Source: Pseudomonadota bacterium
GTDB taxonomy: Bacteria > Pseudomonadota > Gammaproteobacteria > Burkholderiales > Gallionellaceae
Reading direction: 5' to 3'
NCBI GenBank assembly: GCA_021782995.1
Contig: JAJXUI010000012.1
Span: 1-64,000, forward strand
DNA length: 64,000 nucleotides
The position numbers and the translations under genes were made by a program. The notes beneath the pieces are model-generated. The model made no database searches. It was not told the origin of the DNA and saw nothing but the letters and a program-made list of their open reading frames with translations. Shown here in pieces: positions 1 through 64,000 of the stretch (positions are counted from its first letter, which is position 1; the number at the start of each line of letters is the position of its first letter).

Positions 1-19
1 CAATTTCGACTGGCAGGTC

Positions 20-44
20 AAAAAGCCCGGATGCTACCGCATCC
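20..44 (-). terminator. Rho-independent terminator after the ATPase remnant
   Basis: On the minus strand a 6-bp stem, GGATGC and GCATCC around a 4-base loop (29-44), is followed by GGGC and a run of T (20-24). It lies just after the stop codon of the truncated ATPase at 62, so it would end that transcript. It is short, so the assignment is moderate. Confidence 0.5.
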
Positions 45-61
45 CACCATCCTGACCTACA

Positions 62-403
62 TTACTCAAAATTGCACTTCAAACTAGAATCCGCCTTATT
101 CGAAAGTTGAAATGGCTCTGGGATAGGAATAAGAGCCTGCTGGCTCTGCTTATCTTTAAAACTGCTTAACAGTTGATACCCAGTAACTGCTACAAGGCTT
201 GTCTTGCCAACACCATTAGGTCCTTCTAATGTAGCGTGTGTATCAGATGACTTTATATAGTTTTGTAGCTTTTTTAGTTCCTTTTCACGTCCAACGAGCA
301 ATTGCACACCTAGCTCATTAGCTTCAATTGGACGTGGGCTATATGGATTATCGGTATAGCCCAGTTTATTCCACAAACTCATTTCCATATTTTTTCCATT
401 CAT
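62..403 (-). pseudogene. N-terminal fragment of an AAA/STAND-like ATPase
   Basis: This 113-residue frame holds only the start of a P-loop ATPase. After an N-terminal GYTDNPYSPRPIEANE segment and a VGREKEL motif comes a Walker A loop, GPNGVGKTS, at about residues 61-69. There is no Walker B, sensor or C-terminal region before the stop at 62-64. Related ATP-binding proteins are several hundred residues long, so this looks truncated rather than a complete small protein. It starts at an ATGA junction with the remnant at 400-678, so the two once formed a translationally coupled pair. It is more AT-rich than the neighbouring genes, consistent with acquired DNA. Related ATPases occur in mobile and defence loci, but the specific function cannot be named. 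Confidence 0.6.
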
Positions 404-678
404 ATTTCTAAAGTTTGATAAGAATAGTAGTCAGGAAATACATCTGAATTTCCCTCTATCAAGTAACACGGGGTACCAAATACATCCCAAACTCTATCAG
501 TAAAACTCTCTAAAAACCATATGTCTAAATAAGTAAGATATAAGAATTCGCTAACTTTCCTTGATCTAATTATTGATACGTACGGAATGGTGGTTATTGA
601 GGATAGGAAAGTGAAGCAATGGGTGTGTTCCTCCTTGCATACATTGTTGTTACTCCCGAAGAATTTAGAACTTCCGTT
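400..678 (-). pseudogene. C-terminal remnant of the gene upstream of the ATPase fragment
   Basis: Reading the minus strand from after a TAG at 679-681 gives about 92 codons without a stop, ending in TGA at 400-402. The translation includes the segments FLYLTYLDIWFLESFTDRVW and DVFGTPCYLIEGNSDVFPDY. No ATG occurs in frame, so the 5' end of the gene is missing. The stop overlaps the ATG of the ATPase fragment in an ATGA junction, which is typical of real operons and is the main argument that this frame was once coding. The family is not recognised. Positions 679-778 show nothing assignable. Confidence 0.4.
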
Positions 679-778
679 CTAGATGTGAAAGCAGACGAGA
701 CATCAAAAGGTTGATATGACCGCTATGGCCGAACATCAGACAGGCAATTGATGGCAAGCCTATGTGATAACTTTGCGA

Positions 779-1177
779 TTATCGGCTTTCGTCAAATTCG
801 CCATCCATATAAAACCACTTCCTATCTTCCTTCACAAAATTGCTGATCTCATGCATGCGCTGCGCGCGGCCATTGATTTTGAATTTTGCTACAAATTCGA
901 CGATCGCATGCGTGTCGTCCTGCTGCTGATGGCGTTTCACTTCCAGGCCTATCCACTTTGTTGCGGTGTCGGCAGCCAGCTCAAGTTTTTCCGGGCGGGT
1001 GGAGGTGTGCCAGGTGGCTAGGACATAGGGTTCATCTTTCAGGGTGTAGGCAGTGTAGCGCGAACGCATCAGGGCTTCTGCGGTGGGTGCAGTTGCTGAA
1101 CCGGAAATATATTGCCCGCAGCATTGCTCAAACTCCAGGGTATTGCCACACGGGCAAGGGTGGGTTAGCTTGGCCAT
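779..1177 (-). CDS. ychJ: YchJ family SEC-C motif protein
   Basis: A 132-residue protein of the YchJ/UPF0225 family. The N-terminus carries a SEC-C zinc-binding motif (CPCG, then CCGQYI about 10 residues later) followed by the family signature with MRSRYTAY. The rest is an NTF2-like domain ending in WFYMDGEF. The biochemical role of the family is not settled; SEC-C motifs bind zinc and often mediate protein contacts. The start is set at MAKL (1175-1177), because longer readings run backwards into srkA without family similarity. It overlaps the srkA stop by 13 bases, so it is probably last in the rhlE-DUF1415-srkA-ychJ run. Confidence 0.85.
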   Translation of the reverse strand: MAKLTHPCPCGNTLEFEQCCGQYISGSATAPTAEALMRSRYTAYTLKDEPYVLATWHTSTRPEKLELAADTATKWIGLEVKRHQQQDDTHAIVEFVAKFKINGRAQRMHEISNFVKEDRKWFYMDGEFDESR

Positions 1178-2148
1178 AGCGGTGCTTCCTGCATCAGTGC
1201 AATCTGTTCGCGCAGTTCCAGTATCCTGTCTTGCCAGTAATGCTGGGTATTGAACCACGGGAAGGCGAGCTTGAAGGCAGGGTCATCCCAGCGCTGGGCT
1301 AGCCAGGCAGAGTAGTGGATCAGTCTCAAAGTGCGCAAGGCTTCGATGAGGTGCAGTTCGCGCGGGTTGAATTCGCAGAAATCCTCATAGCCGGCGAGTA
1401 CGGCTGAAAGCTGTTTCACCATGTCGCTGCGTTCGCCGGAAAGCAGCATCCACAAATCCTGTATCGCAGGCCCCATGCGGCTGTCGTCGAAGTCGACAAA
1501 GTGCGGGCCTTCGTCTGTCCACAGCACATTGCCGGCGTGGCAGTCGCCATGCAGTCTCAATTGCTCAACTTCGCCCGCGCGCGCATAGCAGTGCTGTACT
1601 TCAGCCAGCGCCTGTTGCGCTACGCTGCGATAGGCTTCGGTGATGTCTTGCGGAATGAAATTGTGATGCAGCAACCAGTGCAAAGGCTGATGGCCAAAGG
1701 TTTGCACATCAAGGGTAGGGCGGTGCTGGTATGGTTGTGCTTTGCCCACCATGTGGATGCGGCCAAGAAAGCGCCCTAGCCATTCCAGTGTGTCTTCATT
1801 TTCCAGCTCGGGCGCGCGGCCGCCATGCCTGGAAAATACGGCAAAACGGAAATGCCGGTATTTGCATAACGTTTTGTTTTTATTATATATCATTGCGGGA
1901 ACCACGGGGATTTCCTGGGCGGCCAGCGCTGCGATAAAAGCATGCTCTTCCAGGATGGCTTCGTCGCTCCAGCGATGTGGGCGATAAAACTTGGCGATGA
2001 CGGGTTTTTCATCTTCGATGCCGACCTGGAACACACGGTTTTCATAGCTGTTGAGCGCGATGAAGCGGCCATCACAGCGCAGGCTGATGCTTTCCAGCGC
2101 ATCGAGCATGAGGTCCGGGGTGAGGGTGGAGAAGTCGCTTGCACTCAT
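1165..2148 (-). CDS. srkA: Stress response kinase A (YihE/RdoA-type)
   Basis: A 327-residue cytoplasmic protein, almost the same length as E. coli SrkA (328). It belongs to the aminoglycoside phosphotransferase/choline kinase fold. The catalytic loop HGDCHAGN lies at about residues 200-207, and the metal-binding FVDFDDSRMGP about 12 residues later. The N-lobe has the ENRVFQVG and VIAKFYRP strands typical of SrkA. In E. coli this Ser/Thr kinase counters envelope and oxidative stress and the MazEF toxin; that role is transferred by homology. Unlike the E. coli arrangement it is not next to dsbA here but lies between DUF1415 and ychJ in a minus-strand run. Confidence 0.92.
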   Translation of the reverse strand: MSASDFSTLTPDLMLDALESISLRCDGRFIALNSYENRVFQVGIEDEKPVIAKFYRPHRWSDEAILEEHAFIAALAAQEIPVVPAMIYNKNKTLCKYRHFRFAVFSRHGGRAPELENEDTLEWLGRFLGRIHMVGKAQPYQHRPTLDVQTFGHQPLHWLLHHNFIPQDITEAYRSVAQQALAEVQHCYARAGEVEQLRLHGDCHAGNVLWTDEGPHFVDFDDSRMGPAIQDLWMLLSGERSDMVKQLSAVLAGYEDFCEFNPRELHLIEALRTLRLIHYSAWLAQRWDDPAFKLAFPWFNTQHYWQDRILELREQIALMQEAPLWPS

Positions 2149-2193
2149 ATGGTGTGGGATTTTATTGCAGGCGCAGGCAAAGCAAAACGCCTG

Positions 2194-2742
2194 CTACTTT
2201 TCCCACAGTTTGTCCCAGCCGTCGTATCCCAGATTCTTCATGGTTTCGATATTTTTCTCGAATATCTGTTCGGCTTCGGGAAAGGCGGCCACGGCTTTGT
2301 CTACACTGGCTTCGCGCAAGATGTGCAGTGTGGGATAGGGCGCGCGGTTGGTGTAATTTTCAATATCGTTGATGTCGGTATCGGCAAATTGGTATTGCGG
2401 GTGCATGCTGGCGATCTGCAGTTCGCCAGCGAGGTCTCGTTCTTCCAGCACTTCATCCGCTACATCGAGGAAGTCGTTATAGTCGAGAAAATCCTGCAGC
2501 ACAAAGGGATGAATCAGCAGCGTGGTGTCGATTATTTCCGCGCTGGATTCGGCCAGCTTTTCCAGTTCGTTGATCAGGTCCTGCAGCAGTTCTTCCGGCG
2601 TGGTGGCATCAGAAACGACAAAGCGCACCTGCTCTTTCATATACACGGCCTTGGCAAAGGGGCACAGGTTGAGGCCGATCACGGCGCGCTCAACCCAGCG
2701 ACGTGTGTCGGCGATGATCTGTTCGTGGGATGGACTGGTCAT
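2194..2742 (-). CDS. DUF1415 family protein
   Basis: A 182-residue soluble protein matching the DUF1415 family across its length. Typical segments are TRRWVERAVIGLNLCPFAKA near the N-terminus, LLIHPFVLQDFLDYNDFLD in the middle and RAPYPTLHILRE toward the end. The conserved GLNLCPFA contains one cysteine that could be functional. No function is established for the family. It lies 45 bases upstream of srkA and 95 bases downstream of rhlE on the same strand, so co-transcription is likely. Confidence 0.85.
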   Translation of the reverse strand: MTSPSHEQIIADTRRWVERAVIGLNLCPFAKAVYMKEQVRFVVSDATTPEELLQDLINELEKLAESSAEIIDTTLLIHPFVLQDFLDYNDFLDVADEVLEERDLAGELQIASMHPQYQFADTDINDIENYTNRAPYPTLHILREASVDKAVAAFPEAEQIFEKNIETMKNLGYDGWDKLWEK

Positions 2743-2837
2743 TTTCCGGGTGCTCTCAATTTAAAAAAACAGGCAGCCATGAAGCAGGTTAATCAGGCTT
2801 TCAGTAACGCATCTTCAAGCAGGCGAAGCTGACTTTT

Positions 2838-4316
2838 TTACCTGCCCCGGCCGCCATTGCGATGCAAAGGCCCGGTCATGCCGCCGGGTACGGTCATCTG
2901 TACATGGCCGGGTACATGTGCGCGTGGCTTCTGGTTGTGGTTTTGTCCGGCGGGACGTGGCTTGCCATTGTTGCCGGGGGTGCCTGTGCTGTTTTGCTTT
3001 GCTTGCGTGTTTTTGCTGAGTGTATTGCCGTTGTGATGTGCCTTGTTGTGGTGCGGCTGTTTGTGATTGGCCTGATTATGGTGAGCCGCCTGATGTCCCT
3101 GTGGTCGCTGACCTTGCGAGCGCTGGCCTTGCGGGTGTGGCTGGCGGTTGCGGCCATTCTGGATGGGCTCGGCCTGAATGGTAGGGTCTGGCTCAAAACC
3201 GGGAATCTGCACCACGGGAATTTCCTGTTTGATCAGGCGCTGGATGTCTTTTAGCAATTTGTGTTCGTCGATACAGACCAAAGAACTGGCCTCGCCTTCG
3301 CTGCCGGCGCGACCGGTACGGCCGATGCGGTGGACATAATCTTCCGGCACGTTGGGCAGTTCGTAATTCACGACATGCGGCAGTTCGCTGATGTCGATAC
3401 CGCGGGCGGCGATGTCGGTGGCGCACAATACCTGCAGTTTGCCGGACTTGAATTCGGCCAGTGCGCGGGTGCGCGCACCCTGGCTCTTGTTGCCATGGAT
3501 GGCCATTGCCGGAATTTCTTCCTTTGTCAACTGCTCGGCAAGCTTGTTGGCGCCGTGCTTGGTGCGGGTGAACACCAGCACCTGGAACCAGTTGTTGTCC
3601 TTGATGAGTTTGGTCAGCAGTTCGCGCTTGCGCTTGCTGTCGACAGGGTAGACTTTCTGTTCGATGCGTTCGGCCGTGGTGTTGCGTGGCGTCACTTCGA
3701 TCATCGCAGGCTGATGCAGCAAGCTCTCTGCCAGCCTCTTGATTTCATCCGAGAAGGTGGCGGAGAAGAGCAGGTTTTGCCGCTGTTTTGGCAGCAGTGC
3801 GAGCACTTTCTTGATGTCGTGGATGAATCCCATGTCCAGCATGCGGTCGGCCTCATCCAGCACGAGGATTTCGATGTGGCTCAAATCCACGGTCTTCTGC
3901 TGTACGTGGTCCAGCAGGCGCCCGGGTGTGGCGACCAGGATGTCCACGCGCTTTTTCAAGCGGTCGATCTGTGGATTGATGCTCACGCCACCGATCATCA
4001 TCATCGATTTCAGCGGCAGATATTTCCCATATTTGACGATGCTTTCTTCCACCTGGGCAGCCAGCTCGCGCGTGGGTACCAGCACCAGTGCGCGGATGGG
4101 CGTTTTGCCTTGAACCGGCCTGGATGAAAGCAGTTGCAAGAGCGGCAGGGTGAAACCGGCGGTCTTGCCGGTGCCGGTCTGCGCACCGGCGAGCAGGTCG
4201 CCGCCGCTCAATACCGCGGGGATGGCTTGTGCCTGGATGGGGGTGGGGTCGGTATAGCCGCATTCGTTAACGGCAGAAAGAATGGCATCGGCCAGGCCGA
4301 GCGATGAAAAACTCAT
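2838..4316 (-). CDS. rhlE: DEAD-box ATP-dependent RNA helicase RhlE
   Basis: A 492-residue helicase with all core motifs in order: Q motif (GYTDPTPIQ), motif I (AQTGTGKT), PTRELA, DEAD, SAT, the second RecA domain with ARGIDI, and [10 protein letters not shown]. The start is MSFSSLGL at 4314-4316, the usual RhlE N-terminus; upstream codons lack similarity. The last 120 or so residues form a low-complexity tail rich in His, Gln, Asn, Gly and Arg, as in other RhlE proteins, likely an RNA-binding extension. RhlE proteins act in ribosome assembly and RNA turnover, and often matter in the cold. It is first in a minus-strand run with DUF1415, srkA and ychJ. Confidence 0.95.
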
Positions 4317-4429
4317 GTTGAATTCCTGAAGTTGGTCTATCGGCCTGTCGCCATGGAGGCGCCAGTCTGAGGCAGATGAGGGAGTTGTAAAGGCTGCAAA
4401 AACCAGACTGTAGTGATGTTGCGGGGTCA

Positions 4430-4439
4430 ATTATACCAG
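4430..4439 (-). promoter_or_regulatory. Extended -10 promoter candidate for rhlE
   Basis: The minus strand reads TCTGGTATAAT, an extended -10 (TG then TATAAT at 4430-4435), about 115 bases upstream of the rhlE start. No good -35 is visible 17 bases further up. The whole divergent spacer 4317-4667 between rhlE and the chemoreceptor holds no gene. Confidence 0.4.
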
Positions 4440-4667
4440 ATTGGCAGGCATCTGACTGACTGATAGTGATCTTAAGTGCCTGTATGGAATGGGGGCGGGC
4501 TAGCGTCCAGCTCAGCCGCCATGCTGTGTCATGGATTTGTCATCAAAGCTTCATAAGCTGTGTGACCTGGAGCAGGTTGTTTGCGCCGCGGAGTGGAGGC
4601 GTGAAGCTGGATTTCCCGGGCAATTGGATCCTGCATGAAAGCAATGTCATCATTGAGAAGGTAAAGT

Positions 4668-6245
4668 ATGGACATCAAGCAAAGAATGACGGTGTTGTCA
4701 TTGGTAACGATATTGAGTATAGGTATGGTCGCGCTGTTTTCGGGTATCAGCCTGGCGCAATTGAAAGGCAGCTTTGCCGACTTCCAGACGCAGAACGAGA
4801 TGGAGTCGGCGATGGTGGAGATCAAGGCGACGGCACTTTTCGTGGCAAGGTCTGACCCGATCCTGCCGCAGACCGCCAGCAAACTGAATACGGCTGATAC
4901 ACATATTGCAGGCTTGCTGAAACATCTGGATACGATGGTGGCCGAGCCGCAAGTCAGGGAGGGACTGAACAAGGTCAGTGCGCTCTGGTCTGAATACATG
5001 AAGCAATTTGGCAGTGCGATAAAAATTGCCGCAACAAATCCGAATGATGCACTGCAGATACCCGATGCTATCTATATGGGTGAGCTGTTGCCGATGGTTG
5101 AGCAGCTCGATCAGCTGGTTGCGGAAAAGCGGGCCGCTGAAATCTCGTCAAAATCCGCAATCCTGTCGGGCATGTCGCGCATCCTCTGGCTGATTCTGCT
5201 GCCCATGATCGTGGGCGGGGTGGTTGTCGTGACAGTGCAGATACTCATCATCCGCAACCTGAGGCAACGCGTGGGGGAGGTGCAGCAGATTGCAACCCTG
5301 TTGCAGCAGGGCGACCTTACACAGCGCTTGCCCGCGCGGGGCAAGGATGAAATTGCGGCAATTTCGCATGCAGTCAATATTTTCCTGGAGCAGACACATG
5401 TCATTTTGCGCCAGGTGCAGGAAGGCTCACGCCTGCTGACAAAAACCACATCGCAACTCTACAGCGCTTCCGAACGAATTTCGCAAGGCTCGGCCGAGCA
5501 GACTGAGGCAGCATCGGCCGTGGCGGCTACGGTAGAACAGATCTCGGTGAGCATAGACCAGGTAGCGGAAAATGCGCATGAAGCGCATGCCATCTCGATA
5601 GAGTCCGGCAAGCTGTCGTCGCAGGGTACCGATGTGGTGCTGGAAGCCGTGGCCGAAATGAACCGGATTTCGGAATCGGTGCGCGAAACTTCTGCGGTGA
5701 TCCGCAACCTGGAGCTGCGTTCCCTGGACATCTCCGCAATCGTGCAGGTGATCAGGGACATTGCCGGGCAAACCAACCTGCTGGCGCTGAATGCGGCAAT
5801 CGAGGCTGCCCGAGCCGGCGAACAGGGGCGGGGATTTGCCGTGGTGGCAGATGAGGTGAGGAAGCTGGCTGAAAGGACGACGCAATCCACGCTGGAAATC
5901 GGAACGATGATCGAGCAAATCCAGCTGGACACCCGAACTGCAGTCGCGACGATGGAAACCGGTGTCACGCGCGTGGATACCGGAGTGGTGCTTGCAGGCA
6001 AGGCGCGCGAAGCGATTGCCGGCATCAAGGGCAGCAGCGAGCGTGTGGTCAAGGTGGTAGATGGCATTTCTGCCTCATTCCGCGAGCAAAGCGTGGCGAG
6101 CAATGATATTGCAATCCGGGTTGAAAAAATTGCGAGGATGTCCGAGGAAAACAGTCATGCAGTCATGAGTTCCGTGCATATGGCGCGAGATTTAGGGCAG
6201 CTGTCAGCGTTGCTCGATGATGGCGTGAAACGGTTCAAGCTTTGA
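4668..6245 (+). CDS. Methyl-accepting chemotaxis protein
   Basis: A 525-residue chemoreceptor. A membrane segment spans about residues 8-30, a periplasmic helical domain of about 140 residues follows, and a second segment ([20 protein letters not shown]) lies near 175-195. Then come a HAMP domain and a long cytoplasmic signalling hairpin whose tip contains [19 protein letters not shown] and [16 protein letters not shown], the CheA/CheW contact region. A pentapeptide tether for CheR is not seen; the protein ends in VKRFKL. AGAAGG before the ATG supports this start. Its ligand cannot be told from the sequence. It stands alone between the rhlE run and two c-di-GMP proteins on the same strand. 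Confidence 0.93.
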
Positions 6246-6395
6246 AGGCGAAATTGGCCTGACACAGAATTAGCCCGACATCATGCCTGTTGGGTTGAAG
6301 CTGGCTGCAGAGCCAATATATATTAGTAAAGTATCAAATGCTTTCATTGTGATAGCCGCACATGTGCACAAATTCAGTGCGCATGTTGATATCAG

Positions 6396-6423
6396 TTGCA
6401 CAACTTTCCCGTTCCAGCATAAT
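6396..6423 (+). promoter_or_regulatory. Sigma-70 promoter candidate upstream of the GGDEF-EAL gene
   Basis: In the 313-base spacer 6246-6558 a TTGCAC (6396-6401) and CATAAT (6418-6423) are separated by 16 bases. Transcription would start about 130 bases before the coding sequence. Nothing else in this spacer, including a short frame at 6283-6468, looks like a gene. Confidence 0.35.
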
Positions 6424-6558
6424 GGCGGGCATCACGCTCCGTTCCATGTGATTTTTAAGCTTGCCTGACATTTACAGCGCAGCCATGAACGGATGTCCTT
6501 CACATAAAAATATACATACAGTGCAAGGATCTTCTGCTGAAGGTGATGGAGGAGAGTT

Positions 6559-9500
6559 TTGCATAAAAAAATATCAATAACAGACCAGCGTAAAGACAAT
6601 TCAATGACCGGTTCAGCATTGCGGCGCAAGCTGCGATGGCTGATCGCCTTTACCTGGATTTTTCCGGCTGTATTCGGCCTGAATTTCATCCTGATGATAG
6701 GCGTATTGCGGCCAGAACAGATGCTTGCCATTCTGATGACACCATCGCAACCGGCCTATGTCTTCCTGTGGCTGGTGTTTGCTGTCTGGTTTTTGCCATC
6801 ACGATTGCAGCCGCTGATCAACTGGCTGGATTGCCGGCCGGGCAGCAGTGCCGAACAGGCACAACAGGCTGTGCGCTCCTTTCCGCTTTACTTCTGGATA
6901 GCATTCCTGGCCTATCTGGCAGCGGCGCCCGCTTCAGTCATCGTGGCGGCAGAACGCTATGCGGGCTTTGCAGCCACACCCTATGACTGGTTACGCATTG
7001 AACTGGTTGCGCTGATTTCTTCCATCATCGTTGGCCTGCCCATATTTTTCCTGATGTTCGACATGTTCGGTCTGGCCCTGGGAACATTGCGCCTGCCGCA
7101 GCCTATCCTGACCATACGGACCAAGGTATTCCTGATTGGCGCGCTGGTTCCGCTGCTGATCGATACCATGCTGGTGCAGTATTACTGGACAAGGACAGGT
7201 TATTTTTCTGCTGAAACCTTCGTCGTCTGGCTGATGCTGGAGGTGATAGCGATTGGTGGAAGCCTGATTTTTGCACGCAGTTTCGGGCAGTCACTGAACC
7301 CCTTGCAATCCTTGATCAGTAACGAACATCAACTGCCTGAAGCCGGCATTTCGGCGATGCGTGCCACTTCGACGGACGAAATCGGAGTGCTCACATCGGA
7401 TTACCGCGAGCTCCTGGAAAGGCAGTGGGTGCAGGGTAAAATTCAGGAAATCGGCAACAGGCTGCTGCGTAGTGCCAGAAGTGATGCCGGCATGGCTGCA
7501 ATACTGCGGGAGATTGTTGGGCTATGCAGTGAAGCGACCAGGACTGACATTGCTTTTGTAATCCTGCAGGATGAAAGATCAGGAGACCTGAAAGGTGTCA
7601 TCCAGTCGGGCACTGAATATAGTGCAGAGGGCATTTTCAGCATGCGCAGGGATGAAACGTCACTGGCATCATTTGTTTTCGAGCGGCGGGAGACTGTAAC
7701 GATTGATGATGCCGTGAATGATCCGCGCATGAGTGAAAGGATGATCAGCAGGTTCAATACCCGCTCTGCAATTGGTACGCCATTATGGAGGGAGGACCAT
7801 GTCATAGGCGTGCTGCTGGCCATCACGGTAGATGGTCCCCATCATTATTCCGGCATGGATGTGAGGTTGATCGAAGGGCTTGCGCGCGAAGGGGCGTATG
7901 CCTTGCAGGCGTTGCGACAGAATGAAGCACGCAGTGAAGCTGAGCGGGCCCATCTTGAACAGCAGGAAATGTTCGGTCTGTTGCTGAACTCCACCGCCGA
8001 GGGCATATATGGCGTTGATGTAAACGGCATTTGTACTTTTGTGAATCCGGCCTGCCTGCGTATGCTGGGGTATGAAGATGCAGGTGAGCTGGTCGGAAAG
8101 CCTATCCACAGCCTGATCCATCATTCTTATGAAGATGGTTCACATTATCCGATGAGTGAATGTGCCGTCCGTCTGTCGACCAGGGAAGGAAAAACTGCAC
8201 ATGCAGACAATGAGGTGCACTGGCGGCGTGATGGCAGCAGATTCCCGGTGGAGTTCTGGTCACACCCGATATACCGTAATGACCAGCTGGCGGGAGCGGT
8301 TGTCACGTTTGTGGATATCACGGAGCGCAAGCAGACTGAAGATCGACTGCAGCTGACGGCAAACGTATTCACACATGCTCGGGAGGGGATACTCATCACG
8401 GATGCAACGGGAACAATCGTGGAGGTCAATGACACCTTTACCGAAATTACCGGTTATTGCCGGGAGGAGGTGCTGGGCAAAAACCCTCGGCTGCTGCAAT
8501 CCGGCCGTCAGAGCCCTGAGTTTTATACGGAGATGTGGGGGACTCTGGTCGAGAAAGGTTACTGGTCGGGCGAAATGTGGAACCAACGCAAGGATGGAAG
8601 CGAATTCGCGGAAAGGATCTCCATCAGTGCGGTGCACGACAAGCAGGGAAATACCATCAGCTACCTTTCGCTGTTTACCGACATTACGGAGATGAAGGAG
8701 TATCAGCGCCAGCTGGAGCATATTGCGCATTACGATGCGCTGACCGGCCTGCCTAACCGGGTATTGCTGGCGGAGCGCCTGCAACAGGGCATGGCATTGA
8801 GCCAGAGCAACAACCAGATGCTGGCAGTAACCTATCTTGACCTGGATGGCTTCAAGGCCGTGAATGACGCTTACGGACATGATGTGGGTGATCAGTTGCT
8901 GATCACCGTCGCACAGCGCATGAAGTCGGTATTGCGGGACGGCGATACGCTGGCGCGCATGGGCGGAGATGAGTTTGTGGCGGTGCTGGCCGGCCTTGAG
9001 TCCATGCAGGACTGCGAGAATGTCCTGCAACGCCTGCTGCGTGCGGCTGCAGACCCTGTCACCTGCGCAGATCTGACTTTGCAGGTGTCTGTCAGTATCG
9101 GCGTGACACAGTATCCCAAGGACAATACCGACTCGGATCATTTGCTGCGCCATGCGGATCAGGCTATGTACCAGGCCAAGCTGGCAGGAAAAAACCGTTA
9201 TCACTTCTTTGATGTGACGCATGATGCGGCGGTCAAGAGCCAGCGTGAAAGTCTGGAACATATCCGGCTTGGCCTGGGGCGAAATGAATTCGTGCTTTAC
9301 TACCAGCCCAAGGTGAATATGCTGACAGGTGAAGTGGTGGGGGCAGAGGCACTGATTCGCTGGCAGCACCCTGAGCGCGGCCTGCTGCTCCCGGCAGAAT
9401 TCCTTTCGGTTGTAGAAAACCACCCGCTGGCAGTCGAGCTGGGTGAGTGGGTGATCAGGTCGGCCCTCAGGCAAATGAGCATTTGGCTTGCCGGTGGACT

Positions 9501-10032
9501 TGATATTACGGTCAGCGTGAATATTTCGGCACGGCAGTTGCAGCAGGAAGATTTCAGCAAGCGTTTGCTGTCATTGCTGGCAGAATATCCTGACATCAAC
9601 CCGGGCTGTCTTGAGCTGGAAGTGCTCGAATCCAGTGCGCTTGAAGATGTGATCAAGGTATCTTCCATCATGCATGAATGCCGGGAAGCGGGTGTGAGAT
9701 TCGCGCTGGATGATTTCGGTACGGGATATTCATCGCTGGTATACCTTAAGCGATTACCCGCAGATGTCCTGAAAATTGACCAGAGTTTCGTGCGTGACAT
9801 GCTGGATGACCAGGATGATCTGGCAATTGTGGAAGGCGTTATCGGGCTGGCTAATGCATTCCGGCGGGAAGTCATAGCTGAAGGGGTGGAGTCGGTTGCT
9901 CATGGTACCAGGCTGTTGTTGCTGGGATGTGAAATGGCCCAGGGCTATGTCATTGCCCGCCCCATGCATGCAGATGAATTCATGGCCTGGGCAAATGAAT
10001 GGAAGCCGGCTAAAGCGTGGACAGGCCGCTGA
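6559..10032 (+). CDS. Membrane GAF-PAS-PAS-GGDEF-EAL cyclic-di-GMP protein
   Basis: A 1157-residue composite signalling protein. Up to six hydrophobic segments in the first 240 residues form a membrane sensor; a GAF domain lies near 290-450, two PAS domains near 465-715, then GGDEF near 720-885 and EAL near 895-1150. GGDEF is intact (MGGDEF) with an upstream inhibitory site, RDGD. EAL carries EALIRW, SVNISARQ, DDFGTGYSS and KIDQSF, so phosphodiesterase residues are present. It may make, degrade or switch c-di-GMP. The start is a TTG at 6559-6561 preceded by GGAGGAGAG at 6548-6556; the next ATG, 6604, lacks a comparable ribosome site. The following gene has a related architecture but a different sensor. 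Confidence 0.9.
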   Translation: MHKKISITDQRKDNSMTGSALRRKLRWLIAFTWIFPAVFGLNFILMIGVLRPEQMLAILMTPSQPAYVFLWLVFAVWFLPSRLQPLINWLDCRPGSSAEQAQQAVRSFPLYFWIAFLAYLAAAPASVIVAAERYAGFAATPYDWLRIELVALISSIIVGLPIFFLMFDMFGLALGTLRLPQPILTIRTKVFLIGALVPLLIDTMLVQYYWTRTGYFSAETFVVWLMLEVIAIGGSLIFARSFGQSLNPLQSLISNEHQLPEAGISAMRATSTDEIGVLTSDYRELLERQWVQGKIQEIGNRLLRSARSDAGMAAILREIVGLCSEATRTDIAFVILQDERSGDLKGVIQSGTEYSAEGIFSMRRDETSLASFVFERRETVTIDDAVNDPRMSERMISRFNTRSAIGTPLWREDHVIGVLLAITVDGPHHYSGMDVRLIEGLAREGAYALQALRQNEARSEAERAHLEQQEMFGLLLNSTAEGIYGVDVNGICTFVNPACLRMLGYEDAGELVGKPIHSLIHHSYEDGSHYPMSECAVRLSTREGKTAHADNEVHWRRDGSRFPVEFWSHPIYRNDQLAGAVVTFVDITERKQTEDRLQLTANVFTHAREGILITDATGTIVEVNDTFTEITGYCREEVLGKNPRLLQSGRQSPEFYTEMWGTLVEKGYWSGEMWNQRKDGSEFAERISISAVHDKQGNTISYLSLFTDITEMKEYQRQLEHIAHYDALTGLPNRVLLAERLQQGMALSQSNNQMLAVTYLDLDGFKAVNDAYGHDVGDQLLITVAQRMKSVLRDGDTLARMGGDEFVAVLAGLESMQDCENVLQRLLRAAADPVTCADLTLQVSVSIGVTQYPKDNTDSDHLLRHADQAMYQAKLAGKNRYHFFDVTHDAAVKSQRESLEHIRLGLGRNEFVLYYQPKVNMLTGEVVGAEALIRWQHPERGLLLPAEFLSVVENHPLAVELGEWVIRSALRQMSIWLAGGLDITVSVNISARQLQQEDFSKRLLSLLAEYPDINPGCLELEVLESSALEDVIKVSSIMHECREAGVRFALDDFGTGYSSLVYLKRLPADVLKIDQSFVRDMLDDQDDLAIVEGVIGLANAFRREVIAEGVESVAHGTRLLLLGCEMAQGYVIARPMHADEFMAWANEWKPAKAWTGR

Positions 10033-10131
10033 TATGACATTTCAGCCCTCAGGCAGACTGGTTTCCCGTTGATACTGTAAGACTGGCCAAATAGGAATAC
10101 AATAGTATGCAGGTATCTATGGGGGTGAACT

Positions 10132-12879
10132 GTGCGAGCCGTATCCATAAGAACCCATGTCATGATTCTGGTGCTGACGGTTTCGATACCGTTGCTGCTG
10201 CTGATTGCTTATGCGATCTATTCAGACATGCAGCAATCTATCCTGCATACCAAGTCTGCGCTGAGAATTGTAGGCGAAACCATGGTCCGCAATACGGGAA
10301 GCAAGATTTCCAGGGCAAAACAAATTCTGGAAAAGCTGGCAGCCCGGCCCTTGGTAAAGTTGCGTGATCCGGAGCATTGCGATCCTGTTTTAACCAGCCT
10401 GAAATCCCTCAATCCGGAGTATGCGAACATCGGATATTCCAACCTTACCGGCAGGGTAGTCTGTTCTGCAGTGCCCAGCCCGACAGGAAAGCCGTTGAAC
10501 ATGTTCAATGCCCCCTGGTACCAGACAGTACTCAGAAAGCAGTCGTTTTCCATCAGCAAGCCGTTCCTCGGTCCATTTACGAAGAAATGGGTCATCGTCC
10601 TCAGTACGCCAATCTGGAATGATGATCTTGAAATGGCCGGAGTTATCAGTATGCCTCTCGACAGCAACTCATTCGATCCGAATATTCCGGCACACCTGTT
10701 GCCTGAAAACAGCAGATATGGATACTTTAGTGAGGATGGCACGATGGTTTGGCGCAATGTGGATCCTGATCACCTGATCGGTACGCGTCCAGAATCCGAC
10801 TCGGCGCAGAAAATTGTCAGTGTCAGGCAGGGCGAATTCGAAAGTGTGGCGTTTGACGGGCTGGCACGGTATATATCCGTTACGCCGATTCCTGATACAG
10901 GGTTGATCGCTTTTGTTTCAGTACCTGCCAGCTCCCTGTATGCCGAGGCAAAGCGGCGTGCATTCAAATCCACTATTGCCGGGCTTGCCGTCATATCAGC
11001 ACTTTTGCTGATAGCGCTTGCAATTAGCCGGCGCATCACCAAACCTGTCATGGCGCTTGAACAGGCTTCCAGGGCGGTGCGCGAAGGAAATCTGAATGTA
11101 AGGGCAGTCGCGGAAGGGCCGCGCGAAGTAGTCGATGTCGCACTTGAGTTCAATCAGATGATAGAAACACAGCAAATGAACCTGGAGGAATTGAGGATCG
11201 CAGCCAGTGCATTCGAGTCTCACGAGAGCATGATGATTACGGATGCCAATGCCCGGATATTGAGGGTCAATGGCGCATTTACCAGGTCAACCGGATATTC
11301 CCAGGGGGATATTGAAGGTAAAACGCCCAGGGTGCTGAAATCAGGGAGGCATGATGAATACTTTTATCGTGAGATGTGGCGTTCGTTGAATGAGAGCGGG
11401 GAGTGGAGCGGGGAAATCTGGGATCGCCGGAAATCCGGGGAGGTATTTCCGAAATGGCTGAGTATTACCGCGGTAAAGAATGCTGCGGGAGTGGTAACGC
11501 ATTATGTATGTTCGCATATTGACATATCGGAGCTTAAACTTGCCGAGGAAAAAATAAATAACCTTGCATACTTTGATCCCCTGACCATGTTGCCCAATCG
11601 CAGGTTGCTGATGGACAGGCTGCAGCACGCCATGGAAACCAGTGCACGAGCAGGGACCTTTGGCGCACTGATGTTCATGGATCTGGATAATTTCAAATCC
11701 CTTAATGACACCCTGGGACATGAAGTCGGTGATCTGCTGCTGAAGCAGGTGGCGGAGCGGTTGAATGACAGTGTCAGGAAAGGGGATACGGTTTCCAGGC
11801 TGGGAGGGGATGAGTTTGTTGTCTTGCTGGAGAATCTCGGGATACGGCAAAACGAGGTTGCTGCTCAGGTTGAAAATATCAGCCAGAAAATCATGACGGC
11901 GCTGGCGCACACATTTTACCTCGACATGCATGAGTTCAACTGCACGGCAAGCATAGGCGTAACGCTGTTTGCAGGAAATGACAAACAGAGTGATGACCTG
12001 ATGAAACAGGCTGACATTGCAATGTACCAGTCAAAGAAATCCGGCAAGAACATGGTCAGCTTCTTTGACGGGAAAATGCAGGAAATCGTCAGCAAGCGCA
12101 TGCGGCTTGAGGTCGATATGCGCAAGGCCGTTACACAGCAACAATTCAGGATGTATTACCACCGGCTGGTAGATGACAATCTCAATCTGTATGGCGCGGA
12201 GGCGCTGATACGCTGGCAACATCCGGACCATGGATTCCTGATGCCTTCTGAATTCATTCCGCTGGCTGAAGATACAGGCATGATACTTCCCATTGGTCAT
12301 TGGGTGATTGCAGAGGCCTGCAGGCTGCTTGCTGACTGGTCTGCAAATCCGAATCTTGCAGGATTGTGCCTGTCGGTAAACATATCTGCCAAGCAGTTCC
12401 ATTTGCCAACATTCGCCGAGGAGGTGCTGGCCTTGATCAATCACTACGGCATCAACCCTGAAAAGCTCAAGTTTGAAGTCACGGAAAGCATGTTGCTGGA
12501 CAGGGTGGAGGAGATCATAGGCAGAATGAACCTGTTGAGGACCCACGGCATCAGGTTTGCCCTTGATGATTTCGGGACGGGGTATTCTTCGCTGCAATAC
12601 CTGAAAAGACTGCCGATCGACCAGCTCAAGATAGATCAGTCATTTGTACGGGATATCAAGCACAATGAAAGTGATCAGGCCATTGTCCGTACAATAATCG
12701 CCATGGCGCACAGCCTGAATCTGGATGTCATTTCCGAAGGGGTGGAAACCGAGGCGCAATTCCAGCTGCTGAAAGAACTTGGATGCAAACATTTCCAGGG
12801 TTTCATGTTCGGCTTTCCGGTAAGCCGCGATAATCTCGAAGCTTCAATTCTTTCGCCATCTGGAAAGTTCGCTGCTTGA
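10132..12879 (+). CDS. Cache-HAMP-PAS-GGDEF-EAL cyclic-di-GMP protein
   Basis: A 915-residue membrane protein. TM1 spans about residues 10-30; an extracytoplasmic dCache-like sensor of about 250 residues has the family-like segment NAPWYQTVLRKQSFSISKPF; TM2 lies near 280-300 and is followed by HAMP and one PAS domain. GGDEF (LGGDEF, with inhibitory RKGD five residues before it) and EAL (EALIRW, SVNISAKQ, DDFGTGYSS, KIDQSF) are complete. The usual YYQP opening of the EAL domain reads YYHR here. The start is GTG at 10132, with GGGGGTG about 6 bases upstream. It lies 99 bases after the previous c-di-GMP gene, so it may have its own promoter. Small-molecule sensing is inferred from the Cache domain. 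Confidence 0.9.
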   Translation: MRAVSIRTHVMILVLTVSIPLLLLIAYAIYSDMQQSILHTKSALRIVGETMVRNTGSKISRAKQILEKLAARPLVKLRDPEHCDPVLTSLKSLNPEYANIGYSNLTGRVVCSAVPSPTGKPLNMFNAPWYQTVLRKQSFSISKPFLGPFTKKWVIVLSTPIWNDDLEMAGVISMPLDSNSFDPNIPAHLLPENSRYGYFSEDGTMVWRNVDPDHLIGTRPESDSAQKIVSVRQGEFESVAFDGLARYISVTPIPDTGLIAFVSVPASSLYAEAKRRAFKSTIAGLAVISALLLIALAISRRITKPVMALEQASRAVREGNLNVRAVAEGPREVVDVALEFNQMIETQQMNLEELRIAASAFESHESMMITDANARILRVNGAFTRSTGYSQGDIEGKTPRVLKSGRHDEYFYREMWRSLNESGEWSGEIWDRRKSGEVFPKWLSITAVKNAAGVVTHYVCSHIDISELKLAEEKINNLAYFDPLTMLPNRRLLMDRLQHAMETSARAGTFGALMFMDLDNFKSLNDTLGHEVGDLLLKQVAERLNDSVRKGDTVSRLGGDEFVVLLENLGIRQNEVAAQVENISQKIMTALAHTFYLDMHEFNCTASIGVTLFAGNDKQSDDLMKQADIAMYQSKKSGKNMVSFFDGKMQEIVSKRMRLEVDMRKAVTQQQFRMYYHRLVDDNLNLYGAEALIRWQHPDHGFLMPSEFIPLAEDTGMILPIGHWVIAEACRLLADWSANPNLAGLCLSVNISAKQFHLPTFAEEVLALINHYGINPEKLKFEVTESMLLDRVEEIIGRMNLLRTHGIRFALDDFGTGYSSLQYLKRLPIDQLKIDQSFVRDIKHNESDQAIVRTIIAMAHSLNLDVISEGVETEAQFQLLKELGCKHFQGFMFGFPVSRDNLEASILSPSGKFAA

Positions 12880-13159
12880 TGCAGGGGGGGCTTATCTGCT
12901 GCCAGTGTTCCCTTGCCCGGCGTGAGAAAATGGGGATCTAACTGAGCTGATCATGCTGGAACCGTTCAGCCGTGGCAAGGTTCGGCATGAGACTTCCTTT
13001 CCGATTTTACTTTAGGGATATGAAAAGCGATACGACAACGGGACCAGTTGAAGGTTCCCGCAGGAACTTTTTTGTGATTCACCAACTCGAAATTCTCGTC
13101 TGCCTTGATGCAGAAGAAATGTTGACTGTTTTCAAAATAATATTTCGAGAGGTGCCAGT

Positions 13160-14641
13160 ATGAATTCCATCCGTTTTCCCGGGGGTCTCAGGTATATCGT
13201 TGCTGCTCTGCTTATTGCAGAGATGGCTGCTTTCAGTTTTTCCGCATCAGATCTATCATTTTTCAAGAATGCCAATGCATCCGAGGCTCAAGCCAAAGTG
13301 CAACGGACTGACATTTCAAGAGCATCTGTGGCTTTGCCGGATTTTGCCGGAATTGTTTCCGTGCAAGGTCCTGCGGTAGTCAATATCAGTGTTTCCGGCA
13401 CAATCAAAACCAGCATGTCTTCCATGCCTCAAGTTCCGGGAATGGATCCGGACGATCCCTTCTATGATTTCTTTCGTCGCTTCCAGGCCCCGCAACAGCA
13501 GCCTGGTAGTACCCCCATACAAGGTCTTGGCTCCGGCTTCATTGTGAATGCAGACGGCATCATTCTGACCAATGCGCATGTCGTGGCAAATGCCAACAAG
13601 GTCACTGTCAGACTGACGGACAAACGTGAGTTCCCGGCCAAGGTGATCGGCATGGACAAGATTTCAGATGTCGCTGTATTGAAGATCAAGGCTGACCATT
13701 TGCCGGTGGTGAAGATAGGCAATCCGGATCAGTCACGTGTTGGCGAGTGGGTAATTGCCATCGGCTCACCTTTCGGCTTTGAAAATACCGTGACGGCCGG
13801 GATTATTTCCGCAAAGTCTCGCACGCTGGAAGATGATGGCTATGTGCCCTTCCTGCAGACTGATGTGGCAGTGAACCCGGGCAACTCTGGCGGCCCGCTT
13901 TTCAATACCAGTGGCGAAGTGATAGGCATCAACTCTCAAATATTCAGCCGGAGTGGCGGATACCAGGGATTGTCTTTCGCAATCCCGATAGATGTGGCAA
14001 TGAATGTGGAGAAGGAAATTCTCAGTCATGGCAAGGTCAGCCATGGCCGGTTGGGGGTGACTATCCAGGAAATCAACCAGCAACTTGCCGAAACCTTTGG
14101 GCTGGACAAGCCGAAAGGGGCTTTGGTCAGTTCGGTAATGAAGAATAGTCCTGCCGCGAGAGCCGGTATCGAGCCTGGAGATGTGATCCTGAAATTCAAT
14201 GGACAGGAGATCGCAAAATCATCGGACTTGCCACCGCTGGTTTCACGTCAGTCACCGGGTTATGTGGCCAAAGTCGACATTTGGCACAAGGGGAATGTCA
14301 AAACCTTGTCCATCAAGATTGGAGAGATGGAGTTGGCAGATAATGAACAGGCTGAAGGTGGCAGTGAGACCCATGGCAAGCTTGGGCTGGCACTGCGCCA
14401 GTTGACATCCGAAGAGCGCAAGCGTGCCGACATTGAGTCCGGGCTTGTTGTTGAAGGTGTGGAAGATGGCCCGGCTGCCAATGCCGGTATCCGTCCGGGT
14501 GACATCATTCTTTCAGTCAATCAGCAGAAGATAGACAGCATCGGGCAGCTCAAGTCAGCCCTTGAAAAAGCAAAGAAAAATGTGGCGTTGCTGATCCTGC
14601 GGGGGGACCAGCGCCTGTTTGTGCCGGTTGATATGGGTTGA
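13160..14641 (+). CDS. Do/HtrA-family periplasmic serine protease
   Basis: A 493-residue protease of the DegP/DegQ/MucD type. A hydrophobic N-terminal segment (about residues 10-30) exports it. The trypsin-like domain has the triad His140 (TNAHVV), Asp170 (SDVAVL) and Ser243 (GNSGGP). Two PDZ domains follow, near 300-390 and 405-490. A linker rich in Met, Pro and Gln (about 85-118) corresponds to the LA loop of Do proteases. The family degrades or refolds damaged envelope proteins. It is convergent with the aldehyde dehydrogenase, with 8 bases between the two stops. The preceding spacer 12880-13159 holds no convincing gene; a 63-codon frame at 12972 looks spurious. Confidence 0.94.
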   Translation: MNSIRFPGGLRYIVAALLIAEMAAFSFSASDLSFFKNANASEAQAKVQRTDISRASVALPDFAGIVSVQGPAVVNISVSGTIKTSMSSMPQVPGMDPDDPFYDFFRRFQAPQQQPGSTPIQGLGSGFIVNADGIILTNAHVVANANKVTVRLTDKREFPAKVIGMDKISDVAVLKIKADHLPVVKIGNPDQSRVGEWVIAIGSPFGFENTVTAGIISAKSRTLEDDGYVPFLQTDVAVNPGNSGGPLFNTSGEVIGINSQIFSRSGGYQGLSFAIPIDVAMNVEKEILSHGKVSHGRLGVTIQEINQQLAETFGLDKPKGALVSSVMKNSPAARAGIEPGDVILKFNGQEIAKSSDLPPLVSRQSPGYVAKVDIWHKGNVKTLSIKIGEMELADNEQAEGGSETHGKLGLALRQLTSEERKRADIESGLVVEGVEDGPAANAGIRPGDIILSVNQQKIDSIGQLKSALEKAKKNVALLILRGDQRLFVPVDMG

Positions 14642-14649
14642 AAGTGGCG

Positions 14650-16083
14650 TCAGCGGAATAGCCATCGCATCAACCATTTCTGAATTTTAGTGCCGTAAGG
14701 AGGATAGAGCAGGCGGGCTGAATTCAGCCTGCCTTTTTGCAATATGGACTTCGTGGCGGAAAATGTGAGGAATCCTTCATGACCGTGATATTGACCCATG
14801 CCAGAAGGTCCAATCCCGCCAAAAGGCATGTCGTCCACACCGATTTGCAACAGTGCTTCATTGAAGCACATCGATCCTGCATGCGTGCCAAACGTGATGC
14901 GATGTTGCAGGCTCTTCTCATTGCTGAACAGGTACAGTGCCAACGGGCGTGGATGGCTGTTCACATAGTGTATCGCAGCATCAATACTGTCATAGGGCAA
15001 TAGCGGCAGTACCGGGCCGAACAGTTCATGCTGCATGATCTGCATGTTTTCGTTAACGTTGCAGACCAGGTGCATGGGCATGCGGAGTTTGCCATCTGCA
15101 TTTTTACTTTCCCCGATCCGGATGATCTGTGCGCCCTTTTCTGCTGCATCCTGCAGCCAGGACTGCAAGCGCTGGTATGCATGCTGATGGATGATGCCGG
15201 TATAGTCTGCGTTGCCCTCAATTGCAGGGTACATCTTGCGGAAAACGGTGCCAAATTCCTCGATGAACTCATTCATCCGGTTTCGTGGCAGCAGGACATA
15301 ATCAGGCGCAATGCAGGTCTGCCCTGCGGTCAGGGATTTGGCAAAACACAGCCGTTCAGCAACCAGCGACATCGAAATATCATCTGCAATGATGGCTGGA
15401 GATTTCCCGCCCAGTTCGAGTGTCACTGGTGTCAGGTTATTGGCGGCAGCCTGCATGATTTTTCTGCCGATGGCAGTTGAGCCGGTAAACAGCAGGTGGT
15501 CGAATGGCAATTGCGCAAAAGCTGCCCCTGTTTCTGCGTCGCCACGTATTACGCTGACAAGATCGGCTTTGAATGTTTTTCCGAGCAATTCATGCAGCAG
15601 GTTGGCTGTTCGAGGCGTGGCTTCGGACAGTTTCAGCATTGCCCGGTTGCCTGCGGCAATCGCGGTGATCAGGGGCATGACAGCCAGGTATACCGGATAA
15701 TTGAACGGGGAAATGATGCCGACTACACCCAGGGGCTGGAATATCACACGGGCCCTGGCGGGGAGAAACAGTAAGCCAGGATTTCGCCGCTGCGGCTTCA
15801 GCCAGGTGCCGAGATGTTTCAGTGTGTAATCGATGTGAAGCAGGCATGGGGCGATTTCTGCAATCAAGGTTTCATTGCGGGATCGGCCGTTGTAGTCATG
15901 GTCTACGACCTCGGCTAGTGCTTCCCGATTGCTTACCAGCAACTGACGCAAAGCGAGCAGGTGTTTGCGTCGCTCCTGCAGGCTCGGCATGGGAGCAGCC
16001 GCAAAGGCCGCTTGCTGTAGTTCAAACGTTTCACGCAGGAATTCAGGCGGATCAATGAGCAATTCTGATACTGTCTGGTTCAT
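14650..16083 (-). CDS. Coniferyl/aliphatic aldehyde dehydrogenase (NAD(P)-dependent)
   Basis: A 477-residue aldehyde dehydrogenase oxidising an aldehyde to the acid. The active site is intact: Asn128 (SPFNYP), Glu223 (TLELGGKSP) and the nucleophile Cys257 (GQTCIAPDY). The GSTAIGR loop near 201-207 binds the cofactor. The sequence is closest to the coniferyl aldehyde dehydrogenase (CalB-like)/fatty aldehyde subgroup, with a C-terminal stretch of basic and aromatic residues (WLMRWLFR) that may touch the membrane, as in fatty aldehyde enzymes. The substrate cannot be fixed from sequence. It is convergent with the HtrA gene and unrelated to the ribosomal genes upstream. Confidence 0.88.
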   Translation of the reverse strand: MNQTVSELLIDPPEFLRETFELQQAAFAAAPMPSLQERRKHLLALRQLLVSNREALAEVVDHDYNGRSRNETLIAEIAPCLLHIDYTLKHLGTWLKPQRRNPGLLFLPARARVIFQPLGVVGIISPFNYPVYLAVMPLITAIAAGNRAMLKLSEATPRTANLLHELLGKTFKADLVSVIRGDAETGAAFAQLPFDHLLFTGSTAIGRKIMQAAANNLTPVTLELGGKSPAIIADDISMSLVAERLCFAKSLTAGQTCIAPDYVLLPRNRMNEFIEEFGTVFRKMYPAIEGNADYTGIIHQHAYQRLQSWLQDAAEKGAQIIRIGESKNADGKLRMPMHLVCNVNENMQIMQHELFGPVLPLLPYDSIDAAIHYVNSHPRPLALYLFSNEKSLQHRITFGTHAGSMCFNEALLQIGVDDMPFGGIGPSGMGQYHGHEGFLTFSATKSILQKGRLNSARLLYPPYGTKIQKWLMRWLFR

Positions 16084-16123
16084 GGGTTCGTCACGCAGTT
16101 GTTGGCAAGCAGGAGTTTATCCC

Positions 16124-16157
16124 AAAACAAAAACCCGCCAAATAACATTTGGCGGGT
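16124..16157 (-). terminator. Rho-independent terminator after rpmG
   Basis: On the minus strand an 11-bp perfect stem (ACCCGCCAAAT with ATTTGGCGGGT, 16133-16157) with a 3-base loop is followed by TTTTTGTTTT. It sits 54 bases after the rpmG stop and is a strong intrinsic terminator for the rpmB-rpmG transcript. Confidence 0.9.
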
Positions 16158-16210
16158 CCTGGTCATGTGCGGTGCAGAAACTGCTGAAACTGGCCGGTTG
16201 TCAGGCCGGA

Positions 16211-16366
16211 TTATTTCAGTTTGGTTTCCTTGTATTCCACATGCTTGCGCGCAACCGGATCAAACTTCTTGATCTCGATTTTTTCTGGTGTTGTGCGCTT
16301 GTTTTTTGTGGTGGTATAGAAATGACCTGTACCAGCGGTGGATTCCAGTTTGATCTTGTCACGCAT
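16211..16366 (-). CDS. rpmG: 50S ribosomal protein L33
   Basis: A 51-residue protein starting [17 protein letters not shown] and ending [11 protein letters not shown], the standard proteobacterial L33. It lacks the CxxC zinc pairs of the zinc-type paralogue, so it is the cysteine-free form. It is the second gene of the classic rpmB-rpmG pair, 11 bases after rpmB, and is followed by a strong terminator. Confidence 0.97.
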
Positions 16367-16377
16367 GATGATTTTCC

Positions 16378-16614
16378 TTAGATTTTCTCGCCGCGTGCGC
16401 GCATATCAGCCAGCACTGCGTCGATACCATTTTTATCGATAGTGCGCAGGGCAGCAGTGCTGATGCGCAGGGAAACGTAGCGGTTCTCGCTTTCCACCCA
16501 CAGGCGTCGACGCTGCAGATTGGGCAGGAAACGACGTTTTGTTTTGTTGTTTGCGTGGGAAACGTTGTTACCAACTGCGGTGCGTTTTCCCGTTACTTGA
16601 CAGACACGTGCCAT
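16378..16614 (-). CDS. rpmB: 50S ribosomal protein L28
   Basis: A 78-residue protein starting [11 protein letters not shown], with [15 protein letters not shown] and a C-terminal [16 protein letters not shown], as in betaproteobacterial L28. The start at 16612-16614 is fixed by the family; the six extra upstream codons are not part of it. A good sigma-70 promoter lies 35-64 bases upstream. It is co-transcribed with rpmG. Confidence 0.97.
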
Positions 16615-16648
16615 GGTAAATACTCCAGCCATTTTTCAAAGAGGCGGG

Positions 16649-16678
16649 ATTGTACCCTGAAATGGATGGGCTGTTCAA
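16649..16678 (-). promoter_or_regulatory. Sigma-70 promoter of rpmB-rpmG
   Basis: The minus strand has TTGAAC (16673-16678) and TACAAT (16649-16654) separated by 18 bases, a near-consensus sigma-70 promoter just upstream of rpmB. The position suits a short leader. Confidence 0.6.
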
Positions 16679-16769
16679 CCATCGATACGTGCATCTGCGG
16701 GTTTTGAGCAGGATGAGGGCGGGCGCAAGTGCTGGCTTCAAGCATTTGAAATTTATATCGCTATGATTA

Positions 16770-17231
16770 TTATATATTATTTTCAAGATCCACCACCACG
16801 ACGGCTTCACTTTGTTGCCATTGCAATTCGATGGCAAATGGCCGGGCTCGCGTAGGGCTGGTCAATGCAACGCGGTTTCCAAAGGAAGTCGTTGGAGTGG
16901 AAATTTCCAGCCCCGCACCAAAATGCTTGCGTGCATTGCCGGCAATGGTATTGGCGACTTCGCCCACGATGTCCAGCAGGTTGCTGTTGCTGGTGTCACT
17001 TTCACGCATCGCAAGCAGCATGCGTGCGGCCATCATGCTGGTGGCTGAGAAATAGACGCTACCCCGGAACTGGCCGCTGAAGTCGATGAGCCCCGTATAT
17101 TCAAATTGGGGCAGTTTGTTGCTGGCAAGGTAGGCGGTACGTATTTCTGCCGCATGGCCGGTAATCTGTTCGAAATAATGGGTGACCGATTCGATAAAGA
17201 CGCGGGCATCAGTTTCATTGATATCAGCCAT
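16770..17231 (-). CDS. CheX-like chemotaxis phosphatase
   Basis: A 153-residue protein of the CheC/CheX/FliY superfamily. The phosphatase signature ExxN is present as GEVANTIAGN, with Glu91 and Asn94. Length and the single motif copy fit CheX, a dimeric phosphatase that removes phosphate from CheY-type regulators. It begins 2 bases after the stop of the response regulator at 17234, so the two are almost certainly co-translated, and that regulator is its probable substrate. CheX with a non-CheA kinase is uncommon in textbook chemotaxis operons. Confidence 0.82.
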   Translation of the reverse strand: MADINETDARVFIESVTHYFEQITGHAAEIRTAYLASNKLPQFEYTGLIDFSGQFRGSVYFSATSMMAARMLLAMRESDTSNSNLLDIVGEVANTIAGNARKHFGAGLEISTPTTSFGNRVALTSPTRARPFAIELQWQQSEAVVVVDLENNI

Positions 17232-17233
17232 GA

Positions 17234-17608
17234 TTACTCCTTTGCTCCTTGAAATTCCATCAGGGCATCGATTAGCTGCTTGTCACTGAAAGGCTTGTTG
17301 AGAAATCCGCGCGCGCCGAGTTTGAGTGCCTGCAGGGCGGTGGTGCGGTCACTCAGCGCTGAAATGACCAGGATATTCATGTCAGGATGCATCCCGATCA
17401 ATTCAGCGATACAGCTCACGCCGTCCATCTCTGGCATCGTCAGGTCCATGGTAACAAGATCGGGTTGCATGACCTTGCAGATGCGCACCGCTTCGTTGCC
17501 ATTCTTTGCTAGGCCGATGATGTTGAGGTTGCTGAGTCTGGACTCATTGCTGATCCGGGCAATGCGCGAGCGAATGACGCTGGAGTCGTCTACGATTAAA
17601 AGTTTCAT
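17234..17608 (-). CDS. Single-domain CheY-like response regulator
   Basis: A 124-residue stand-alone receiver domain with all key residues: Asp7/Asp8, the phosphoacceptor Asp55 (TMDLTMPEMDG), Ser83 and Lys105 (NKPF). There is no output domain, so it must act by binding a partner such as a flagellar, pilus or enzyme target. It sits between the Hpt-containing kinase (14 bases upstream) and the CheX phosphatase (2 bases downstream), which gives a full kinase-regulator-phosphatase set in one operon. Confidence 0.92.
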   Translation of the reverse strand: MKLLIVDDSSVIRSRIARISNESRLSNLNIIGLAKNGNEAVRICKVMQPDLVTMDLTMPEMDGVSCIAELIGMHPDMNILVISALSDRTTALQALKLGARGFLNKPFSDKQLIDALMEFQGAKE

Positions 17609-17622
17609 ATTCTTTTCTGCAA

Positions 17623-19698
17623 TCAGGCCGGGAAGATGATGCTGAACCTGGTATGGCTGTTTTCCTTGGTATTAAGGCGCATGCGGGCGCCAAGCTGCTC
17701 GATCTTCCTGTAAACAACATCAAGTCCAACGCCATGGCCGGAGTGTCGGTCTGCACTGGCTGACGTGGTAAAGCCGGGCTCGAATATTTTCATCAGGATC
17801 TGGCGGTCATTCAGTTCTTCCAGCTCGGCAGATTTGTATTTTCCTGACTTTAAGAGTGTTTCCCTGATTCTTTCGGGGGAAAGGCCGCGTCCGTCATCGA
17901 GTATTGTGAATTCATAGGTGCCGGTTTCGGTTTCCCTCAGCGTGACATGTATATTGCCCATCGTGTGCTTGCCCAGTTGCAGCCGTTCATCCAGTGTTTC
18001 AATGCCATGCACGACAGCATTGCGCAACAGTTGCACCATGATTTCCTTCAATTCGTTATGTACATGGGGAGGCAGTTTTTCAAGTTGCTGCAGATCACTG
18101 ATCAGTTTGATCTTCTTGCCCTGCTCGATGGCAATGCGCTGGGCAAGGCGGTCAAGGTTGTTGCCCAGGTTTTCTGCAGTCAGTGCAGGCGTAAACGCAT
18201 CATGGAATGCAGAAAGGCGTTCGACCATGGATTTCACGGTGAGAATTTTCTGCAGGATTTCTTCAATATAGAAAGGCAAGGTCAGCAGGTCTTCTCCGCT
18301 CAGAATGGATTTGTTGCGCAAGGGGGAAATCACGGTCTCGAACTTCTGTGACAATGCCTCGAACATTTCCAAGCCGAGCATGGCTGAATCGCCTTTCATG
18401 GTGTGCACTTTCCGGAAGACGGAATCGATGATGCGGCGATAGTCCAGCGGCTTCAGGTCGTGCTGGCTGCCTGAACTGCGCAGCTCATCATTCATTTCCA
18501 GCAGGGTGATTTCTGCCTTTTCAATGAATGTTCCCAGCATGTTGGGATTGACCTTCAACAGGTTCAGCAGGCCCTCGATTTCTTCCCTGGCCTCTTCACG
18601 CGTCTCCACAAGCTCCTTTTCCAGCTCGACTTCGTTTGTCACATCGAATAATGTAACCAGCAGGTGCACTGTCTTTCCGCGTTGCTGTACGCGGTTGAAT
18701 TCTACGGTGAGATAGCGTTTTACCGGTTTGCCTTGCAGGGTTTTCAGGTGCATTTCAACCTTGTGCAGCGGGTTCAGATTACCCATCAGCGATTCCTTGA
18801 CATGATCGCTGAACAGGAGATCTATATATTCACATGCGTTCTGGTAAGTGCTTTGCTCCAGCGAAGTCCGCAATATTTCCCTGAAGTTGGTGCCGGGGAT
18901 GATGGGAATGCCGAGCATGTGTTCAAGAGAAGCGGAGTGCTGGTTGCCAACCCTGAATTCACGGTCAAGCAGGAACAGGCCTTCCTTGACAGTGGACAGG
19001 ATCTCTTCGTTCTCCTTTTGTGCAATTTCAATCTTCCGGTCATTCTCGCGCAAGCGGCGGATGAATTTGAACAGGATGAAGATGAAGTTGATCATCGCGA
19101 GGAAAATGCCACCCGTCTGTATTTGACGCAAGGTATCGGCCTTTGCATTTGCGCCTTGTTCCAGTGAGGTTGTCAGCTGGTTCATCAGCTTGAGCAATTT
19201 CAGGTTGTTGTTCATGGCGTATGAAACCAGGCCGTCGATCTGCGCAAATAGCTGCGCACCGGATTTGTCTTCCAGCACGGGCCGTGCCAGATTCAGGTAG
19301 GGTACCCATATCGCACGTGCATCTTTCAAAGCCTGCATGCCGGCCTCGCTTTTCACGGGAGAGATGATGGCTGGTTTGCCATCGGAACCTTGTACGGAGC
19401 CACCCGTTTCAAATGCCTGTAGTGTTGAATCGAAAAGCCCGGTTGTGCCTGACAGTTCTTCCAGGGCATTGTCAGGAGATGCGCCCTTGCTGATTTCAGA
19501 TTGTGCAGTCAGCAGACTCTTGGCGATGCGTTGAGACAGCATGCGCTGTCGGCCAGCCAGGTTGATGGCGACGGCATCTTCCGAAATCTGGAAAGAAATA
19601 TAGAAATTAAGGACAAGTACGGAGAGGTCCAGCAGCAGGAACAGTGCGACTGCCCAGATGATTTCTCGATATTTTCCACCAGGTAATTGAATCGTCAT
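17623..19698 (-). CDS. PilJ-PAS-Hpt-ATPase hybrid sensor kinase (CheA-like without CheW domain)
   Basis: About 691 residues. TM1 lies near residues 12-38, followed by a periplasmic PilJ/type IV pilus chemoreceptor-like domain (NLAGRQRMLSQRIAKSLL), TM2 near 195-215, a PAS domain near 230-360, a coiled coil, and then an Hpt-like helix with HTMKGD (His432). The ATPase domain has CheA-type boxes: LLRNAVVHGIE, DDGRGL and GHGVGLDVV. No CheW-like P5 domain follows; the protein ends directly after the ATPase. It therefore resembles a membrane-anchored short CheA. The start MTIQLPGG (19698) is preferred; a frame open to 19755 allows 19 more residues, and ribosome sites are weak for both. It is first in the operon with a CheY and a CheX. 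Confidence 0.85.
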   Translation of the reverse strand: MTIQLPGGKYREIIWAVALFLLLDLSVLVLNFYISFQISEDAVAINLAGRQRMLSQRIAKSLLTAQSEISKGASPDNALEELSGTTGLFDSTLQAFETGGSVQGSDGKPAIISPVKSEAGMQALKDARAIWVPYLNLARPVLEDKSGAQLFAQIDGLVSYAMNNNLKLLKLMNQLTTSLEQGANAKADTLRQIQTGGIFLAMINFIFILFKFIRRLRENDRKIEIAQKENEEILSTVKEGLFLLDREFRVGNQHSASLEHMLGIPIIPGTNFREILRTSLEQSTYQNACEYIDLLFSDHVKESLMGNLNPLHKVEMHLKTLQGKPVKRYLTVEFNRVQQRGKTVHLLVTLFDVTNEVELEKELVETREEAREEIEGLLNLLKVNPNMLGTFIEKAEITLLEMNDELRSSGSQHDLKPLDYRRIIDSVFRKVHTMKGDSAMLGLEMFEALSQKFETVISPLRNKSILSGEDLLTLPFYIEEILQKILTVKSMVERLSAFHDAFTPALTAENLGNNLDRLAQRIAIEQGKKIKLISDLQQLEKLPPHVHNELKEIMVQLLRNAVVHGIETLDERLQLGKHTMGNIHVTLRETETGTYEFTILDDGRGLSPERIRETLLKSGKYKSAELEELNDRQILMKIFEPGFTTSASADRHSGHGVGLDVVYRKIEQLGARMRLNTKENSHTRFSIIFPA

Positions 19699-19849
19699 AT
19701 GGCGCTCATCAGAATGAAAAGGAGTGAAAGGGGGCAGCATCAAACAAAAAAGCAATGAGCATGCCAGTGAGGCATATCAGCCATTTGACGCCGGTTTGAT
19801 GCAATCCAGTGTTTGAGCAATGCATGAAAATCGGGCATGGCGCATCAAT

Positions 19850-19866
19850 CGCACATCTTTGGTGCC
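19850..19866 (+). promoter_or_regulatory. NtrC-like binding site upstream of nasT
   Basis: CGCACA-TCTTT-GGTGCC matches the NtrC consensus TGCACC-N5-GGTGCA at 9 of 12 positions. It lies about 65-80 bases upstream of a near-consensus -24/-12 promoter, a usual distance for an enhancer-binding protein. Binding is inferred from the match only. Confidence 0.45.
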
Positions 19867-19929
19867 TGATCGATTTGCAGGTTCCCGGATATACGTCATT
19901 TCACTTATTGATATGGGTATGTCGGGAGG

Positions 19930-19945
19930 TGGCGCGATTATTGCA
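19930..19945 (+). promoter_or_regulatory. Sigma-54 (-24/-12) promoter of nasT
   Basis: TGGCGC (19930-19935) and TTGCA (19941-19945) place GG and GC exactly 12 bases apart, the strict sigma-54 geometry; only one base departs from TGGCAC-N5-TTGCA. The predicted start is near 19956, about 20 bases before the nasT start codon. Confidence 0.75.
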
Positions 19946-19976
19946 TACGAGTCTGTAGAAAACCGGGAGTGAGCAA

Positions 19977-20552
19977 TTGAAACGTATTCTTATTATTGAT
20001 GATCTGCGGGATCGAGCTGCATGGCTGAAAGCCAGCCTTGAAGTGGCATCCTATCATGTGGTCGGCATTCTTGCGTGGGAGCAGGTAGATGAATCCTCCA
20101 TTCAGGCTGCCCTGGCAGATGTCATTATTGTTGATGCCGATGCGCCTGGGCGCGATACCCTGGAGCAGATCAGCCTGATGTCAAATACGCTGGAAAAACC
20201 GGTAGTGGTGCTCAGTGCCCAGAAAGACCAGGAAAGCATCACACGTGCGATGCGTGCGGGGGTCAGTGCCTATGTTGCACATAGTGTGCAAGGGGAAGAC
20301 TTGAGCGGGATCATCCAGGTGGCAACTGCACGCTTTGCAGAACACAAACGTTTGCGCAACGAGCTTAAGGAAGCCAAGGACCAGCTTGCCGAACGCAAGC
20401 TGGTTGATCGAGCTAAGGCCATCCTGATGGCAGACCACGGTTACAGCGAGCCTGAGGCATACAAGCGCATGCGCAGCCTGTCGATGAGCAAAGCCAAGCG
20501 GATGGCGGAAATTGCCGAGGCGATTATCTTCACCAAGGAGTTGAGCGAGTAA
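19977..20552 (+). CDS. nasT: NasT-type ANTAR antitermination regulator
   Basis: A 191-residue cytoplasmic RNA-binding regulator. The first 120 residues form a receiver-like domain with Asp8, Asp9 and Asp53, but the conserved Lys is absent (AYVAHSV in place of the usual YxxKP region), so it is a pseudo-receiver. A coiled linker and an ANTAR domain follow (about 130-187, with DRAKAILMADHGYSEPEAYK and RMRSLSMSKAKRMAEIAEAI). ANTAR domains bind paired hexaloop hairpins and prevent termination; such a leader lies 170 bases downstream, before nrtA. In known systems NasS holds NasT inactive until nitrate binds. The start is TTG (19977) with GGGAG about 8 bases upstream; no ATG is near. It has its own sigma-54 promoter. 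Confidence 0.93.
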   Translation: MKRILIIDDLRDRAAWLKASLEVASYHVVGILAWEQVDESSIQAALADVIIVDADAPGRDTLEQISLMSNTLEKPVVVLSAQKDQESITRAMRAGVSAYVAHSVQGEDLSGIIQVATARFAEHKRLRNELKEAKDQLAERKLVDRAKAILMADHGYSEPEAYKRMRSLSMSKAKRMAEIAEAIIFTKELSE

Positions 20553-20570
20553 GGTGCATGGTTTGGTGCA
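20553..20570 (+). promoter_or_regulatory. Paired GGTGCA half-sites upstream of the nrt promoter
   Basis: GGTGCATG occurs twice, starting at 20553 and 20565, right after the nasT stop and about 120 bases upstream of the nrtA -24/-12 promoter. GGTGCA is one half of the NtrC site. The spacing does not form the canonical 17-bp palindrome, so this is only a candidate enhancer. Confidence 0.35.
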
Positions 20571-20685
20571 TGCGCACTCAATTGGTTCTGCCTGCGAAGG
20601 AATTGAGGGTAATGGATTGGCAGGTGAAATCGGATGAAAATTATATATATTTGATTATATTGAATATATTTCAGACAGAACATTC

Positions 20686-20701
20686 TGGCACGGCAGTTGC
20701 T
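20686..20701 (+). promoter_or_regulatory. Sigma-54 (-24/-12) promoter of the nrt operon
   Basis: TGGCAC (20686-20691), 5 bases, then TTGCT (20697-20701): a full match to the sigma-54 consensus with GG and GC 12 bases apart. The predicted start is near 20712, which places both hexaloop hairpins and the terminator in the leader RNA and leaves about 150 bases before the nrtA ATG. Confidence 0.88.
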
Positions 20702-20718
20702 TAGTGTAGGGTAAGCGG

Positions 20719-20764
20719 CGAATCAACGGCGATTCGGCGAATGAAGATCAGGGCAAAGGCGTCC
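20719..20764 (+). promoter_or_regulatory. ANTAR-type two-hairpin leader of the nrt operon
   Basis: Two hairpins with six-base loops follow the promoter. P1: CGAATC (20719-20724), loop AACGGC, GATTCG (20731-20736), 6 bp. P2: GGGC (20751-20754), loop AAAGGC, GTCC (20761-20764), 4 bp including one G-U. Both loops have A at position 1 and G at position 4, the defining ANTAR target pattern. The loop and 3' strand of P2 (20758-20764) are also the 5' strand of the terminator at 20758-20799, so P2 and the terminator exclude each other. Binding by the adjacent NasT would allow read-through. Confidence 0.85.
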
Positions 20765-20799
20765 GCTGTGCAAGTGCACGGCAGGGCGCCTTTTATTTT
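20758..20799 (+). terminator. Attenuator terminator in the nrt leader
   Basis: GGCGTCC pairs with GGGCGCC and GCTGTGC with GCACGGC (one bulged A, loop AAGT), giving about 14 bp, followed by TTTTATTTT. It lies inside the leader, 65 bases before the nrtA start, and shares sequence with hairpin P2. This marks it as a conditional terminator rather than the end of a gene. Confidence 0.88.
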
Positions 20800-20863
20800 G
20801 TGCAGCAAAAATGACTCTGCATGGGTACAGGAAATTAACATGGTTAATTTAAGGAGCTTAAAC

Positions 20864-22285
20864 ATGAAGTGCAGCAATGAAAGCAGTGAAGCGGTCATCA
20901 ATGCAGTCGGTAAAAACGCCAGACGTGGTTTTTTCAGGAAAACGGCAATTGCAGCCTGTGTACTGGCGATGAGTGGCGTTACAACATTTGGCGTAATGAG
21001 TGCAAGTGCTGAAGCAGGCAAGCCCGAGAAAACTTCAGTGAAATTCGGCTTCATCAAGCTGACGGATATGGTTCCGCTCGCCGTTGCATATGAAAAGGGC
21101 TACTTCGAGGATGAGGGGCTTTCAGTTACGCTGGAAGCGCAGGCCAACTGGAAGGTGCTGCTTGACCGCGTGGTCACGGGTGAACTGGATGGCGCACACA
21201 TGCTTGCCGGTCAGCCCATCGGCGCTACCATCGGCTTCGGCACCAAGGCAGACATCATTACGCCACTGAGCATGGACCTGAATGGCAATGGCATCACGAT
21301 CTCCAATGCAGTATGGGCCGACTTGAAGAAGAAGCTGCCAACCAAGAATGGGCAGATTGTGCATCCTATCGACCCGAAATACCTGAAGGAAGTCGTAGAT
21401 GATTACAAGAAGGAGGGCAAGACCTTCAAGATGGGTATGGTGTTTCCGGTGTCAACGCATAACTATGAGTTGCGCTACTGGCTGGCAGCAGGCGGCATCA
21501 ACCCCGGTTACTATGATCCAGTGAAGGGTGATACCAGCGGCACGATCAAGGCGGATGTACCTTTGTCCGTCACGCCGCCACCACAAATGCCGGCCACCAT
21601 GGAAGCCGGAACCATCGATGGTTATTGTGTAGGCGAACCATGGAACCAGCAGGCGGTATTCAAAGGGATTGGCGTACCGGTTGCAACCGACTATGACGTG
21701 CAGGTGAATAATCCGGAAAAGGTATTCGGCGTCACCAAGAAATGGGCGGATGAAAATCCAAACACACTCATCCATGTCGTTAAAGCGATGATCCGCGCGG
21801 GTTACTGGCTGGACGAGGAAAACAACAAGAACCGCATGGAAGCCGTGAAAATGATTGCCAAGCCCATCTATGTTGGTGCGGATGAAAATGTCATCGCAAA
21901 CAGCATGACCGGCACTTTCGAATATGAAAAGGGCGACAAGCGTGCGGCACCCGATTTCAATGTGTTCTTCCGTTACAACGCAACCTATCCTTACTACAGC
22001 GATGCTGTGTGGTACCTGACACAGATGCGCCGCTGGGGACAGATCAGCGAAGACAAACCGGACAGCTGGTACCTGAAGATGGCAAAACAGATTTACCGTC
22101 CCGACATCTATGCCAAGGCTGCCAAGGAGTTGATTGCGGAAGGCAAGATGAAAGCCTCCGATTTTCCCAACTTTGCCAAGGAAACAGGATTCAAGGGACC
22201 GCAGAAAGGCTTTATCGATGGCGTTGTCTATGATGGCAGCAAGCCTAATGAGTACCTGAAGAAATTCAAGATCGGTTTGAAGTAA
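20864..22285 (+). CDS. nrtA: Nitrate-binding periplasmic protein of an ABC transporter
   Basis: A 473-residue NrtA/CmpA/NasF-family binding protein. The N-terminus has a twin-arginine signal (ARRGFFRK, then a hydrophobic stretch ending near SASAEA), so it is likely exported folded by Tat. The mature protein starts [20 protein letters not shown], typical of nitrate/bicarbonate binders, and has the family segments [18 protein letters not shown]-like and [13 protein letters not shown]. The start ATG at 20864 follows AAGGAG by 7 bases; longer readings would run through the terminator. It is first in an operon with nrtB, nrtCD, nasS, a globin and cynS. Nitrate is the probable ligand; cyanate or nitrite is possible given the company. 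Confidence 0.92.
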
Positions 22286-22351
22286 GCATAGAAGTACAAG
22301 CAGGTCCGTACCCGGCACAAGCCGGGGCGTGCTGAAACAGCGAGGTGAAAC

Positions 22352-23356
22352 ATGAATACAGCAACTATCAATGCACAGTCCGCAATACAGTCAATACTGG
22401 CGCGAGTGCTTCCGAATTCCGGCAGTGATTCGCTCATGCGAACCCTGTTCCGCAGTTTTGTACCGCCCCTCCTGGGCATCTTCGTATTCCTCGTGTTATG
22501 GGATATCGGCGCAAGCCATGTGCAGACTTCCCTGGGGACCTTGCCGGGGCCTGTTGCCGTCATCCGGCAGGCAGGCAACCTGTACCAGGAATACCGAAAT
22601 GAGCAGGAACGCAAGGCAGCATTTATCAAGCGTCAGGCGGAACGCAAAGCAGAATTTCTGGCTGCCAATCCTGGCCAGGAATACACAGGGATCAAATACA
22701 CCAGCCAGCCAACCTATCTGAACCAGATATTCACCAGCCTGTATACGGTGTTTGTCGGTTTCCTGCTGGGTACCATCATTGCGGTGCCGCTTGGCATCCT
22801 GTGCGGCCTGAACAAGACATTCCAGGCTGCGCTCAATCCGCTGATCCAGATTTTCCGTCCGGTGTCGCCGCTGGCATGGTTGCCTATCGTTACGCTGGTC
22901 GTCAGCGCGCTTTATGTATCACCAGATCCGATGTTCGCAAAATCGTTCCTGATCTCTGCAATTACCGTCACCCTGTGCTCGATGTGGCCAACGCTGGTGA
23001 ATACTGCGCTGGGTGTGGCTTCCATTGACAAGGATTTGCTGAATGTCTCCAAAGTGCTGCGTCTTTCCACCAGAACCAAAGTGATGAAAATCGTCATCCC
23101 GTCATCGCTCAAGCTGATCTTCACCGGCATGCGCCTGTCACTGGGTGTGGCCTGGATGGTACTGATTGCGGCAGAGATGCTGGCGCAGAATCCCGGCCTG
23201 GGAAAGTTTGTGTGGGATGAATTCCAGAACGGCAGCTCACAGTCGCTTGAACGCATCATGGTTGCAGTATTCACCATTGGTTTTGTCGGCTTCGTGCTCG
23301 ATCGCTCCATGCATACGCTGCAACAGATGGCCAGCTTTGGCCAGCGCAACGAGTGA
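22352..23356 (+). CDS. nrtB: Nitrate ABC transporter permease
   Basis: A 334-residue inner-membrane permease of the NrtB/SsuC/TauC class with about six membrane segments. The coupling motif that contacts the ATPase lies near 240-262 (STRTKVMKIVIPSSLKLIF), and AAEMLAQNPGLGKFVWDE is the typical family segment. Between the first and second membrane segments is a hydrophilic, charged insert of about 55 residues (NEQERKAAFIKRQAERKAEF and following), longer than in minimal NrtB proteins. It presumably forms one half of a homodimeric channel with two copies per transporter. It lies 66 bases after nrtA and 38 bases before the ATPase gene. Confidence 0.92.
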   Translation: MNTATINAQSAIQSILARVLPNSGSDSLMRTLFRSFVPPLLGIFVFLVLWDIGASHVQTSLGTLPGPVAVIRQAGNLYQEYRNEQERKAAFIKRQAERKAEFLAANPGQEYTGIKYTSQPTYLNQIFTSLYTVFVGFLLGTIIAVPLGILCGLNKTFQAALNPLIQIFRPVSPLAWLPIVTLVVSALYVSPDPMFAKSFLISAITVTLCSMWPTLVNTALGVASIDKDLLNVSKVLRLSTRTKVMKIVIPSSLKLIFTGMRLSLGVAWMVLIAAEMLAQNPGLGKFVWDEFQNGSSQSLERIMVAVFTIGFVGFVLDRSMHTLQQMASFGQRNE

Positions 23357-23394
23357 TGGTGTGAATTGGTAAAAATATTATCGGGAACTGGATC

Positions 23395-25125
23395 ATGATG
23401 AACGCTCAACTCAAAATCGAAGGAACTGCCGGTGCGGAAGCAATGCCTGCACCGTCTGCAGGCGAAGCCATACTTGAGCTCAAGGGAGTCAGCAAGTCAT
23501 ATGGCAGTGGAGACCAGCTTACGACAGTACTGAAAGACATCAACCTGCGGATTCATGAAGGCGAGTTCGTAGCCATCGTGGGATTTTCCGGCAGCGGAAA
23601 ATCTACGCTGATTTCGCTGATTTCCGGATTGCAGAAGGCGGATGCGGGCGAAGTGCTGTGCAAGGGCAGTCCGGTAACGGGCCCGGGCCCGGATCGGGGG
23701 GTGGTCTTCCAGAATTATTCCCTGATGCCATGGATGACGGTACGCCAGAATGTGGCGCTTGCGGTGGATCAGGTTTTCAGCAATGCCTCAAAGGAAGAAC
23801 GCAAGGCACGTGTCGAAAAGTATATCGATATGGTGAACCTGACACCGGCAATGGACAAGCGGCCTTCCGAATTGTCGGGGGGCATGCGTCAGCGCGTCTC
23901 CGTCGCGCGTGCACTGGCGGCATCACCGGATATCCTGCTGCTGGATGAGCCGCTGAGCGCGCTGGATGCGCTGACTCGCTCCAAATTGCAGGATGAAATC
24001 ATCCGCATCTGGAGTCAGGACAGGAAAACTGTGGTGCTGATCACCAACGAAGTCGATGAAGGCATCATCATGGCGGATCGCATCATTCCGCTGAATCCCG
24101 GTCCGGAAGCTACCCTGGGACCTGAGTTTGTGGTGAACCTGCCACGTCCACGTGACAGGGCTGCTATCAATCATTCCACCGACTTCAAGCGCATCCGCCG
24201 CGATGTCACGCAATACCTGATGCAGGTTGGTGCAGCAAAAGGTGCAGCAGATGACGGCAAGGTCGTAAAGTTGCCAGCAGTGCTGCCCAATACTTCACGT
24301 GAACATCAGGCGAACCGGAAGGATAAGGCCAGCCTGCCGCCCAATGTAGAGCGCTATGTCGATTTCTCGCGGGTGTCGAAAATCTATCCATCACGCAAGG
24401 GTCCGATCAGGGTGGTCGACGGTTTCGATTTGAAGATACGCAAGGGAGAGTTCATTTCCATCATTGGCCACTCGGGATGTGGCAAATCGACAGTGCTGTC
24501 GATGATGGCCGGACTCAATGACATCAGTGAAGGCGTGATCGTGCTGGATGGCCGCGAGGTGGATGCTGCAGGCCCGGATCGCGGCATTGTGTTTCAGTCT
24601 CCCAGCCTGGTGCCATGGTTAAGTGCCCATGAAAATGTTGCGCTGGGTGTCGAGCAGGTCTACCCCCATGCCACTGCAAACGAGCGCAGAGACATCATTG
24701 AAAATTACCTGACTCGCGTGGGGCTGGCTGATGTTCGGGACAAGAAGGCATCCGAGCTCTCCAATGGCATGAAACAGCGTGTCGGCATTGCGCGTGCATT
24801 CGCGCTGTCACCCAAGATGCTGTTGCTGGATGAGCCGTTCGGCATGCTGGATTCGCTGACGCGCTGGGATTTGCAGGAGGTCCTGATGGAAGTCTGGACC
24901 CGTACCAGTGTCACTGCGATGATGGTGACGCATGATGTCGACGAGGCGATCCTGCTTGCTGACAGGGTGGTGATGATGACCAATGGACCGAACGCGAAGG
25001 TAGGCAGGATACTGGAAGTCAACCTGCCACGTCCGCGCTCGCGCAAGATGTTGCTCGAACATCCGGACTATTACAGCCTGCGCGAACAGCTGCTGACTTT
25101 CCTCGAGGAGTGTGATCATGTCTGA
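23395..25125 (+). CDS. Fused double ATPase of the nitrate transporter (NrtC-NrtD type)
   Basis: A 576-residue protein with two ABC ATPase domains in one chain. NBD1: Walker [10 protein letters not shown] (63-71), signature LSGGM (160-164), Walker B LLLDEP, but Asn218 (ITNEVDE) at the H-loop. NBD2: Walker [10 protein letters not shown] (358-366), signature LSNGM (455-459), Walker B LLLDEP, and a normal H-loop His513 (VTHDVDE). Thus one composite site (NBD2 Walker plus NBD1 signature) is canonical, and the other combines the Asn218 and LSNGM changes. A linker rich in charged residues (about 280-320) joins the halves. Neither half carries the NrtA-like C-terminal domain of cyanobacterial NrtC. 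Two ATGs (23395, 23398) are possible starts. Confidence 0.92.
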
Positions 25126-26305
25126 CACGCCGGATAAACCAGTCGGCTTTCCGGCGCCGGAACTGAAGGAGGTCAGGGTTGGCTTTATTCCGTTGACGGA
25201 TTGCGCCTCACTTGTGGCCGCAGCAATGCTGGGCTTTGACAAGAAGTACGGCATCAGGATCCAGCTGTCGAAAGAGGCTTCATGGGCTGCAATACGCGAC
25301 AAGGTGACGAATGGCGAGCTGCATGCGGCTCACATGCTGTATGGCATGGTGTACGGTGTGCATCTCGGTATCGGGGCACCGAAGAAGGACATGGCAGTAC
25401 TGATGACGCTCAATCACAATGGCCAGGGCATCTCCTTCTCCAGCCAGATGAAGGGCGAAGGAATCACCGACGGGCAATCGCTGGCCAAAGCCATCAGGAC
25501 TGCGCGCAGAAGGTACAAGTTCGCGCATACTTTCCCGACCGGAACGCACGCGATGTGGCTCTACTACTGGCTGGCAAGTTACGGCATCAACCCGATCACC
25601 GAAATTGACACACTCACGGTACCTCCGCAGCAGATGGTGCTGAATGCGCGATTTGGCAGCATGGATGGGTTCTGCGTGGGCGAACCATGGAATGCTCGCG
25701 GCATTTATGACAAGGTCAGTATCTCAGTCGCTTCGTCGCAGGATGTCTGGGTTGACCATCCAGAGAAGGTGCTGGGTGTCACTGCGGACTTCGTGAGTGT
25801 ATATCCGGGTACGTCACGTGCGCTGATCATGGCGTTGCTGGATGCGGCTCGTTTTGTGGATGATCTTGCAAACCGGGAGAAAATTGTTGAGCTGCTTGCC
25901 GGCAAGGATTTCATTGATGCACCGGTGGATGTGATCAAGTGGCGATTCATGGGTGAGTACGAAGACGGAATGGGAGGCAGGTGGCATGACCCCAATTACC
26001 TGAAATTTTTCAACGAGGGCAAGGTGCCCTTTCCCTATCTTTCAGATGGTATGTGGTTCCTCACCCAGTTCAGGCGCTGGGGGCTGCTTAAAAAGGATCC
26101 GGACTATCTGGAAGTGGCCCGGCAGATCAATCAGGTTGACCTTTACCGGGAAGCTGCGACCCGTATCAATGTCACGGTACCGGAAAATGTGATGCGAAAT
26201 TCGCGGCTGATCGATGGCAAGGTCTGGGATGGCATCAATCCCGAAAAATACGCTGCGTCGTTCAAGATCAGGTCGGATGCGGCAAGGGAAAAAATCGTTT
26301 TGTAA
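25118..26305 (+). CDS. nasS: NasS-like cytoplasmic nitrate sensor
   Basis: A 395-residue NrtA-fold protein without any signal peptide or lipobox, so it stays in the cytoplasm. It shares the ligand-fold segments of NrtA ([46 protein letters not shown]) but belongs by length and location to NasS, which binds nitrate or nitrite and sequesters the ANTAR protein NasT when ligand is absent. The start ATG (25118) overlaps the end of the ATPase gene by 8 bases and follows GAGGAG by 7 bases; an in-frame GTG at 25112 is too close to that ribosome site. Here the sensor lies in the operon it would control, and nasT is separate upstream. A role as a second binding protein is less likely without export. 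Confidence 0.88.
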
Positions 26306-26324
26306 TGCATGAAAGGAGTGTGCA

Positions 26325-26738
26325 ATGAACACGGAAGCAATCAGTCTGGTGCGCAACAGCTGGGATAAGGTGCTGCCGATACAGGATGTCGCTGCAAAAC
26401 TGTTCTATGACAAGCTGTTCGAGCTGGATCCGTCATTGAAACCGCTATTCAAGGGTGACATGGCAGAGCAGGGCCGCAAGCTGATGAGCATGATCACGCT
26501 GGTGGTAGGCCGCCTTGACAGGCTCGAGCCCCTGATTGGTGCAGTGCAGGATCTTGGGCGGAGACATGCGGGGTATGGCGTGAAGGATGAACACTATGAC
26601 ACGGTAGCCGCCGCGCTACTGGATACTTTGGGCAAGGGGCTGGGGGAAGGATTTACGCAAGAGGTGAAACTGGCCTGGACGGAGGCATACATATTGCTTG
26701 CAACTGCGATGAAGGCAGCTTCAAAAACCGTGGCTTAA
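26325..26738 (+). CDS. Single-domain bacterial globin
   Basis: A 137-residue myoglobin-fold protein like Vitreoscilla haemoglobin and the haem domain of flavohaemoglobin. The proximal His81 (RRHAGYGV), the neighbouring Tyr91 and a CD1 Phe42 are present; position E7 is Gln49, as in flavohaemoglobins. No reductase domain follows, so it would need a partner reductase. Such globins bind oxygen and convert nitric oxide to nitrate. It starts 19 bases after nasS with AAGGAG before the ATG. Its place among nitrate genes suggests defence against NO made during nitrate/nitrite reduction, or feeding NO-derived nitrate into the pathway; this is inference. Confidence 0.88.
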   Translation: MNTEAISLVRNSWDKVLPIQDVAAKLFYDKLFELDPSLKPLFKGDMAEQGRKLMSMITLVVGRLDRLEPLIGAVQDLGRRHAGYGVKDEHYDTVAAALLDTLGKGLGEGFTQEVKLAWTEAYILLATAMKAASKTVA

Positions 26739-26754
26739 TAAAAGGAAAGCAGAA

Positions 26755-27210
26755 ATGAACGTAGAGAAAAGACAGCAATTGGCAACCGAGGCACTGGAGG
26801 CGAAATATCAATTGAAGCTGGGATGGCCGCAGCTGGCAGAAGCGATCGGGCGCAGTCCGGTGTATACCGCAATGCTGATATATGGCTACGGCCAGGCAAG
26901 TAAGGAAGAGGCAGAAAAGCTGGGAGCAATGTTGAAGCTCCCTTCCGAGCTGGCGATGGAAATGACCCGTGTCCCCACTCGAGTGCCTGCCCAACCGTGG
27001 CCGCCGACAGATCCTTTCATTTATCGTCTGTACGAAGCGGTGATGTTGTATGGACCGGTGTACAAGGATGTGGCACATGAAATTTTCGGTGATGGCATCA
27101 TGAGCGCAATCGACATGTCGGTGGATATCGTGAAAGTGGAAGAGCCGGCTGGCGTGCCGCGACTTGAGATGACTTTCAACGGCAAGTGGCTGCAATACAA
27201 AAAATACTGA
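26755..27210 (+). CDS. cynS: Cyanate hydratase (cyanase)
   Basis: A 151-residue cyanase. The active-site residues of E. coli CynS (Arg96, Glu99, Ser122) correspond to Arg91, Glu94 and Ser117 here, and the N-terminal helical domain and FNGKWLQYKKY end match the family. The enzyme converts cyanate and bicarbonate to carbamate (then ammonia and CO2), acting as a decamer in the cytoplasm. It lies 16 bases after the globin and is last in the nrt operon. This raises the possibility that the ABC transporter also carries cyanate, because CynABD and Nrt transporters are close relatives. A bidirectional terminator follows at 27442. Confidence 0.95.
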   Translation: MNVEKRQQLATEALEAKYQLKLGWPQLAEAIGRSPVYTAMLIYGYGQASKEEAEKLGAMLKLPSELAMEMTRVPTRVPAQPWPPTDPFIYRLYEAVMLYGPVYKDVAHEIFGDGIMSAIDMSVDIVKVEEPAGVPRLEMTFNGKWLQYKKY

Positions 27211-27441
27211 CCGGGATGGAAAAATCCATTTATGACGGTTAAGCAAGCCGCCAGTTTGGAAATGTCCCAATCCTGGGTGGTACATTGATGGCACCTGGAT
27301 GGTGCAACATTATGTGTGGAAGCCTTGGCGGGAGCACCATTTGAGATCAGTGTCTGCAGTGATCGGAGATCACGGAGATATCGCTGCGGGTAGTAAATAC
27401 TGGTTTTGTCAGTTGCGAGATTTCAATGAAGCCTGACAAAT

Positions 27442-27476
27442 AAAAAGCCCGGCACAATGTGTGCCGGGCTTTTTTT
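27442..27476. terminator. Bidirectional terminator between cynS and the cold shock gene
   Basis: AAAAAGCCCGGCACA and TGTGCCGGGCTTTTT flank a small loop, giving T-runs on both strands. It would end both the plus-strand nrt-cynS transcript and the minus-strand cold shock transcript. Confidence 0.9.
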
Positions 27477-27491
27477 CAATCCGAAGCGCGA

Positions 27492-27695
27492 TTAAGCGGC
27501 CTGGATGTTGGAGGCTTGCTTGCCTTTTGGGCCTTGGGTAACTTCAAAGCTTACCTTCTGGCCTTCTTGCAGAGTTTTGAAACCGCTCATGTTGATTGCG
27601 GAGAAATGTGCGAACAGATCGTCACCGCCGTCATCAGGAGTTACAAAACCAAAACCTTTAGAATCATTGAACCACTTAACTGTACCAGTTGCCAT
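27492..27695 (-). CDS. CspA-family cold shock protein
   Basis: A 67-residue cold shock domain: [15 protein letters not shown] (RNP1 KGFGFV) and DLFAHFSAI (RNP2). It binds single-stranded nucleic acid and acts as an RNA chaperone. AAGGAAG precedes the start. The upstream spacer is long and AT-rich, leaving room for the extended 5' leader usual in this family, but no specific cold box was recognised. Which paralogue it is (CspA, CspD or other) cannot be decided here. Confidence 0.95.
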
Positions 27696-28333
27696 GTTAA
27701 AACTTCCTTAATTAATAAAACCGCGGGGAAATTCCCGCATATTATTTGGTTATAAAGATTGCACATGGATTACCAGTACTGCAGAACTTCAAAACAAATA
27801 ACGGGTTGCACTATACATGTGTTTTGGCATGAAAGCGCGAAAAAATAAAATATTTTTCAGTTTTTTTGTTTTACGGGCATATTTGTTGTAATTCTGATAC
27901 ACGCCATGCAGGCATCTGTATTTTGGAGTATGCGGGTGGAATAAGTGAGATTTAAAATTAATGTAATATATACAGTATGTTGTGTTTGCATTAAGTTGGG
28001 GTGCGGTATGATGGGGTTGGTTTGATAATTTACTTCTGTGGTTTGGGTTTGAGTGACGGGTTTCTATATGTCGTCGTGAATAGCATCTCTCAATAATCTG
28101 GCGTTTGAGAAAGTGCGATTCGTCCAGCATGCCGGGTATGGTGCTGGATACAGCAAGGTAAAGTACAACAAAGCGTACTCTGCTGGATTTCATGCTCAAT
28201 GATATTTTGAGTGCAGTGCGAACTCGCACCCGATCCAGGTGGGTTATTGTAATAATATGATTATATTAATAAAAATGCTGTGATAATATTGCTGCGATTT
28301 GACATTGACAGCAACTGGAAAGCAAGGAGCGGT
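27696..28333. other. AT-rich spacer without a convincing gene
   Basis: This 638-base stretch separates the divergent cold shock gene and a secreted-protein gene. It contains AT-rich patches and a minus-strand frame (27789-28229) whose translation is dominated by Asn, His, Tyr, Lys and Arg, with no family resemblance. Promoters for both flanking genes must lie here, but none stands out. Confidence 0.5.
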
Positions 28334-28840
28334 ATGCGACATAAATGGTTGTGGCTGGGTTTAGTGGCAGGATGCATGGTGCAGTTTTCAGCACTGGCGG
28401 AAGAGGCGGCTTATCCTGCAAGGGTGCGTGTCTATCAGGAAGGCGAGATCACGCTGTATCCGGGTGCGTACTGTTACAGTGAAGACAATCCTGAAAAGAT
28501 ATTGGCTGCAGAAATTGGGTTCACCATCTTCAGTACACACAAGCGCCTGGGCATGCCCGAGACAGGAGACATCAAGCTCAATTACAACGAATATGTGGTG
28601 CCAGGCGGCAAGCCAGTAACAGTCAAGCTATTTTGGCAGGCTGAAAAAAATGGCATGCGTGCCAGTTGCGGTCCCCTGGCCAGTACTTTTTATCCACAGG
28701 CCGGGCATGATTACGACATTTCTCTTGGGTATGCCACCGGATGTTTTATCCAGATCCGGGAGCTGTTTACCATTGGCAAAGACAAGGCAACCGCAACGCC
28801 GGCGCCTTCTGGTGCTTCATATCCCTGCAGGGCGGGCTGA
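28334..28840 (+). CDS. Secreted hypothetical protein
   Basis: A 168-residue protein with a clear Sec signal: MRHKWLWLGLVAGCMVQFSA, cleaved near ALAEE. The mature part has four cysteines (YCYSED, RASCGP, ATGCF and YPCRAG) that could form two disulfides, and it looks rich in beta strands. The start is set at 28334 by AAGGAG five bases upstream; earlier in-frame codons give no ribosome site. No family is recognised. It stands alone between two AT-rich spacers. Confidence 0.65.
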   Translation: MRHKWLWLGLVAGCMVQFSALAEEAAYPARVRVYQEGEITLYPGAYCYSEDNPEKILAAEIGFTIFSTHKRLGMPETGDIKLNYNEYVVPGGKPVTVKLFWQAEKNGMRASCGPLASTFYPQAGHDYDISLGYATGCFIQIRELFTIGKDKATATPAPSGASYPCRAG

Positions 28841-29141
28841 GGCTGCCAGAAGCGGGCAACTGCTGGCTGAATTTCGCAATGCCCCGGCTAATTGCAAGGG
28901 CATTGATACAATTTATTACAATTTTCCCTGATTTTAAATATATATAATATAAACAATATATTACATTGATATTTTATCAATTTCGTACTGCGGTACGGCC
29001 TGTTTCCCCGGTAAAATTTTAACGATTTCTTGATCTTGCGCTTGTTAGGATGCCGCGCGTCATCCTGGGGCTGTCATGTTGTTCAGTTACAGCAAGGGAG
29101 GTTGACGCTAATCATTCATAACAATCAGGAGAAAAAATTTT
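28841..29141. other. AT-rich spacer
   Basis: No gene is seen. A strongly AT-rich patch at 28931-28982 resembles others in the window. A short hairpin-like sequence (GTACTGCGGTAC, 28985-28996) follows it. The promoter of the DsrE-like gene must lie in the last part. Confidence 0.4.
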
Positions 29142-29744
29142 ATGAAATCGAAATATCTGCTTCTGGCATTGCTGGGCATGGCATCGATCACTTCCGCTTT
29201 TGCGGCAGGAGATACTGATTCGGCAAACAATGTTTGCCCGCCAGCCTATCAGGCACAAATTGATTCCGAGTTCGGACTGACCGCTGACAATACCGCAACC
29301 ACCAGTGCGCTGACTACCTGCATTACCAAGCGTGAACACATCCGCAACGTATTGAACCTGAGTACTGCAGTACTGAACCCGAAGAGCGGCATCAGCCAGA
29401 CCCTCAACAATGCATTGCTGATGGTGGCCAATTATCGCGATGTATATGGCATCAATATCGGTGAGGACCTGAAAATCAACATCGTTGCGCATTTCCAGGG
29501 GGGGCAGTTCCTGTTGAGCAATGATGCTTATAACCGGGTGAAGGGCGTCACTACCGGGAATCCTTCAGCCGCTACCGTGCAGCAATTGATTGCAGCGGGG
29601 GTGCATTTCTACCTGTGTCAGAACACCATGCGCGGCAATGGCTGGAAAACAGCCGATCTCGCACCAGGAGTGGAAGAAGTTCCGGGTGGAGTCGTCGCTT
29701 TGGCTGATTATGCACAGCGTGGCTGGGCTGTCATTACACCCTGA
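29142..29744 (+). CDS. Periplasmic DsrE-fold protein
   Basis: A 200-residue protein with a Sec signal (MKSKYLLLALLGMASITSAF, cut near FAAGD). The mature part ends in a DsrE/DsrF/DrsH-like domain: NIVAHFQGGQFLLSND, GVHFYLCQNTM with the conserved cysteine, and a C-terminal GGVVALADYAQRGWAVITP. DsrE-fold proteins use that cysteine to carry sulfur or to bind partners. An exported version would act in the periplasm, perhaps in sulfur handling, but this is inference. Additional cysteines in the N-terminal part (NVCPPAY, TTCITK) may form a disulfide. AGGAG precedes the ATG by 10 bases. It is monocistronic, with a strong terminator. Confidence 0.78.
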   Translation: MKSKYLLLALLGMASITSAFAAGDTDSANNVCPPAYQAQIDSEFGLTADNTATTSALTTCITKREHIRNVLNLSTAVLNPKSGISQTLNNALLMVANYRDVYGINIGEDLKINIVAHFQGGQFLLSNDAYNRVKGVTTGNPSAATVQQLIAAGVHFYLCQNTMRGNGWKTADLAPGVEEVPGGVVALADYAQRGWAVITP

Positions 29745-29763
29745 TCCGGCTTGCAGGGAGCAT

Positions 29764-29797
29764 GACAAACCCCGCTGCGGCGGGGTTTGTCATTTTT
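29764..29797 (+). terminator. Rho-independent terminator after the DsrE-like gene
   Basis: A perfect 12-bp stem, GACAAACCCCGC with GCGGGGTTTGTC (29764-29791), with a 4-base loop, followed by ATTTTT. It lies 19 bases after the stop. Confidence 0.92.
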
Positions 29798-29873
29798 GAT
29801 ACATCATTCAGGTTAAGCAATTTTACCAGGCTTGATACACTGGCAAATATTTCACATACGCTTGAACCGCAAC

Positions 29874-30764
29874 ATGCCGATTTACCTGATCTATTTGTTT
29901 GTCACGCTGTCCGCACTGTTCTGGGGTGCGAATTTTGTGCTGGCGATACCCATCCTGGCTGACTTGCCACCGCTATGGGCGGCCGCATTCCGATTCCTGC
30001 TGGGTGCATTGATCATGCTGGTTGTGGCGGCATGGCAGAAGCAGCCGATGCTGACTTTGCTGAAACGGCATGCGGGAATTTACCTGTTGCTGGGCGGTAT
30101 CGGCATTGTGGGTTTCAATGTGCTGTTCTTTTATGCTCTGCAAAGTACCTCGGCTGACAACGGTGCGCTGATCATGGCGACCAATCCCTTGCTTACCACC
30201 TTGCTGGCGTCTGCTTTCCTGGGGGAGCGCCCATCACTGCGCCATTTGCTGGCATTGCCTGTCGCGCTTGCCGGTGTCGCGGTGGTGATTGCACAGGGAG
30301 ACATGCAGCGCCTGCTTGCATTGCACTTTGCACTGGGCGATTGGCTGATGCTGTTGGCGGACCTGGCGTGGGCAATGTTCAATGTGCTGAACCGGCAATA
30401 TATGCCGAAAGACAATGCATTCGGCAATAATGCATGGATGCTGACAGCTGGCGGCCTGTTGCTGACCATCATCGCCATGTTCAGTGGTGCTCACCCGGCA
30501 GCAATGGGAGCCCATGCCAGTATCGCAATGGCGGTGATGGTGGTAGGTGGCACTGTGCTGGCCTATCTGTTCTGGAGCATCGGCATTGCACGGCTGGGCG
30601 CTTCACGTGCGGCGATATTCCTTAACCTGATCCCTGTATTTGCCATGCTGACCGGAGCCATGCTGGGCGAATATCCGACAGCAGCGCAATTTACTGGTGG
30701 TGTGATCGTGCTGGCAGGCGTACTGATTTCGATGGTGCAGTTGCCTGTCTTGCGAAAGCGCTGA
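29874..30764 (+). CDS. EamA-family (DMT superfamily) transporter
   Basis: A 296-residue inner-membrane protein with about ten membrane segments in two EamA repeats. Typical features are LFWGANFVLAIPIL near the N-terminus, ALQSTSADNGALIMATNPL at the end of the first repeat, and SRAAIFLNLIPVFAMLTGAM in the second. Such transporters export amino acids, metabolites or nucleosides; the substrate cannot be predicted. The start MPIYLIYLF (29874) is chosen because it leads straight into the first membrane helix; an ATG at 29832 is also in frame. No clear operon partner. Confidence 0.88.
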   Translation: MPIYLIYLFVTLSALFWGANFVLAIPILADLPPLWAAAFRFLLGALIMLVVAAWQKQPMLTLLKRHAGIYLLLGGIGIVGFNVLFFYALQSTSADNGALIMATNPLLTTLLASAFLGERPSLRHLLALPVALAGVAVVIAQGDMQRLLALHFALGDWLMLLADLAWAMFNVLNRQYMPKDNAFGNNAWMLTAGGLLLTIIAMFSGAHPAAMGAHASIAMAVMVVGGTVLAYLFWSIGIARLGASRAAIFLNLIPVFAMLTGAMLGEYPTAAQFTGGVIVLAGVLISMVQLPVLRKR

Positions 30765-30938
30765 AAACGGCGACAGACAGCTCTGGATGTTGGGCAGGTT
30801 CCGCATGCAATGAATGGAAGGTTGGCATCGAGCAGGTCAGGATATGCAAGGCGCTGTTTGTGGGGGGCAACAGTGCCCGCCTGCATGGCGTCGTGTTGGG
30901 GTTGCCTGAAGCAGGTTTCTGAAAAATGTGCTGAAATG

Positions 30939-30964
30939 AAAAAACGCCCCGCAGGGCGTTTTTT
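30939..30964. terminator. Bidirectional terminator between the EamA gene and sodB
   Basis: AAAAAACGCCC and GGGCGTTTTTT flank a CGCA loop, giving T-runs on both strands. It lies 23 bases beyond the sodB stop on the minus strand and 174 bases after the EamA gene. Confidence 0.88.
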
Positions 30965-30986
30965 GTTGTGGCATGGATACGCAGAA

Positions 30987-31571
30987 TCAGGCGAAATTTT
31001 TCGCTGCAAAATCCCAGTTCACCAGATTGTTGAGGAAGGTCTCAACAAACTTGGGACGCATGTTGCGGTAGTCGATGTAGTAGGCGTGTTCCCATACATC
31101 AACGCAAAGCAATGCTTTGTCGCCGGTGGTCAGCGGGGTGCCGGCAGCGCCCATGTTGACAATATCCACCGAGCCATCGGCCTTCTTTACCAGCCATGTC
31201 CAGCCGGAACCGAAGTTGCCCACGGCGGAAGTCTGGAAAGCTTTCTTGAACTCGTCGATCGAGCCCCACTTCTTGTTGATCGCATCTGCCAGTGCACCGC
31301 TTGGAGCGCCGCCGCCATTCGGCTTCATGCAGTTCCAGAAGAAGGAGTGGTTCCATACCTGGGCGGAGTTGTTGTAGATGCCGCCAGCGGGTGCCTTCTT
31401 GATGATGGCTTCCAGATCAAGGCTTTCGTATTCTGTGCCCTTGATCAGGTTGTTGAGGTTGGTGACATAAGCCTGGTGATGCTTGGCATAGTGGTATTCA
31501 AAGGTTTCCTTGGACATGTGGGGTTGCAGCGCGTCCATTGCGTAGGGCAGGTCTGGCAGTTTGTGTTCCAT
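30987..31571 (-). CDS. sodB: Superoxide dismutase, Fe-type
   Basis: A 194-residue cytoplasmic SOD. The metal ligands are His27, His75, Asp158 and His162 (DVWEHAYY), and Gln71 in AQVWNHSFFW is the N-terminal-half glutamine that marks the iron class. It converts superoxide to peroxide and oxygen. A sigma-70 promoter and a GGAG ribosome site lie directly upstream. Length and motifs are complete. Confidence 0.96.
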   Translation of the reverse strand: MEHKLPDLPYAMDALQPHMSKETFEYHYAKHHQAYVTNLNNLIKGTEYESLDLEAIIKKAPAGGIYNNSAQVWNHSFFWNCMKPNGGGAPSGALADAINKKWGSIDEFKKAFQTSAVGNFGSGWTWLVKKADGSVDIVNMGAAGTPLTTGDKALLCVDVWEHAYYIDYRNMRPKFVETFLNNLVNWDFAAKNFA

Positions 31572-31607
31572 CTGAAATCTCCTTGAGTGTATGGTTGAAA
31601 ACGCTTC

Positions 31608-31636
31608 ATTCTAGCGAAATCAACCATGCCGGACAA
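31608..31636 (-). promoter_or_regulatory. Sigma-70 promoter of sodB
   Basis: The minus strand has TTGTCC (31631-31636), a 17-base spacer and TAGAAT (31608-31613), about 37 bases before the sodB start. No obvious Fur box overlaps it. Confidence 0.55.
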
Positions 31637-31735
31637 TGGTTGAGTGAAATTCTCGGGTTATGGATGTTCCGGAAAATATCCTGAATACTTCATATAAACA
31701 GAAAATTGCATGAGCTGATAATACATGCTTGCTGA

Positions 31736-32296
31736 TCAAAATTCGTTTTTGAGTTTTTTGTATCCCTTGACCAGCTCCTGATTGGCACGAATCACGGATT
31801 CCGAGAAATCACTCATTTGCGGTGTGATCTGCGGCACATTGACCAGGTCCTTGTTGGAATGGATGTTGGTGGTGGAAGGGATATGGAAGTTTTCCGGGAC
31901 TTCGCAATGCTCAATCACCGAGTTATGCCTGACAACTGAACCATTGCCGACCTTGCAGTCAAACAGCACGGAATTGAAGCCGATGAATACGTTTTCTCCG
32001 ACTATGCACGGACCGTGAACAATGGAACGGTGCGCGATGGAAGTATTGGTGCCGATCTGAACCAGGCCGCCGGCTTTGGAGTGGATCACCACCCCATCCT
32101 GTATGTTGGAGTTGGCGCCGATGATGATGGGTTCCATCTCGCCGCTTTCATCCACTTCGTCTGCACGGATCACCGCATAGGGCCCGATGAATACGTTTTC
32201 CTCGACGATGATCTTGCCGCACAGGATGGCAGTGCTGTCGACATAGGCAGACTCATGGATGACCGGGATGTCGCCGCTGGGATTTTTCCTGATCAT
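31736..32296 (-). CDS. Gamma-class carbonic anhydrase-like protein
   Basis: A 186-residue left-handed beta-helix protein. The zinc ligands of gamma carbonic anhydrase are present as His72 (VVIHSKAG), His89 and His94 (AHRSIVHGP), along with Arg44 and Asp46 (AVIRAD) and Gln66 (NIQDG). Reversible CO2 hydration is therefore likely. The acidic loop is short (VDESGEMEP, residues 49-57), as in CamH. Its start overlaps the stop of the SulP transporter by 4 bases (ATGA), a sign of translational coupling. Together they suggest bicarbonate uptake or interconversion. Confidence 0.86.
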   Translation of the reverse strand: MIRKNPSGDIPVIHESAYVDSTAILCGKIIVEENVFIGPYAVIRADEVDESGEMEPIIIGANSNIQDGVVIHSKAGGLVQIGTNTSIAHRSIVHGPCIVGENVFIGFNSVLFDCKVGNGSVVRHNSVIEHCEVPENFHIPSTTNIHSNKDLVNVPQITPQMSDFSESVIRANQELVKGYKKLKNEF

Positions 32297-34074
32297 GCTC
32301 GGGCCTCTCCATCGGGTAGCTCTGTTTTACATTCCGGGAAAATGCGGTGTGGGCAATTGCGGCAGATTTCATTGTCGAGTTTTGGATAGACCGCCTTGAA
32401 CCAGTTTTCGCGCACCGTGAAGAAAGCCTCCTTGCCGATATCATCGAGCCGGTGGGATTTTTTCAGACAGTCGATCACTTCATCATGGCTGCGGTAGAAG
32501 TACAGGCCGCCGCCCATTTTTTTCCTGCGGCGTGCTTCCTGGCCCAGCAGCTCTGCACCTGCGGCATCGATGAAGCTGATGCCCTTGGCCGCGATCATCA
32601 GGTGTTTCTGCATGGGGTTGCGCTCATCCACAGCCATCAATGAGTTCTGTACATGATCAACCGCGCCAAAGAAAATCGCACCATTCACGCGCAGCATGCT
32701 GAGCTGCGGGCACTCCGCATGATCGGCAGCGCCGACAAAATGATAGGAGCCTTCTTCCTTCGCGGGTACCACGGTCTCGATATTGGGCTTGGAAACACGA
32801 TACAGGTAGATGATCAATGACAGCAGGATGCCGAAGAATATGCCTTCCTCCAGGTTGATCAGCGTTCCGATCATGGTCACCCACAGGATCACGGCTTCGG
32901 AGCGGTTATGCAGTGTGATCTGCTTGATATGATGGAAATCGATCAGGCCATACGCCACCATGAACAGGATGCCGGCCATCGCTGCGGTTGGCAGGTAGGA
33001 AGCGAGCGGGCCTACCAGCAGCAGGATGAGTACAAGGAAGATCGATGCATATACCGTGGCCAGCGGTGTGCGCGCGCCCGAAGCGTAGTTCACGCCGGTA
33101 CGATTGAACGAGCCTGAAGAGGCATAGCCAGAGAAGAAGCTGCCCATGATGTTGGAGAGTCCCTGGCCGATGAATTCCTGGTTGCCATTGATGCGCTGTT
33201 CTGATTTGGTGGCAATTGCGCGGGAAATCGACACGGCTTCAGTCAGTGCCAGCATGGTGACGATCAGTGCCGGGAAGATCACCTTGTGGAGGGTGTCATA
33301 GGAAAAGTCGGGTAGCGAGAAAGGCGGCAGGCTGCCTGGCAATGCGCCTACTGTCCTGATATGGGTGTGTTCGAAACCGACCTCATGGTTAAAGATGAAT
33401 GCCACAATGCTGCCCACGACCATGGCCACGATCATGTAGGGCAGCTTGGGCAGGTAAATGCGTGACAGGATGCCGGTGATCAGCGTGACGATCGCAATCG
33501 TGGTGACATAGGGCTGGATATTACCGAACTGGATGAACAGCTGCTCGATCACGATATGGAAGGGAGCGCCGCGCGCAATGTCCAGTCCGAAGAAATTCTT
33601 GATCTGGCTACCTGCAATCAGTATCGCAGCACCGGCAGTGAATCCGATCACCACGGTATGCGAAATGAAATTCACCAGCACGCCCATGCGAGCCAGCCCC
33701 AATATCAGCTGGAACAATCCGGTGAGGAATGTCAGTGTCAGCACCATGCTGATGAAATGTTCCGTGCCGGGCTCGGCCAGCGGGCTCATTGCCGCAAATA
33801 CTGCGATCGAAATGGCGGTAGTGGGGCCGGATACCAGATGCCAGCTTGAGCCAAACATCGCAGCTACAATGGCTGGCACCATCGCGGCATAAAGGCCGTA
33901 TTGGGGCGGCAGGCCGGCGATTGTCGCAAAAGCCACACCTTGGGGCAACACGATCATTGCACCGGTAAATCCTGAAAGCAGATCAACTTTGTTGGTTTCG
34001 CGGCTGACCATGGGCCACCAGCGCAGGAAGGGGAAAATCTTGTGGGGGTGGAAAAATCTCAGGAGACTGGACAC
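32293..34074 (-). CDS. SulP-family anion transporter with STAS domain and Cys tail
   Basis: A 593-residue membrane protein. About 12-14 membrane segments (residues 25-430) include the SulP signatures VLPQGVAFATIAGLPPQYGL and SGYASSGSFNRTGVNYASGA; a STAS domain (about 445-545) follows. SulP proteins carry sulfate, bicarbonate or other anions, usually with sodium or protons. Coupling to a carbonic anhydrase gene points to bicarbonate (BicA-like) or dicarboxylate, but this is not proven. The C-terminus has an unusual cysteine cluster (Cys571, Cys574, Cys582) that could bind a metal. The start is GTG (34074) with AAAGGT upstream. The spacer 34075-34335 to the metal efflux operon holds no gene. 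Confidence 0.88.
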   Translation of the reverse strand: MSSLLRFFHPHKIFPFLRWWPMVSRETNKVDLLSGFTGAMIVLPQGVAFATIAGLPPQYGLYAAMVPAIVAAMFGSSWHLVSGPTTAISIAVFAAMSPLAEPGTEHFISMVLTLTFLTGLFQLILGLARMGVLVNFISHTVVIGFTAGAAILIAGSQIKNFFGLDIARGAPFHIVIEQLFIQFGNIQPYVTTIAIVTLITGILSRIYLPKLPYMIVAMVVGSIVAFIFNHEVGFEHTHIRTVGALPGSLPPFSLPDFSYDTLHKVIFPALIVTMLALTEAVSISRAIATKSEQRINGNQEFIGQGLSNIMGSFFSGYASSGSFNRTGVNYASGARTPLATVYASIFLVLILLLVGPLASYLPTAAMAGILFMVAYGLIDFHHIKQITLHNRSEAVILWVTMIGTLINLEEGIFFGILLSLIIYLYRVSKPNIETVVPAKEEGSYHFVGAADHAECPQLSMLRVNGAIFFGAVDHVQNSLMAVDERNPMQKHLMIAAKGISFIDAAGAELLGQEARRRKKMGGGLYFYRSHDEVIDCLKKSHRLDDIGKEAFFTVRENWFKAVYPKLDNEICRNCPHRIFPECKTELPDGEARA

Positions 34075-34335
34075 GAGTTTACCTTTACGCTTGTGAATCT
34101 TTTTTTAAAGTATTGATTCAGTTGAATGTCTTCCCCGGTGTCGGGGTGGGTCACTACGGATTTTCCTGAATGTTCTATTTATTATTGTCCGTCGGGTGTG
34201 GCAGTACCAGCCGCTCTGTCAAGAAATCTTTACAATTATAACGGATTGTTGATTCTTATCCTAATCAGCCCCTTGCAAGGTTATCGTTGCATCCCCATAT
34301 CACGCTCTGGGGCCCCGGCCTGAAAAAGCTGTAAA

Positions 34336-34728
34336 ATGACGGACATGGACATGAGGAAACGGATACAACTCATATTGCTGATGGTTATTGCGCTGCTGCA
34401 GTTTGTAGCGCCGCTGACCCATGCCCATGTCAATGGCCATAGTGAAGATCACCATATCCATCTTGCTGAACTGGATACGCATGGCAGTCTGTTGCAAGTA
34501 GCAACAGGGCCTTCCATGACGGCAGAGGAAGATCATTCCCAGGTTGTCAGCATGCAGCCCGAGTTCCGTGGCAAGACATTCGATATGTCCCTGGCATTGC
34601 CACCGCAAGCGCATACTGTATCGCCAGTGCCCGTAGCCATCATGGTGGCCAGCCTGCAGGCTGCGGTATCCCCGCACTTAAAATCCCCGCATTACCAGCT
34701 TCCCCTAAGCCAGGCGCCTCCAGCCTGA
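34336..34728 (+). CDS. Small His-rich exported protein preceding an RND operon (CzcI-like position)
   Basis: A 130-residue protein with a hydrophobic signal segment (MRKRIQLILLMVIALLQFVA), a likely cut near THAHV, and a mature N-terminus rich in histidine and acidic residues (HVNGHSEDHHIHLAELDTHG). It has no cysteines. It lies 93 bases before an RND adaptor, the place where CzcI-type proteins sit in cobalt-zinc-cadmium and copper operons. A periplasmic metal-binding or regulatory role is inferred from the His cluster and context. Starts at 34336, 34345 and 34351 are all possible; the ribosome site is weak. Confidence 0.6.
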   Translation: MTDMDMRKRIQLILLMVIALLQFVAPLTHAHVNGHSEDHHIHLAELDTHGSLLQVATGPSMTAEEDHSQVVSMQPEFRGKTFDMSLALPPQAHTVSPVPVAIMVASLQAAVSPHLKSPHYQLPLSQAPPA

Positions 34729-34821
34729 TGCATCAGGCACCTGGCGGTGCTGGCATCATTCAAACCCGCATGCCATGGGTACCTGATTACCACATGGCAG
34801 GATGAAACTGGAGAAAGAAAC

Positions 34822-35916
34822 ATGAGATTCATTGCATACGCATTCGCGCTGGCGCTTGCCCTGTTGGCGCCTTTTGCCACGGCTGAAGAAATTGAGATTA
34901 ACACCAGGCAAGCTGCAGCCCTGGGGATTGAAACCCTGCCTTTGCCTGCCCAGGGCAAAGGCGAGCTTGCAGGCATACCCGCGCAAGTCATGATACCTGC
35001 CAACCAGCTGCAGGTCGTCAGCGCACCTTTGCCGGCCATGGTGGAACAGATTCATGCTGGCGTGGGCGACCACGTGAATAAGGGGCAGTTGCTCGCACGC
35101 CTGCAAAGTCCGGCACTGGCAGAATTGCAACGTGCCTACCTGCAGGCCAGTACGCAGGAAAAACTTGCACGTGACAATTTTTCACGCGATGAGCAGTTAT
35201 GGAAGGAAGGCATCATTGCCGAAAGCCGCTACCGCGCCACGTTGAGCCAGCATACGGAAGCCAGTGCAGTGCTGGCAGAAAAGCGGCAAATGCTGGTGCT
35301 GGCGGGCATGTCCGAGGCTGCCATCGTGCAATTGCAGGCGGGTGGCGGGCTCGGCAGCCAGCTGCAGGTAGTTTCACCGATCGATGGCGTGATCATGGAA
35401 AAATGGGTAAGTGCAGGGCAGCGCGTTGAAAGTGCTGCCCCATTGTTCAATGTGGCGCGCTTGCAGCCACTGGGACTGGAAATACAGGCGCCGCTGGGCA
35501 GCACAATGAACGTGCGGGAAGGCGCTGCGGTCAATATTCCTGCATATCAGGCAAGCGGCAAGATAACTGCCGTCGGTCACGGTCTCAGTGCTGGCAACCA
35601 GACTGTCCTGCTGCGTGCATTGATCAGCAAGGGCGCAAGCAACCTGCGGCCAGGCCAGATGGTGGATGTGACCATCTCCACCTCATCGGGCAAGGTAGCG
35701 CAATGGAACCTGCCGAATGCTGCAATTGCCCGTATTGGTGGCAACAGCATGGTCTTTGTTGCAACGGCAAACGGATTTCGCGCAGAACCGGTGAAGGTGC
35801 TGAATGAAGGTGCACAGCAGAGCCTGGTCAGTGGCAAGCTGGGAGGCAATGAAAAAATTGTCGTCAAGGGTGTGGCAGCACTGAAGGCCAAGCTTACAGG
35901 CGTGGGAGGTGAGTGA
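34822..35916 (+). CDS. RND efflux periplasmic adaptor (CusB/CzcB-like)
   Basis: A 364-residue membrane fusion protein. A Sec signal (MRFIAYAFALALALLAPFAT) is followed by a barrel-sandwich lipoyl half (VEQIHAGVGDHVNKGQLLAR), a coiled hairpin, the second lipoyl half (VVSPIDGVIMEKWVSAGQRV) and beta-barrel domains. It would bridge the inner-membrane pump and the outer-membrane channel. The start 34822 is supported by GGAGAAAG 8 bases upstream. The stop overlaps the pump start by one base (TGATG). It lacks the N-terminal Met-rich copper motif of CusB, so the metal is not clear. Confidence 0.88.
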   Translation: MRFIAYAFALALALLAPFATAEEIEINTRQAAALGIETLPLPAQGKGELAGIPAQVMIPANQLQVVSAPLPAMVEQIHAGVGDHVNKGQLLARLQSPALAELQRAYLQASTQEKLARDNFSRDEQLWKEGIIAESRYRATLSQHTEASAVLAEKRQMLVLAGMSEAAIVQLQAGGGLGSQLQVVSPIDGVIMEKWVSAGQRVESAAPLFNVARLQPLGLEIQAPLGSTMNVREGAAVNIPAYQASGKITAVGHGLSAGNQTVLLRALISKGASNLRPGQMVDVTISTSSGKVAQWNLPNAAIARIGGNSMVFVATANGFRAEPVKVLNEGAQQSLVSGKLGGNEKIVVKGVAALKAKLTGVGGE

Positions 35917-38900
35917 TGCTGTCCCGACTGGTCGAATTTTCGCTGACACAGCGCATGCTGGTCATAGTTCTGACGTTATTGCTGGTTGCTGCCGGAGTGA
36001 TGGCATTCCGCGACCTGCCCATTGATGCCTTTCCCGATGTTTCCTCCACTCAGGTGAAGATCATCATGAAGGCGCCGGGCATGACGCCTGAGGAAGTCGA
36101 GGCACGCATCGTGTCACCGATCGAGGTGGAAATGCTGGGTATCCCCAACCAGCGCATCCTGCGCTCCATTTCCAAATATGCCATTGCGGACATCACCATC
36201 GATTTCCAGGATGGCACGGACATTTACTGGGCGCGACAGCAGGTTGCCGAAAGACTGAACAATGTCTTGAAGGACCTGCCGGAAGGCACTGGGGGCGGGC
36301 TTGCGCCCATCACCACGCCGCTGGGTGAAATGTTCATGTTCACTGTTGAAGGCGATGACTACACGCTGGAACAGCGACGCACACTGCTGGACTGGACCAT
36401 ACGGCCAGCCCTGCGCACACTGCCCGGCGTGGCGGATGTGAACTCACTGGGTGGCATGGCGCGCAGCTTTGAGGTGGTGCCGGACAATACCGCGATGGCT
36501 GCGCGCAAAATCAGCATGGAAATGCTGGTTCAGGCTTTGCAGGCGAATAATCGCAATGATGGTGCCGGCCGCCTCAGCGATGGCGATGAAGCACTGCTGG
36601 TGCGTGCGGAAGGCAGCATAAAGGGCTTGCAGGATGTACGCGACATCGTGATCAGCAGCTTGAATGGCAGTCCGGTGCGTGTGGGCGATGTGGCAGAGGT
36701 GCGTATCGGCGCCCTGACGCGCTATGGCGTGGTCACGCAAAGCGGAAAGGGTGAGGCGGTGGAAGGCCTGGTGCTGGGTTTGCGCGGTGCAAATGCGCAG
36801 AAGGTGGTCGAAGGCGTACGGGCCAAACTGCAGGAACTGGCACCGCAACTGCCCAAAGGCGTCACCACCAGCGTGTTCTATGACCGCGGCAGCCTGGTCA
36901 AGCGCGCGATTGGCACTGTGAGCAAGGCGCTGGGCGAGGCCATTGTGCTGGTGGTGATCCTGTTGCTGCTGTTCCTTGGCAACCTGCGCGCCGCACTGGT
37001 GGTGGCGCTGGCATTGCCACTGGCCGTGCTGGTGACATTCATCCTGATGCAGTGGTTCGGCATGTCGGCCAACCTGATGAGCCTGGGCGGACTGGCGATT
37101 GCCATTGGCATGCTGGTCGATGCCGCAGTGGTGGTGGTGGAAAACATCATCAGCCATCTTGCGGAGCAGCGTCGTCATATTTCGCGTTTGCATGTGATCT
37201 ATCGTGCGGTGAAGGAGGTGATCGTGCCGGTGGCTGCGGGCGTGGCGATCATCATCATCGTGTTCCTGCCACTGCTCACGTTGCAGGGCCTGGAAGGCAA
37301 ACTGTTCATCCCGGTCGCGTTGACCATCGTGTTTGCGCTGGCGGGTTCGCTGCTGCTGTCTCTGACCGTGATTCCGGTCGTGGCCTCCTACATGCTGCGA
37401 GTCGCCAGCCATGATGAGCCCTGGCTGATGCGGAAGGCAATGAGGCTGTATGTACCCGTGCTGCAAAAGGCATTGCTGCATGAAAAGAAGGTGATGCAGG
37501 TGGCAGCCGGGCTGCTGGCACTGGCGGTGGTGGTATATATGCTGGTGGGCAAGACCTTCATGCCCGAGATGGACGAGGGCGACATCATCCTGCAACTCAG
37601 CAAGCTGCCCTCGATCAATCTTGCAAATACAGCCGAGCTGGACAGTCGTGTGCAGCGGGCCATCCTCGAGCGCGTGCCGGAAGTGAAGCGCATTGTTGCA
37701 CGCGCCGGTTCGGACGAGCTGGGGCTGGACCCGATGGGTCTGAATGAAACCGACACCTTCCTCGTGCTGAAACCGCCTGCGGAGTGGCGCATGCACAGCA
37801 AGGAAGCATTGATAGGTGAGATACGCAAGGTGATGGAAGATTTTCCCGGCATCGAGATCAATTTCACGCAACCGATCGCGATGCGTGTTTCCGAAATGCT
37901 GACTGGCTCGCGCGGTGATGTGGCTATCAAGATCTTCGGCAACGATAGCGGCATGCTCAATTCCATTGCCGAAAAGGTGGTGGAGGTGGTGAAGGGAGTC
38001 AAGGGCAGTGAAGATGCGTATACCGTGAAGAACGACGGTGTGCAGTATTACCGGGTGGAGGTTGATCGCCTGGCAGCAGGCCGTATGGGGCTGACGGTGG
38101 ATGAAATCAGCAATGCGCTGCGTGCGCAGGTGGAGGGTCGGCAGCTGGGGCTGGTGATAGAGGAAGGCCGCCGCACGCCCCTGTTGCTGCGCGGACGTCC
38201 TGAGGTGCAGCAGTCGCCGGCATTGTTTGCAGCATTGACCTTGCCATTGCCCGACGGGCGTAACGTGCCGCTGTCGGTCGTCGCGAAGCTGGTGCGCGCC
38301 GAGGGGCCGGTCAAGATAGACCGCGAAAATGGCAAACGCATGGCAGTGGCGCAGAGCAATGTCCGCGGAAGGGACCTGGTCAGTTTTGTCGAGGAAGCCA
38401 AGGCTGCAGTGGCAAAGGAGGTGCCGCTGCCGCAGGGATATTATCTGAGCTGGGGCGGGCAGTTTGAAAACCAGCAGCGAGCAGCTGCGCGGCTGACGGT
38501 GGTGGTGCCGGTGGCAGTGGGGCTCATCTTCATGCTGCTGTTTGCCACTTTCGGGTCGGTGCGGCAGGCAGTGCTGGTGCTGAGCAATGTACCTTTTGCG
38601 ATGATAGGCGGCATTTTTGCACTGGGCGTCAGCGGTTCCTATCTGTCGGTGCCTGCGTCAGTAGGCTTCATTGCATTGCTGGGTATTGCCGTTCTGAATG
38701 GTGTGGTGATGGTGTCCTATTTCAACCAGCTGCTTGCAAGCGGCATGGAGATGACACAGGTGGTGACCGAAGGGGCGAAACGCAGGCTGCGTCCGGTACT
38801 GATGACTGCAAGCATCACGGCCTTCGGATTGCTGCCATTGCTGTTTGCGCAGGGGCCGGGTTCGGAAATCCAGAAACCGCTGGCAATCGTGGTGACGGGC

Positions 38901-38990
38901 GGTTTGCTGAGTTCGACATTGCTGACGCTGGTGATGTTGCCGGTACTTTACCGGCGTTTTGGCGTGGATGCTGACGGGAGACGGGCATGA
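35916..38990 (+). CDS. Heavy-metal RND efflux pump (CusA/CzcA family)
   Basis: A 1024-residue proton-driven pump with 12 membrane segments and two large periplasmic loops. Family signatures are DLPIDAFPDVSSTQVKI near the N-terminus, GGLAIAIGMLVDAAVVVVEN in TM4 (proton-relay Asp) and SWGGQFENQQRAAARL before TM7. The TM4 form AIAIG-MLVDAAVV resembles CusA-like pumps rather than the DFG-type of CzcA. The metal cannot be fixed without aligning the methionine and acidic sites. It lies in an operon with the adaptor, a DUF3240 protein (4-base overlap) and an outer-membrane channel. Confidence 0.92.
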   Translation: MLSRLVEFSLTQRMLVIVLTLLLVAAGVMAFRDLPIDAFPDVSSTQVKIIMKAPGMTPEEVEARIVSPIEVEMLGIPNQRILRSISKYAIADITIDFQDGTDIYWARQQVAERLNNVLKDLPEGTGGGLAPITTPLGEMFMFTVEGDDYTLEQRRTLLDWTIRPALRTLPGVADVNSLGGMARSFEVVPDNTAMAARKISMEMLVQALQANNRNDGAGRLSDGDEALLVRAEGSIKGLQDVRDIVISSLNGSPVRVGDVAEVRIGALTRYGVVTQSGKGEAVEGLVLGLRGANAQKVVEGVRAKLQELAPQLPKGVTTSVFYDRGSLVKRAIGTVSKALGEAIVLVVILLLLFLGNLRAALVVALALPLAVLVTFILMQWFGMSANLMSLGGLAIAIGMLVDAAVVVVENIISHLAEQRRHISRLHVIYRAVKEVIVPVAAGVAIIIIVFLPLLTLQGLEGKLFIPVALTIVFALAGSLLLSLTVIPVVASYMLRVASHDEPWLMRKAMRLYVPVLQKALLHEKKVMQVAAGLLALAVVVYMLVGKTFMPEMDEGDIILQLSKLPSINLANTAELDSRVQRAILERVPEVKRIVARAGSDELGLDPMGLNETDTFLVLKPPAEWRMHSKEALIGEIRKVMEDFPGIEINFTQPIAMRVSEMLTGSRGDVAIKIFGNDSGMLNSIAEKVVEVVKGVKGSEDAYTVKNDGVQYYRVEVDRLAAGRMGLTVDEISNALRAQVEGRQLGLVIEEGRRTPLLLRGRPEVQQSPALFAALTLPLPDGRNVPLSVVAKLVRAEGPVKIDRENGKRMAVAQSNVRGRDLVSFVEEAKAAVAKEVPLPQGYYLSWGGQFENQQRAAARLTVVVPVAVGLIFMLLFATFGSVRQAVLVLSNVPFAMIGGIFALGVSGSYLSVPASVGFIALLGIAVLNGVVMVSYFNQLLASGMEMTQVVTEGAKRRLRPVLMTASITAFGLLPLLFAQGPGSEIQKPLAIVVTGGLLSSTLLTLVMLPVLYRRFGVDADGRRA

Positions 38991-39301
38991 ACAAATTACT
39001 GGATTGTTGTCTGACGCTGGTCTGCCACAAATCGCTGGAAGAGCGGATGATCGATCATTTGCTGGAACATCCGCAATGGGTGGGTGGCTTTACCGTGGAT
39101 GCGGTGGATGGCCACAGTGTCGGTGAAAACCTGCCCAGCGTGCTGGAGCAGGTGCGCGGCAGGTCGCAACGCATCGAGATCCGTTGCGTAATGAATGGCC
39201 ATGACGCTCAGGCATTGCTCGAATACCTGAAACTTCATGAAAGGAATCCAGATATCGCCTACTGGATAACGCCGGTACTGGAATATGGGAGGCTGGCATG
39301 A
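38987..39301 (+). CDS. DUF3240 family protein of RND operons
   Basis: A 104-residue soluble protein of the DUF3240 family, which has a PII-like ferredoxin fold and occurs next to heavy-metal RND pumps. Visible family features are the N-terminal CCLTLVCHKSLEERMIDHLL, SVLEQVRGRSQRIEI and the end YWITPVLEYGRLA. It overlaps the pump and the channel gene by 4 bases on each side (ATGA), so it is made in step with the efflux complex. A regulatory or metal-sensing role is suspected from the PII-like fold; nothing is proven. Confidence 0.85.
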   Translation: MNKLLDCCLTLVCHKSLEERMIDHLLEHPQWVGGFTVDAVDGHSVGENLPSVLEQVRGRSQRIEIRCVMNGHDAQALLEYLKLHERNPDIAYWITPVLEYGRLA

Positions 39302-40554
39302 GCAGATTGCCTGTAGTCGCATTGTTTATATTGCTGAGCCTGCCAGCACTGGATGCAAGGTCTGAAGACCTTGCACGCGGGGACCTGCCTCCTGCTGACC
39401 AGGTCGAGGCCGCACTGCATGCCCACCTGGATGTTCGCATCGCGGAAAGCAATTTGCTGGCTGAATCAGCCAGCCGCAAACGCTGGGAAAGCGGGAGTTA
39501 TGAATTCAACGTGAAGGCGGGCAGTGCGCAGCGCGAAAACTCAGTAACCGGACAGAGACAGAAGGAGTGGGATGTGGCAATTGAGCGTCCACTGCGGCTG
39601 CCGAACAAGATGCTGCTCGACGGTGACATCGGCAGTGAAAGCGTGCACCACGCCGAGTATGCGCTGGGAGATGCACGGCATGAAGTGGCACGTTCATTGT
39701 TGCACCTCTGGTTCAACTGGATGCGTGAGCGTACCCAGGCGGATTTGTGGCAGCAGCAGGTCAGCCTGTTGCTGCAGCAGGTTCAGCTGACTGAAAAGCG
39801 CATGCGCGCGGGGGATGCGCCGAAACTGGAGCTGAACCAGGTACAGGCCTTTGCAGCCCAGGCTGGCGTTTCCCTGCAGCAGGCGCAGTTAAGTGCGCAA
39901 TTGGCAGGTAGCGAACTCGCGCGGCCATTCCCGGAACTTACCCTGCCTGCTGCGCCGGTGATGGAAACGCCAGTGGCCATAGACCAGGCGCTTGCATACT
40001 GGGAAAAGCGGGTCATGGATGACAACCATGAGCTGGCCATGGTGGAGGCGGAAAACCGAGTGCAGCAATTGCTCGCACAGCGCCAGCGCGCGGATCGGGT
40101 ACCCGATCCGACGGTGGGGCTGCGCTATTCAAGCGAGAAGGATGGCGAGGAAAAAGTGGCAGGTGTTTATCTTTCTGTGCCTATCTCATTCGGTGTGCGG
40201 GGTGCGAGTGCAGAAGTGGCCACTCAGCATGCGGCGGCAACGGCAGCGAAAGTGGAAGCGACCCGCAGGCGCTTGCAGGGAGATGTATATGCTGCGTATA
40301 TCAAGGCGCGTGATCATTTCGGGGTCTGGCAACAGGCTGAAGCGGCGAAGGTCAGCGTGCAACTGAATGCCGATCTGCTTGCACGCGCATACGCCTTGGG
40401 CGAGAGCAGCATGACGGACCTGCTCAATGCGCGCAGGTTGGCACTGGAATCGGCCCTGGCGGCCAGTCTGGCAAAGCTGGATGCCAATGAGGCGAGGTAT
40501 CGCTTATTGCTGGATGCACATCAGTTGTGGGTGGCGCCAGATCATCGGGATTAA
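39298..40554 (+). CDS. TolC/CzcC-like outer-membrane efflux channel
   Basis: A 418-residue outer-membrane factor with a Sec signal (LPVVALFILLSLPAL), two repeats of long alpha-helical coiled regions and beta strands (VPDPTVGLRYSSEKDGEE). It lacks a lipobox cysteine, unlike the NodT-type channel of the second operon at 43493. It is translationally coupled to DUF3240 and completes a tripartite pump. The operon order is adaptor-pump-DUF3240-channel. Convergent with the CZB gene. Confidence 0.87.
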   Translation: MSRLPVVALFILLSLPALDARSEDLARGDLPPADQVEAALHAHLDVRIAESNLLAESASRKRWESGSYEFNVKAGSAQRENSVTGQRQKEWDVAIERPLRLPNKMLLDGDIGSESVHHAEYALGDARHEVARSLLHLWFNWMRERTQADLWQQQVSLLLQQVQLTEKRMRAGDAPKLELNQVQAFAAQAGVSLQQAQLSAQLAGSELARPFPELTLPAAPVMETPVAIDQALAYWEKRVMDDNHELAMVEAENRVQQLLAQRQRADRVPDPTVGLRYSSEKDGEEKVAGVYLSVPISFGVRGASAEVATQHAAATAAKVEATRRRLQGDVYAAYIKARDHFGVWQQAEAAKVSVQLNADLLARAYALGESSMTDLLNARRLALESALAASLAKLDANEARYRLLLDAHQLWVAPDHRD

Positions 40555-40634
40555 GCCGTATATTACAACAATATGATTTAATTATATATTTTTCGGTATC
40601 CGGCGATTCCCTGCATTGCCGCGGTTCTGGCGGT

Positions 40635-41066
40635 TCAGGCAGCCTTGTCTGCGTGGAACTGTTTGCCGATATCCGTAAGGTCTTTCACCACCTGCCGCGA
40701 GGCCTTCAGGTAGCTGCCGCGCAACACTGAGTGTGCATTCGCGACATTGTCTTGCAGGACCAGGTTGACAACCTGGGCAGCAACCATGTGGAACTTTGCA
40801 TGGTCTTCAAGCAGTATCTTGAACTTCGGATCATCCATGAAATATTCCTTTGCCGGGCCATGTATCCACTTGCCCAGCACGCACTGGTCATCCATGCAGA
40901 TGAGCTGGGGATCGAGTTGTTCATCAGAGGTGCCGTTCACATATTTGTCCAGCCGGACTTTCCATTTCAGGTGGGCATTGATTGCCGCCATGATGTCGAT
41001 ATTTTTGATGATGTCTGCTTTGGCAGTGGATTCGTTTTTGCTGGTAAAAAAAGATAGCAAGCCCAT
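40635..41066 (-). CDS. Stand-alone CZB (chemoreceptor zinc-binding) domain protein
   Basis: A 143-residue helical protein consisting of little more than a CZB domain. The zinc site is His32 (AHLKWKVRL), Cys62 (CVLGKWIHG), His89 and His93 (LEDHAKFH), the 3His-1Cys set known from chemoreceptors and DgcZ. No membrane segment, signalling hairpin or GGDEF is attached, so it must signal by binding a partner. The start MGLLSFFTS (41066) follows GGGGGAG; longer readings lack support. It lies convergent to a metal efflux operon, which suggests zinc sensing linked to metal balance or to the chemoreceptors in this window. Confidence 0.84.
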   Translation of the reverse strand: MGLLSFFTSKNESTAKADIIKNIDIMAAINAHLKWKVRLDKYVNGTSDEQLDPQLICMDDQCVLGKWIHGPAKEYFMDDPKFKILLEDHAKFHMVAAQVVNLVLQDNVANAHSVLRGSYLKASRQVVKDLTDIGKQFHADKAA

Positions 41067-41388
41067 GAACTCCCCCTGATGTTTGGTATTGGTATTGTTG
41101 CCGGCGCTAACATAGCTGAACGCCTGTCCAAGAAACAGTGGGTCCGGATACCGCATGTCGTCATAAATCATCCATTGGTAATTATTAGCAACGGATGATA
41201 TTGGCTTTTATGATTTCGCTGTCGGCAAAGGACTGATTGCGATGCTTGCGTATTGATTTGTATGCATGCTGTGACAACTGGGAAAGTGGCTGAACACCAG
41301 AACCGCGCAGCGTGAATTGCCGGATTCCCTGGCGCCGCCGTGTCATGTCTCGACACTGGAAAAGATCTGGCTGCACCACCTGACTTGG
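41067..41388. other. Gene-free spacer
   Basis: This 322-base stretch between the CZB gene and the sensor kinase, both minus strand, shows no plausible gene; short frames have no ribosome sites. It should hold the CZB promoter, but none was identified. Confidence 0.4.
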
Positions 41389-42753
41389 TCAGGCTGGATT
41401 CGAATTGAATTCCAGACTGACAATCAGGCCGTGCCCATTGCGGATATTGGCGAATGATAGCTGTGCCTGATGCAGGCGAGCAATTTCGTACACGATGGCA
41501 AGCCCCAGGCCACAACCATCTGCATGGCCAGAGGGGAGGCGGTGAAAGGGAGTGCCAAGCTTTTCCAGTTCTTCGTCAGGAACGCCGGGGCCGTTGTCTG
41601 CAATTTCCAGTACGATTTTTCCTGCATGCTGACGCAGGTTGACTTGCACGCTGCCGCCGGCTGTCGTATAGCGCACGGCATTGTCCAGCAGGTTGGATAC
41701 AAGTTCGCGCAGCATCAGGGGATTGCCATATACCGTGGCGGGAATCAGCCTGAATTCAAGCTCCACCTGTTTGTTTGCGCCGAGCGAAACAAAATCTCCG
41801 GCGAGGTCGGTGATCAGCGCGGGCAAATCAATCGCGGAAAGAGATTGCTGGCTGGGGTCGGCATGCTCAAGTCGTGACAGGGACAATAACTGGCTGGCGA
41901 GGTGGGAGGTGCGCCGTGTGGCAGCGAGCAGTTGCTGTAACAGCGCCTGCGAGTCGAGGTCGCGTGTGTTCAGTGCCACTTCAATCTGGCTGCTCAGGGC
42001 GGCGAGTGGCGTGCGCAGCTGGTGAGAGGCATCGGCAATGAAGCGGCGATGGCTGGCGAATGAGCGTGAAAGATTGTGAAGCAGGTCATTGATGCCGTGG
42101 ATGATGGGCGCGAGTTCTGCAGGTGCGGTGTTTTCCTCAATCGGCTTGAGGTCGCTCGGAGTGCGGCTGGCGATTTCGTCCCGCAGTTTTTCCACGGGCA
42201 GCAATCCGCGCTGCACGCCAACAAGAACGGCAATGATGGATATCAGCGCAATCAGGGCTTCAGGCAGCAGCAGGCTGAAAAAGATGCCCCGGGTGAGCCG
42301 GTTTCGGCCATGCAGGGTTTGTGCCACTGCAATATAGAACACGTGACCCTCCAGCTCGCCGCGCAGTACCGTGACGCGGTTGTTTTCACCATGCAGGCGG
42401 ATGTAATCGGAAACATGGTTTTCGTCGAATACCAGTGCATCGGGCAGTTTCAGTTTCGGATCGCCTGCAAACAGGATGCCCCGTTCTGTCCATGCCGCAT
42501 AACTGACATGGTCATCGATACTGGTCGACAGCATCTGGCTGGCCACTGGGGGAAGATCGAGGGTGAGACTCCCGTCATGCAGGGCAACCAATCTCGAGAT
42601 ATCCAGTGCGTTATCCAGCAATTCAAGATCATAGGCATTGATCGCGGTGCGGATGGCATATGTGTAGCCGATGCCACCACCAAGCAGCAGCATGGCTGCC
42701 AGTGGCCATAGCAGCCGGTTCAGCAACTGGCGGCGCAGACTGTCAGTGCGCAT
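41389..42753 (-). CDS. Sensor histidine kinase (QseC/TctE/CzcS-like)
   Basis: A 454-residue inner-membrane kinase. TM1 lies near 13-34, a periplasmic sensor of about 120 residues (35-155) follows, TM2 is near 158-180, then HAMP-like sequence, the H-box FIADASHQLRTPLAAL with His244, N-box LLDNAVRYT, and G-boxes DNGPGVP and GCGLGLAIV. The N-terminal 2CSK_N-type architecture is typical of QseC/TctE kinases. It overlaps the regulator gene by 11 bases. The pair is divergent from the NodT-adaptor-CzcA operon, so it most likely senses metal in the periplasm and controls that pump. Confidence 0.9.
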   Translation of the reverse strand: MRTDSLRRQLLNRLLWPLAAMLLLGGGIGYTYAIRTAINAYDLELLDNALDISRLVALHDGSLTLDLPPVASQMLSTSIDDHVSYAAWTERGILFAGDPKLKLPDALVFDENHVSDYIRLHGENNRVTVLRGELEGHVFYIAVAQTLHGRNRLTRGIFFSLLLPEALIALISIIAVLVGVQRGLLPVEKLRDEIASRTPSDLKPIEENTAPAELAPIIHGINDLLHNLSRSFASHRRFIADASHQLRTPLAALSSQIEVALNTRDLDSQALLQQLLAATRRTSHLASQLLSLSRLEHADPSQQSLSAIDLPALITDLAGDFVSLGANKQVELEFRLIPATVYGNPLMLRELVSNLLDNAVRYTTAGGSVQVNLRQHAGKIVLEIADNGPGVPDEELEKLGTPFHRLPSGHADGCGLGLAIVYEIARLHQAQLSFANIRNGHGLIVSLEFNSNPA

Positions 42754-43420
42754 CCGGGATTTCCTCCAGCATGTAGCCGAGGCCGCGTACGGTGCGGATC
42801 AGTACGCCGGCATTTTCCAGCTTCCCGCGTATCCTGTGCACATAGGCCTCAATCGCATTTTCGCTCAAGGCCTGGTCGAGTGCGCTGATAGACTGGATGA
42901 GCTGCTCCTTGGAGACGATGCGGCGAGGTCGCGTGGCCAGGTGTTCAAGCACACTCCATTCCCGCGCGGAGAGCTCTATCTGCAGCCCGTTTACCAGCGC
43001 GCGTTTGCCGGCGGTGTCCAACTCCAGCTTGCCCAGCCGGATGAATGAGACGCTATTTCCGGTGCTGCGGCGGATCAGTGCGCGCAGCCGTGCCTGCAGT
43101 TCTGCCATGGCGACCGGCTTCACGACATAGTCATCTGCACCAAGATCAAGTGCCTGCACGCGGTCTTCAACTGCATCTCGTGCAGTGAGGATGAGTACCG
43201 GCATCGTGCTGCCAATGCCGCGCACGCTACGCAAGACATCGCAACCACTTCGGTCAGGCAGGCCGATGTCCAGTACCAGCGCATCAAAGTGCTCCACATT
43301 GAGCAGATGCAGGGCATCGGCCACGGTGCCGGCAAGATCTGCCGCATATCCGCCAAGCGTAAGCGATTGTTTCATCGCATTGCCCAGGGTTGAGTCGTCT
43401 TCCACTACCAGGATGCGCAT
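42743..43420 (-). CDS. OmpR-family response regulator
   Basis: A 225-residue regulator with an N-terminal receiver (Asp8, Asp9, phosphoacceptor Asp51, Lys101) and a C-terminal winged helix for DNA binding (LSAREWSVLEHLA to RTVRGLGYML). It pairs with the kinase at 41389. A direct repeat of ATGTCAG with 11-bp period lies over its start codon, in the divergent promoter region of the second metal efflux operon, and is a likely operator. Confidence 0.93.
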   Translation of the reverse strand: MRILVVEDDSTLGNAMKQSLTLGGYAADLAGTVADALHLLNVEHFDALVLDIGLPDRSGCDVLRSVRGIGSTMPVLILTARDAVEDRVQALDLGADDYVVKPVAMAELQARLRALIRRSTGNSVSFIRLGKLELDTAGKRALVNGLQIELSAREWSVLEHLATRPRRIVSKEQLIQSISALDQALSENAIEAYVHRIRGKLENAGVLIRTVRGLGYMLEEIPDAH

Positions 43421-43436
43421 GTCAGGTTCATGTCAG
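43419..43436. promoter_or_regulatory. Direct-repeat operator candidate, ATGTCAG x2
   Basis: ATGTCAG occurs at 43419-43425 and 43430-43436, an 11-bp period, which is the usual tandem half-site spacing for OmpR/PhoB-type regulators. It overlaps the regulator start codon and lies 57 bases upstream of the NodT-type channel gene. Confidence 0.45.
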
Positions 43437-43492
43437 ATTGGAGGGGCATAATCGCGGCCGTTTTTGAAGAATGATCAATTTTAGCAGCCTGG

Positions 43493-45076
43493 ATGGATTT
43501 TCCCCGAATGTCGCAGTTTGTCCTTTTTAAGATCAAAGAGCTGTGCTCCCCTGTCATTGGCCTGGCCAGTCTGCTTGCCATGCTGGGGGGGTGTGCTGTG
43601 GGCCCGGACTTCAAGTCTCCCGCTGCGCCCAAGGCGGAAGGTTATACCGTGCAAGCCTTACCGGCACAGACTGCCTCTGCTGCTGAAATTGCCGGTGGGG
43701 CAGCGCAGAAGTTTGACCCGGCATCGGTCCTGCCTGCGGACTGGTGGAGCCTGTTCCATGCTCCGCAACTCGATGCGCTGGTTGAGCGCGCGCTGAAACA
43801 CAGCCCCACGCTTGAGGCCGCGCACGCCATGCTGCGCCAGGCGCAGCAGAATGTCATTGCGCAGAAGGGCTATTTTTATCCGAATGTGTCGGCGAGCTAT
43901 TCGCCTTCGCGCAACATGATTGCAGGCAATGGCGGGGGCGGGCCGGGCCTGCAGAATAACGGTGACGTGCTGTCAGCCGGGGCGAATCAGCCGGTACTCT
44001 ACAATTTCCATGTTGCGCAATTGTCGGTGGGTTATGTGCCTGATGTATTCGGGGGTAACCGGCGGCAGGTGGAGTCCTTGCAGGCGCAGCTGGAGGCGCA
44101 ACATTTCCAGCTGGAGGCGGCCTATATCACGCTGGCCGCCAATGTGGTGGCTGCTGCGCTGCAGGAAGCCACCTTGCGTGCACAGATCAAGGCGATGGAT
44201 GAGGTGGTGAAGTTCAATCATGAAAACCTCGACATCCTGCACAAGCAGTTGTCGCTTGGTTACGTGGCCGGTATTGATGTGGCCGGGCAGGAAGCGGCCG
44301 CTGCACAGGCTGAACAAATGCTGATACCGCTGAACAGGCAACTGGAGCAGACACGTGACCTGCTGCGTGCACTGGTGGGTAAGCTGCCCAATGAAGAGCT
44401 GGACGAAACATTCAGTCTTGACGACCTGAGCCTGCCGCAGGATTTGCCATTGTCCCTGCCTTCGCAGCTGGTAGAGCAACGCCCGGATATCCGCGCGGCA
44501 CAGGCACAGTGGCATGCGGCCACCGCGCAAGTGGGTGTCGCGCGTGCCGGGCGGTTGCCGCAGTTTGCCATCACCGCGAATGTAGGCGGCATGGCGCCCT
44601 CGCCAGACTGGATGTTCAGGAATGGCGGCGAATTCTTCAATATCATCGGCAGCATCACCATGCCTATCTTTGATGGTGGCACCCTGAAGGCACGCGAGCA
44701 GGCCGCGCGCGAAAACCTGAAACAGGTGGCGGCGAATTACCGGCAGACAGTGATTACGGCGTTCCAGAATGTGGCAGATGTGCTGCATGCGATCCGCTTT
44801 GACGCCGACTACTTGCAGGCTGCATTGCGCACCGAGCGCGCCATGCAGGAAACCGCAGAGCTGACGCGCATGCAGTATGAACTGGGCTATGCCAGTTACC
44901 AGTCGGTGTTGCTGGCAGAACAGAATTACCAGCAGGCAAGCGTGAATCTGGTGCAGGCGCGGGCAACGCGCTTTGGCGATACGGTGGCCTTGTTCCAGGC
45001 GCTGGGCGGTGGCTGGTGGAACCGCAAGGCAGCTGAGCCATCTGTAACCGGTCCGGGTAAGGAAGATGCGAATTAA
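43493..45076 (+). CDS. NodT-family outer-membrane efflux lipoprotein
   Basis: A 527-residue channel of the RND outer-membrane factor family. The lipobox LGGC places an acylated Cys near residue 34, followed by AVGPDFKSP, the classic NodT/OprM start. Two repeats of coiled helices follow (ALKHSPTLEAAHAMLRQAQQ and ALRTERAMQETAELTRMQYE). Starts at 43493 or 43508 are possible; neither has a strong ribosome site. It is the first gene of the second efflux operon (channel-adaptor-pump), a different order from the operon at 34.8 kb. Confidence 0.88.
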   Translation: MDFPRMSQFVLFKIKELCSPVIGLASLLAMLGGCAVGPDFKSPAAPKAEGYTVQALPAQTASAAEIAGGAAQKFDPASVLPADWWSLFHAPQLDALVERALKHSPTLEAAHAMLRQAQQNVIAQKGYFYPNVSASYSPSRNMIAGNGGGGPGLQNNGDVLSAGANQPVLYNFHVAQLSVGYVPDVFGGNRRQVESLQAQLEAQHFQLEAAYITLAANVVAAALQEATLRAQIKAMDEVVKFNHENLDILHKQLSLGYVAGIDVAGQEAAAAQAEQMLIPLNRQLEQTRDLLRALVGKLPNEELDETFSLDDLSLPQDLPLSLPSQLVEQRPDIRAAQAQWHAATAQVGVARAGRLPQFAITANVGGMAPSPDWMFRNGGEFFNIIGSITMPIFDGGTLKAREQAARENLKQVAANYRQTVITAFQNVADVLHAIRFDADYLQAALRTERAMQETAELTRMQYELGYASYQSVLLAEQNYQQASVNLVQARATRFGDTVALFQALGGGWWNRKAAEPSVTGPGKEDAN

Positions 45077-45102
45077 CATAATATATTCATGTGGTTACTA
45101 AA

Positions 45103-46257
45103 ATGAAACTGAATCGGAAAATGGCCGGAGCCCTATTGCTGTTGCTGGCGGGTTTGGGCTACTGGGGTTGGCACAGCATGCAACATGCGGCGCATCAAGC
45201 GGTACAAGGCGAAGCACAGCCAGCGCAGCGGGTTGCCAGCGATACCTTGAAATTTGCAGCCGATGCACCGCAATTGCTGTTCCTGCAGATCCAGCCGGTG
45301 AAGGCCTATCCGGAGCCTTTGGTGGAAGCGTTGAATGCGCGTGTAACCTATGATGACAACCGGACTGCACGTGTGTTCTCGCCACTGGCCGGACGCGTGG
45401 TGCATATCCCGGCCGAGGTTGGCCGTCAGGTAAAAGCGGGTGATCCGCTGCTGGTGCTGGATTCGCCGGATTTTGCGATGGTCGAGGCAGACCGTTCGAA
45501 GGCCGATGCCGATGAGGAACGCAAAAAGACAGCCTATGAGCGGGCGAGGCAGTTGTACGAAATCAAGGGGCTGGCGCGCAAGGACGTGGAAGGGGCCGAA
45601 GCCGACTGGCACCAGGCCGAAGCCGAAGCACAGCGTGCACGTGCGCGCCTGAAAAACCTGAGTGCCAGCAAGGACGGCAGTGGCGGACAGTTTGTGCTGC
45701 GCGCGCCGGTGGCCGGCTATATCACCGAGCGCCAGGTGAGCGTGGGCAGCGAAGTACGCACGGATTCCGCCTCGCCGCTGTTCGTGATTTCCGACCCGCG
45801 CCATCTGTGGGTGCTGGTGGACCTGCCGGAACGGCAGCTGGGCAAGGTGCAAGTGGGGCATCCGGTAACGCTCGAGGTGGATGCCTATCCCGATGAAACA
45901 TTTCCGGGGCGCATCACGGTGATCGGCGGTGCGCTCGATCCGCTGACGCGCCGCGTGCAGGTGCGTTGCGAGGTGGACAATCCGGCAATGAAACTGAAAC
46001 CGGAAATGTTTGCGCGCGTCACGCCGGTTGCCAGCAAACAATCGGCGTTGCCGCGTGTACCGAATACTGCGCTGGTTACACAAGGGCTGTATACCTTCGT
46101 GTTTGTTGAAATCGCGCCTGGCGAATTGCAGCGGCGCAAGGTGACGCTGGATTTGCAGGGCAGCCAGTACACCTATATACGTGAAGGCCTCAAGGCCGGT
46201 GAACGGGTGGTCAGCTCCGGCGCCTTGCTGCTGAATTCCGAACTGGCAGGGGTGTAG
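45103..46257 (+). CDS. RND efflux periplasmic adaptor (CzcB-like)
   Basis: About 384 residues. An N-terminal membrane anchor (MAGALLLLLAGLGYWGW) is followed by lipoyl halves (RVFSPLAGRVVHIPAEVGRQ and VLRAPVAGYITERQVSVGSE), a charged coiled hairpin (ADADEERKKTAYERARQLYE) and beta-barrel domains. The ATG at 45103 is used; an in-frame GTG at 45091 would add four residues, and neither has a clear ribosome site. It sits 26 bases after the channel gene and 7 bases before the pump. Confidence 0.87.
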   Translation: MKLNRKMAGALLLLLAGLGYWGWHSMQHAAHQAVQGEAQPAQRVASDTLKFAADAPQLLFLQIQPVKAYPEPLVEALNARVTYDDNRTARVFSPLAGRVVHIPAEVGRQVKAGDPLLVLDSPDFAMVEADRSKADADEERKKTAYERARQLYEIKGLARKDVEGAEADWHQAEAEAQRARARLKNLSASKDGSGGQFVLRAPVAGYITERQVSVGSEVRTDSASPLFVISDPRHLWVLVDLPERQLGKVQVGHPVTLEVDAYPDETFPGRITVIGGALDPLTRRVQVRCEVDNPAMKLKPEMFARVTPVASKQSALPRVPNTALVTQGLYTFVFVEIAPGELQRRKVTLDLQGSQYTYIREGLKAGERVVSSGALLLNSELAGV

Positions 46258-46264
46258 TCACATC

Positions 46265-49200
46265 GTGCTTGAAAAAATCATAACTTTTGCATTGCAGCAG
46301 CGCGTATTCGTGCTGGCAGGCTCGCTGGTGCTGCTGATCGCCGGCTGGAATGCGCTGGATAACCTGCCGATCGAGGCTTTCCCGGATGTGCAGGATGTGC
46401 AGGTACAGATCGTCACACAGGCACCGGGACAGGCGCCGGAAGAGGTGGAGCGCAGCGTGACCCTGCCGATCGAGCGCGAAATGAGCGGCGTGCCGCGCAT
46501 GACGCAATTGCGCTCGGTTTCCATCACCGGACTGTCGGTAGTGACGCTGACCTTTGCCGACAACACCGACGATTATTTTGCGCGGCAGCAGACGATGGAA
46601 AAGTTGCAGAACGTCACCTTGCCACCGGGCGTGCAGCCGGGGCTGGCACCGCTGACCAATGCAGTGGGCGAAGTGTATCGCTATGTGTTGCAGGCACCAA
46701 AGGACATGCCGATCAGCGAAGTGCGCGCGGTGCAGGACTGGGTCATCCGGCCGGCATTGCGCCAGGTGCAGGGCGTGGCCGATGTGGTGAGCTTTGGCGG
46801 CACGGTGAAGGAATACCAGGTGCGCATCAATCCCTTCCTGTTGCGAAAATACAATGTGACGATAGACCAGGTGGCGCAGGCGGTGAGTGCCAACAGCAGC
46901 AATGGCGGTGGTGGCATCATGCGGCGCGGCGATGAAGCGCTGGTGGTGCGCAGCATCGGCCTGTTCCGCAATATCGGCGACATTTCCCGCGTGGTGGTGT
47001 CGGCCAGGGATGGCAAGACCGTACTGGTCGGGGATGTCGGCATGGTGGAAGTGGGCAACCGTACCCGTTCCGGTGTGGTGGCATTCAATGACCAGGACAA
47101 TGTGGTCGAAGGCATCGTGCAGATGACCAAGGGGCAGAATGCCAGCAAGGTGGTGAAGCGACTGAAGCAGCGGATTGAAGACGTCGAGACAAAACTGCCT
47201 TACGGCATGAAGCTGCTGCCCTATTATGACCGTACTGACCTGGTCAGCCATACCGTGCATACAGTGAGTGAAAACCTGATCGTCGGCGCGGTGCTGGTGG
47301 TGGCCATCCTCATCCTGTTCCTGCGCAACTGGTATGCCGCGCTGGCGGTGGCGGTGATCATTCCGCTGTCACTTTTGTTTGCTTTCATCCTCATCGATTA
47401 CAAAGGCGTATCGGCAAACCTGATTTCGCTGGGCGCGGTGGATTTCGGCATCATCATCGACAGCGCGGTGGTGATGGTGGAAGCGCTGATGGTGAAGCTG
47501 GCACTGGCCAAGGCGGACAAGCTGGAACAGCACCATACATTCAGCTGGCGCGTGCACCTGATCAAGCAGACCGGCATCGAGATGGGGCATCCCATCCTGT
47601 TTTCCAAGGCGATCATCATTCTGGCCTTCCTGCCGATCTTCACCTTCCAGCGTGTTGAAGGAAAAATCTTTTCGCCGGTGGCGTTTACCCTGTCATTTGC
47701 CTTGCTGGGCGCGATCATCCTGACGCTGACATTGCTGCCTTCGCTGTTGTCATTCGCGGTACGCAAACATGATCTGGCCGAGCAGCATAGTGCGTGGATG
47801 CACAGGCTGCAGGAAAGATATCGAGGTTTGCTGTTGTGGGCCGGACAATGGCGCAAGCGCATTGTGCTGGGCTCAATCGGCATTCTTGTGCTGGCTTTGG
47901 CCGGTGCACCCTTCCTCGGCAGTGAATTCCTGCCCAAGCTGGATGAGGGCAATATCTGGCTGACCATCTCGCTGCCGTCTGCGACTGCGCTGGAAAAATC
48001 GGAAGAGGTCATGCACCAGGTGCGCGATATCCTGAAAAGTTATCCCGAAGTGCACAATGTGGTGCCGCAAGTAGGGCGGCCGGATGACGGTACCGATCCC
48101 AAGGGACCGAACAACATCGAGATCATGGCTGACCTGAATCCGCGCAGCAGCTGGCGCTTTGCCGACAAGGAAGCGCTGATCGCAGACATGACGCAAAAAA
48201 TTCGTGCGATACCCGGTGTACCGACCAACTTTTCCCAGGTGATCCAGGACAATGTCGAAGAGGCGCTGTCAGGTGTGAAGGGCGAAATCTCGGTAAAAAT
48301 CTACGGCACCGATCTGGAAATCCTCGAGGACAAGGCAGAGCAGGTGGCCGATATCCTGAACGGCATCCAGGGGGCGACAGATGTGGCGGCGATCAAGGTG
48401 GGCGGCCAGACCGAACTCAACATCACGCTGGATCGCAGCCGCATGTCGCGCTACGGGCTCAACATCAATGATGTGAATGCCACCATCCAGACGGCCATGG
48501 CGGGCAGTACGGTAAATGTCTACTATGAAGGAGATCGCAGGTTTGATGTGACTCTGAGGCTGGACAAGGAATTTCGCAATGCGGTGGATGATATCGGTGA
48601 ATTGCCGATTGCGTTGCCAGCTGGCGGCAGCATTTTGCTGAACTCGATTGCGGATATCCAGGTGAGGCAGGGCGCGGCGCGCATCGGGCGTGAAGCGGGG
48701 GGGCGCATGGTGGCAGTGAAGGCCAACCTGCTGGGGCGCGACCAGGGCAGTTTCGTTGCCGAAGCGATGCAGAAAGTGAAGGAGCGGGTGAAGCTGCCTG
48801 CCGGTTACAGCCTCACCTGGGGCGGGCAGTTTGAAAACCAGCAGCGTGCGGTCAAGCGCCTGAAAGTGATCGTGCCGCTGTCAGTACTGATGATCTTCGT
48901 GCTGCTGTTCTGGGCGTTCCGTTCAATGAAAAAAGCCATGCTGGTAATCATGATGGTACCGTTTACCTTGATCGGGGGTATTGCAGGGCTGGCCTTGGCC
49001 GGGTTGCATCTATCCGTATCTGCTGCAGTGGGCTTCATCGCAGTGGCCGGGATTTCCGTACAGAACGGCGTGATCATGGTGGAGCAGTTCATGGAGGGTT
49101 TGCGTAATGGTATCGACATGCCGACCAGCGTGATGGAAGGCGCGGTATCTCGGCTGCGACCGATACTGATGACGGCCCTGATGGCCGGGCTTGGATTGCT

Positions 49201-49363
49201 GCCCGCCGCGTTGTCGCACGGTATCGGTTCGGAAACGCAGCGGCCATTTGCGGTGGTGATTGTGGGCGGGATCGTATCCGCCACGCTGTTCACCCTGTTA
49301 TTGCTGCCTTTGCTGTTCCCGGTGCTGACGGATGAAGCCGCAAATGCAACCGGTAACGAATGA
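46265..49363 (+). CDS. Heavy-metal RND efflux pump (CzcA family, DFG-type)
   Basis: A 1032-residue pump with the heavy-metal RND signatures NLPIEAFPDVQDVQVQI, SLGAVDFGIIIDSAVVMVEA in TM4 and TWGGQFENQQRAVKRL. The DFG-IIIDSAVV form of TM4 differs from the AIAIG form of the pump at 35916, so the two pumps fall in different subgroups and probably move different metals. The usual VEN after the TM4 aspartates reads VEA here. The start is GTG (46265). It is divergent from and probably controlled by the two-component pair at 41389-43420. Confidence 0.92.
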   Translation: MLEKIITFALQQRVFVLAGSLVLLIAGWNALDNLPIEAFPDVQDVQVQIVTQAPGQAPEEVERSVTLPIEREMSGVPRMTQLRSVSITGLSVVTLTFADNTDDYFARQQTMEKLQNVTLPPGVQPGLAPLTNAVGEVYRYVLQAPKDMPISEVRAVQDWVIRPALRQVQGVADVVSFGGTVKEYQVRINPFLLRKYNVTIDQVAQAVSANSSNGGGGIMRRGDEALVVRSIGLFRNIGDISRVVVSARDGKTVLVGDVGMVEVGNRTRSGVVAFNDQDNVVEGIVQMTKGQNASKVVKRLKQRIEDVETKLPYGMKLLPYYDRTDLVSHTVHTVSENLIVGAVLVVAILILFLRNWYAALAVAVIIPLSLLFAFILIDYKGVSANLISLGAVDFGIIIDSAVVMVEALMVKLALAKADKLEQHHTFSWRVHLIKQTGIEMGHPILFSKAIIILAFLPIFTFQRVEGKIFSPVAFTLSFALLGAIILTLTLLPSLLSFAVRKHDLAEQHSAWMHRLQERYRGLLLWAGQWRKRIVLGSIGILVLALAGAPFLGSEFLPKLDEGNIWLTISLPSATALEKSEEVMHQVRDILKSYPEVHNVVPQVGRPDDGTDPKGPNNIEIMADLNPRSSWRFADKEALIADMTQKIRAIPGVPTNFSQVIQDNVEEALSGVKGEISVKIYGTDLEILEDKAEQVADILNGIQGATDVAAIKVGGQTELNITLDRSRMSRYGLNINDVNATIQTAMAGSTVNVYYEGDRRFDVTLRLDKEFRNAVDDIGELPIALPAGGSILLNSIADIQVRQGAARIGREAGGRMVAVKANLLGRDQGSFVAEAMQKVKERVKLPAGYSLTWGGQFENQQRAVKRLKVIVPLSVLMIFVLLFWAFRSMKKAMLVIMMVPFTLIGGIAGLALAGLHLSVSAAVGFIAVAGISVQNGVIMVEQFMEGLRNGIDMPTSVMEGAVSRLRPILMTALMAGLGLLPAALSHGIGSETQRPFAVVIVGGIVSATLFTLLLLPLLFPVLTDEAANATGNE

Positions 49364-49372
49364 CCTGACGGG

Positions 49373-49963
49373 TTATTCGATGATCACTGCAGATTGCAGT
49401 ACGCCGATTGCATGGTTGCCATCCATGACTGGCGTTGCAATCTGAACGGCATTTTGCTGGGTGGAGGGATCGGGCTTGATTTCCTCGGCAGCCCAGCTTC
49501 CCTTGATGCCGTTAATGAACGGGCTGCGATTGCTGTTGTTGAACAGCAGCGGTTTTCCGCTTCTTGCGGAATAGGCAATCAGGTTGCCCTGCTTGTCACG
49601 CAAATTCAGCTTGATGATGTAGACATCCTTTTCCCAGGCTTCCAGCTGCTTGGCAATGCTGCTGTTTCCAGGTTTCAGGACCAGTGGGTCCTGCTCATCC
49701 AGCCGGTCCCAGGCGATATTGGACATGGTATGGGGGTTCCGGTTTGCCTTGCGGGTGGCGTCAATGATCGCAGGCTGTGCTGCCCAGAATGCAAGCAGAG
49801 CCCTGTATTTCTCGATTCTTGCCTGTTGCTGGACCGGCAAAAGTTGAGTCTCTGCGCTACTGGTGCCCGTAGCGATGGCAATTAGCAATAGAAAGATGGG
49901 CCTGTGCAGGGCGTTTACTAACATGGCGCAAATCAGTAGAAGCTGAGATTCCGACTGCGGCAT
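49373..49963 (-). CDS. Periplasmic lone Cache-like sensor protein coupled to a chemoreceptor
   Basis: A 196-residue protein with an N-terminal signal segment (PIFLLLIAIATGTSSA) and a single extracytoplasmic PDC/Cache-like domain: helical start (EKYRALLAFWAAQPAIIDAT), then strands with KLNLRDKQGNLIAYS, INGIKGSWAA and AVQIATPVMDGNHAIGVLQS. No transmitter domain follows. Its start overlaps the stop of the chemoreceptor gene in a TAATG junction, so it is translationally coupled; a start 13 codons later gives a more standard signal peptide. It probably binds a small molecule and presents it to the receptor. Confidence 0.68.
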   Translation of the reverse strand: MPQSESQLLLICAMLVNALHRPIFLLLIAIATGTSSAETQLLPVQQQARIEKYRALLAFWAAQPAIIDATRKANRNPHTMSNIAWDRLDEQDPLVLKPGNSSIAKQLEAWEKDVYIIKLNLRDKQGNLIAYSARSGKPLLFNNSNRSPFINGIKGSWAAEEIKPDPSTQQNAVQIATPVMDGNHAIGVLQSAVIIE

Positions 49964-51585
49964 TATACTTTGAATCGGCTGATGGATTCCTTGAGCTCCC
50001 TGGCCAGTGTTTCAAGCCTGTAGAAATCTTCGGTGCTGGATTGCAGTGCAGCGTGATTCTGTTCTGTCATGTTTGCGATTTTTTCCATGTTGCGGGCGAT
50101 ATCCGTACTGGCTGAACTTTGCTCCTGCACGGCGGCGGCAATGTCGGCCACCCCCTGGTTGGATGCCTGCACGGATTGCTCGGCGCTGGTCAGTGCTACC
50201 TGAACTGCAGCCACCAGTTGCTGGATCGACTCCAGTGCGCCCATTCCTTTTTGCAAAACGATGTCCACCTGCTCCGACTTGTCTCCCAGCGCTTGCGTGA
50301 CCTGGTCAATTTCCTGGGCTGAACTGGCGGACTTTTCCGCCAGCTTGCGAACTTCGTCGGCCACTACGGCGAAACCGCGCCCCGTTTCACCGGCGCGTGC
50401 AGCTTCGATGGCGGCATTCAGCGCAAGCAGGTTGGTCTGGTCTGCGATATCCCTTACCTGCTGCGTCATGCCGGCAATGGCACGGGCACTGCTGACGAAT
50501 GCCTGTACGGCTTCCGCGATCTGGTTGACCACGTTCCTGATCTGGCTGATTTCACTGATCATCTTTCCAGCAGTCTGGGTGGCATGCAGGGTGTGTTCCA
50601 GGCTGGTGGCCGACAGCTGGCGTACCTGCTCAGTGTTGTCGGCAACCGAATTGATGCTGACGGTCATTTCTTCAATCGACGCTGCGGAAGCGGATGCGGC
50701 TTCGCTTTGCATGTTCGAGCTTTCCTCGATTTGCCGTGAGGCTGCGGAAAGGCTGCTGGCGGTGCCAGATACGGTTTCCACATTACGGGAAACCTGCTGG
50801 ATGATGCGGCTGAACTCATCGATCAGGCTGTTGAAGGCGGTGGCGGACTGGCCGATTTCGCCCTTGCCGTAGACGATGGAACGCTTGGCCAGATTGCCGC
50901 TTGCAGCCATGTCGGTCATGACATTTTTCAGTTCGGTCAGGGAACGGTTAATGCCGCCTGTAATGGTGATGCCGAGAAAAATACTGAAGCCGCCGCCAAG
51001 TATCACTATGATGCCCGTGATGATTTTCATGCTGTTCGCAAGGTCGTTCATGTCCCTGTTCAGATGAGCAGCTGCATCCAGCTGGATGTCGATCAGCGCG
51101 TCGATATCCTTTTTGGTGTCGTAATATAGTGTACGCAGCGAATTGCCGGCGATGCTCCTGACAGAGGCACTGTCACCTGCATCGATGGCCGCCATTAACG
51201 GCTGGATCGCCTTGTCATGGTAGTCCTTGTAGGACTCGGATAGCTTTCGGGCAACGGCAAGCTCATGCCCGTCCATATAGGTATTCAGGTAATCTTTGAG
51301 ATTGCCAGAAATGATTTGTGCATTTTCTTCAAGCTCTTTTCTGTACATCGCGTAATTTTCCGGGTGTGAGCTTGCCAGAGAGGCAGCAAGCCTGCTGTGC
51401 AGGGCTCGCTCTTCGATAATGGAAAGTTGTTTCAAGGCAATCAGCCTGTCTTCATAAAGGCTCTTGCTCGAAGATTCCACCCTGATTGAGTAAAACGCGC
51501 TCATGGCAATAATGACCATCGTCAGGGATAACAAGATGATCATCAACAGTTTCAGGCGTGTGCTGATCTTGAGTTTGTTTAACAT
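49963..51585 (-). CDS. Methyl-accepting chemotaxis protein
   Basis: A 540-residue chemoreceptor: TM1 near 10-32, a four-helix-bundle periplasmic domain of about 150 residues ([20 protein letters not shown] onward), TM2 near 190-212, HAMP, and the signalling hairpin with [19 protein letters not shown] and [16 protein letters not shown]. The start MLNKLKIST (51585) follows CGGAGG; the nine upstream codons are unlikely to be used. It ends in SISRFKV without a CheR pentapeptide. It is paired with a lone Cache-like protein downstream. It is divergent from nasA, but no shared function is evident. Confidence 0.93.
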
Positions 51586-51767
51586 GTTCAGCCTCCGGTT
51601 TTGCTGGTGCATGATTTCTATTTCTGCACTGTTTTTGGGGTGATGTTGCGGATACCTTGGTTTATCGGCAAATTCGGGCAGAAATTAAGCGGTTGATTAT
51701 TCCCGTAATGATTATATAGGTTAATGAATTAATGCAGGTTTCTATATTGGCATGATTGTGGTGCATA

Positions 51768-51784
51768 GGCGTTTGAATTGCACT
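51768..51784 (+). promoter_or_regulatory. Weak sigma-54 promoter candidate for nasA
   Basis: AGGCGT and TTGCA place GG (51768-51769) and GC (51780-51781) 12 bases apart; the -12 box matches, the -24 box only partly. A GGTGCA half-site (51760-51765) and a TGCACC half-site (51811-51816) lie nearby. The rest of the 51586-51909 spacer is AT-rich and holds no gene. Confidence 0.35.
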
Positions 51785-51909
51785 GAAATGAAACCTTCAG
51801 GGTTTATGCATGCACCATTTTCTGTCGGGATGAGTATATATCTCAATGAATCTCTGGACTAAAGTGTCAAATTGCATCTAATGGTATGTATCTTGCTTTT
51901 ATTGCGGGC

Positions 51910-54615
51910 ATGCAAATATTATCCACTCAAGAAACCCGCTCAACCTGCTGTTACTGCGGGGTAGGTTGCGGTGTCATCATGACCTCGGAAAACGGCAATA
52001 TCACGGGTGTGCGCGGTGATCCGGAACATCCGGCAAATTACGGCAAGCTGTGCACCAAGGGTTCCACGCTGCACCTCACGGCCAGAATGGAATTGCGTGC
52101 GCTGCATCCGGAAGTGCGGTTACAGCGCACGCATGCGCGCCAGCCCGCAAGCTGGGATGCTGCACTGGAACTGGCTGCAGACAAATTTGCCGCCATTATC
52201 CAGGCGCATGGGCCGGATGCGGTCGGCTTCTATATTTCCGGGCAATTGCTGACTGAGGATTATTATGTCTTCAACAAGCTGGTGAAAGGCCTGATCGGCA
52301 CCAACAATGTCGACACCAATTCCCGCCTGTGCATGTCGTCCGCGGTCACCGGCTATAAACAAACGCTCGGCGCGGATGCACCGCCCGGCTGTTATGACGA
52401 TGTAAACCACGCAGACTGCATTTTCATCGCCGGCTCGAATACGGCCTATGCGCATCCGGTACTGTTCCGCCGCATCGAGGAGGCGCGAAAAAGCAATCCT
52501 GACATGAAGCTGGTGGTGGTAGATCCGCGCCGTACCGATACGGCAGCGGCAGCCGACCTGCATCTTGCCATTCTGCCCGGCACTGACGTGATGCTGTTCA
52601 ATGCGATGCTGCATGTGATGCTGTGGGAAGGCTGGTACAGCGAGGAATACATTGCGGCGCATACCGAAGGCTTTGACGATCTGAAGCGCACAGTACGTGA
52701 CTATACGCCGCAACATGCAGCGACCGTTTGCGGCGTTGCGGCAGAAGACATCGTACAGGCAGCACGGTGGTTTGCCACTTCCAAAGCGACACTCTCCCTG
52801 TATTGCCAGGGACTCAACCAGTCTGCACAGGGCACACTGAAAAATGCGGCGCTGATCAACCTGCATCTCGCCACGGCACAAATCGGCCGCCCCGGTGCGG
52901 CACCGTTCTCCTTGACCGGCCAGCCGAATGCAATGGGCGGGCGCGAAGTGGGCGGGCTGGCCAATCTGCTATCGGCTCACCGCGATATGGCAAATCCCGA
53001 GCACCGTGCCGAGGTGGCTGCACTGTGGGGGGTGGAAAGTGTACCCGGCAAGCCGGGCAAGACTGCAGTGGAAATGTTCGACGCGTTGCGTAGCGGCGAG
53101 ATCAAGGCAGTGTGGATAGCGTGTACCAATCCTGCGCAATCCCTGCCGGACGTGACGCTGGTGCATGAAGCCCTGCGCACAGCGGAATTTGTCGTGGTGC
53201 AGGAAGCTTATGCCGATACCGAAACCGTGACATTTGCCGATGTGCTGTTGCCGGCAACCAGCTGGGGTGAGAAAACCGGCACGGTAACCAATTCCGAACG
53301 CAGGATTTCGCGCGTATTGCCCGCAGTGGCAGCCCCGGGCGAAGCGCGCCATGACTGGCAGATTGTGGTGGATTTTGCCGCGTGCCTGTCTGGCAAACTG
53401 GGGCGCAAAAATATCCTGGCATATGCCGATGTAGAAACAGTCTTCAACGAGCATCGCCTGAGTACCATTGGCCGCGATCTGGATATCGGCGGCATGAGTT
53501 ATGCGATGCTGGAAAGCGCCGGTCCTCAGCAGTGGCCCTTGTTGCAGGGTGAAGCGACGGGCAAGGTGCGTCTGTATGCCGATGGCGTTTACCCGACAGC
53601 GAATGGACGCGCGCGATTTGTGAATGCGAAATATGTCGGTGTGGCAGAAGACATCAATATTCGTTATCCGCTGCACCTGACCACAGGACGCTTGCGTGAC
53701 CAGTGGCATGGCATGAGCCGCACCGGCAAGCTGGGCAGGCTGTTCAGTCATGTGGAAGAGCCGATGATTTCAATGAATGAGCAGGACATGACGCGGCGCG
53801 GACTGGCGGATGGTGATGTGGTCAAAGTGGCAAGCCGGCACGGCAGTGCAACGCTGAAAGTGGCAGCGTCGCAGGAGATGCGCAGCGGCCAGACCTTTAT
53901 CCCGATGCACTGGGGCGGACAGTATATGGGCGGGGCGGGCGTGAATGCCCTGACCACCGGGGTATTTGATGCCTATTCCAAGCAGCCTGAACTCAAACAT
54001 ACTGCAGTTCAGGTGACAAAACTGGAATTGCCCTGGCAACTGGTGGCAATGCGCCGCGGCAATGCGCTGGTGCGTATGGACAGGCTACGTGCCTTGCTGC
54101 AGCGTTTCGACTACGCCACACTCGGCCTGTTCGGGCGTGAAGAGGAAGGCGTGGTATTGCGTGTGGCACATGCGGAGGCGGTACCGGAAGCGTGGCTCGC
54201 GGAAGTTGATGCGGCATTGGGACTGGACGATGCCGATGAGGTGATGAATTATCGTGATGCGAAGCGGGGTATTTCGAAGCGTGCGCTGATGTCAGATGGT
54301 CGCTTGCTCGGTGTGCGACTGAACGGGGAAACAGCGGCGCGCGACTGGCTGAAGGAAATCATTGCGCAGGGTGCTGATGCCAGGGAGTTACGCCCCTGGC
54401 TGTTTGCGCCGCTTAGCGCCCCTCCCGCCGGTCAGTCACAGCGTGGGCGCATCGTGTGCAACTGTTTCGATGTTTCCGAACAGGAAATCCTCGCTGAAGT
54501 CAGGCAGGGTGCCGAAGTCGCCGCTATCCAGGCAAAACTCAAATGCGGTACGCAATGCGGTTCATGCCTGCCGGAACTGAAGCGGCTGGTTGCCCAGCCG
54601 GTTGCTGCATCCTGA
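51910..54615 (+). CDS. nasA: Assimilatory nitrate reductase catalytic subunit with BFD domain
   Basis: About 901 residues. A 4Fe-4S site near the N-terminus (CCYCGVGCG with a C-x2-C-x3-C pattern, then LCTKG) leads into the molybdopterin oxidoreductase domain, with NSRLCMSS likely giving the Mo-ligand cysteine, and a dinucleotide-binding domain (HLTTGRLRDQWHGMSRTG). The C-terminal 60 residues form a BFD-like 2Fe-2S domain (CNCFDVSE then CGTQCGSC), as in Klebsiella NasA. It reduces nitrate to nitrite in the cytoplasm. No Tat signal is present. An in-frame ATG at 51886 would add eight residues; neither start has a strong ribosome site. nirB follows 258 bases later with its own promoter. Confidence 0.93.
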   Translation: MQILSTQETRSTCCYCGVGCGVIMTSENGNITGVRGDPEHPANYGKLCTKGSTLHLTARMELRALHPEVRLQRTHARQPASWDAALELAADKFAAIIQAHGPDAVGFYISGQLLTEDYYVFNKLVKGLIGTNNVDTNSRLCMSSAVTGYKQTLGADAPPGCYDDVNHADCIFIAGSNTAYAHPVLFRRIEEARKSNPDMKLVVVDPRRTDTAAAADLHLAILPGTDVMLFNAMLHVMLWEGWYSEEYIAAHTEGFDDLKRTVRDYTPQHAATVCGVAAEDIVQAARWFATSKATLSLYCQGLNQSAQGTLKNAALINLHLATAQIGRPGAAPFSLTGQPNAMGGREVGGLANLLSAHRDMANPEHRAEVAALWGVESVPGKPGKTAVEMFDALRSGEIKAVWIACTNPAQSLPDVTLVHEALRTAEFVVVQEAYADTETVTFADVLLPATSWGEKTGTVTNSERRISRVLPAVAAPGEARHDWQIVVDFAACLSGKLGRKNILAYADVETVFNEHRLSTIGRDLDIGGMSYAMLESAGPQQWPLLQGEATGKVRLYADGVYPTANGRARFVNAKYVGVAEDINIRYPLHLTTGRLRDQWHGMSRTGKLGRLFSHVEEPMISMNEQDMTRRGLADGDVVKVASRHGSATLKVAASQEMRSGQTFIPMHWGGQYMGGAGVNALTTGVFDAYSKQPELKHTAVQVTKLELPWQLVAMRRGNALVRMDRLRALLQRFDYATLGLFGREEEGVVLRVAHAEAVPEAWLAEVDAALGLDDADEVMNYRDAKRGISKRALMSDGRLLGVRLNGETAARDWLKEIIAQGADARELRPWLFAPLSAPPAGQSQRGRIVCNCFDVSEQEILAEVRQGAEVAAIQAKLKCGTQCGSCLPELKRLVAQPVAAS

Positions 54616-54636
54616 TGCGCGAATGTCACTTCAGTT

Positions 54637-54653
54637 TGCACCATCCTGGTGAG
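54637..54653 (+). promoter_or_regulatory. NtrC-like enhancer site upstream of nirB
   Basis: TGCACC-ATCCT-GGTGAG matches TGCACC-N5-GGTGCA at 10 of 12 positions. It lies 135-150 bases upstream of the -24/-12 promoter at 54788, a classic enhancer distance. Two further GGTGCA half-sites lie between. Confidence 0.55.
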
Positions 54654-54787
54654 GGCAGGTTTGTATTCACCAATGCTGTGCGCGAGGTGGTGCATGCCGG
54701 AATAATTTGGTGCATCAGCATATTCTGTATTTGTCCGTAATAAATAAATACTCATTAATTCATTTGCATGCGTCGTGGCTGGATTGG

Positions 54788-54803
54788 TGGCACCGTTATT
54801 GCT
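54788..54803 (+). promoter_or_regulatory. Sigma-54 (-24/-12) promoter of nirBD
   Basis: TGGCAC (54788-54793), 5 bases, TTGCT (54799-54803), with GG and GC 12 bases apart: full consensus. The predicted start is near 54814, 60 bases before nirB. No terminator lies in this leader, unlike the nrt leader. Confidence 0.88.
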
Positions 54804-54873
54804 ATGTATCAGGTGCATCAAACACCAAAGCAGTGCACATGCACGAAAGAACTGAACAATCAGGAGCAGAGCA

Positions 54874-57297
54874 ATGAAGAAAATGAAACTGGTGATGGTA
54901 GGTAACGGCATGGCCGGGGTGCGTACCCTGGAAGAGCTGATCAAGCTGGAACCCGATATTTATGACATCACCGTATTCGGCTCGGAGCCATATCCGAATT
55001 ACAACCGCATCATGCTGTCGCCGGTACTGGCTGGCGAGCAGGGCATACAGGACATCATCCTGAACGATCTGGACTGGTACAAGGAAAACCACATCACGCT
55101 GCACACCGGCAAGAAAGTGGTGAAGATCGACCGCAAGAACAAGAAGGTTTATGCCGATGATGGCACCGAGGCCGAATATGACCGCCTGTTGCTGGCCACC
55201 GGCTCCAATCCATTCATCCTGCCAGTACCCGGCAAGGAACTTCAAGGCGTGATCGGCTATCGTGACATTCATGACACCAACCAGATGATCGATGCTGCCG
55301 CCAAGTACAAGCATGCGGTGGTGATTGGCGGCGGCCTGCTCGGACTGGAAGCGGCGAATGGTCTGGCGATCCGTGGCATGGATGTGACCGTAGTGCACCT
55401 GATGCCCTGGCTGATGGAACGCCAGCTGGACAAGAGTTCGGCCAACATGTTGCAGAAATCGCTGGAAGCCAAAGGGCTGAAATTCCTGCTGGAAAAGCAG
55501 ACACAGGAACTGGTGGGTGGTGCAGATGGCCGGGTGCAATCAATCAAGTTCAAGGATGGCAGCGAGATCCCGGCTGACCTGGTAGTGATGGCAGTGGGCA
55601 TTCGCCCGAATACGGAACTGGCCGAATCGGCCGGCATCCATTGCAACCGCGGCATCGTGGTGAATGACACGATGCAGACTTTCGATCCCAGCATTTATGC
55701 GGTGGGTGAATGCGTGTCGCATCGCGGTACGGCATACGGCCTGGTGGCGCCTTTGTTCGACATGGCCAAGGTATGCGCAAACCATCTGGCGCGACTGGGC
55801 ATCGCGCGTTACCAGGGTTCGATCACTTCCACCAAGCTGAAAGTCACCGGCATCGACCTGTTCTCGGCAGGTGACTTTACCGGCAATGACCAGACCGAGG
55901 AAATCCTCATGCATGACGCTGCCGGCGGCGTTTACAAAAAGCTGGTGCTGAAAGACGACAAGCTGGTGGGCGCGGTAATGTACGGCGATACCAAGGATGG
56001 TGCATGGTATTTCCAGATGATACGTGATGGACGCTCGGTGACTGATATTCGTGATCACCTGATGTTCGGCCAGTCGCATCTGGGCAATCTGGGTCATCAG
56101 GGTCAGGATCTTGCGGCTACGATGCCGGACAGCATGGAAGTGTGCGGATGCAATGGCGTATGCAAGGGCGATATCACGAAGTCGATCAAGGAGAAGGGCC
56201 TGTTCACGCTGGAGGATGTGCGCAAGCACACCAAGGCTTCCGCTTCGTGCGGCTCCTGTACCGGCCTGGTCGAGCAGATTCTGGCTTCCACGCTGGGCGG
56301 TGCTTATGCGCCGCAGGCGACAGCGCAGAAACCGATGTGCGGTTGTACCTCGCATACGCATGAAGAAGTGCGCAAGGCGATTGTCGAAAACAAGCTGCTG
56401 TCGATTCCCGATGTGATGACATTCATGCAGTGGAACACGCCGAATGGCTGTGCCAGCTGCCGTCCGGCGTTGAACTATTATGTGCTTTGCGCATGGCCGC
56501 ATGAAGCCAAGGATGATCCGCAATCGAGATTCATCAATGAACGCGCGCATGGCAACATCCAGAAGGATGGCACATTCTCCGTGGTGCCACGCATGCATGG
56601 CGGTGTGACCACGCCGGACCAGTTGCGCCGCATCGCCGATGTCGCGGAAAAATACAAGGTGCCGACAGTGAAAGTGACCGGGGGTCAGCGTATCGACCTG
56701 TTCGGAATCAAGAAAGAGGACTTGCCGAGTGTGTGGGCGGATCTGGGCATGAGCTCGGGTTATGCCTATGGCAAGGCGCTGCGCACGGTGAAGACGTGTG
56801 TCGGCAGTGAGTGGTGCCGCTTCGGTGTGCAGGATTCCACGCAGATGGGGATTGATCTTGAATATGCGCTGGACCGCATGTGGACACCGCACAAATTCAA
56901 GCTGGCCGTTTCCGGCTGCCCGCGTAACTGTGCCGAAGCCGCGATCAAGGATGTGGGCATCATCGGTGTCGATTCCGGCTGGGAAATCTATGTGGGCGGA
57001 AATGGCGGCATCAAGACAGAAGTCGCGCAGTTCCTGGTGAAAGTGAAGTCGAAGGAAGAGGTGCTGGAATACACGATGGCGTTCACCCAGCTGTATCGCG
57101 AAGAAGCGCGTTACCTGGATCGCTCCGTGCATTATGTGGAACGTGTCGGCCTTGACTACATCAAGGAAAAAATCGTGGGCGATGTGGCCAACCGCAAGGC
57201 ATTGCATGAACGCCTGCTGTTTGCCTTGCAGGGACTCGGCGATCCCTGGGCAAACGAGAACGTGAACAAGCGTGAATTCGAATCACTGACAGTATAG
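54874..57297 (+). CDS. nirB: NADH-dependent nitrite reductase, large subunit
   Basis: An 807-residue flavoprotein with siroheme. The N-terminal half is a FAD/NADH oxidoreductase (VGNGMAGVRTLEEL, then VIGGGLLGLEAANGL). Cysteine clusters of the BFD type follow (CGCNGVCKGD, CGSCTGLVEQ, CGCTSHTHEE, CASC). The C-terminal half has the sulfite/nitrite reductase domains with the siroheme-4Fe-4S cysteines TCVGSEWC and SGCPRNCAE. It reduces nitrite to ammonium in six electrons. CAGGAGCAGAGCA precedes the ATG. It is co-transcribed with nirD, 17 bases downstream. Confidence 0.96.
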   Translation: MKKMKLVMVGNGMAGVRTLEELIKLEPDIYDITVFGSEPYPNYNRIMLSPVLAGEQGIQDIILNDLDWYKENHITLHTGKKVVKIDRKNKKVYADDGTEAEYDRLLLATGSNPFILPVPGKELQGVIGYRDIHDTNQMIDAAAKYKHAVVIGGGLLGLEAANGLAIRGMDVTVVHLMPWLMERQLDKSSANMLQKSLEAKGLKFLLEKQTQELVGGADGRVQSIKFKDGSEIPADLVVMAVGIRPNTELAESAGIHCNRGIVVNDTMQTFDPSIYAVGECVSHRGTAYGLVAPLFDMAKVCANHLARLGIARYQGSITSTKLKVTGIDLFSAGDFTGNDQTEEILMHDAAGGVYKKLVLKDDKLVGAVMYGDTKDGAWYFQMIRDGRSVTDIRDHLMFGQSHLGNLGHQGQDLAATMPDSMEVCGCNGVCKGDITKSIKEKGLFTLEDVRKHTKASASCGSCTGLVEQILASTLGGAYAPQATAQKPMCGCTSHTHEEVRKAIVENKLLSIPDVMTFMQWNTPNGCASCRPALNYYVLCAWPHEAKDDPQSRFINERAHGNIQKDGTFSVVPRMHGGVTTPDQLRRIADVAEKYKVPTVKVTGGQRIDLFGIKKEDLPSVWADLGMSSGYAYGKALRTVKTCVGSEWCRFGVQDSTQMGIDLEYALDRMWTPHKFKLAVSGCPRNCAEAAIKDVGIIGVDSGWEIYVGGNGGIKTEVAQFLVKVKSKEEVLEYTMAFTQLYREEARYLDRSVHYVERVGLDYIKEKIVGDVANRKALHERLLFALQGLGDPWANENVNKREFESLTV

Positions 57298-57314
57298 GAA
57301 CAGGAAATAACAAG

Positions 57315-57626
57315 ATGAGTAACTGGAAACAGGTAGCCATGCTGGAAGATATCCCGCGTCTGGGAAGTCGTGTAGTGAAATCTGCGGAAGGCGACATTGC
57401 ATTGTTCCGCACGCAGGAAGATGAGGTGTTTGCCTTGCTCGACAAGTGTCCGCACAAGGGGGGGCATTTGTCTCAGGGCATCGTTTTCGGCAAGAAGGTG
57501 GCTTGCCCGCTGCATAACTGGCATATCCAGTTGCAGAGCGGGGAGGCCGTTGCGCCGGATGTGGGTTGCGCGCGCAACTTCCCGGTGAGGCTGGAAGGCG
57601 GCGTCGTGATGATCAATCTGAAATAA
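57315..57626 (+). CDS. nirD: Nitrite reductase small subunit (Rieske-type)
   Basis: A 103-residue protein with a Rieske fold and the 2Fe-2S ligands present as CPHKGG and CPLHNW (two Cys, two His). Full-length NirD of some bacteria has lost these ligands; here they are kept. It completes NirBD. The operon ends here; an AT-rich spacer without a clear hairpin separates it from the convergent diguanylate cyclase. Confidence 0.94.
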   Translation: MSNWKQVAMLEDIPRLGSRVVKSAEGDIALFRTQEDEVFALLDKCPHKGGHLSQGIVFGKKVACPLHNWHIQLQSGEAVAPDVGCARNFPVRLEGGVVMINLK

Positions 57627-57744
57627 TCCGGCATGGCATCTTGCTGCGTCAGGCTGCATGGTTGCATCAAAATATATAATTAATTCATAATGTTATATAT
57701 TTTTATGGGGAGGGTGTGGTGCTGCCGGAGCGGCTGGCTGGCAA

Positions 57745-58842
57745 TCAATCCGCGTCAGTGACTGCAGCATATTCCACACAGTTGCGCCCGTGATGCTTGG
57801 CGGCATACAGGGCGCTGTCTGCCCGTTCCAGCCAGTGTTTGGCGGTTTCATCCTGGCGGTATTCGGCAACGCCAAGCGAGATGGTCAGCTTGCGTTCGGC
57901 TATCAGTTCCGAAGTTTCAATCTTGCTGCGCAGCTTCTCTGCCAGGTTCCGTATCGTCTGCAAGTTTGCGCCCGGGGCGAGGATCGCAAATTCTTCACCG
58001 CCGAGACGGAATATGAAGTCCGTCTTGCGGATGTATTTGCTGATCAGTTTGACCAGGTTGACGAGTGCCGTGTCGCCCACCGCATGGCCAAAATTGTCAT
58101 TGATGCTCTTGAAATGGTCTATGTCGATCACGATCAGGCAGGCTGAGTCTGAATTTGTTCTGGCGGACAGGATCACATCCTTTATTTTCTCATCGAAGGC
58201 GCGCCGGTTGCAGGCATTGGTCAATGGGTCGCGCCGCGTCATCATGGTCAGTGAGTGATGCTGGTGGTACATGCGGTTGGCAAAAACGTAGGCGAACAGG
58301 TTATTCACGGTCAGAGACACGACGACAGCCATCAATACTGCAAATTCCAGTATGGGATAAAGCACCACAATCATCGCAAGGGTGGTGAGCAGGCACAGGA
58401 AGGCTGCAGTCCTGGGGGGGACGATGAAATAAAGGGCGAGCATGGTCGGGTAGGCCCAGTAGATGGTTGGCGCTCCTTTCAGATATATCACGCCGGTTAC
58501 GCCGATGAGTGCCAATACCGAAAGGATGGAGGCGGCCTGGCCGATCTGCCGTTTGAAGTAGACATAACTGCCAGTCAGGGTGACGGTAGCAATCAGGAAG
58601 AGATCCACCAGCGCGATATGCCAGTCCTGCTGCAGGATGCGATAAATCGCAAACGGCAGAATGGCAATTGCACCACCAAACGAAATGGCCATCAGGATGT
58701 ATTGCTGGTGAGTGCGGGTTGTCAAAACAGTTTCACCTTTCGAGGAGAATTGTGAGAATTCCAGTATCCCGGCATCAGAAAAATCATGCCATAAATTCAA
58801 GCGGTCGGCGTGGTAATTATTATTTATCTGATTTGATTGCAT
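57745..58842 (-). CDS. Membrane diguanylate cyclase
   Basis: A 365-residue protein: about 45 soluble residues, then five or six membrane segments (about 48-205), then a GGDEF-class domain (about 210-360). The active motif is RLGGEEF, with an inhibitory RKTD five residues before it, so it is a likely active cyclase under product control. The membrane part is a MASE-like sensor without recognised ligand. There is no EAL domain, unlike the two proteins at 6.5-12.9 kb. It stands alone and convergent with nirD. Confidence 0.88.
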   Translation of the reverse strand: MQSNQINNNYHADRLNLWHDFSDAGILEFSQFSSKGETVLTTRTHQQYILMAISFGGAIAILPFAIYRILQQDWHIALVDLFLIATVTLTGSYVYFKRQIGQAASILSVLALIGVTGVIYLKGAPTIYWAYPTMLALYFIVPPRTAAFLCLLTTLAMIVVLYPILEFAVLMAVVVSLTVNNLFAYVFANRMYHQHHSLTMMTRRDPLTNACNRRAFDEKIKDVILSARTNSDSACLIVIDIDHFKSINDNFGHAVGDTALVNLVKLISKYIRKTDFIFRLGGEEFAILAPGANLQTIRNLAEKLRSKIETSELIAERKLTISLGVAEYRQDETAKHWLERADSALYAAKHHGRNCVEYAAVTDAD

Positions 58843-59045
58843 AAAGATTTTTCAGTGTAACGCGTGTCGTTCGGCATTGTTCCGGGCAGGCAGGCCTGTA
58901 GCCGGGAAACTCGCTAAGTTGCGCCCCCAAAAACTGCATGTATCAGACTGCATTAGCGCTTGAATTTTGCGGATGAAAAGCCTATCTTGATCGTCATGGA
59001 ATGCAGTTTGTTCCTGTCTGTAGTTGTCAACAGAAGGAGGTCATC

Positions 59046-59276
59046 ATGAATTCGGCAGATATGTTGATACATGTACATCCTGAGCTGGATACACATGCAA
59101 GAATCAATCTGGAGCGCAGGTTGATGGAATGCTGCGGTGTTGATTGCGCAGAATTCATCCATCAGCCCCATCCCCACGCCATGATCGTGAAGTATGATCC
59201 GGCTGAAATTGAAGGCATGGTGATTCTGGATGTGGTGCGCACCATTGATCCGGTCGCAACACGGGTAGGGCTTTAA
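59046..59276 (+). CDS. Small HMA-like ferredoxin-fold protein
   Basis: A 76-residue protein predicted to fold as beta-alpha-beta-beta-alpha, like heavy-metal-associated domains: MLIHVHPE, NLERRLMECCGVDCAEF, HAMIVKYDP, EGMVILDVVRTID. The usual N-terminal CxxC is missing; instead a CC-x3-C cluster (residues 29, 30 and 34 or so) sits at the end of helix 1, near several histidines. It may bind metal or carry sulfur or thiols. The start 59046 is fixed by AGAAGGAGGTCATC, almost the same leader as that of the DsrC-like gene 512 bases downstream. No experimental function is known. Confidence 0.72.
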   Translation: MNSADMLIHVHPELDTHARINLERRLMECCGVDCAEFIHQPHPHAMIVKYDPAEIEGMVILDVVRTIDPVATRVGL

Positions 59277-59309
59277 ACCGGCAGGCAGTATTCCTGTGGA
59301 TTTGCCGGC

Positions 59310-59465
59310 TCACAGTTCATCGTGGCCGGCGCGGATCATGCGCTGACGCGGCATGTCTGGCCGGGTCAGGTGCTTCATGGTGTGCCGAGCCAGTAAACCG
59401 CGTGCGTGGCTCAGGTGCATGCCCTGGAATTTTTCATCACGCGGACAGTTGCGGGCGACGGGCAC
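59310..59465 (-). CDS. Possible 51-residue basic protein
   Basis: A minus-strand frame starting at GTG (59463-59465) and ending in TGA at 59310-59312 encodes a basic peptide with segments RDEKFQGMHLSHARGLLARH and DMPRQRMIRAGHDEL. Its composition looks more protein-like than the opposite frame, but the ribosome site is weak and no family is recognised. It may be noise in a GC-rich spacer. Apart from it and the tandem repeats, the spacer 59277-59557 holds nothing recognised. Confidence 0.22.
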   Translation of the reverse strand: MPVARNCPRDEKFQGMHLSHARGLLARHTMKHLTRPDMPRQRMIRAGHDEL

Positions 59466-59473
59466 TCTGTCTA

Positions 59474-59528
59474 TTGCAGCTTGGCAATTTGCAGTCTGGC
59501 AGTTGCAGTCTGGCAGTTGCAGTCTGGC
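59474..59528 (+). repeat. Tandem 14-bp repeat upstream of the DsrC-like gene
   Basis: TTGCAGTCTGGCAG is repeated head to tail at 59489-59502, 59503-59516 and 59517-59528 (last copy cut by 2 bases), preceded by a degenerate copy from 59474. The array ends 29 bases before the DsrC-like start codon. It could be an operator array or a slippage-prone repeat. Confidence 0.8.
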
Positions 59529-59557
59529 CTGTGACCATATAACCGCAGGAGGTCATC

Positions 59558-59923
59558 ATGCTTGATATCAATAAAGTCATCCTCAATCCACTGCACTACA
59601 GCAGTGATCCTGAAGGCAATCTGTCCGACCTGCCGCATTGGTCGCCACAGCTGGCAAACAGCATGGCAGCCGATGATGGTCTGGTACTGAACGACGCGCA
59701 CTGGGAAATCATCATGTTCCTGCGCGATCGTTACCGTCAGCACGGTAACGAAGATCCGGCGAGGAGCATCATGCACGACCTGGAGGCGCATTTTTGCAGC
59801 AGACATGGACGCAGTTTGCTGTTTGAACTGTTTCCCCGGGGGCCGGTGAGCCAGGCAAGTCGACTTGCCGGTTTGCCGCAGCCACCTCATGTGCGCGATC
59901 CATCATTCGGCTCGGTGATGTAA
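59558..59923 (+). CDS. DsrC/TusE-family protein lacking the C-terminal cysteine (RspA-like)
   Basis: A 121-residue protein with the DsrC/TusE fold: HWSPQLANSMAADDGLVLND, HWEIIMFLRDRY and the conserved LFELFPRGPVSQASRLAGLP. In DsrC and TusE the chain ends with a penultimate cysteine after PKP; here the tail runs PQPPHVRDPSFGSVM with no cysteine. The only cysteine is internal (HFCSRHG). It therefore cannot carry sulfur by the usual route and resembles the cysteine-less group called RspA, proposed to be regulatory. AGGAGGTCATC precedes the ATG. It lies between an HMA-like protein and fisR. Confidence 0.82.
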   Translation: MLDINKVILNPLHYSSDPEGNLSDLPHWSPQLANSMAADDGLVLNDAHWEIIMFLRDRYRQHGNEDPARSIMHDLEAHFCSRHGRSLLFELFPRGPVSQASRLAGLPQPPHVRDPSFGSVM

Positions 59924-59987
59924 TGTGAGCGATCGCGCCACGCATCAGCAGGAGTCTGGTTGCTGGTTGACCGGATGCGGCAGTAAT

Positions 59988-61337
59988 TCAGTCCAGGCGA
60001 TAGCGTTTGAGCTTGCGGTATAGCGTACGTTCGCTGATGCCCAGTGCATCTGCAACATTGCGGCGATGGCCGTTATAACTCTGCAGCAGCTTGGCAATAT
60101 GATCGGCTTCGACACTGGCAATGGATCGATCCGTATTGAGGTTTGTGCTAGCTGCTGCAAGTTGCATCAAGGGTGCTGGCACGGTTGCCGGCTGCGGCGG
60201 TGCGGATTCGCTGAAATGGATGTTGGCGGCACCGATGATGCCGTTATTGCATTCGGCAACCGCTTTCATCAGGATGTTTTTGAGCTCGCGGATGTTGCCG
60301 GGGAAATCGTAATCCTGCAACAGGTCCATTGCCTCCTGGGTAAATTTGCAGCTATTGCCATTGCTGCGGGTGATGCGCATCAGCATGGCCTGTGCCAGTG
60401 CCGGGATGTCGCTTTTGCGTTCGCGCAGCGTGGGCAGGCGCAAGTCGATACCGGCAATGCGGTAAAACAGGTCCTTGCGGAATTCGCCATTGTGCACTTT
60501 CTGCAGCAGGTCGTTGTTGGTGGCGGAAAGCAGGCGCACATCGGCGTTCAGTGTTTCCGTGCCGCCGATGCGGCGGAACTCCCCGCTTTCCAGCACGCGC
60601 AGCAATTTGGCCTGCATGTACATCGGCATGTCGCCGATCTCGTCGAGGAACAGAGTGCCCTTGTCGGCCATTTCAAACAAGCCCTGCTTGCGTCCCACGC
60701 AGCCGGTGAATGCTCCACGTTCGTGGCCGAACAGTTCATCCTCGAACATGTCGGCAGCAATCGACGCACAATTGAGCACGATCAGTGGCTGCTGCTTGCG
60801 GGAGGAGCGCTTGTGGATGTATTGCGCCGCGAGTTCCTTGCCGACGCCGCTTTCCCCCAGCAACAGGATGGCGGCATTGGTTGCAGCGGCACGGGTAAGT
60901 TGTTCCAGTGTGTTGAGAAAGGCTGGAGAGTTGCCCACCATCTGCATGTCTTCGCAGGCGAGCTCATCGGTACTCGCAATCGGGAACACCGCTTCACCCA
61001 GAAACAGCCGGTTGTTGCTGCGTATCGGGTGACCCTTGATGCGCACATGTTCCGGACGGTTATGGCTGTCGAAGTGTGTATGGATGACTTCATGCATTTG
61101 CCCGGTGCGGAACACTTCCTGGTGCGGGCAGTCCTCGCCATTCTGGTGGCATGGCACTTTAGACAGGTGCGAAACCTCATGACAGCAACGACCGATGATG
61201 TCTTCGCGCGTCACACCGTAATTGGTGCAATAGGCCTTGTTGGCCGCGACGATATGGTAGTGCTCGTCGATCAGTACAAAAGGGTTTTCCTGGACGTCGA
61301 TCAGTGCCTGCAATTCGCTGCGGTTAAAATTTTCCAA
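59988..61337 (-). CDS. fisR: FisR-like sigma-54 activator sensing sulfane sulfur
   Basis: About 449 residues: an N-terminal PAS-type sensor (about 10-105), an AAA+ sigma-54 interaction domain (GESGVGKE Walker A, GTLFLDEIGDMP Walker B, arginine fingers), and a Fis-type HTH (VADALGISERTLYRKLKRY). The sensor has Cys52, Cys63 and Cys70; the 11 and 7 residue spacings equal those of Cys53, Cys64 and Cys71 in Cupriavidus FisR, which respond to polysulfide. The sigma-54 contact loop reads GAFTGC, not GAFTGA. The start is TTG (61337), 8 bases after AGGAG; a longer TTG frame starts at 61355. It is divergent from sqr across inverted repeats and a sigma-54 promoter. Confidence 0.87.
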   Translation of the reverse strand: MENFNRSELQALIDVQENPFVLIDEHYHIVAANKAYCTNYGVTREDIIGRCCHEVSHLSKVPCHQNGEDCPHQEVFRTGQMHEVIHTHFDSHNRPEHVRIKGHPIRSNNRLFLGEAVFPIASTDELACEDMQMVGNSPAFLNTLEQLTRAAATNAAILLLGESGVGKELAAQYIHKRSSRKQQPLIVLNCASIAADMFEDELFGHERGAFTGCVGRKQGLFEMADKGTLFLDEIGDMPMYMQAKLLRVLESGEFRRIGGTETLNADVRLLSATNNDLLQKVHNGEFRKDLFYRIAGIDLRLPTLRERKSDIPALAQAMLMRITRSNGNSCKFTQEAMDLLQDYDFPGNIRELKNILMKAVAECNNGIIGAANIHFSESAPPQPATVPAPLMQLAAASTNLNTDRSIASVEADHIAKLLQSYNGHRRNVADALGISERTLYRKLKRYRLD

Positions 61338-61349
61338 TGGTTTGTCTCC

Positions 61350-61424
61350 TGACAAAGTGTCATGACGGTGTCAGGATTCTAGGTGATATCTGCCATTTTG
61401 ACATGACAAAAAAATTGTCATGTC
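61350..61424. promoter_or_regulatory. TGACA/TGTCA inverted repeats between fisR and sqr
   Basis: TGACA-AAG-TGTCA (61350-61362), TGACG-G-TGTCA (61363-61373) and the long palindrome GACATGACAA-N5-TTGTCATGTC (61400-61424) lie 45-120 bases upstream of the sqr -24 element and right behind the fisR start. They are likely enhancer sites for the divergent activator, which would also let it control itself. Confidence 0.65.
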
Positions 61425-61469
61425 GATGCGTTTTTTAAATATGTTAATATATTCAAAATATTGCGTATC

Positions 61470-61485
61470 TGGCACGTTGCTTGCT
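61470..61485 (+). promoter_or_regulatory. Sigma-54 (-24/-12) promoter of sqr
   Basis: TGGCAC (61470-61475), 5 bases, TTGCT (61481-61485), GG and GC 12 bases apart: full consensus. The predicted start is near 61496, 89 bases before the sqr ATG. It sits downstream of inverted repeats and of the divergent fisR gene. Confidence 0.88.
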
Positions 61486-61584
61486 GAAGAAGGTGCAGAA
61501 TCAAGAAGCAGATGCGGATTGTTTCATGACTCAATCCGGCCTTTTTCAGCCAGGCTGGCAAAACAATACATTCAGGAGAACTAC

Positions 61585-62862
61585 ATGGCACATATCGTTA
61601 TATTGGGCGCAGGAATCGGCGGTTTGCCGATGGCTTTTGAAATGCGTGAAAACGCACGTCCGGAAGACAAGATCACGGTCATTTCAAATAACCCGAAATT
61701 TCATTTCGTTCCGTCCAACCCCTGGGTTGCGGTCAACTGGCGTACCCGTAACGATATCGAAATGGATCTTGAGCCGGTATTGAAGCGCAAGAAAATCGAT
61801 TTCATCGGCGTTGGCGCAAAACGCGTGCATCCGGAAAAAAACCAGATCGAACTGGATAACGGCCATAGTGTGGATTATGACTATTTGGTCATTGCCACCG
61901 GCCCCAAGCTGGCATTTGATGAAGTGGAAGGGTTGGGCCCGAATGGGTTTACCCAGTCCGTTTGCCATGTGGATCATGCCGTGGATGCCGAGCATGCCTG
62001 GCAAAAGTTCGTGCAGGACCCGGGCCCGATCGTGGTCGGCGCAGTGCAGATGGCATCCTGCTATGGCCCAGCCTATGAATTCGCCGCGATCATGGATACC
62101 GACTTGCGTCGCCGCAAGATCCGCGACAAGGTGCCGATGACCTTCGTGACTGCCGAGCCGTATATCGGACACCTGGGCCTCGGCGGTGTGGGCGATTCCA
62201 AGGGGCTGATGGAATCTGCCTTGCGCAACCGCCACATCAAGTGGATCTGCAATGCCAAGACCACCAAGATTGAAGACGGCAAGATGCATGTGACCGAACA
62301 CAATGATGATGGCAGCGTGAAAAAAGAGCACGTGCTTGATTTCAAATATTCGATGATGCTGCCCGCTTTCAAGGGCATCGATGCGGTATTCGGCATTGAA
62401 GGCCTGACCAACCCGCGTGGCTTCATCCTGATCGACCAGCACCAGCGCAACCCGAAATACAAGAACATCTACTCGGTTGGTGTGTGTGTGGCGATTCCGC
62501 CGGTGGAAGCAACACCAGTGCCTACTGGCGCACCGAAGACAGGTTACATGATCGAGTCCATGGTTACTGCGACCGCACACAACATCCGTGCCGAACTGGA
62601 TGGCAAGTCACCACATGAACGCGCCACCTGGAACGCCGTGTGCCTGGCCGATTTCGGTGACACCGGCATGGCCTTTGTCGCCTTGCCGCAGATTCCGCCG
62701 CGCAATGTGAACTGGTATTCCGAAGGCAAATGGGTGCACCTGGCCAAGGTCGCATTCGAAAAGTATTTCATGCGCAAGATGCAGCGTGGTACGTCCGAAC
62801 ATCTGTTCGAAAAAGTGCTGCTGAAAGCCGTCGGTATCATGAAGCTGAAAGAGAAGAAATAA
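61585..62862 (+). CDS. sqr: Sulfide:quinone oxidoreductase
   Basis: A 425-residue flavoprotein. The FAD-binding GAGIGG lies at 8-13; three cysteines, Cys127 (SVCHVD), Cys159 (MASCYGP) and Cys301 (GVCVAIP), match the number and spacing of catalytic cysteines in SQR. It oxidises sulfide at the membrane and passes electrons to quinone, releasing sulfane sulfur or polysulfide. The C-terminus (KVAFEKYFMRKMQR and beyond) is amphipathic and may anchor it to the membrane. The start MAHIVILG follows CAGGAGAACTAC; longer readings run through the sigma-54 promoter. A terminator follows at 62901. No persulfide dioxygenase is next to it in this window. Confidence 0.93.
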   Translation: MAHIVILGAGIGGLPMAFEMRENARPEDKITVISNNPKFHFVPSNPWVAVNWRTRNDIEMDLEPVLKRKKIDFIGVGAKRVHPEKNQIELDNGHSVDYDYLVIATGPKLAFDEVEGLGPNGFTQSVCHVDHAVDAEHAWQKFVQDPGPIVVGAVQMASCYGPAYEFAAIMDTDLRRRKIRDKVPMTFVTAEPYIGHLGLGGVGDSKGLMESALRNRHIKWICNAKTTKIEDGKMHVTEHNDDGSVKKEHVLDFKYSMMLPAFKGIDAVFGIEGLTNPRGFILIDQHQRNPKYKNIYSVGVCVAIPPVEATPVPTGAPKTGYMIESMVTATAHNIRAELDGKSPHERATWNAVCLADFGDTGMAFVALPQIPPRNVNWYSEGKWVHLAKVAFEKYFMRKMQRGTSEHLFEKVLLKAVGIMKLKEKK

Positions 62863-62900
62863 GCCTGCTCTCCCGTGGCAGGTTGCACCTGCCCTGCACA

Positions 62901-62934
62901 GGGATGATTTCCGCGAGGAGTCATCCCTTTTTTT
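62901..62934 (+). terminator. Rho-independent terminator after sqr
   Basis: GGGATGA and TCATCCC pair with an inner TTCC-GCGA-GGAG extension, giving an 11-bp stem, followed by TTTTTTT. It lies 38 bases after the sqr stop. Confidence 0.9.
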
Positions 62935-63009
62935 ATTGAGCGTGTTGCTCGTGTTAAACTCCTGCCGTTTTATTGTTGCAGTCATTTATAACAACAACCG
63001 GATACGCAC

Positions 63010-63681
63010 ATGAACATTCTGCTGATCGAGGATAACCGTGATTTGGCAACCAACATGTTTGACTATTTCGAGGCGCATGGCCATACCATGGATCTTGCGG
63101 GAGACGGCATATCCGGCCTGCATTTTGCGGCGACCAACAATTACGATGTGATCCTGCTGGATGTGATGCTGCCGGGCATAGACGGGCTTAGCCTGTGCCG
63201 CAAGTTGCGCGATGCCGGCAAGCATACGCCGGTGCTGATGCTCACCGCGCGCGATGCGCTGGAAGACAAGATCGCCGGCCTCGAAGCGGGGGCGGACGAT
63301 TATGTGGTGAAGCCGTTCTCCCTGCGTGAAGTGGAGGCCCGGCTGATGGCGCTGGTGCGCCGTTCGCAGGTGCGCGAAGGGGTTACCGTGCTGCGCGTCG
63401 GCAATCTGGTGTTCAATACCGGCACGCTGAAAGTGACGCGCGGTGAACGCAATATCGAATTGCCGCCGATCCCGTTGCGCCTGCTGGAAATCCTGATGCG
63501 CAGCTCGCCCAGGGTGATGCCGCGTGACGAGGTGGAGCGCCTGATCTGGGGCGATTCGCCACCCGACAGTGATGCGCTGCGTGCACACCTGCACATCATG
63601 CGCAGTGTGGTGGATGTGGAAGGCGAGCAACCGCTGATCAAGACCTTGCGCGGCATAGGTTACCAGATCGTCGATGAGTAA
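63010..63681 (+). CDS. OmpR-family response regulator
   Basis: A 223-residue regulator with a receiver (phosphoacceptor Asp51 in LLDVMLPGIDG, Lys101) and a C-terminal winged helix (ELPPIPLRLLEILMRSSPRV to KTLRGIGYQI). It overlaps the following kinase gene by 8 bases, so the two form a two-component pair. The sequence differs from the regulator at 42743. Target genes cannot be told. Confidence 0.92.
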   Translation: MNILLIEDNRDLATNMFDYFEAHGHTMDLAGDGISGLHFAATNNYDVILLDVMLPGIDGLSLCRKLRDAGKHTPVLMLTARDALEDKIAGLEAGADDYVVKPFSLREVEARLMALVRRSQVREGVTVLRVGNLVFNTGTLKVTRGERNIELPPIPLRLLEILMRSSPRVMPRDEVERLIWGDSPPDSDALRAHLHIMRSVVDVEGEQPLIKTLRGIGYQIVDE

Positions 63682-64000
63682 GATCCGCCACAGCCTGCGC
63701 TTCAAGCTGACGCTGACATTCGCACTGTTCGGCGCGTTCATCAGCCTGCTGCTTTCCGTGGGGCTGTCTTTCACTGCGCACAATCTGGGCGACAGGCTGA
63801 TCGATGAAACCCTGCGCGCCGAACTGGAAGACTACATGAACCGGCGCTTGCGTAACCCCGCCTCCTTGCCGCCACATACCTTGAGCATTCGCGGCTATGT
63901 GCAGCGCGCGGGGGCCGACGATGCGGAAATTCCTGCAGAACTGCGCACGCTGGGTGAGGGCCAATACCAGCTGGTACTGGAACGGGTGCCTTACCGCGTT
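63674..64000 (+). CDS. Sensor histidine kinase, N-terminal part (cut by window end)
   Basis: The first 109 residues are visible: MSKIRHSLRFKLTLTFALFG, a membrane segment (ALFGAFISLLLSVGLSF), then the start of a periplasmic sensor (NLGDRLIDETLRAELEDYMN). The start ATG overlaps the regulator stop by 8 bases. The catalytic half lies beyond position 64000. The identification as a kinase rests on this arrangement and the typical N-terminus. Confidence 0.8.
   Translation, partial: MSKIRHSLRFKLTLTFALFGAFISLLLSVGLSFTAHNLGDRLIDETLRAELEDYMNRRLRNPASLPPHTLSIRGYVQRAGADDAEIPAELRTLGEGQYQLVLERVPYRV

Follow-up and report, generated by a model that had tools for sequence, protein, structure and literature searches.

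Results

Genes at the nasT-nrtA locus

The window (the whole stretch of 64,000 nucleotides that was analysed) comes from a Gallionellaceae-like MAG of 2.75 Mb in 73 contigs that is 85% complete, and all features described around nrtA lie on its + strand. nasT (19977-20552) begins with TTG and encodes a protein of 191 aa with a receiver-like domain (Pfam Response_reg, 38.5 bits) and an ANTAR domain (65.7 bits), both over the cut-off. It is preceded by a sigma-54-like site, TGGCGCGATTATTGCA, that matches at 11/12 positions (19930-19945). TGGTGCA at 20564-20570, read from the sequence, is an NtrC-like half-site. Next comes nrtA (20864-22285), which encodes a nitrate-type substrate-binding protein (Pfam NMT1_2, 329 bits) in which a twin-arginine motif, ARRGFF, can be read. 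The ATG at 20864, with AAGGAG before it, is the most likely start of nrtA; the frame could be extended to an ATG at 20741, which has no obvious ribosome site.

The operon continues in the order nrtB, nrtCD, a signal-less protein of the NrtA/NasS family, globin and cyanase. The permease gene nrtB (22352-23356) matches BPD_transp_1 and scores 161.5 bits with TIGR01183, under the cut-off of 209.05. The product of nrtCD (23395-25125) carries two fused ATP-binding domains and matches TIGR01184 in two stretches (613.7 bits, over the cut-off of 291.8). The fourth gene (25112-26305; Pfam NMT1_2, 297 bits) encodes a nasS-like nitrate-binding protein, proposed as the sensor from these matches and its position in the tree described below; motif inspection found neither a twin arginine nor a hydrophobic N-terminus. 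This gene lies within the controlled operon, apart from nasT. The globin gene (26325-26738) scores 58.4 bits with Pfam Globin, and cynS, for cyanase (26755-27210), scores 172.4 bits with TIGR00673, over the cut-off. A globin gene also lies 3' of nasS in two relatives (G007 and G017), and cynS is found in the transporter operon of locus L007.

Both rpoN and ntrC are present in the genome, which encodes two ANTAR proteins. One is NasT, whose gene adjoins the leader described below. The other (L002 1075-1701, on C22) has receiver and ANTAR domains and is 26% identical to NasT; its gene adjoins one that resembles a PAS histidine kinase.

Structure of the leader

Between nasT and nrtA, a -24/-12 promoter element, TGGCACGGCAGTTGCT, occupies 20686-20701, 133 bases past the end of nasT at 20552. 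As the original prediction had it, the site is a consensus one: all 12/12 defined positions match, and transcription of the nrtA operon would be expected to start near 20711-20713. Nine sites with at most one mismatch were counted in the window against 1.66 expected, two of them exact (20686 and 61470), so that the site alone says little and its conservation carries the weight. The second exact site (61470-61485) stands before an ORF resembling an FAD-dependent oxidoreductase and is divergent from a gene that resembles a sigma-54 activator (59988-61355). A sigma-70 scan and a simple terminator scan of the window were uninformative.

Two hairpins with six-base loops follow, each with A at loop position 1 and G at position 4, as predicted. 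P1 (20719-20736) has six pairs, CGAATC with GATTCG, around the loop AACGGC. The antiterminator hairpin P2 (20751-20764) has four pairs, GGGC with GTCC, one of them G-U, around AAAGGC. P1 begins about 166 bases past nasT, close to the 170 bases proposed for the distance from the ANTAR gene. An intrinsic terminator (20758-20799) has a stem that extends to 20790 and a U-tract at 20791-20799. The fourth base of the P2 loop (20758) opens the 5' arm of this terminator, and bases 20758-20764 are common to both structures; the claim that this arm consists of the loop and 3' arm of the second hairpin was thus borne out, and the two pairings are mutually exclusive.

The predicted folding energy is -43.1 kcal/mol for the leader (z -4.69; 0/200 shuffles as low) and -29 kcal/mol for the terminator alone (z -6.86). 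The simple scan of the window did not list the terminator at 20758-20799, perhaps owing to a bulged A. When the RNA was cut at 20765, P1 and P2 both formed (z -1.90; 9/200 shuffles as good). This gain in energy is modest, and the case for P2 therefore rests on conservation rather than energy.

Conservation and covariation

A scan of genome contigs gave 79 loci, of which 27 (L003-L029) hold true relatives of NasT with 75-85% identity; the others (L030-L081) matched in the receiver domain, at 25-35% identity, and were set aside. A leader of the same build lies directly 3' of nasT in 17/27 relatives. A covariance model located the leader elsewhere in three loci (L012, L023 and L028), and in 7/27 relatives no leader was seen within the stretch examined (short contigs or other contexts).

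Eighteen leaders were aligned (A1). The pattern used to pick them demanded a P2-like core as well as a promoter-like site, and selection therefore accounts for part of the conservation in this alignment; the covariance model contains no promoter, which makes its matches less biased. The check on both hairpins that had been proposed came out in favour of the leader: P1 and P2 formed in 18/18 aligned sequences, with 180/180 cells paired and seven cells changed on both sides. None of 500 shuffles scored as high for pairing or for covariation, and pairing fell to 49% or less when the partners were slid against each other. The number of pairs with double changes was reached in 7/500 shuffles, and the observed value for further pair types in 425/500. 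For P1 with the terminator, 98.3% of 358 cells were paired (97.6% of the terminator cells) and nine pairs had changed on both sides; again, 0/500 shuffles were as high for pairing or covariation. RNAalifold, unaided, recovered P1 and the terminator. In L022, position 92 is a U that pairs with an A on the P2 side and with an A on the terminator side, which supports a switch between the two structures.

Occurrence of the leader and its regulon

A covariance model built without the promoter (R1; threshold E 0.001) found the leader in 49/150 genomes of the family. A NasT-type or NasR match was found in 55/150, and all 49 leader genomes are among these 55. The leader was found in 0/95 family genomes that lacked such a match (Fisher 2.9e-33); it is co-inherited with an ANTAR regulator. 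Four genomes with NasT gave no leader match (G020, G069, G070 and G136), and neither did two that have only a distant ANTAR protein (G111 and G144). In another genome, G049, NasR (NIT, 149.5 bits; ANTAR, 76.5 bits) lies before the leader in place of NasT, and the sole match to the NasS/NrtA family is NrtA. Two kinds of ANTAR regulator would then act on one type of leader, which is what a common target in the loops would predict.

The 49 genomes contain 64 leaders. These remained after 43/107 raw matches were dropped as lying opposite a better match; opposite-strand matches arise because the terminator is palindromic. Both loops have A1 and G4 in 60/64 leaders and 4/64 deviate. A nitrate or nitrite gene lies within 900 nt of 64/64 leaders: a NasS-family binding protein follows 31 of them, nirB 14, nrtA 10, a NarK-type MFS protein eight and a nasA-like gene one. 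This is a consistency test, since the reference set held nitrate and nitrite genes only. Five of the downstream matches start 416-689 nt past the leader, and after one leader (L022, G012) a short winged-helix-like ORF comes first. The MFS protein of L024 is NarK-like (TIGR00886, 289.9 bits, just under the cut-off of 311.7). Some operons, among them those of L006 (9940-10031), L009 (14076-14167) and L014 (13777-13868), contain a second ANTAR leader before nirB, behind the transporter genes. These inner leaders have no sigma-54 site and place two antitermination switches in series.

At the level of the order, R1 matched 47/300 genomes. At least two A1/G4 hexaloop hairpins were present in 25/25 leader loci inspected outside the family, and a sigma-54 site in 12/25.

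Within the family, a sigma-54 site (at least 9/12) lies no more than 45 nt upstream of 55/64 leaders, in most cases with identical spacing; among random 50-mers, 369/20000 contained one. Five of the nine leaders without the site precede nirB. NtrC-like half-sites (TGCACCA/TGGTGCA; half-sites were counted, not full dyads) occur upstream of 39/63 leaders versus 1.42 expected from shuffles. In 24/28 loci, the 150 nt before nasT also contain a sigma-54 site (at least 9/12), versus 8.1% of random 150-mers from the window. This count agrees with the sigma-54 promoters predicted for the nasT gene family in the excerpt of PMC12316311.

Other sites in the genome

R1 matched this leader at E 2.3e-14, and the next matches in the genome were at E 0.55 and 0.72. 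Both were dropped as second leaders: one is the antisense of the known leader and the other (on C21) is a terminator-like stretch without the loops. The nirB gene of the window (54874-57297; TIGR02374, 947 bits) is preceded by a sigma-54-like site, TGGCACCGTTATTGCT (54788-54803). Unlike in many relatives, no ANTAR leader was seen between this site and the nirB start, and nitrogen status may be the sole signal for nitrite reductase in this genome. Beside nirB, 51886-54615 encodes a molybdopterin oxidoreductase that carries a BFD [2Fe-2S] domain at its C-terminus and for which all family scores were under cut-off; it is probably the assimilatory nitrate reductase. The leader of its relative in G007 (81%) has a weak P1.

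Two forms of the NasS-family protein

The family genomes with NasT number 52 (the 55 with matches minus G049, G111 and G144, which have NasR or a distant ANTAR protein only). In 32/52, the sole NasS-family protein is Tat-type (for example, SRRDFM and a hydrophobic stretch), and 13/52 have a signal-less protein. Neither type was found in 7/52 (G009, G116, G120, G121, G133, G141 and G146), some of them fragmented. In G141 and G120, NasT occurs with only an NrtA; these two count against a strict rule. Tat calls were made by a crude rule that asked for a twin arginine and for hydrophobicity; four proteins were relabelled as Tat-like by eye (G160, G186, G191, with KR, and G215) and the nrtA outgroup rows were relabelled as Tat. 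A wider search of 16 good Tat-type genomes gave one full-length nitrate-type binding protein each, at >300 bits, and all others at 86 bits or less. The one full-length binding protein of G049, G120 and G141 in this search was NrtA.

In trees rooted on a distant NrtA outgroup, in which some signal-less rows are long-branched, the signal-less proteins nest within the Tat-type proteins. A quick tree had four changes; without three long rows there were again four, of which only two were forced by starred branches. A careful tree had six changes, at least four of them forced; its bootstrap was unsettled and contained no tree with one origin. Genes for a permease or an ATPase of their own type follow 57/58 Tat-type proteins (the exception is G229) versus 0/19 signal-less ones, with four rows unscored. 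Another transporter, NarK-like or NrtABCD, lies near 17/19 signal-less proteins, two of these at 26-27% identity only. When loss of the signal was compared with absence of the own ABC genes in independent pairs, the best case was 4/4 (p 0.125). These results, suggestive only, make it seem that signal-less NasS, as in the window, was derived several times from a Tat-type protein where its own ABC genes were absent. In G068 (L281 7538-8854), a Tat-like signal region can still be aligned, with the twin arginine and the hydrophobic core replaced.

Comparison with Rfam families

At gathering thresholds, no Rfam family matched in the window or in 17 other loci. A permissive search aligned two families to the window under their gathering scores, the narK RNA (RF03032; 32.5 bits against 43.2) and the Pseudomonas sRNA P11 (RF00625; 26.7 bits against 70). 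In 20 relatives' loci (61.5 kb), all 39 matches at E 0.05 or less were narK (20/20 loci) or P11 (19/20) and fell at the leader; the narK gathering score was passed in 2/20. The narK consensus has a -24/-12-like GGCAC..TTGCT, a hairpin with the loop AACGGC and then GACAAAGACGUC, which is able to form P2 with the loop AAAGAC; the model differs in leaving P2 unpaired and in holding no terminator. The P11 consensus likewise contains a promoter-like start, a P1-like part, a core of GGACAAAGGCGUCC and a terminator, but is filed as an sRNA gene. From these consensus sequences, both families look like ANTAR leaders. P11 may have been identified with the nirBD leader before. A limited search of the literature listed no paper equating the narK RNA or P11 with ANTAR leaders.

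Discussion

We consider it highly probable that 20686-20799 is a control leader with two inputs for the nitrate-uptake operon, combining sigma-54/NtrC activation with NasS-NasT antitermination. By homology, nitrate is the probable substrate, and when nitrogen is short, sigma-54 polymerase at 20686-20701 would be activated by NtrC-P. The nascent RNA would form P1 first and, unless NasT intervenes, the terminator next, and transcription would stop near 20795. In the presence of nitrate or nitrite, the NasS-like protein is predicted to release NasT, whose ANTAR dimer would hold the loops of P1 and P2, as in homologous systems. P2 would then take up bases of the terminator 5' arm, the terminator would not form, and nrtA-nrtB-nrtCD-nasS-globin-cynS would be transcribed. 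The operon should be transcribed only with nitrogen short and nitrate present. Feedback on its own control would be expected because the nasS-like gene lies inside the controlled operon.

A strong terminator just 3' of nasT might also be an ordinary one that ends nasT transcription or read-through, with no ANTAR control. Such a terminator would leave unexplained the sigma-54 site at fixed spacing between nasT and the hairpins, the conservation of P1 and of the two loops, and the same leader away from nasT, before nirB, nasA-like and NarK genes; we regard this explanation as exceedingly improbable. The terminated leader could instead act as a small RNA, of the sort that Rfam files as Pseudomonas P11: a stop at the terminator would yield a transcript of some 85 nt, and RF00625 does align here at 26.7 bits. 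That score is below the gathering level of 70, promoter, P1, P2 and terminator can all be read in the consensus of P11 as well, and the leader function accounts for all of the conserved parts; a small-RNA role is very unlikely.

It is also conceivable that the element is an ANTAR leader that responds to cyanate or some other anion in place of nitrate. The operon ends in cynS (26755-27210), cynS adjoins transporter genes in L007 as well, and nrtB is under its family cut-off. However, the same leader stands before nirB (14/64), a nasA-like gene and NarK-type MFS genes (8), the ATPase scores over the cut-off of the nitrate-transport model, and in G049 the place of NasT is taken by NasR, which has a NIT nitrate domain. 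A signal other than nitrate is unlikely. The expectation that the geometry is that of ANTAR control holds up in the loops, the terminator overlap, the covariation, the co-occurrence with NasT and the make-up of the regulon.

Switches of this type were already known. ANTAR dual-hairpin RNAs are established in the excerpts of PMC3369931 and PMC3369936, and the sequence-level features of the class in the former (two hexaloop hairpins, A1 and G4, overlap of P2 with the terminator, an ANTAR gene in the genome) were found for the window leader. NalA, the nirBD leader of Pseudomonas, has a sigma-54/NtrC promoter, a terminator-bearing leader RNA and NasT antitermination and serves nitrate and nitrite genes, as is proposed here (excerpts of PMC12830290, citing Romeo 2012, and PMC8092218); it differs in that its first gene is nirB, and the likeness was judged from its published description. 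In Klebsiella, nasF is controlled by NtrC and NasR (excerpt of PMC5424462). It shares with the window two A1/G4 hexaloop hairpins, the overlap of P2 and terminator, nitrate assimilation and, as predicted for the window, NtrC control (excerpts of PMC3369936, PMC3369931 and PMC7496416). Its regulator is the one-component NasR, whereas the window has NasT, though G049 has NasR. NasS-NasT of Paracoccus denitrificans resembles the window in its ANTAR protein NasT, a signal-less nitrate-binding NasS and a hairpin leader before the nas genes, but nasT and nasS are adjacent and cotranscribed there, while nasS in the window is the fourth gene of the operon and its product is nearest to Tat-type transport proteins (excerpts of PMC3795266 and PMC5424462). 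Of the original prediction, dual control by sigma-54 and NasS-NasT found support; the combination was already known from NalA and nasF, and the nasS-like gene lies away from nasT.

The excerpt of PMC3795266 describes NasS as lacking the N-terminal signal of NrtA; a literature search on Tat-type NasS found no paper. We tentatively propose, as a possibility that we would not yet favour, that in many bacteria of the order Burkholderiales the exported Tat-type ABC nitrate-binding protein doubles as NasS and, already folded in the cytoplasm prior to export, holds NasT until nitrate appears. The signal would have been lost once NarK or NrtABCD replaced the own ABC genes, leaving a pure sensor as in the window, and no such protein would be left where NasR replaced NasT (G049). 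A plain alternative for the genomes with only a Tat-type protein is that NasT runs free or has another partner.

The two-input leader extends the control of nitrate uptake by sigma-54 and ANTAR antitermination to the Gallionellaceae, with a regulon that comprises the transporter, NarK, nirB and a nasA-like gene. It suggests what the Rfam narK RNA may do, and the 'sRNA' P11 deserves a second look. The survey of NasS-family proteins raises the question of how NasT would sense nitrate where the sole such protein bears an export signal.
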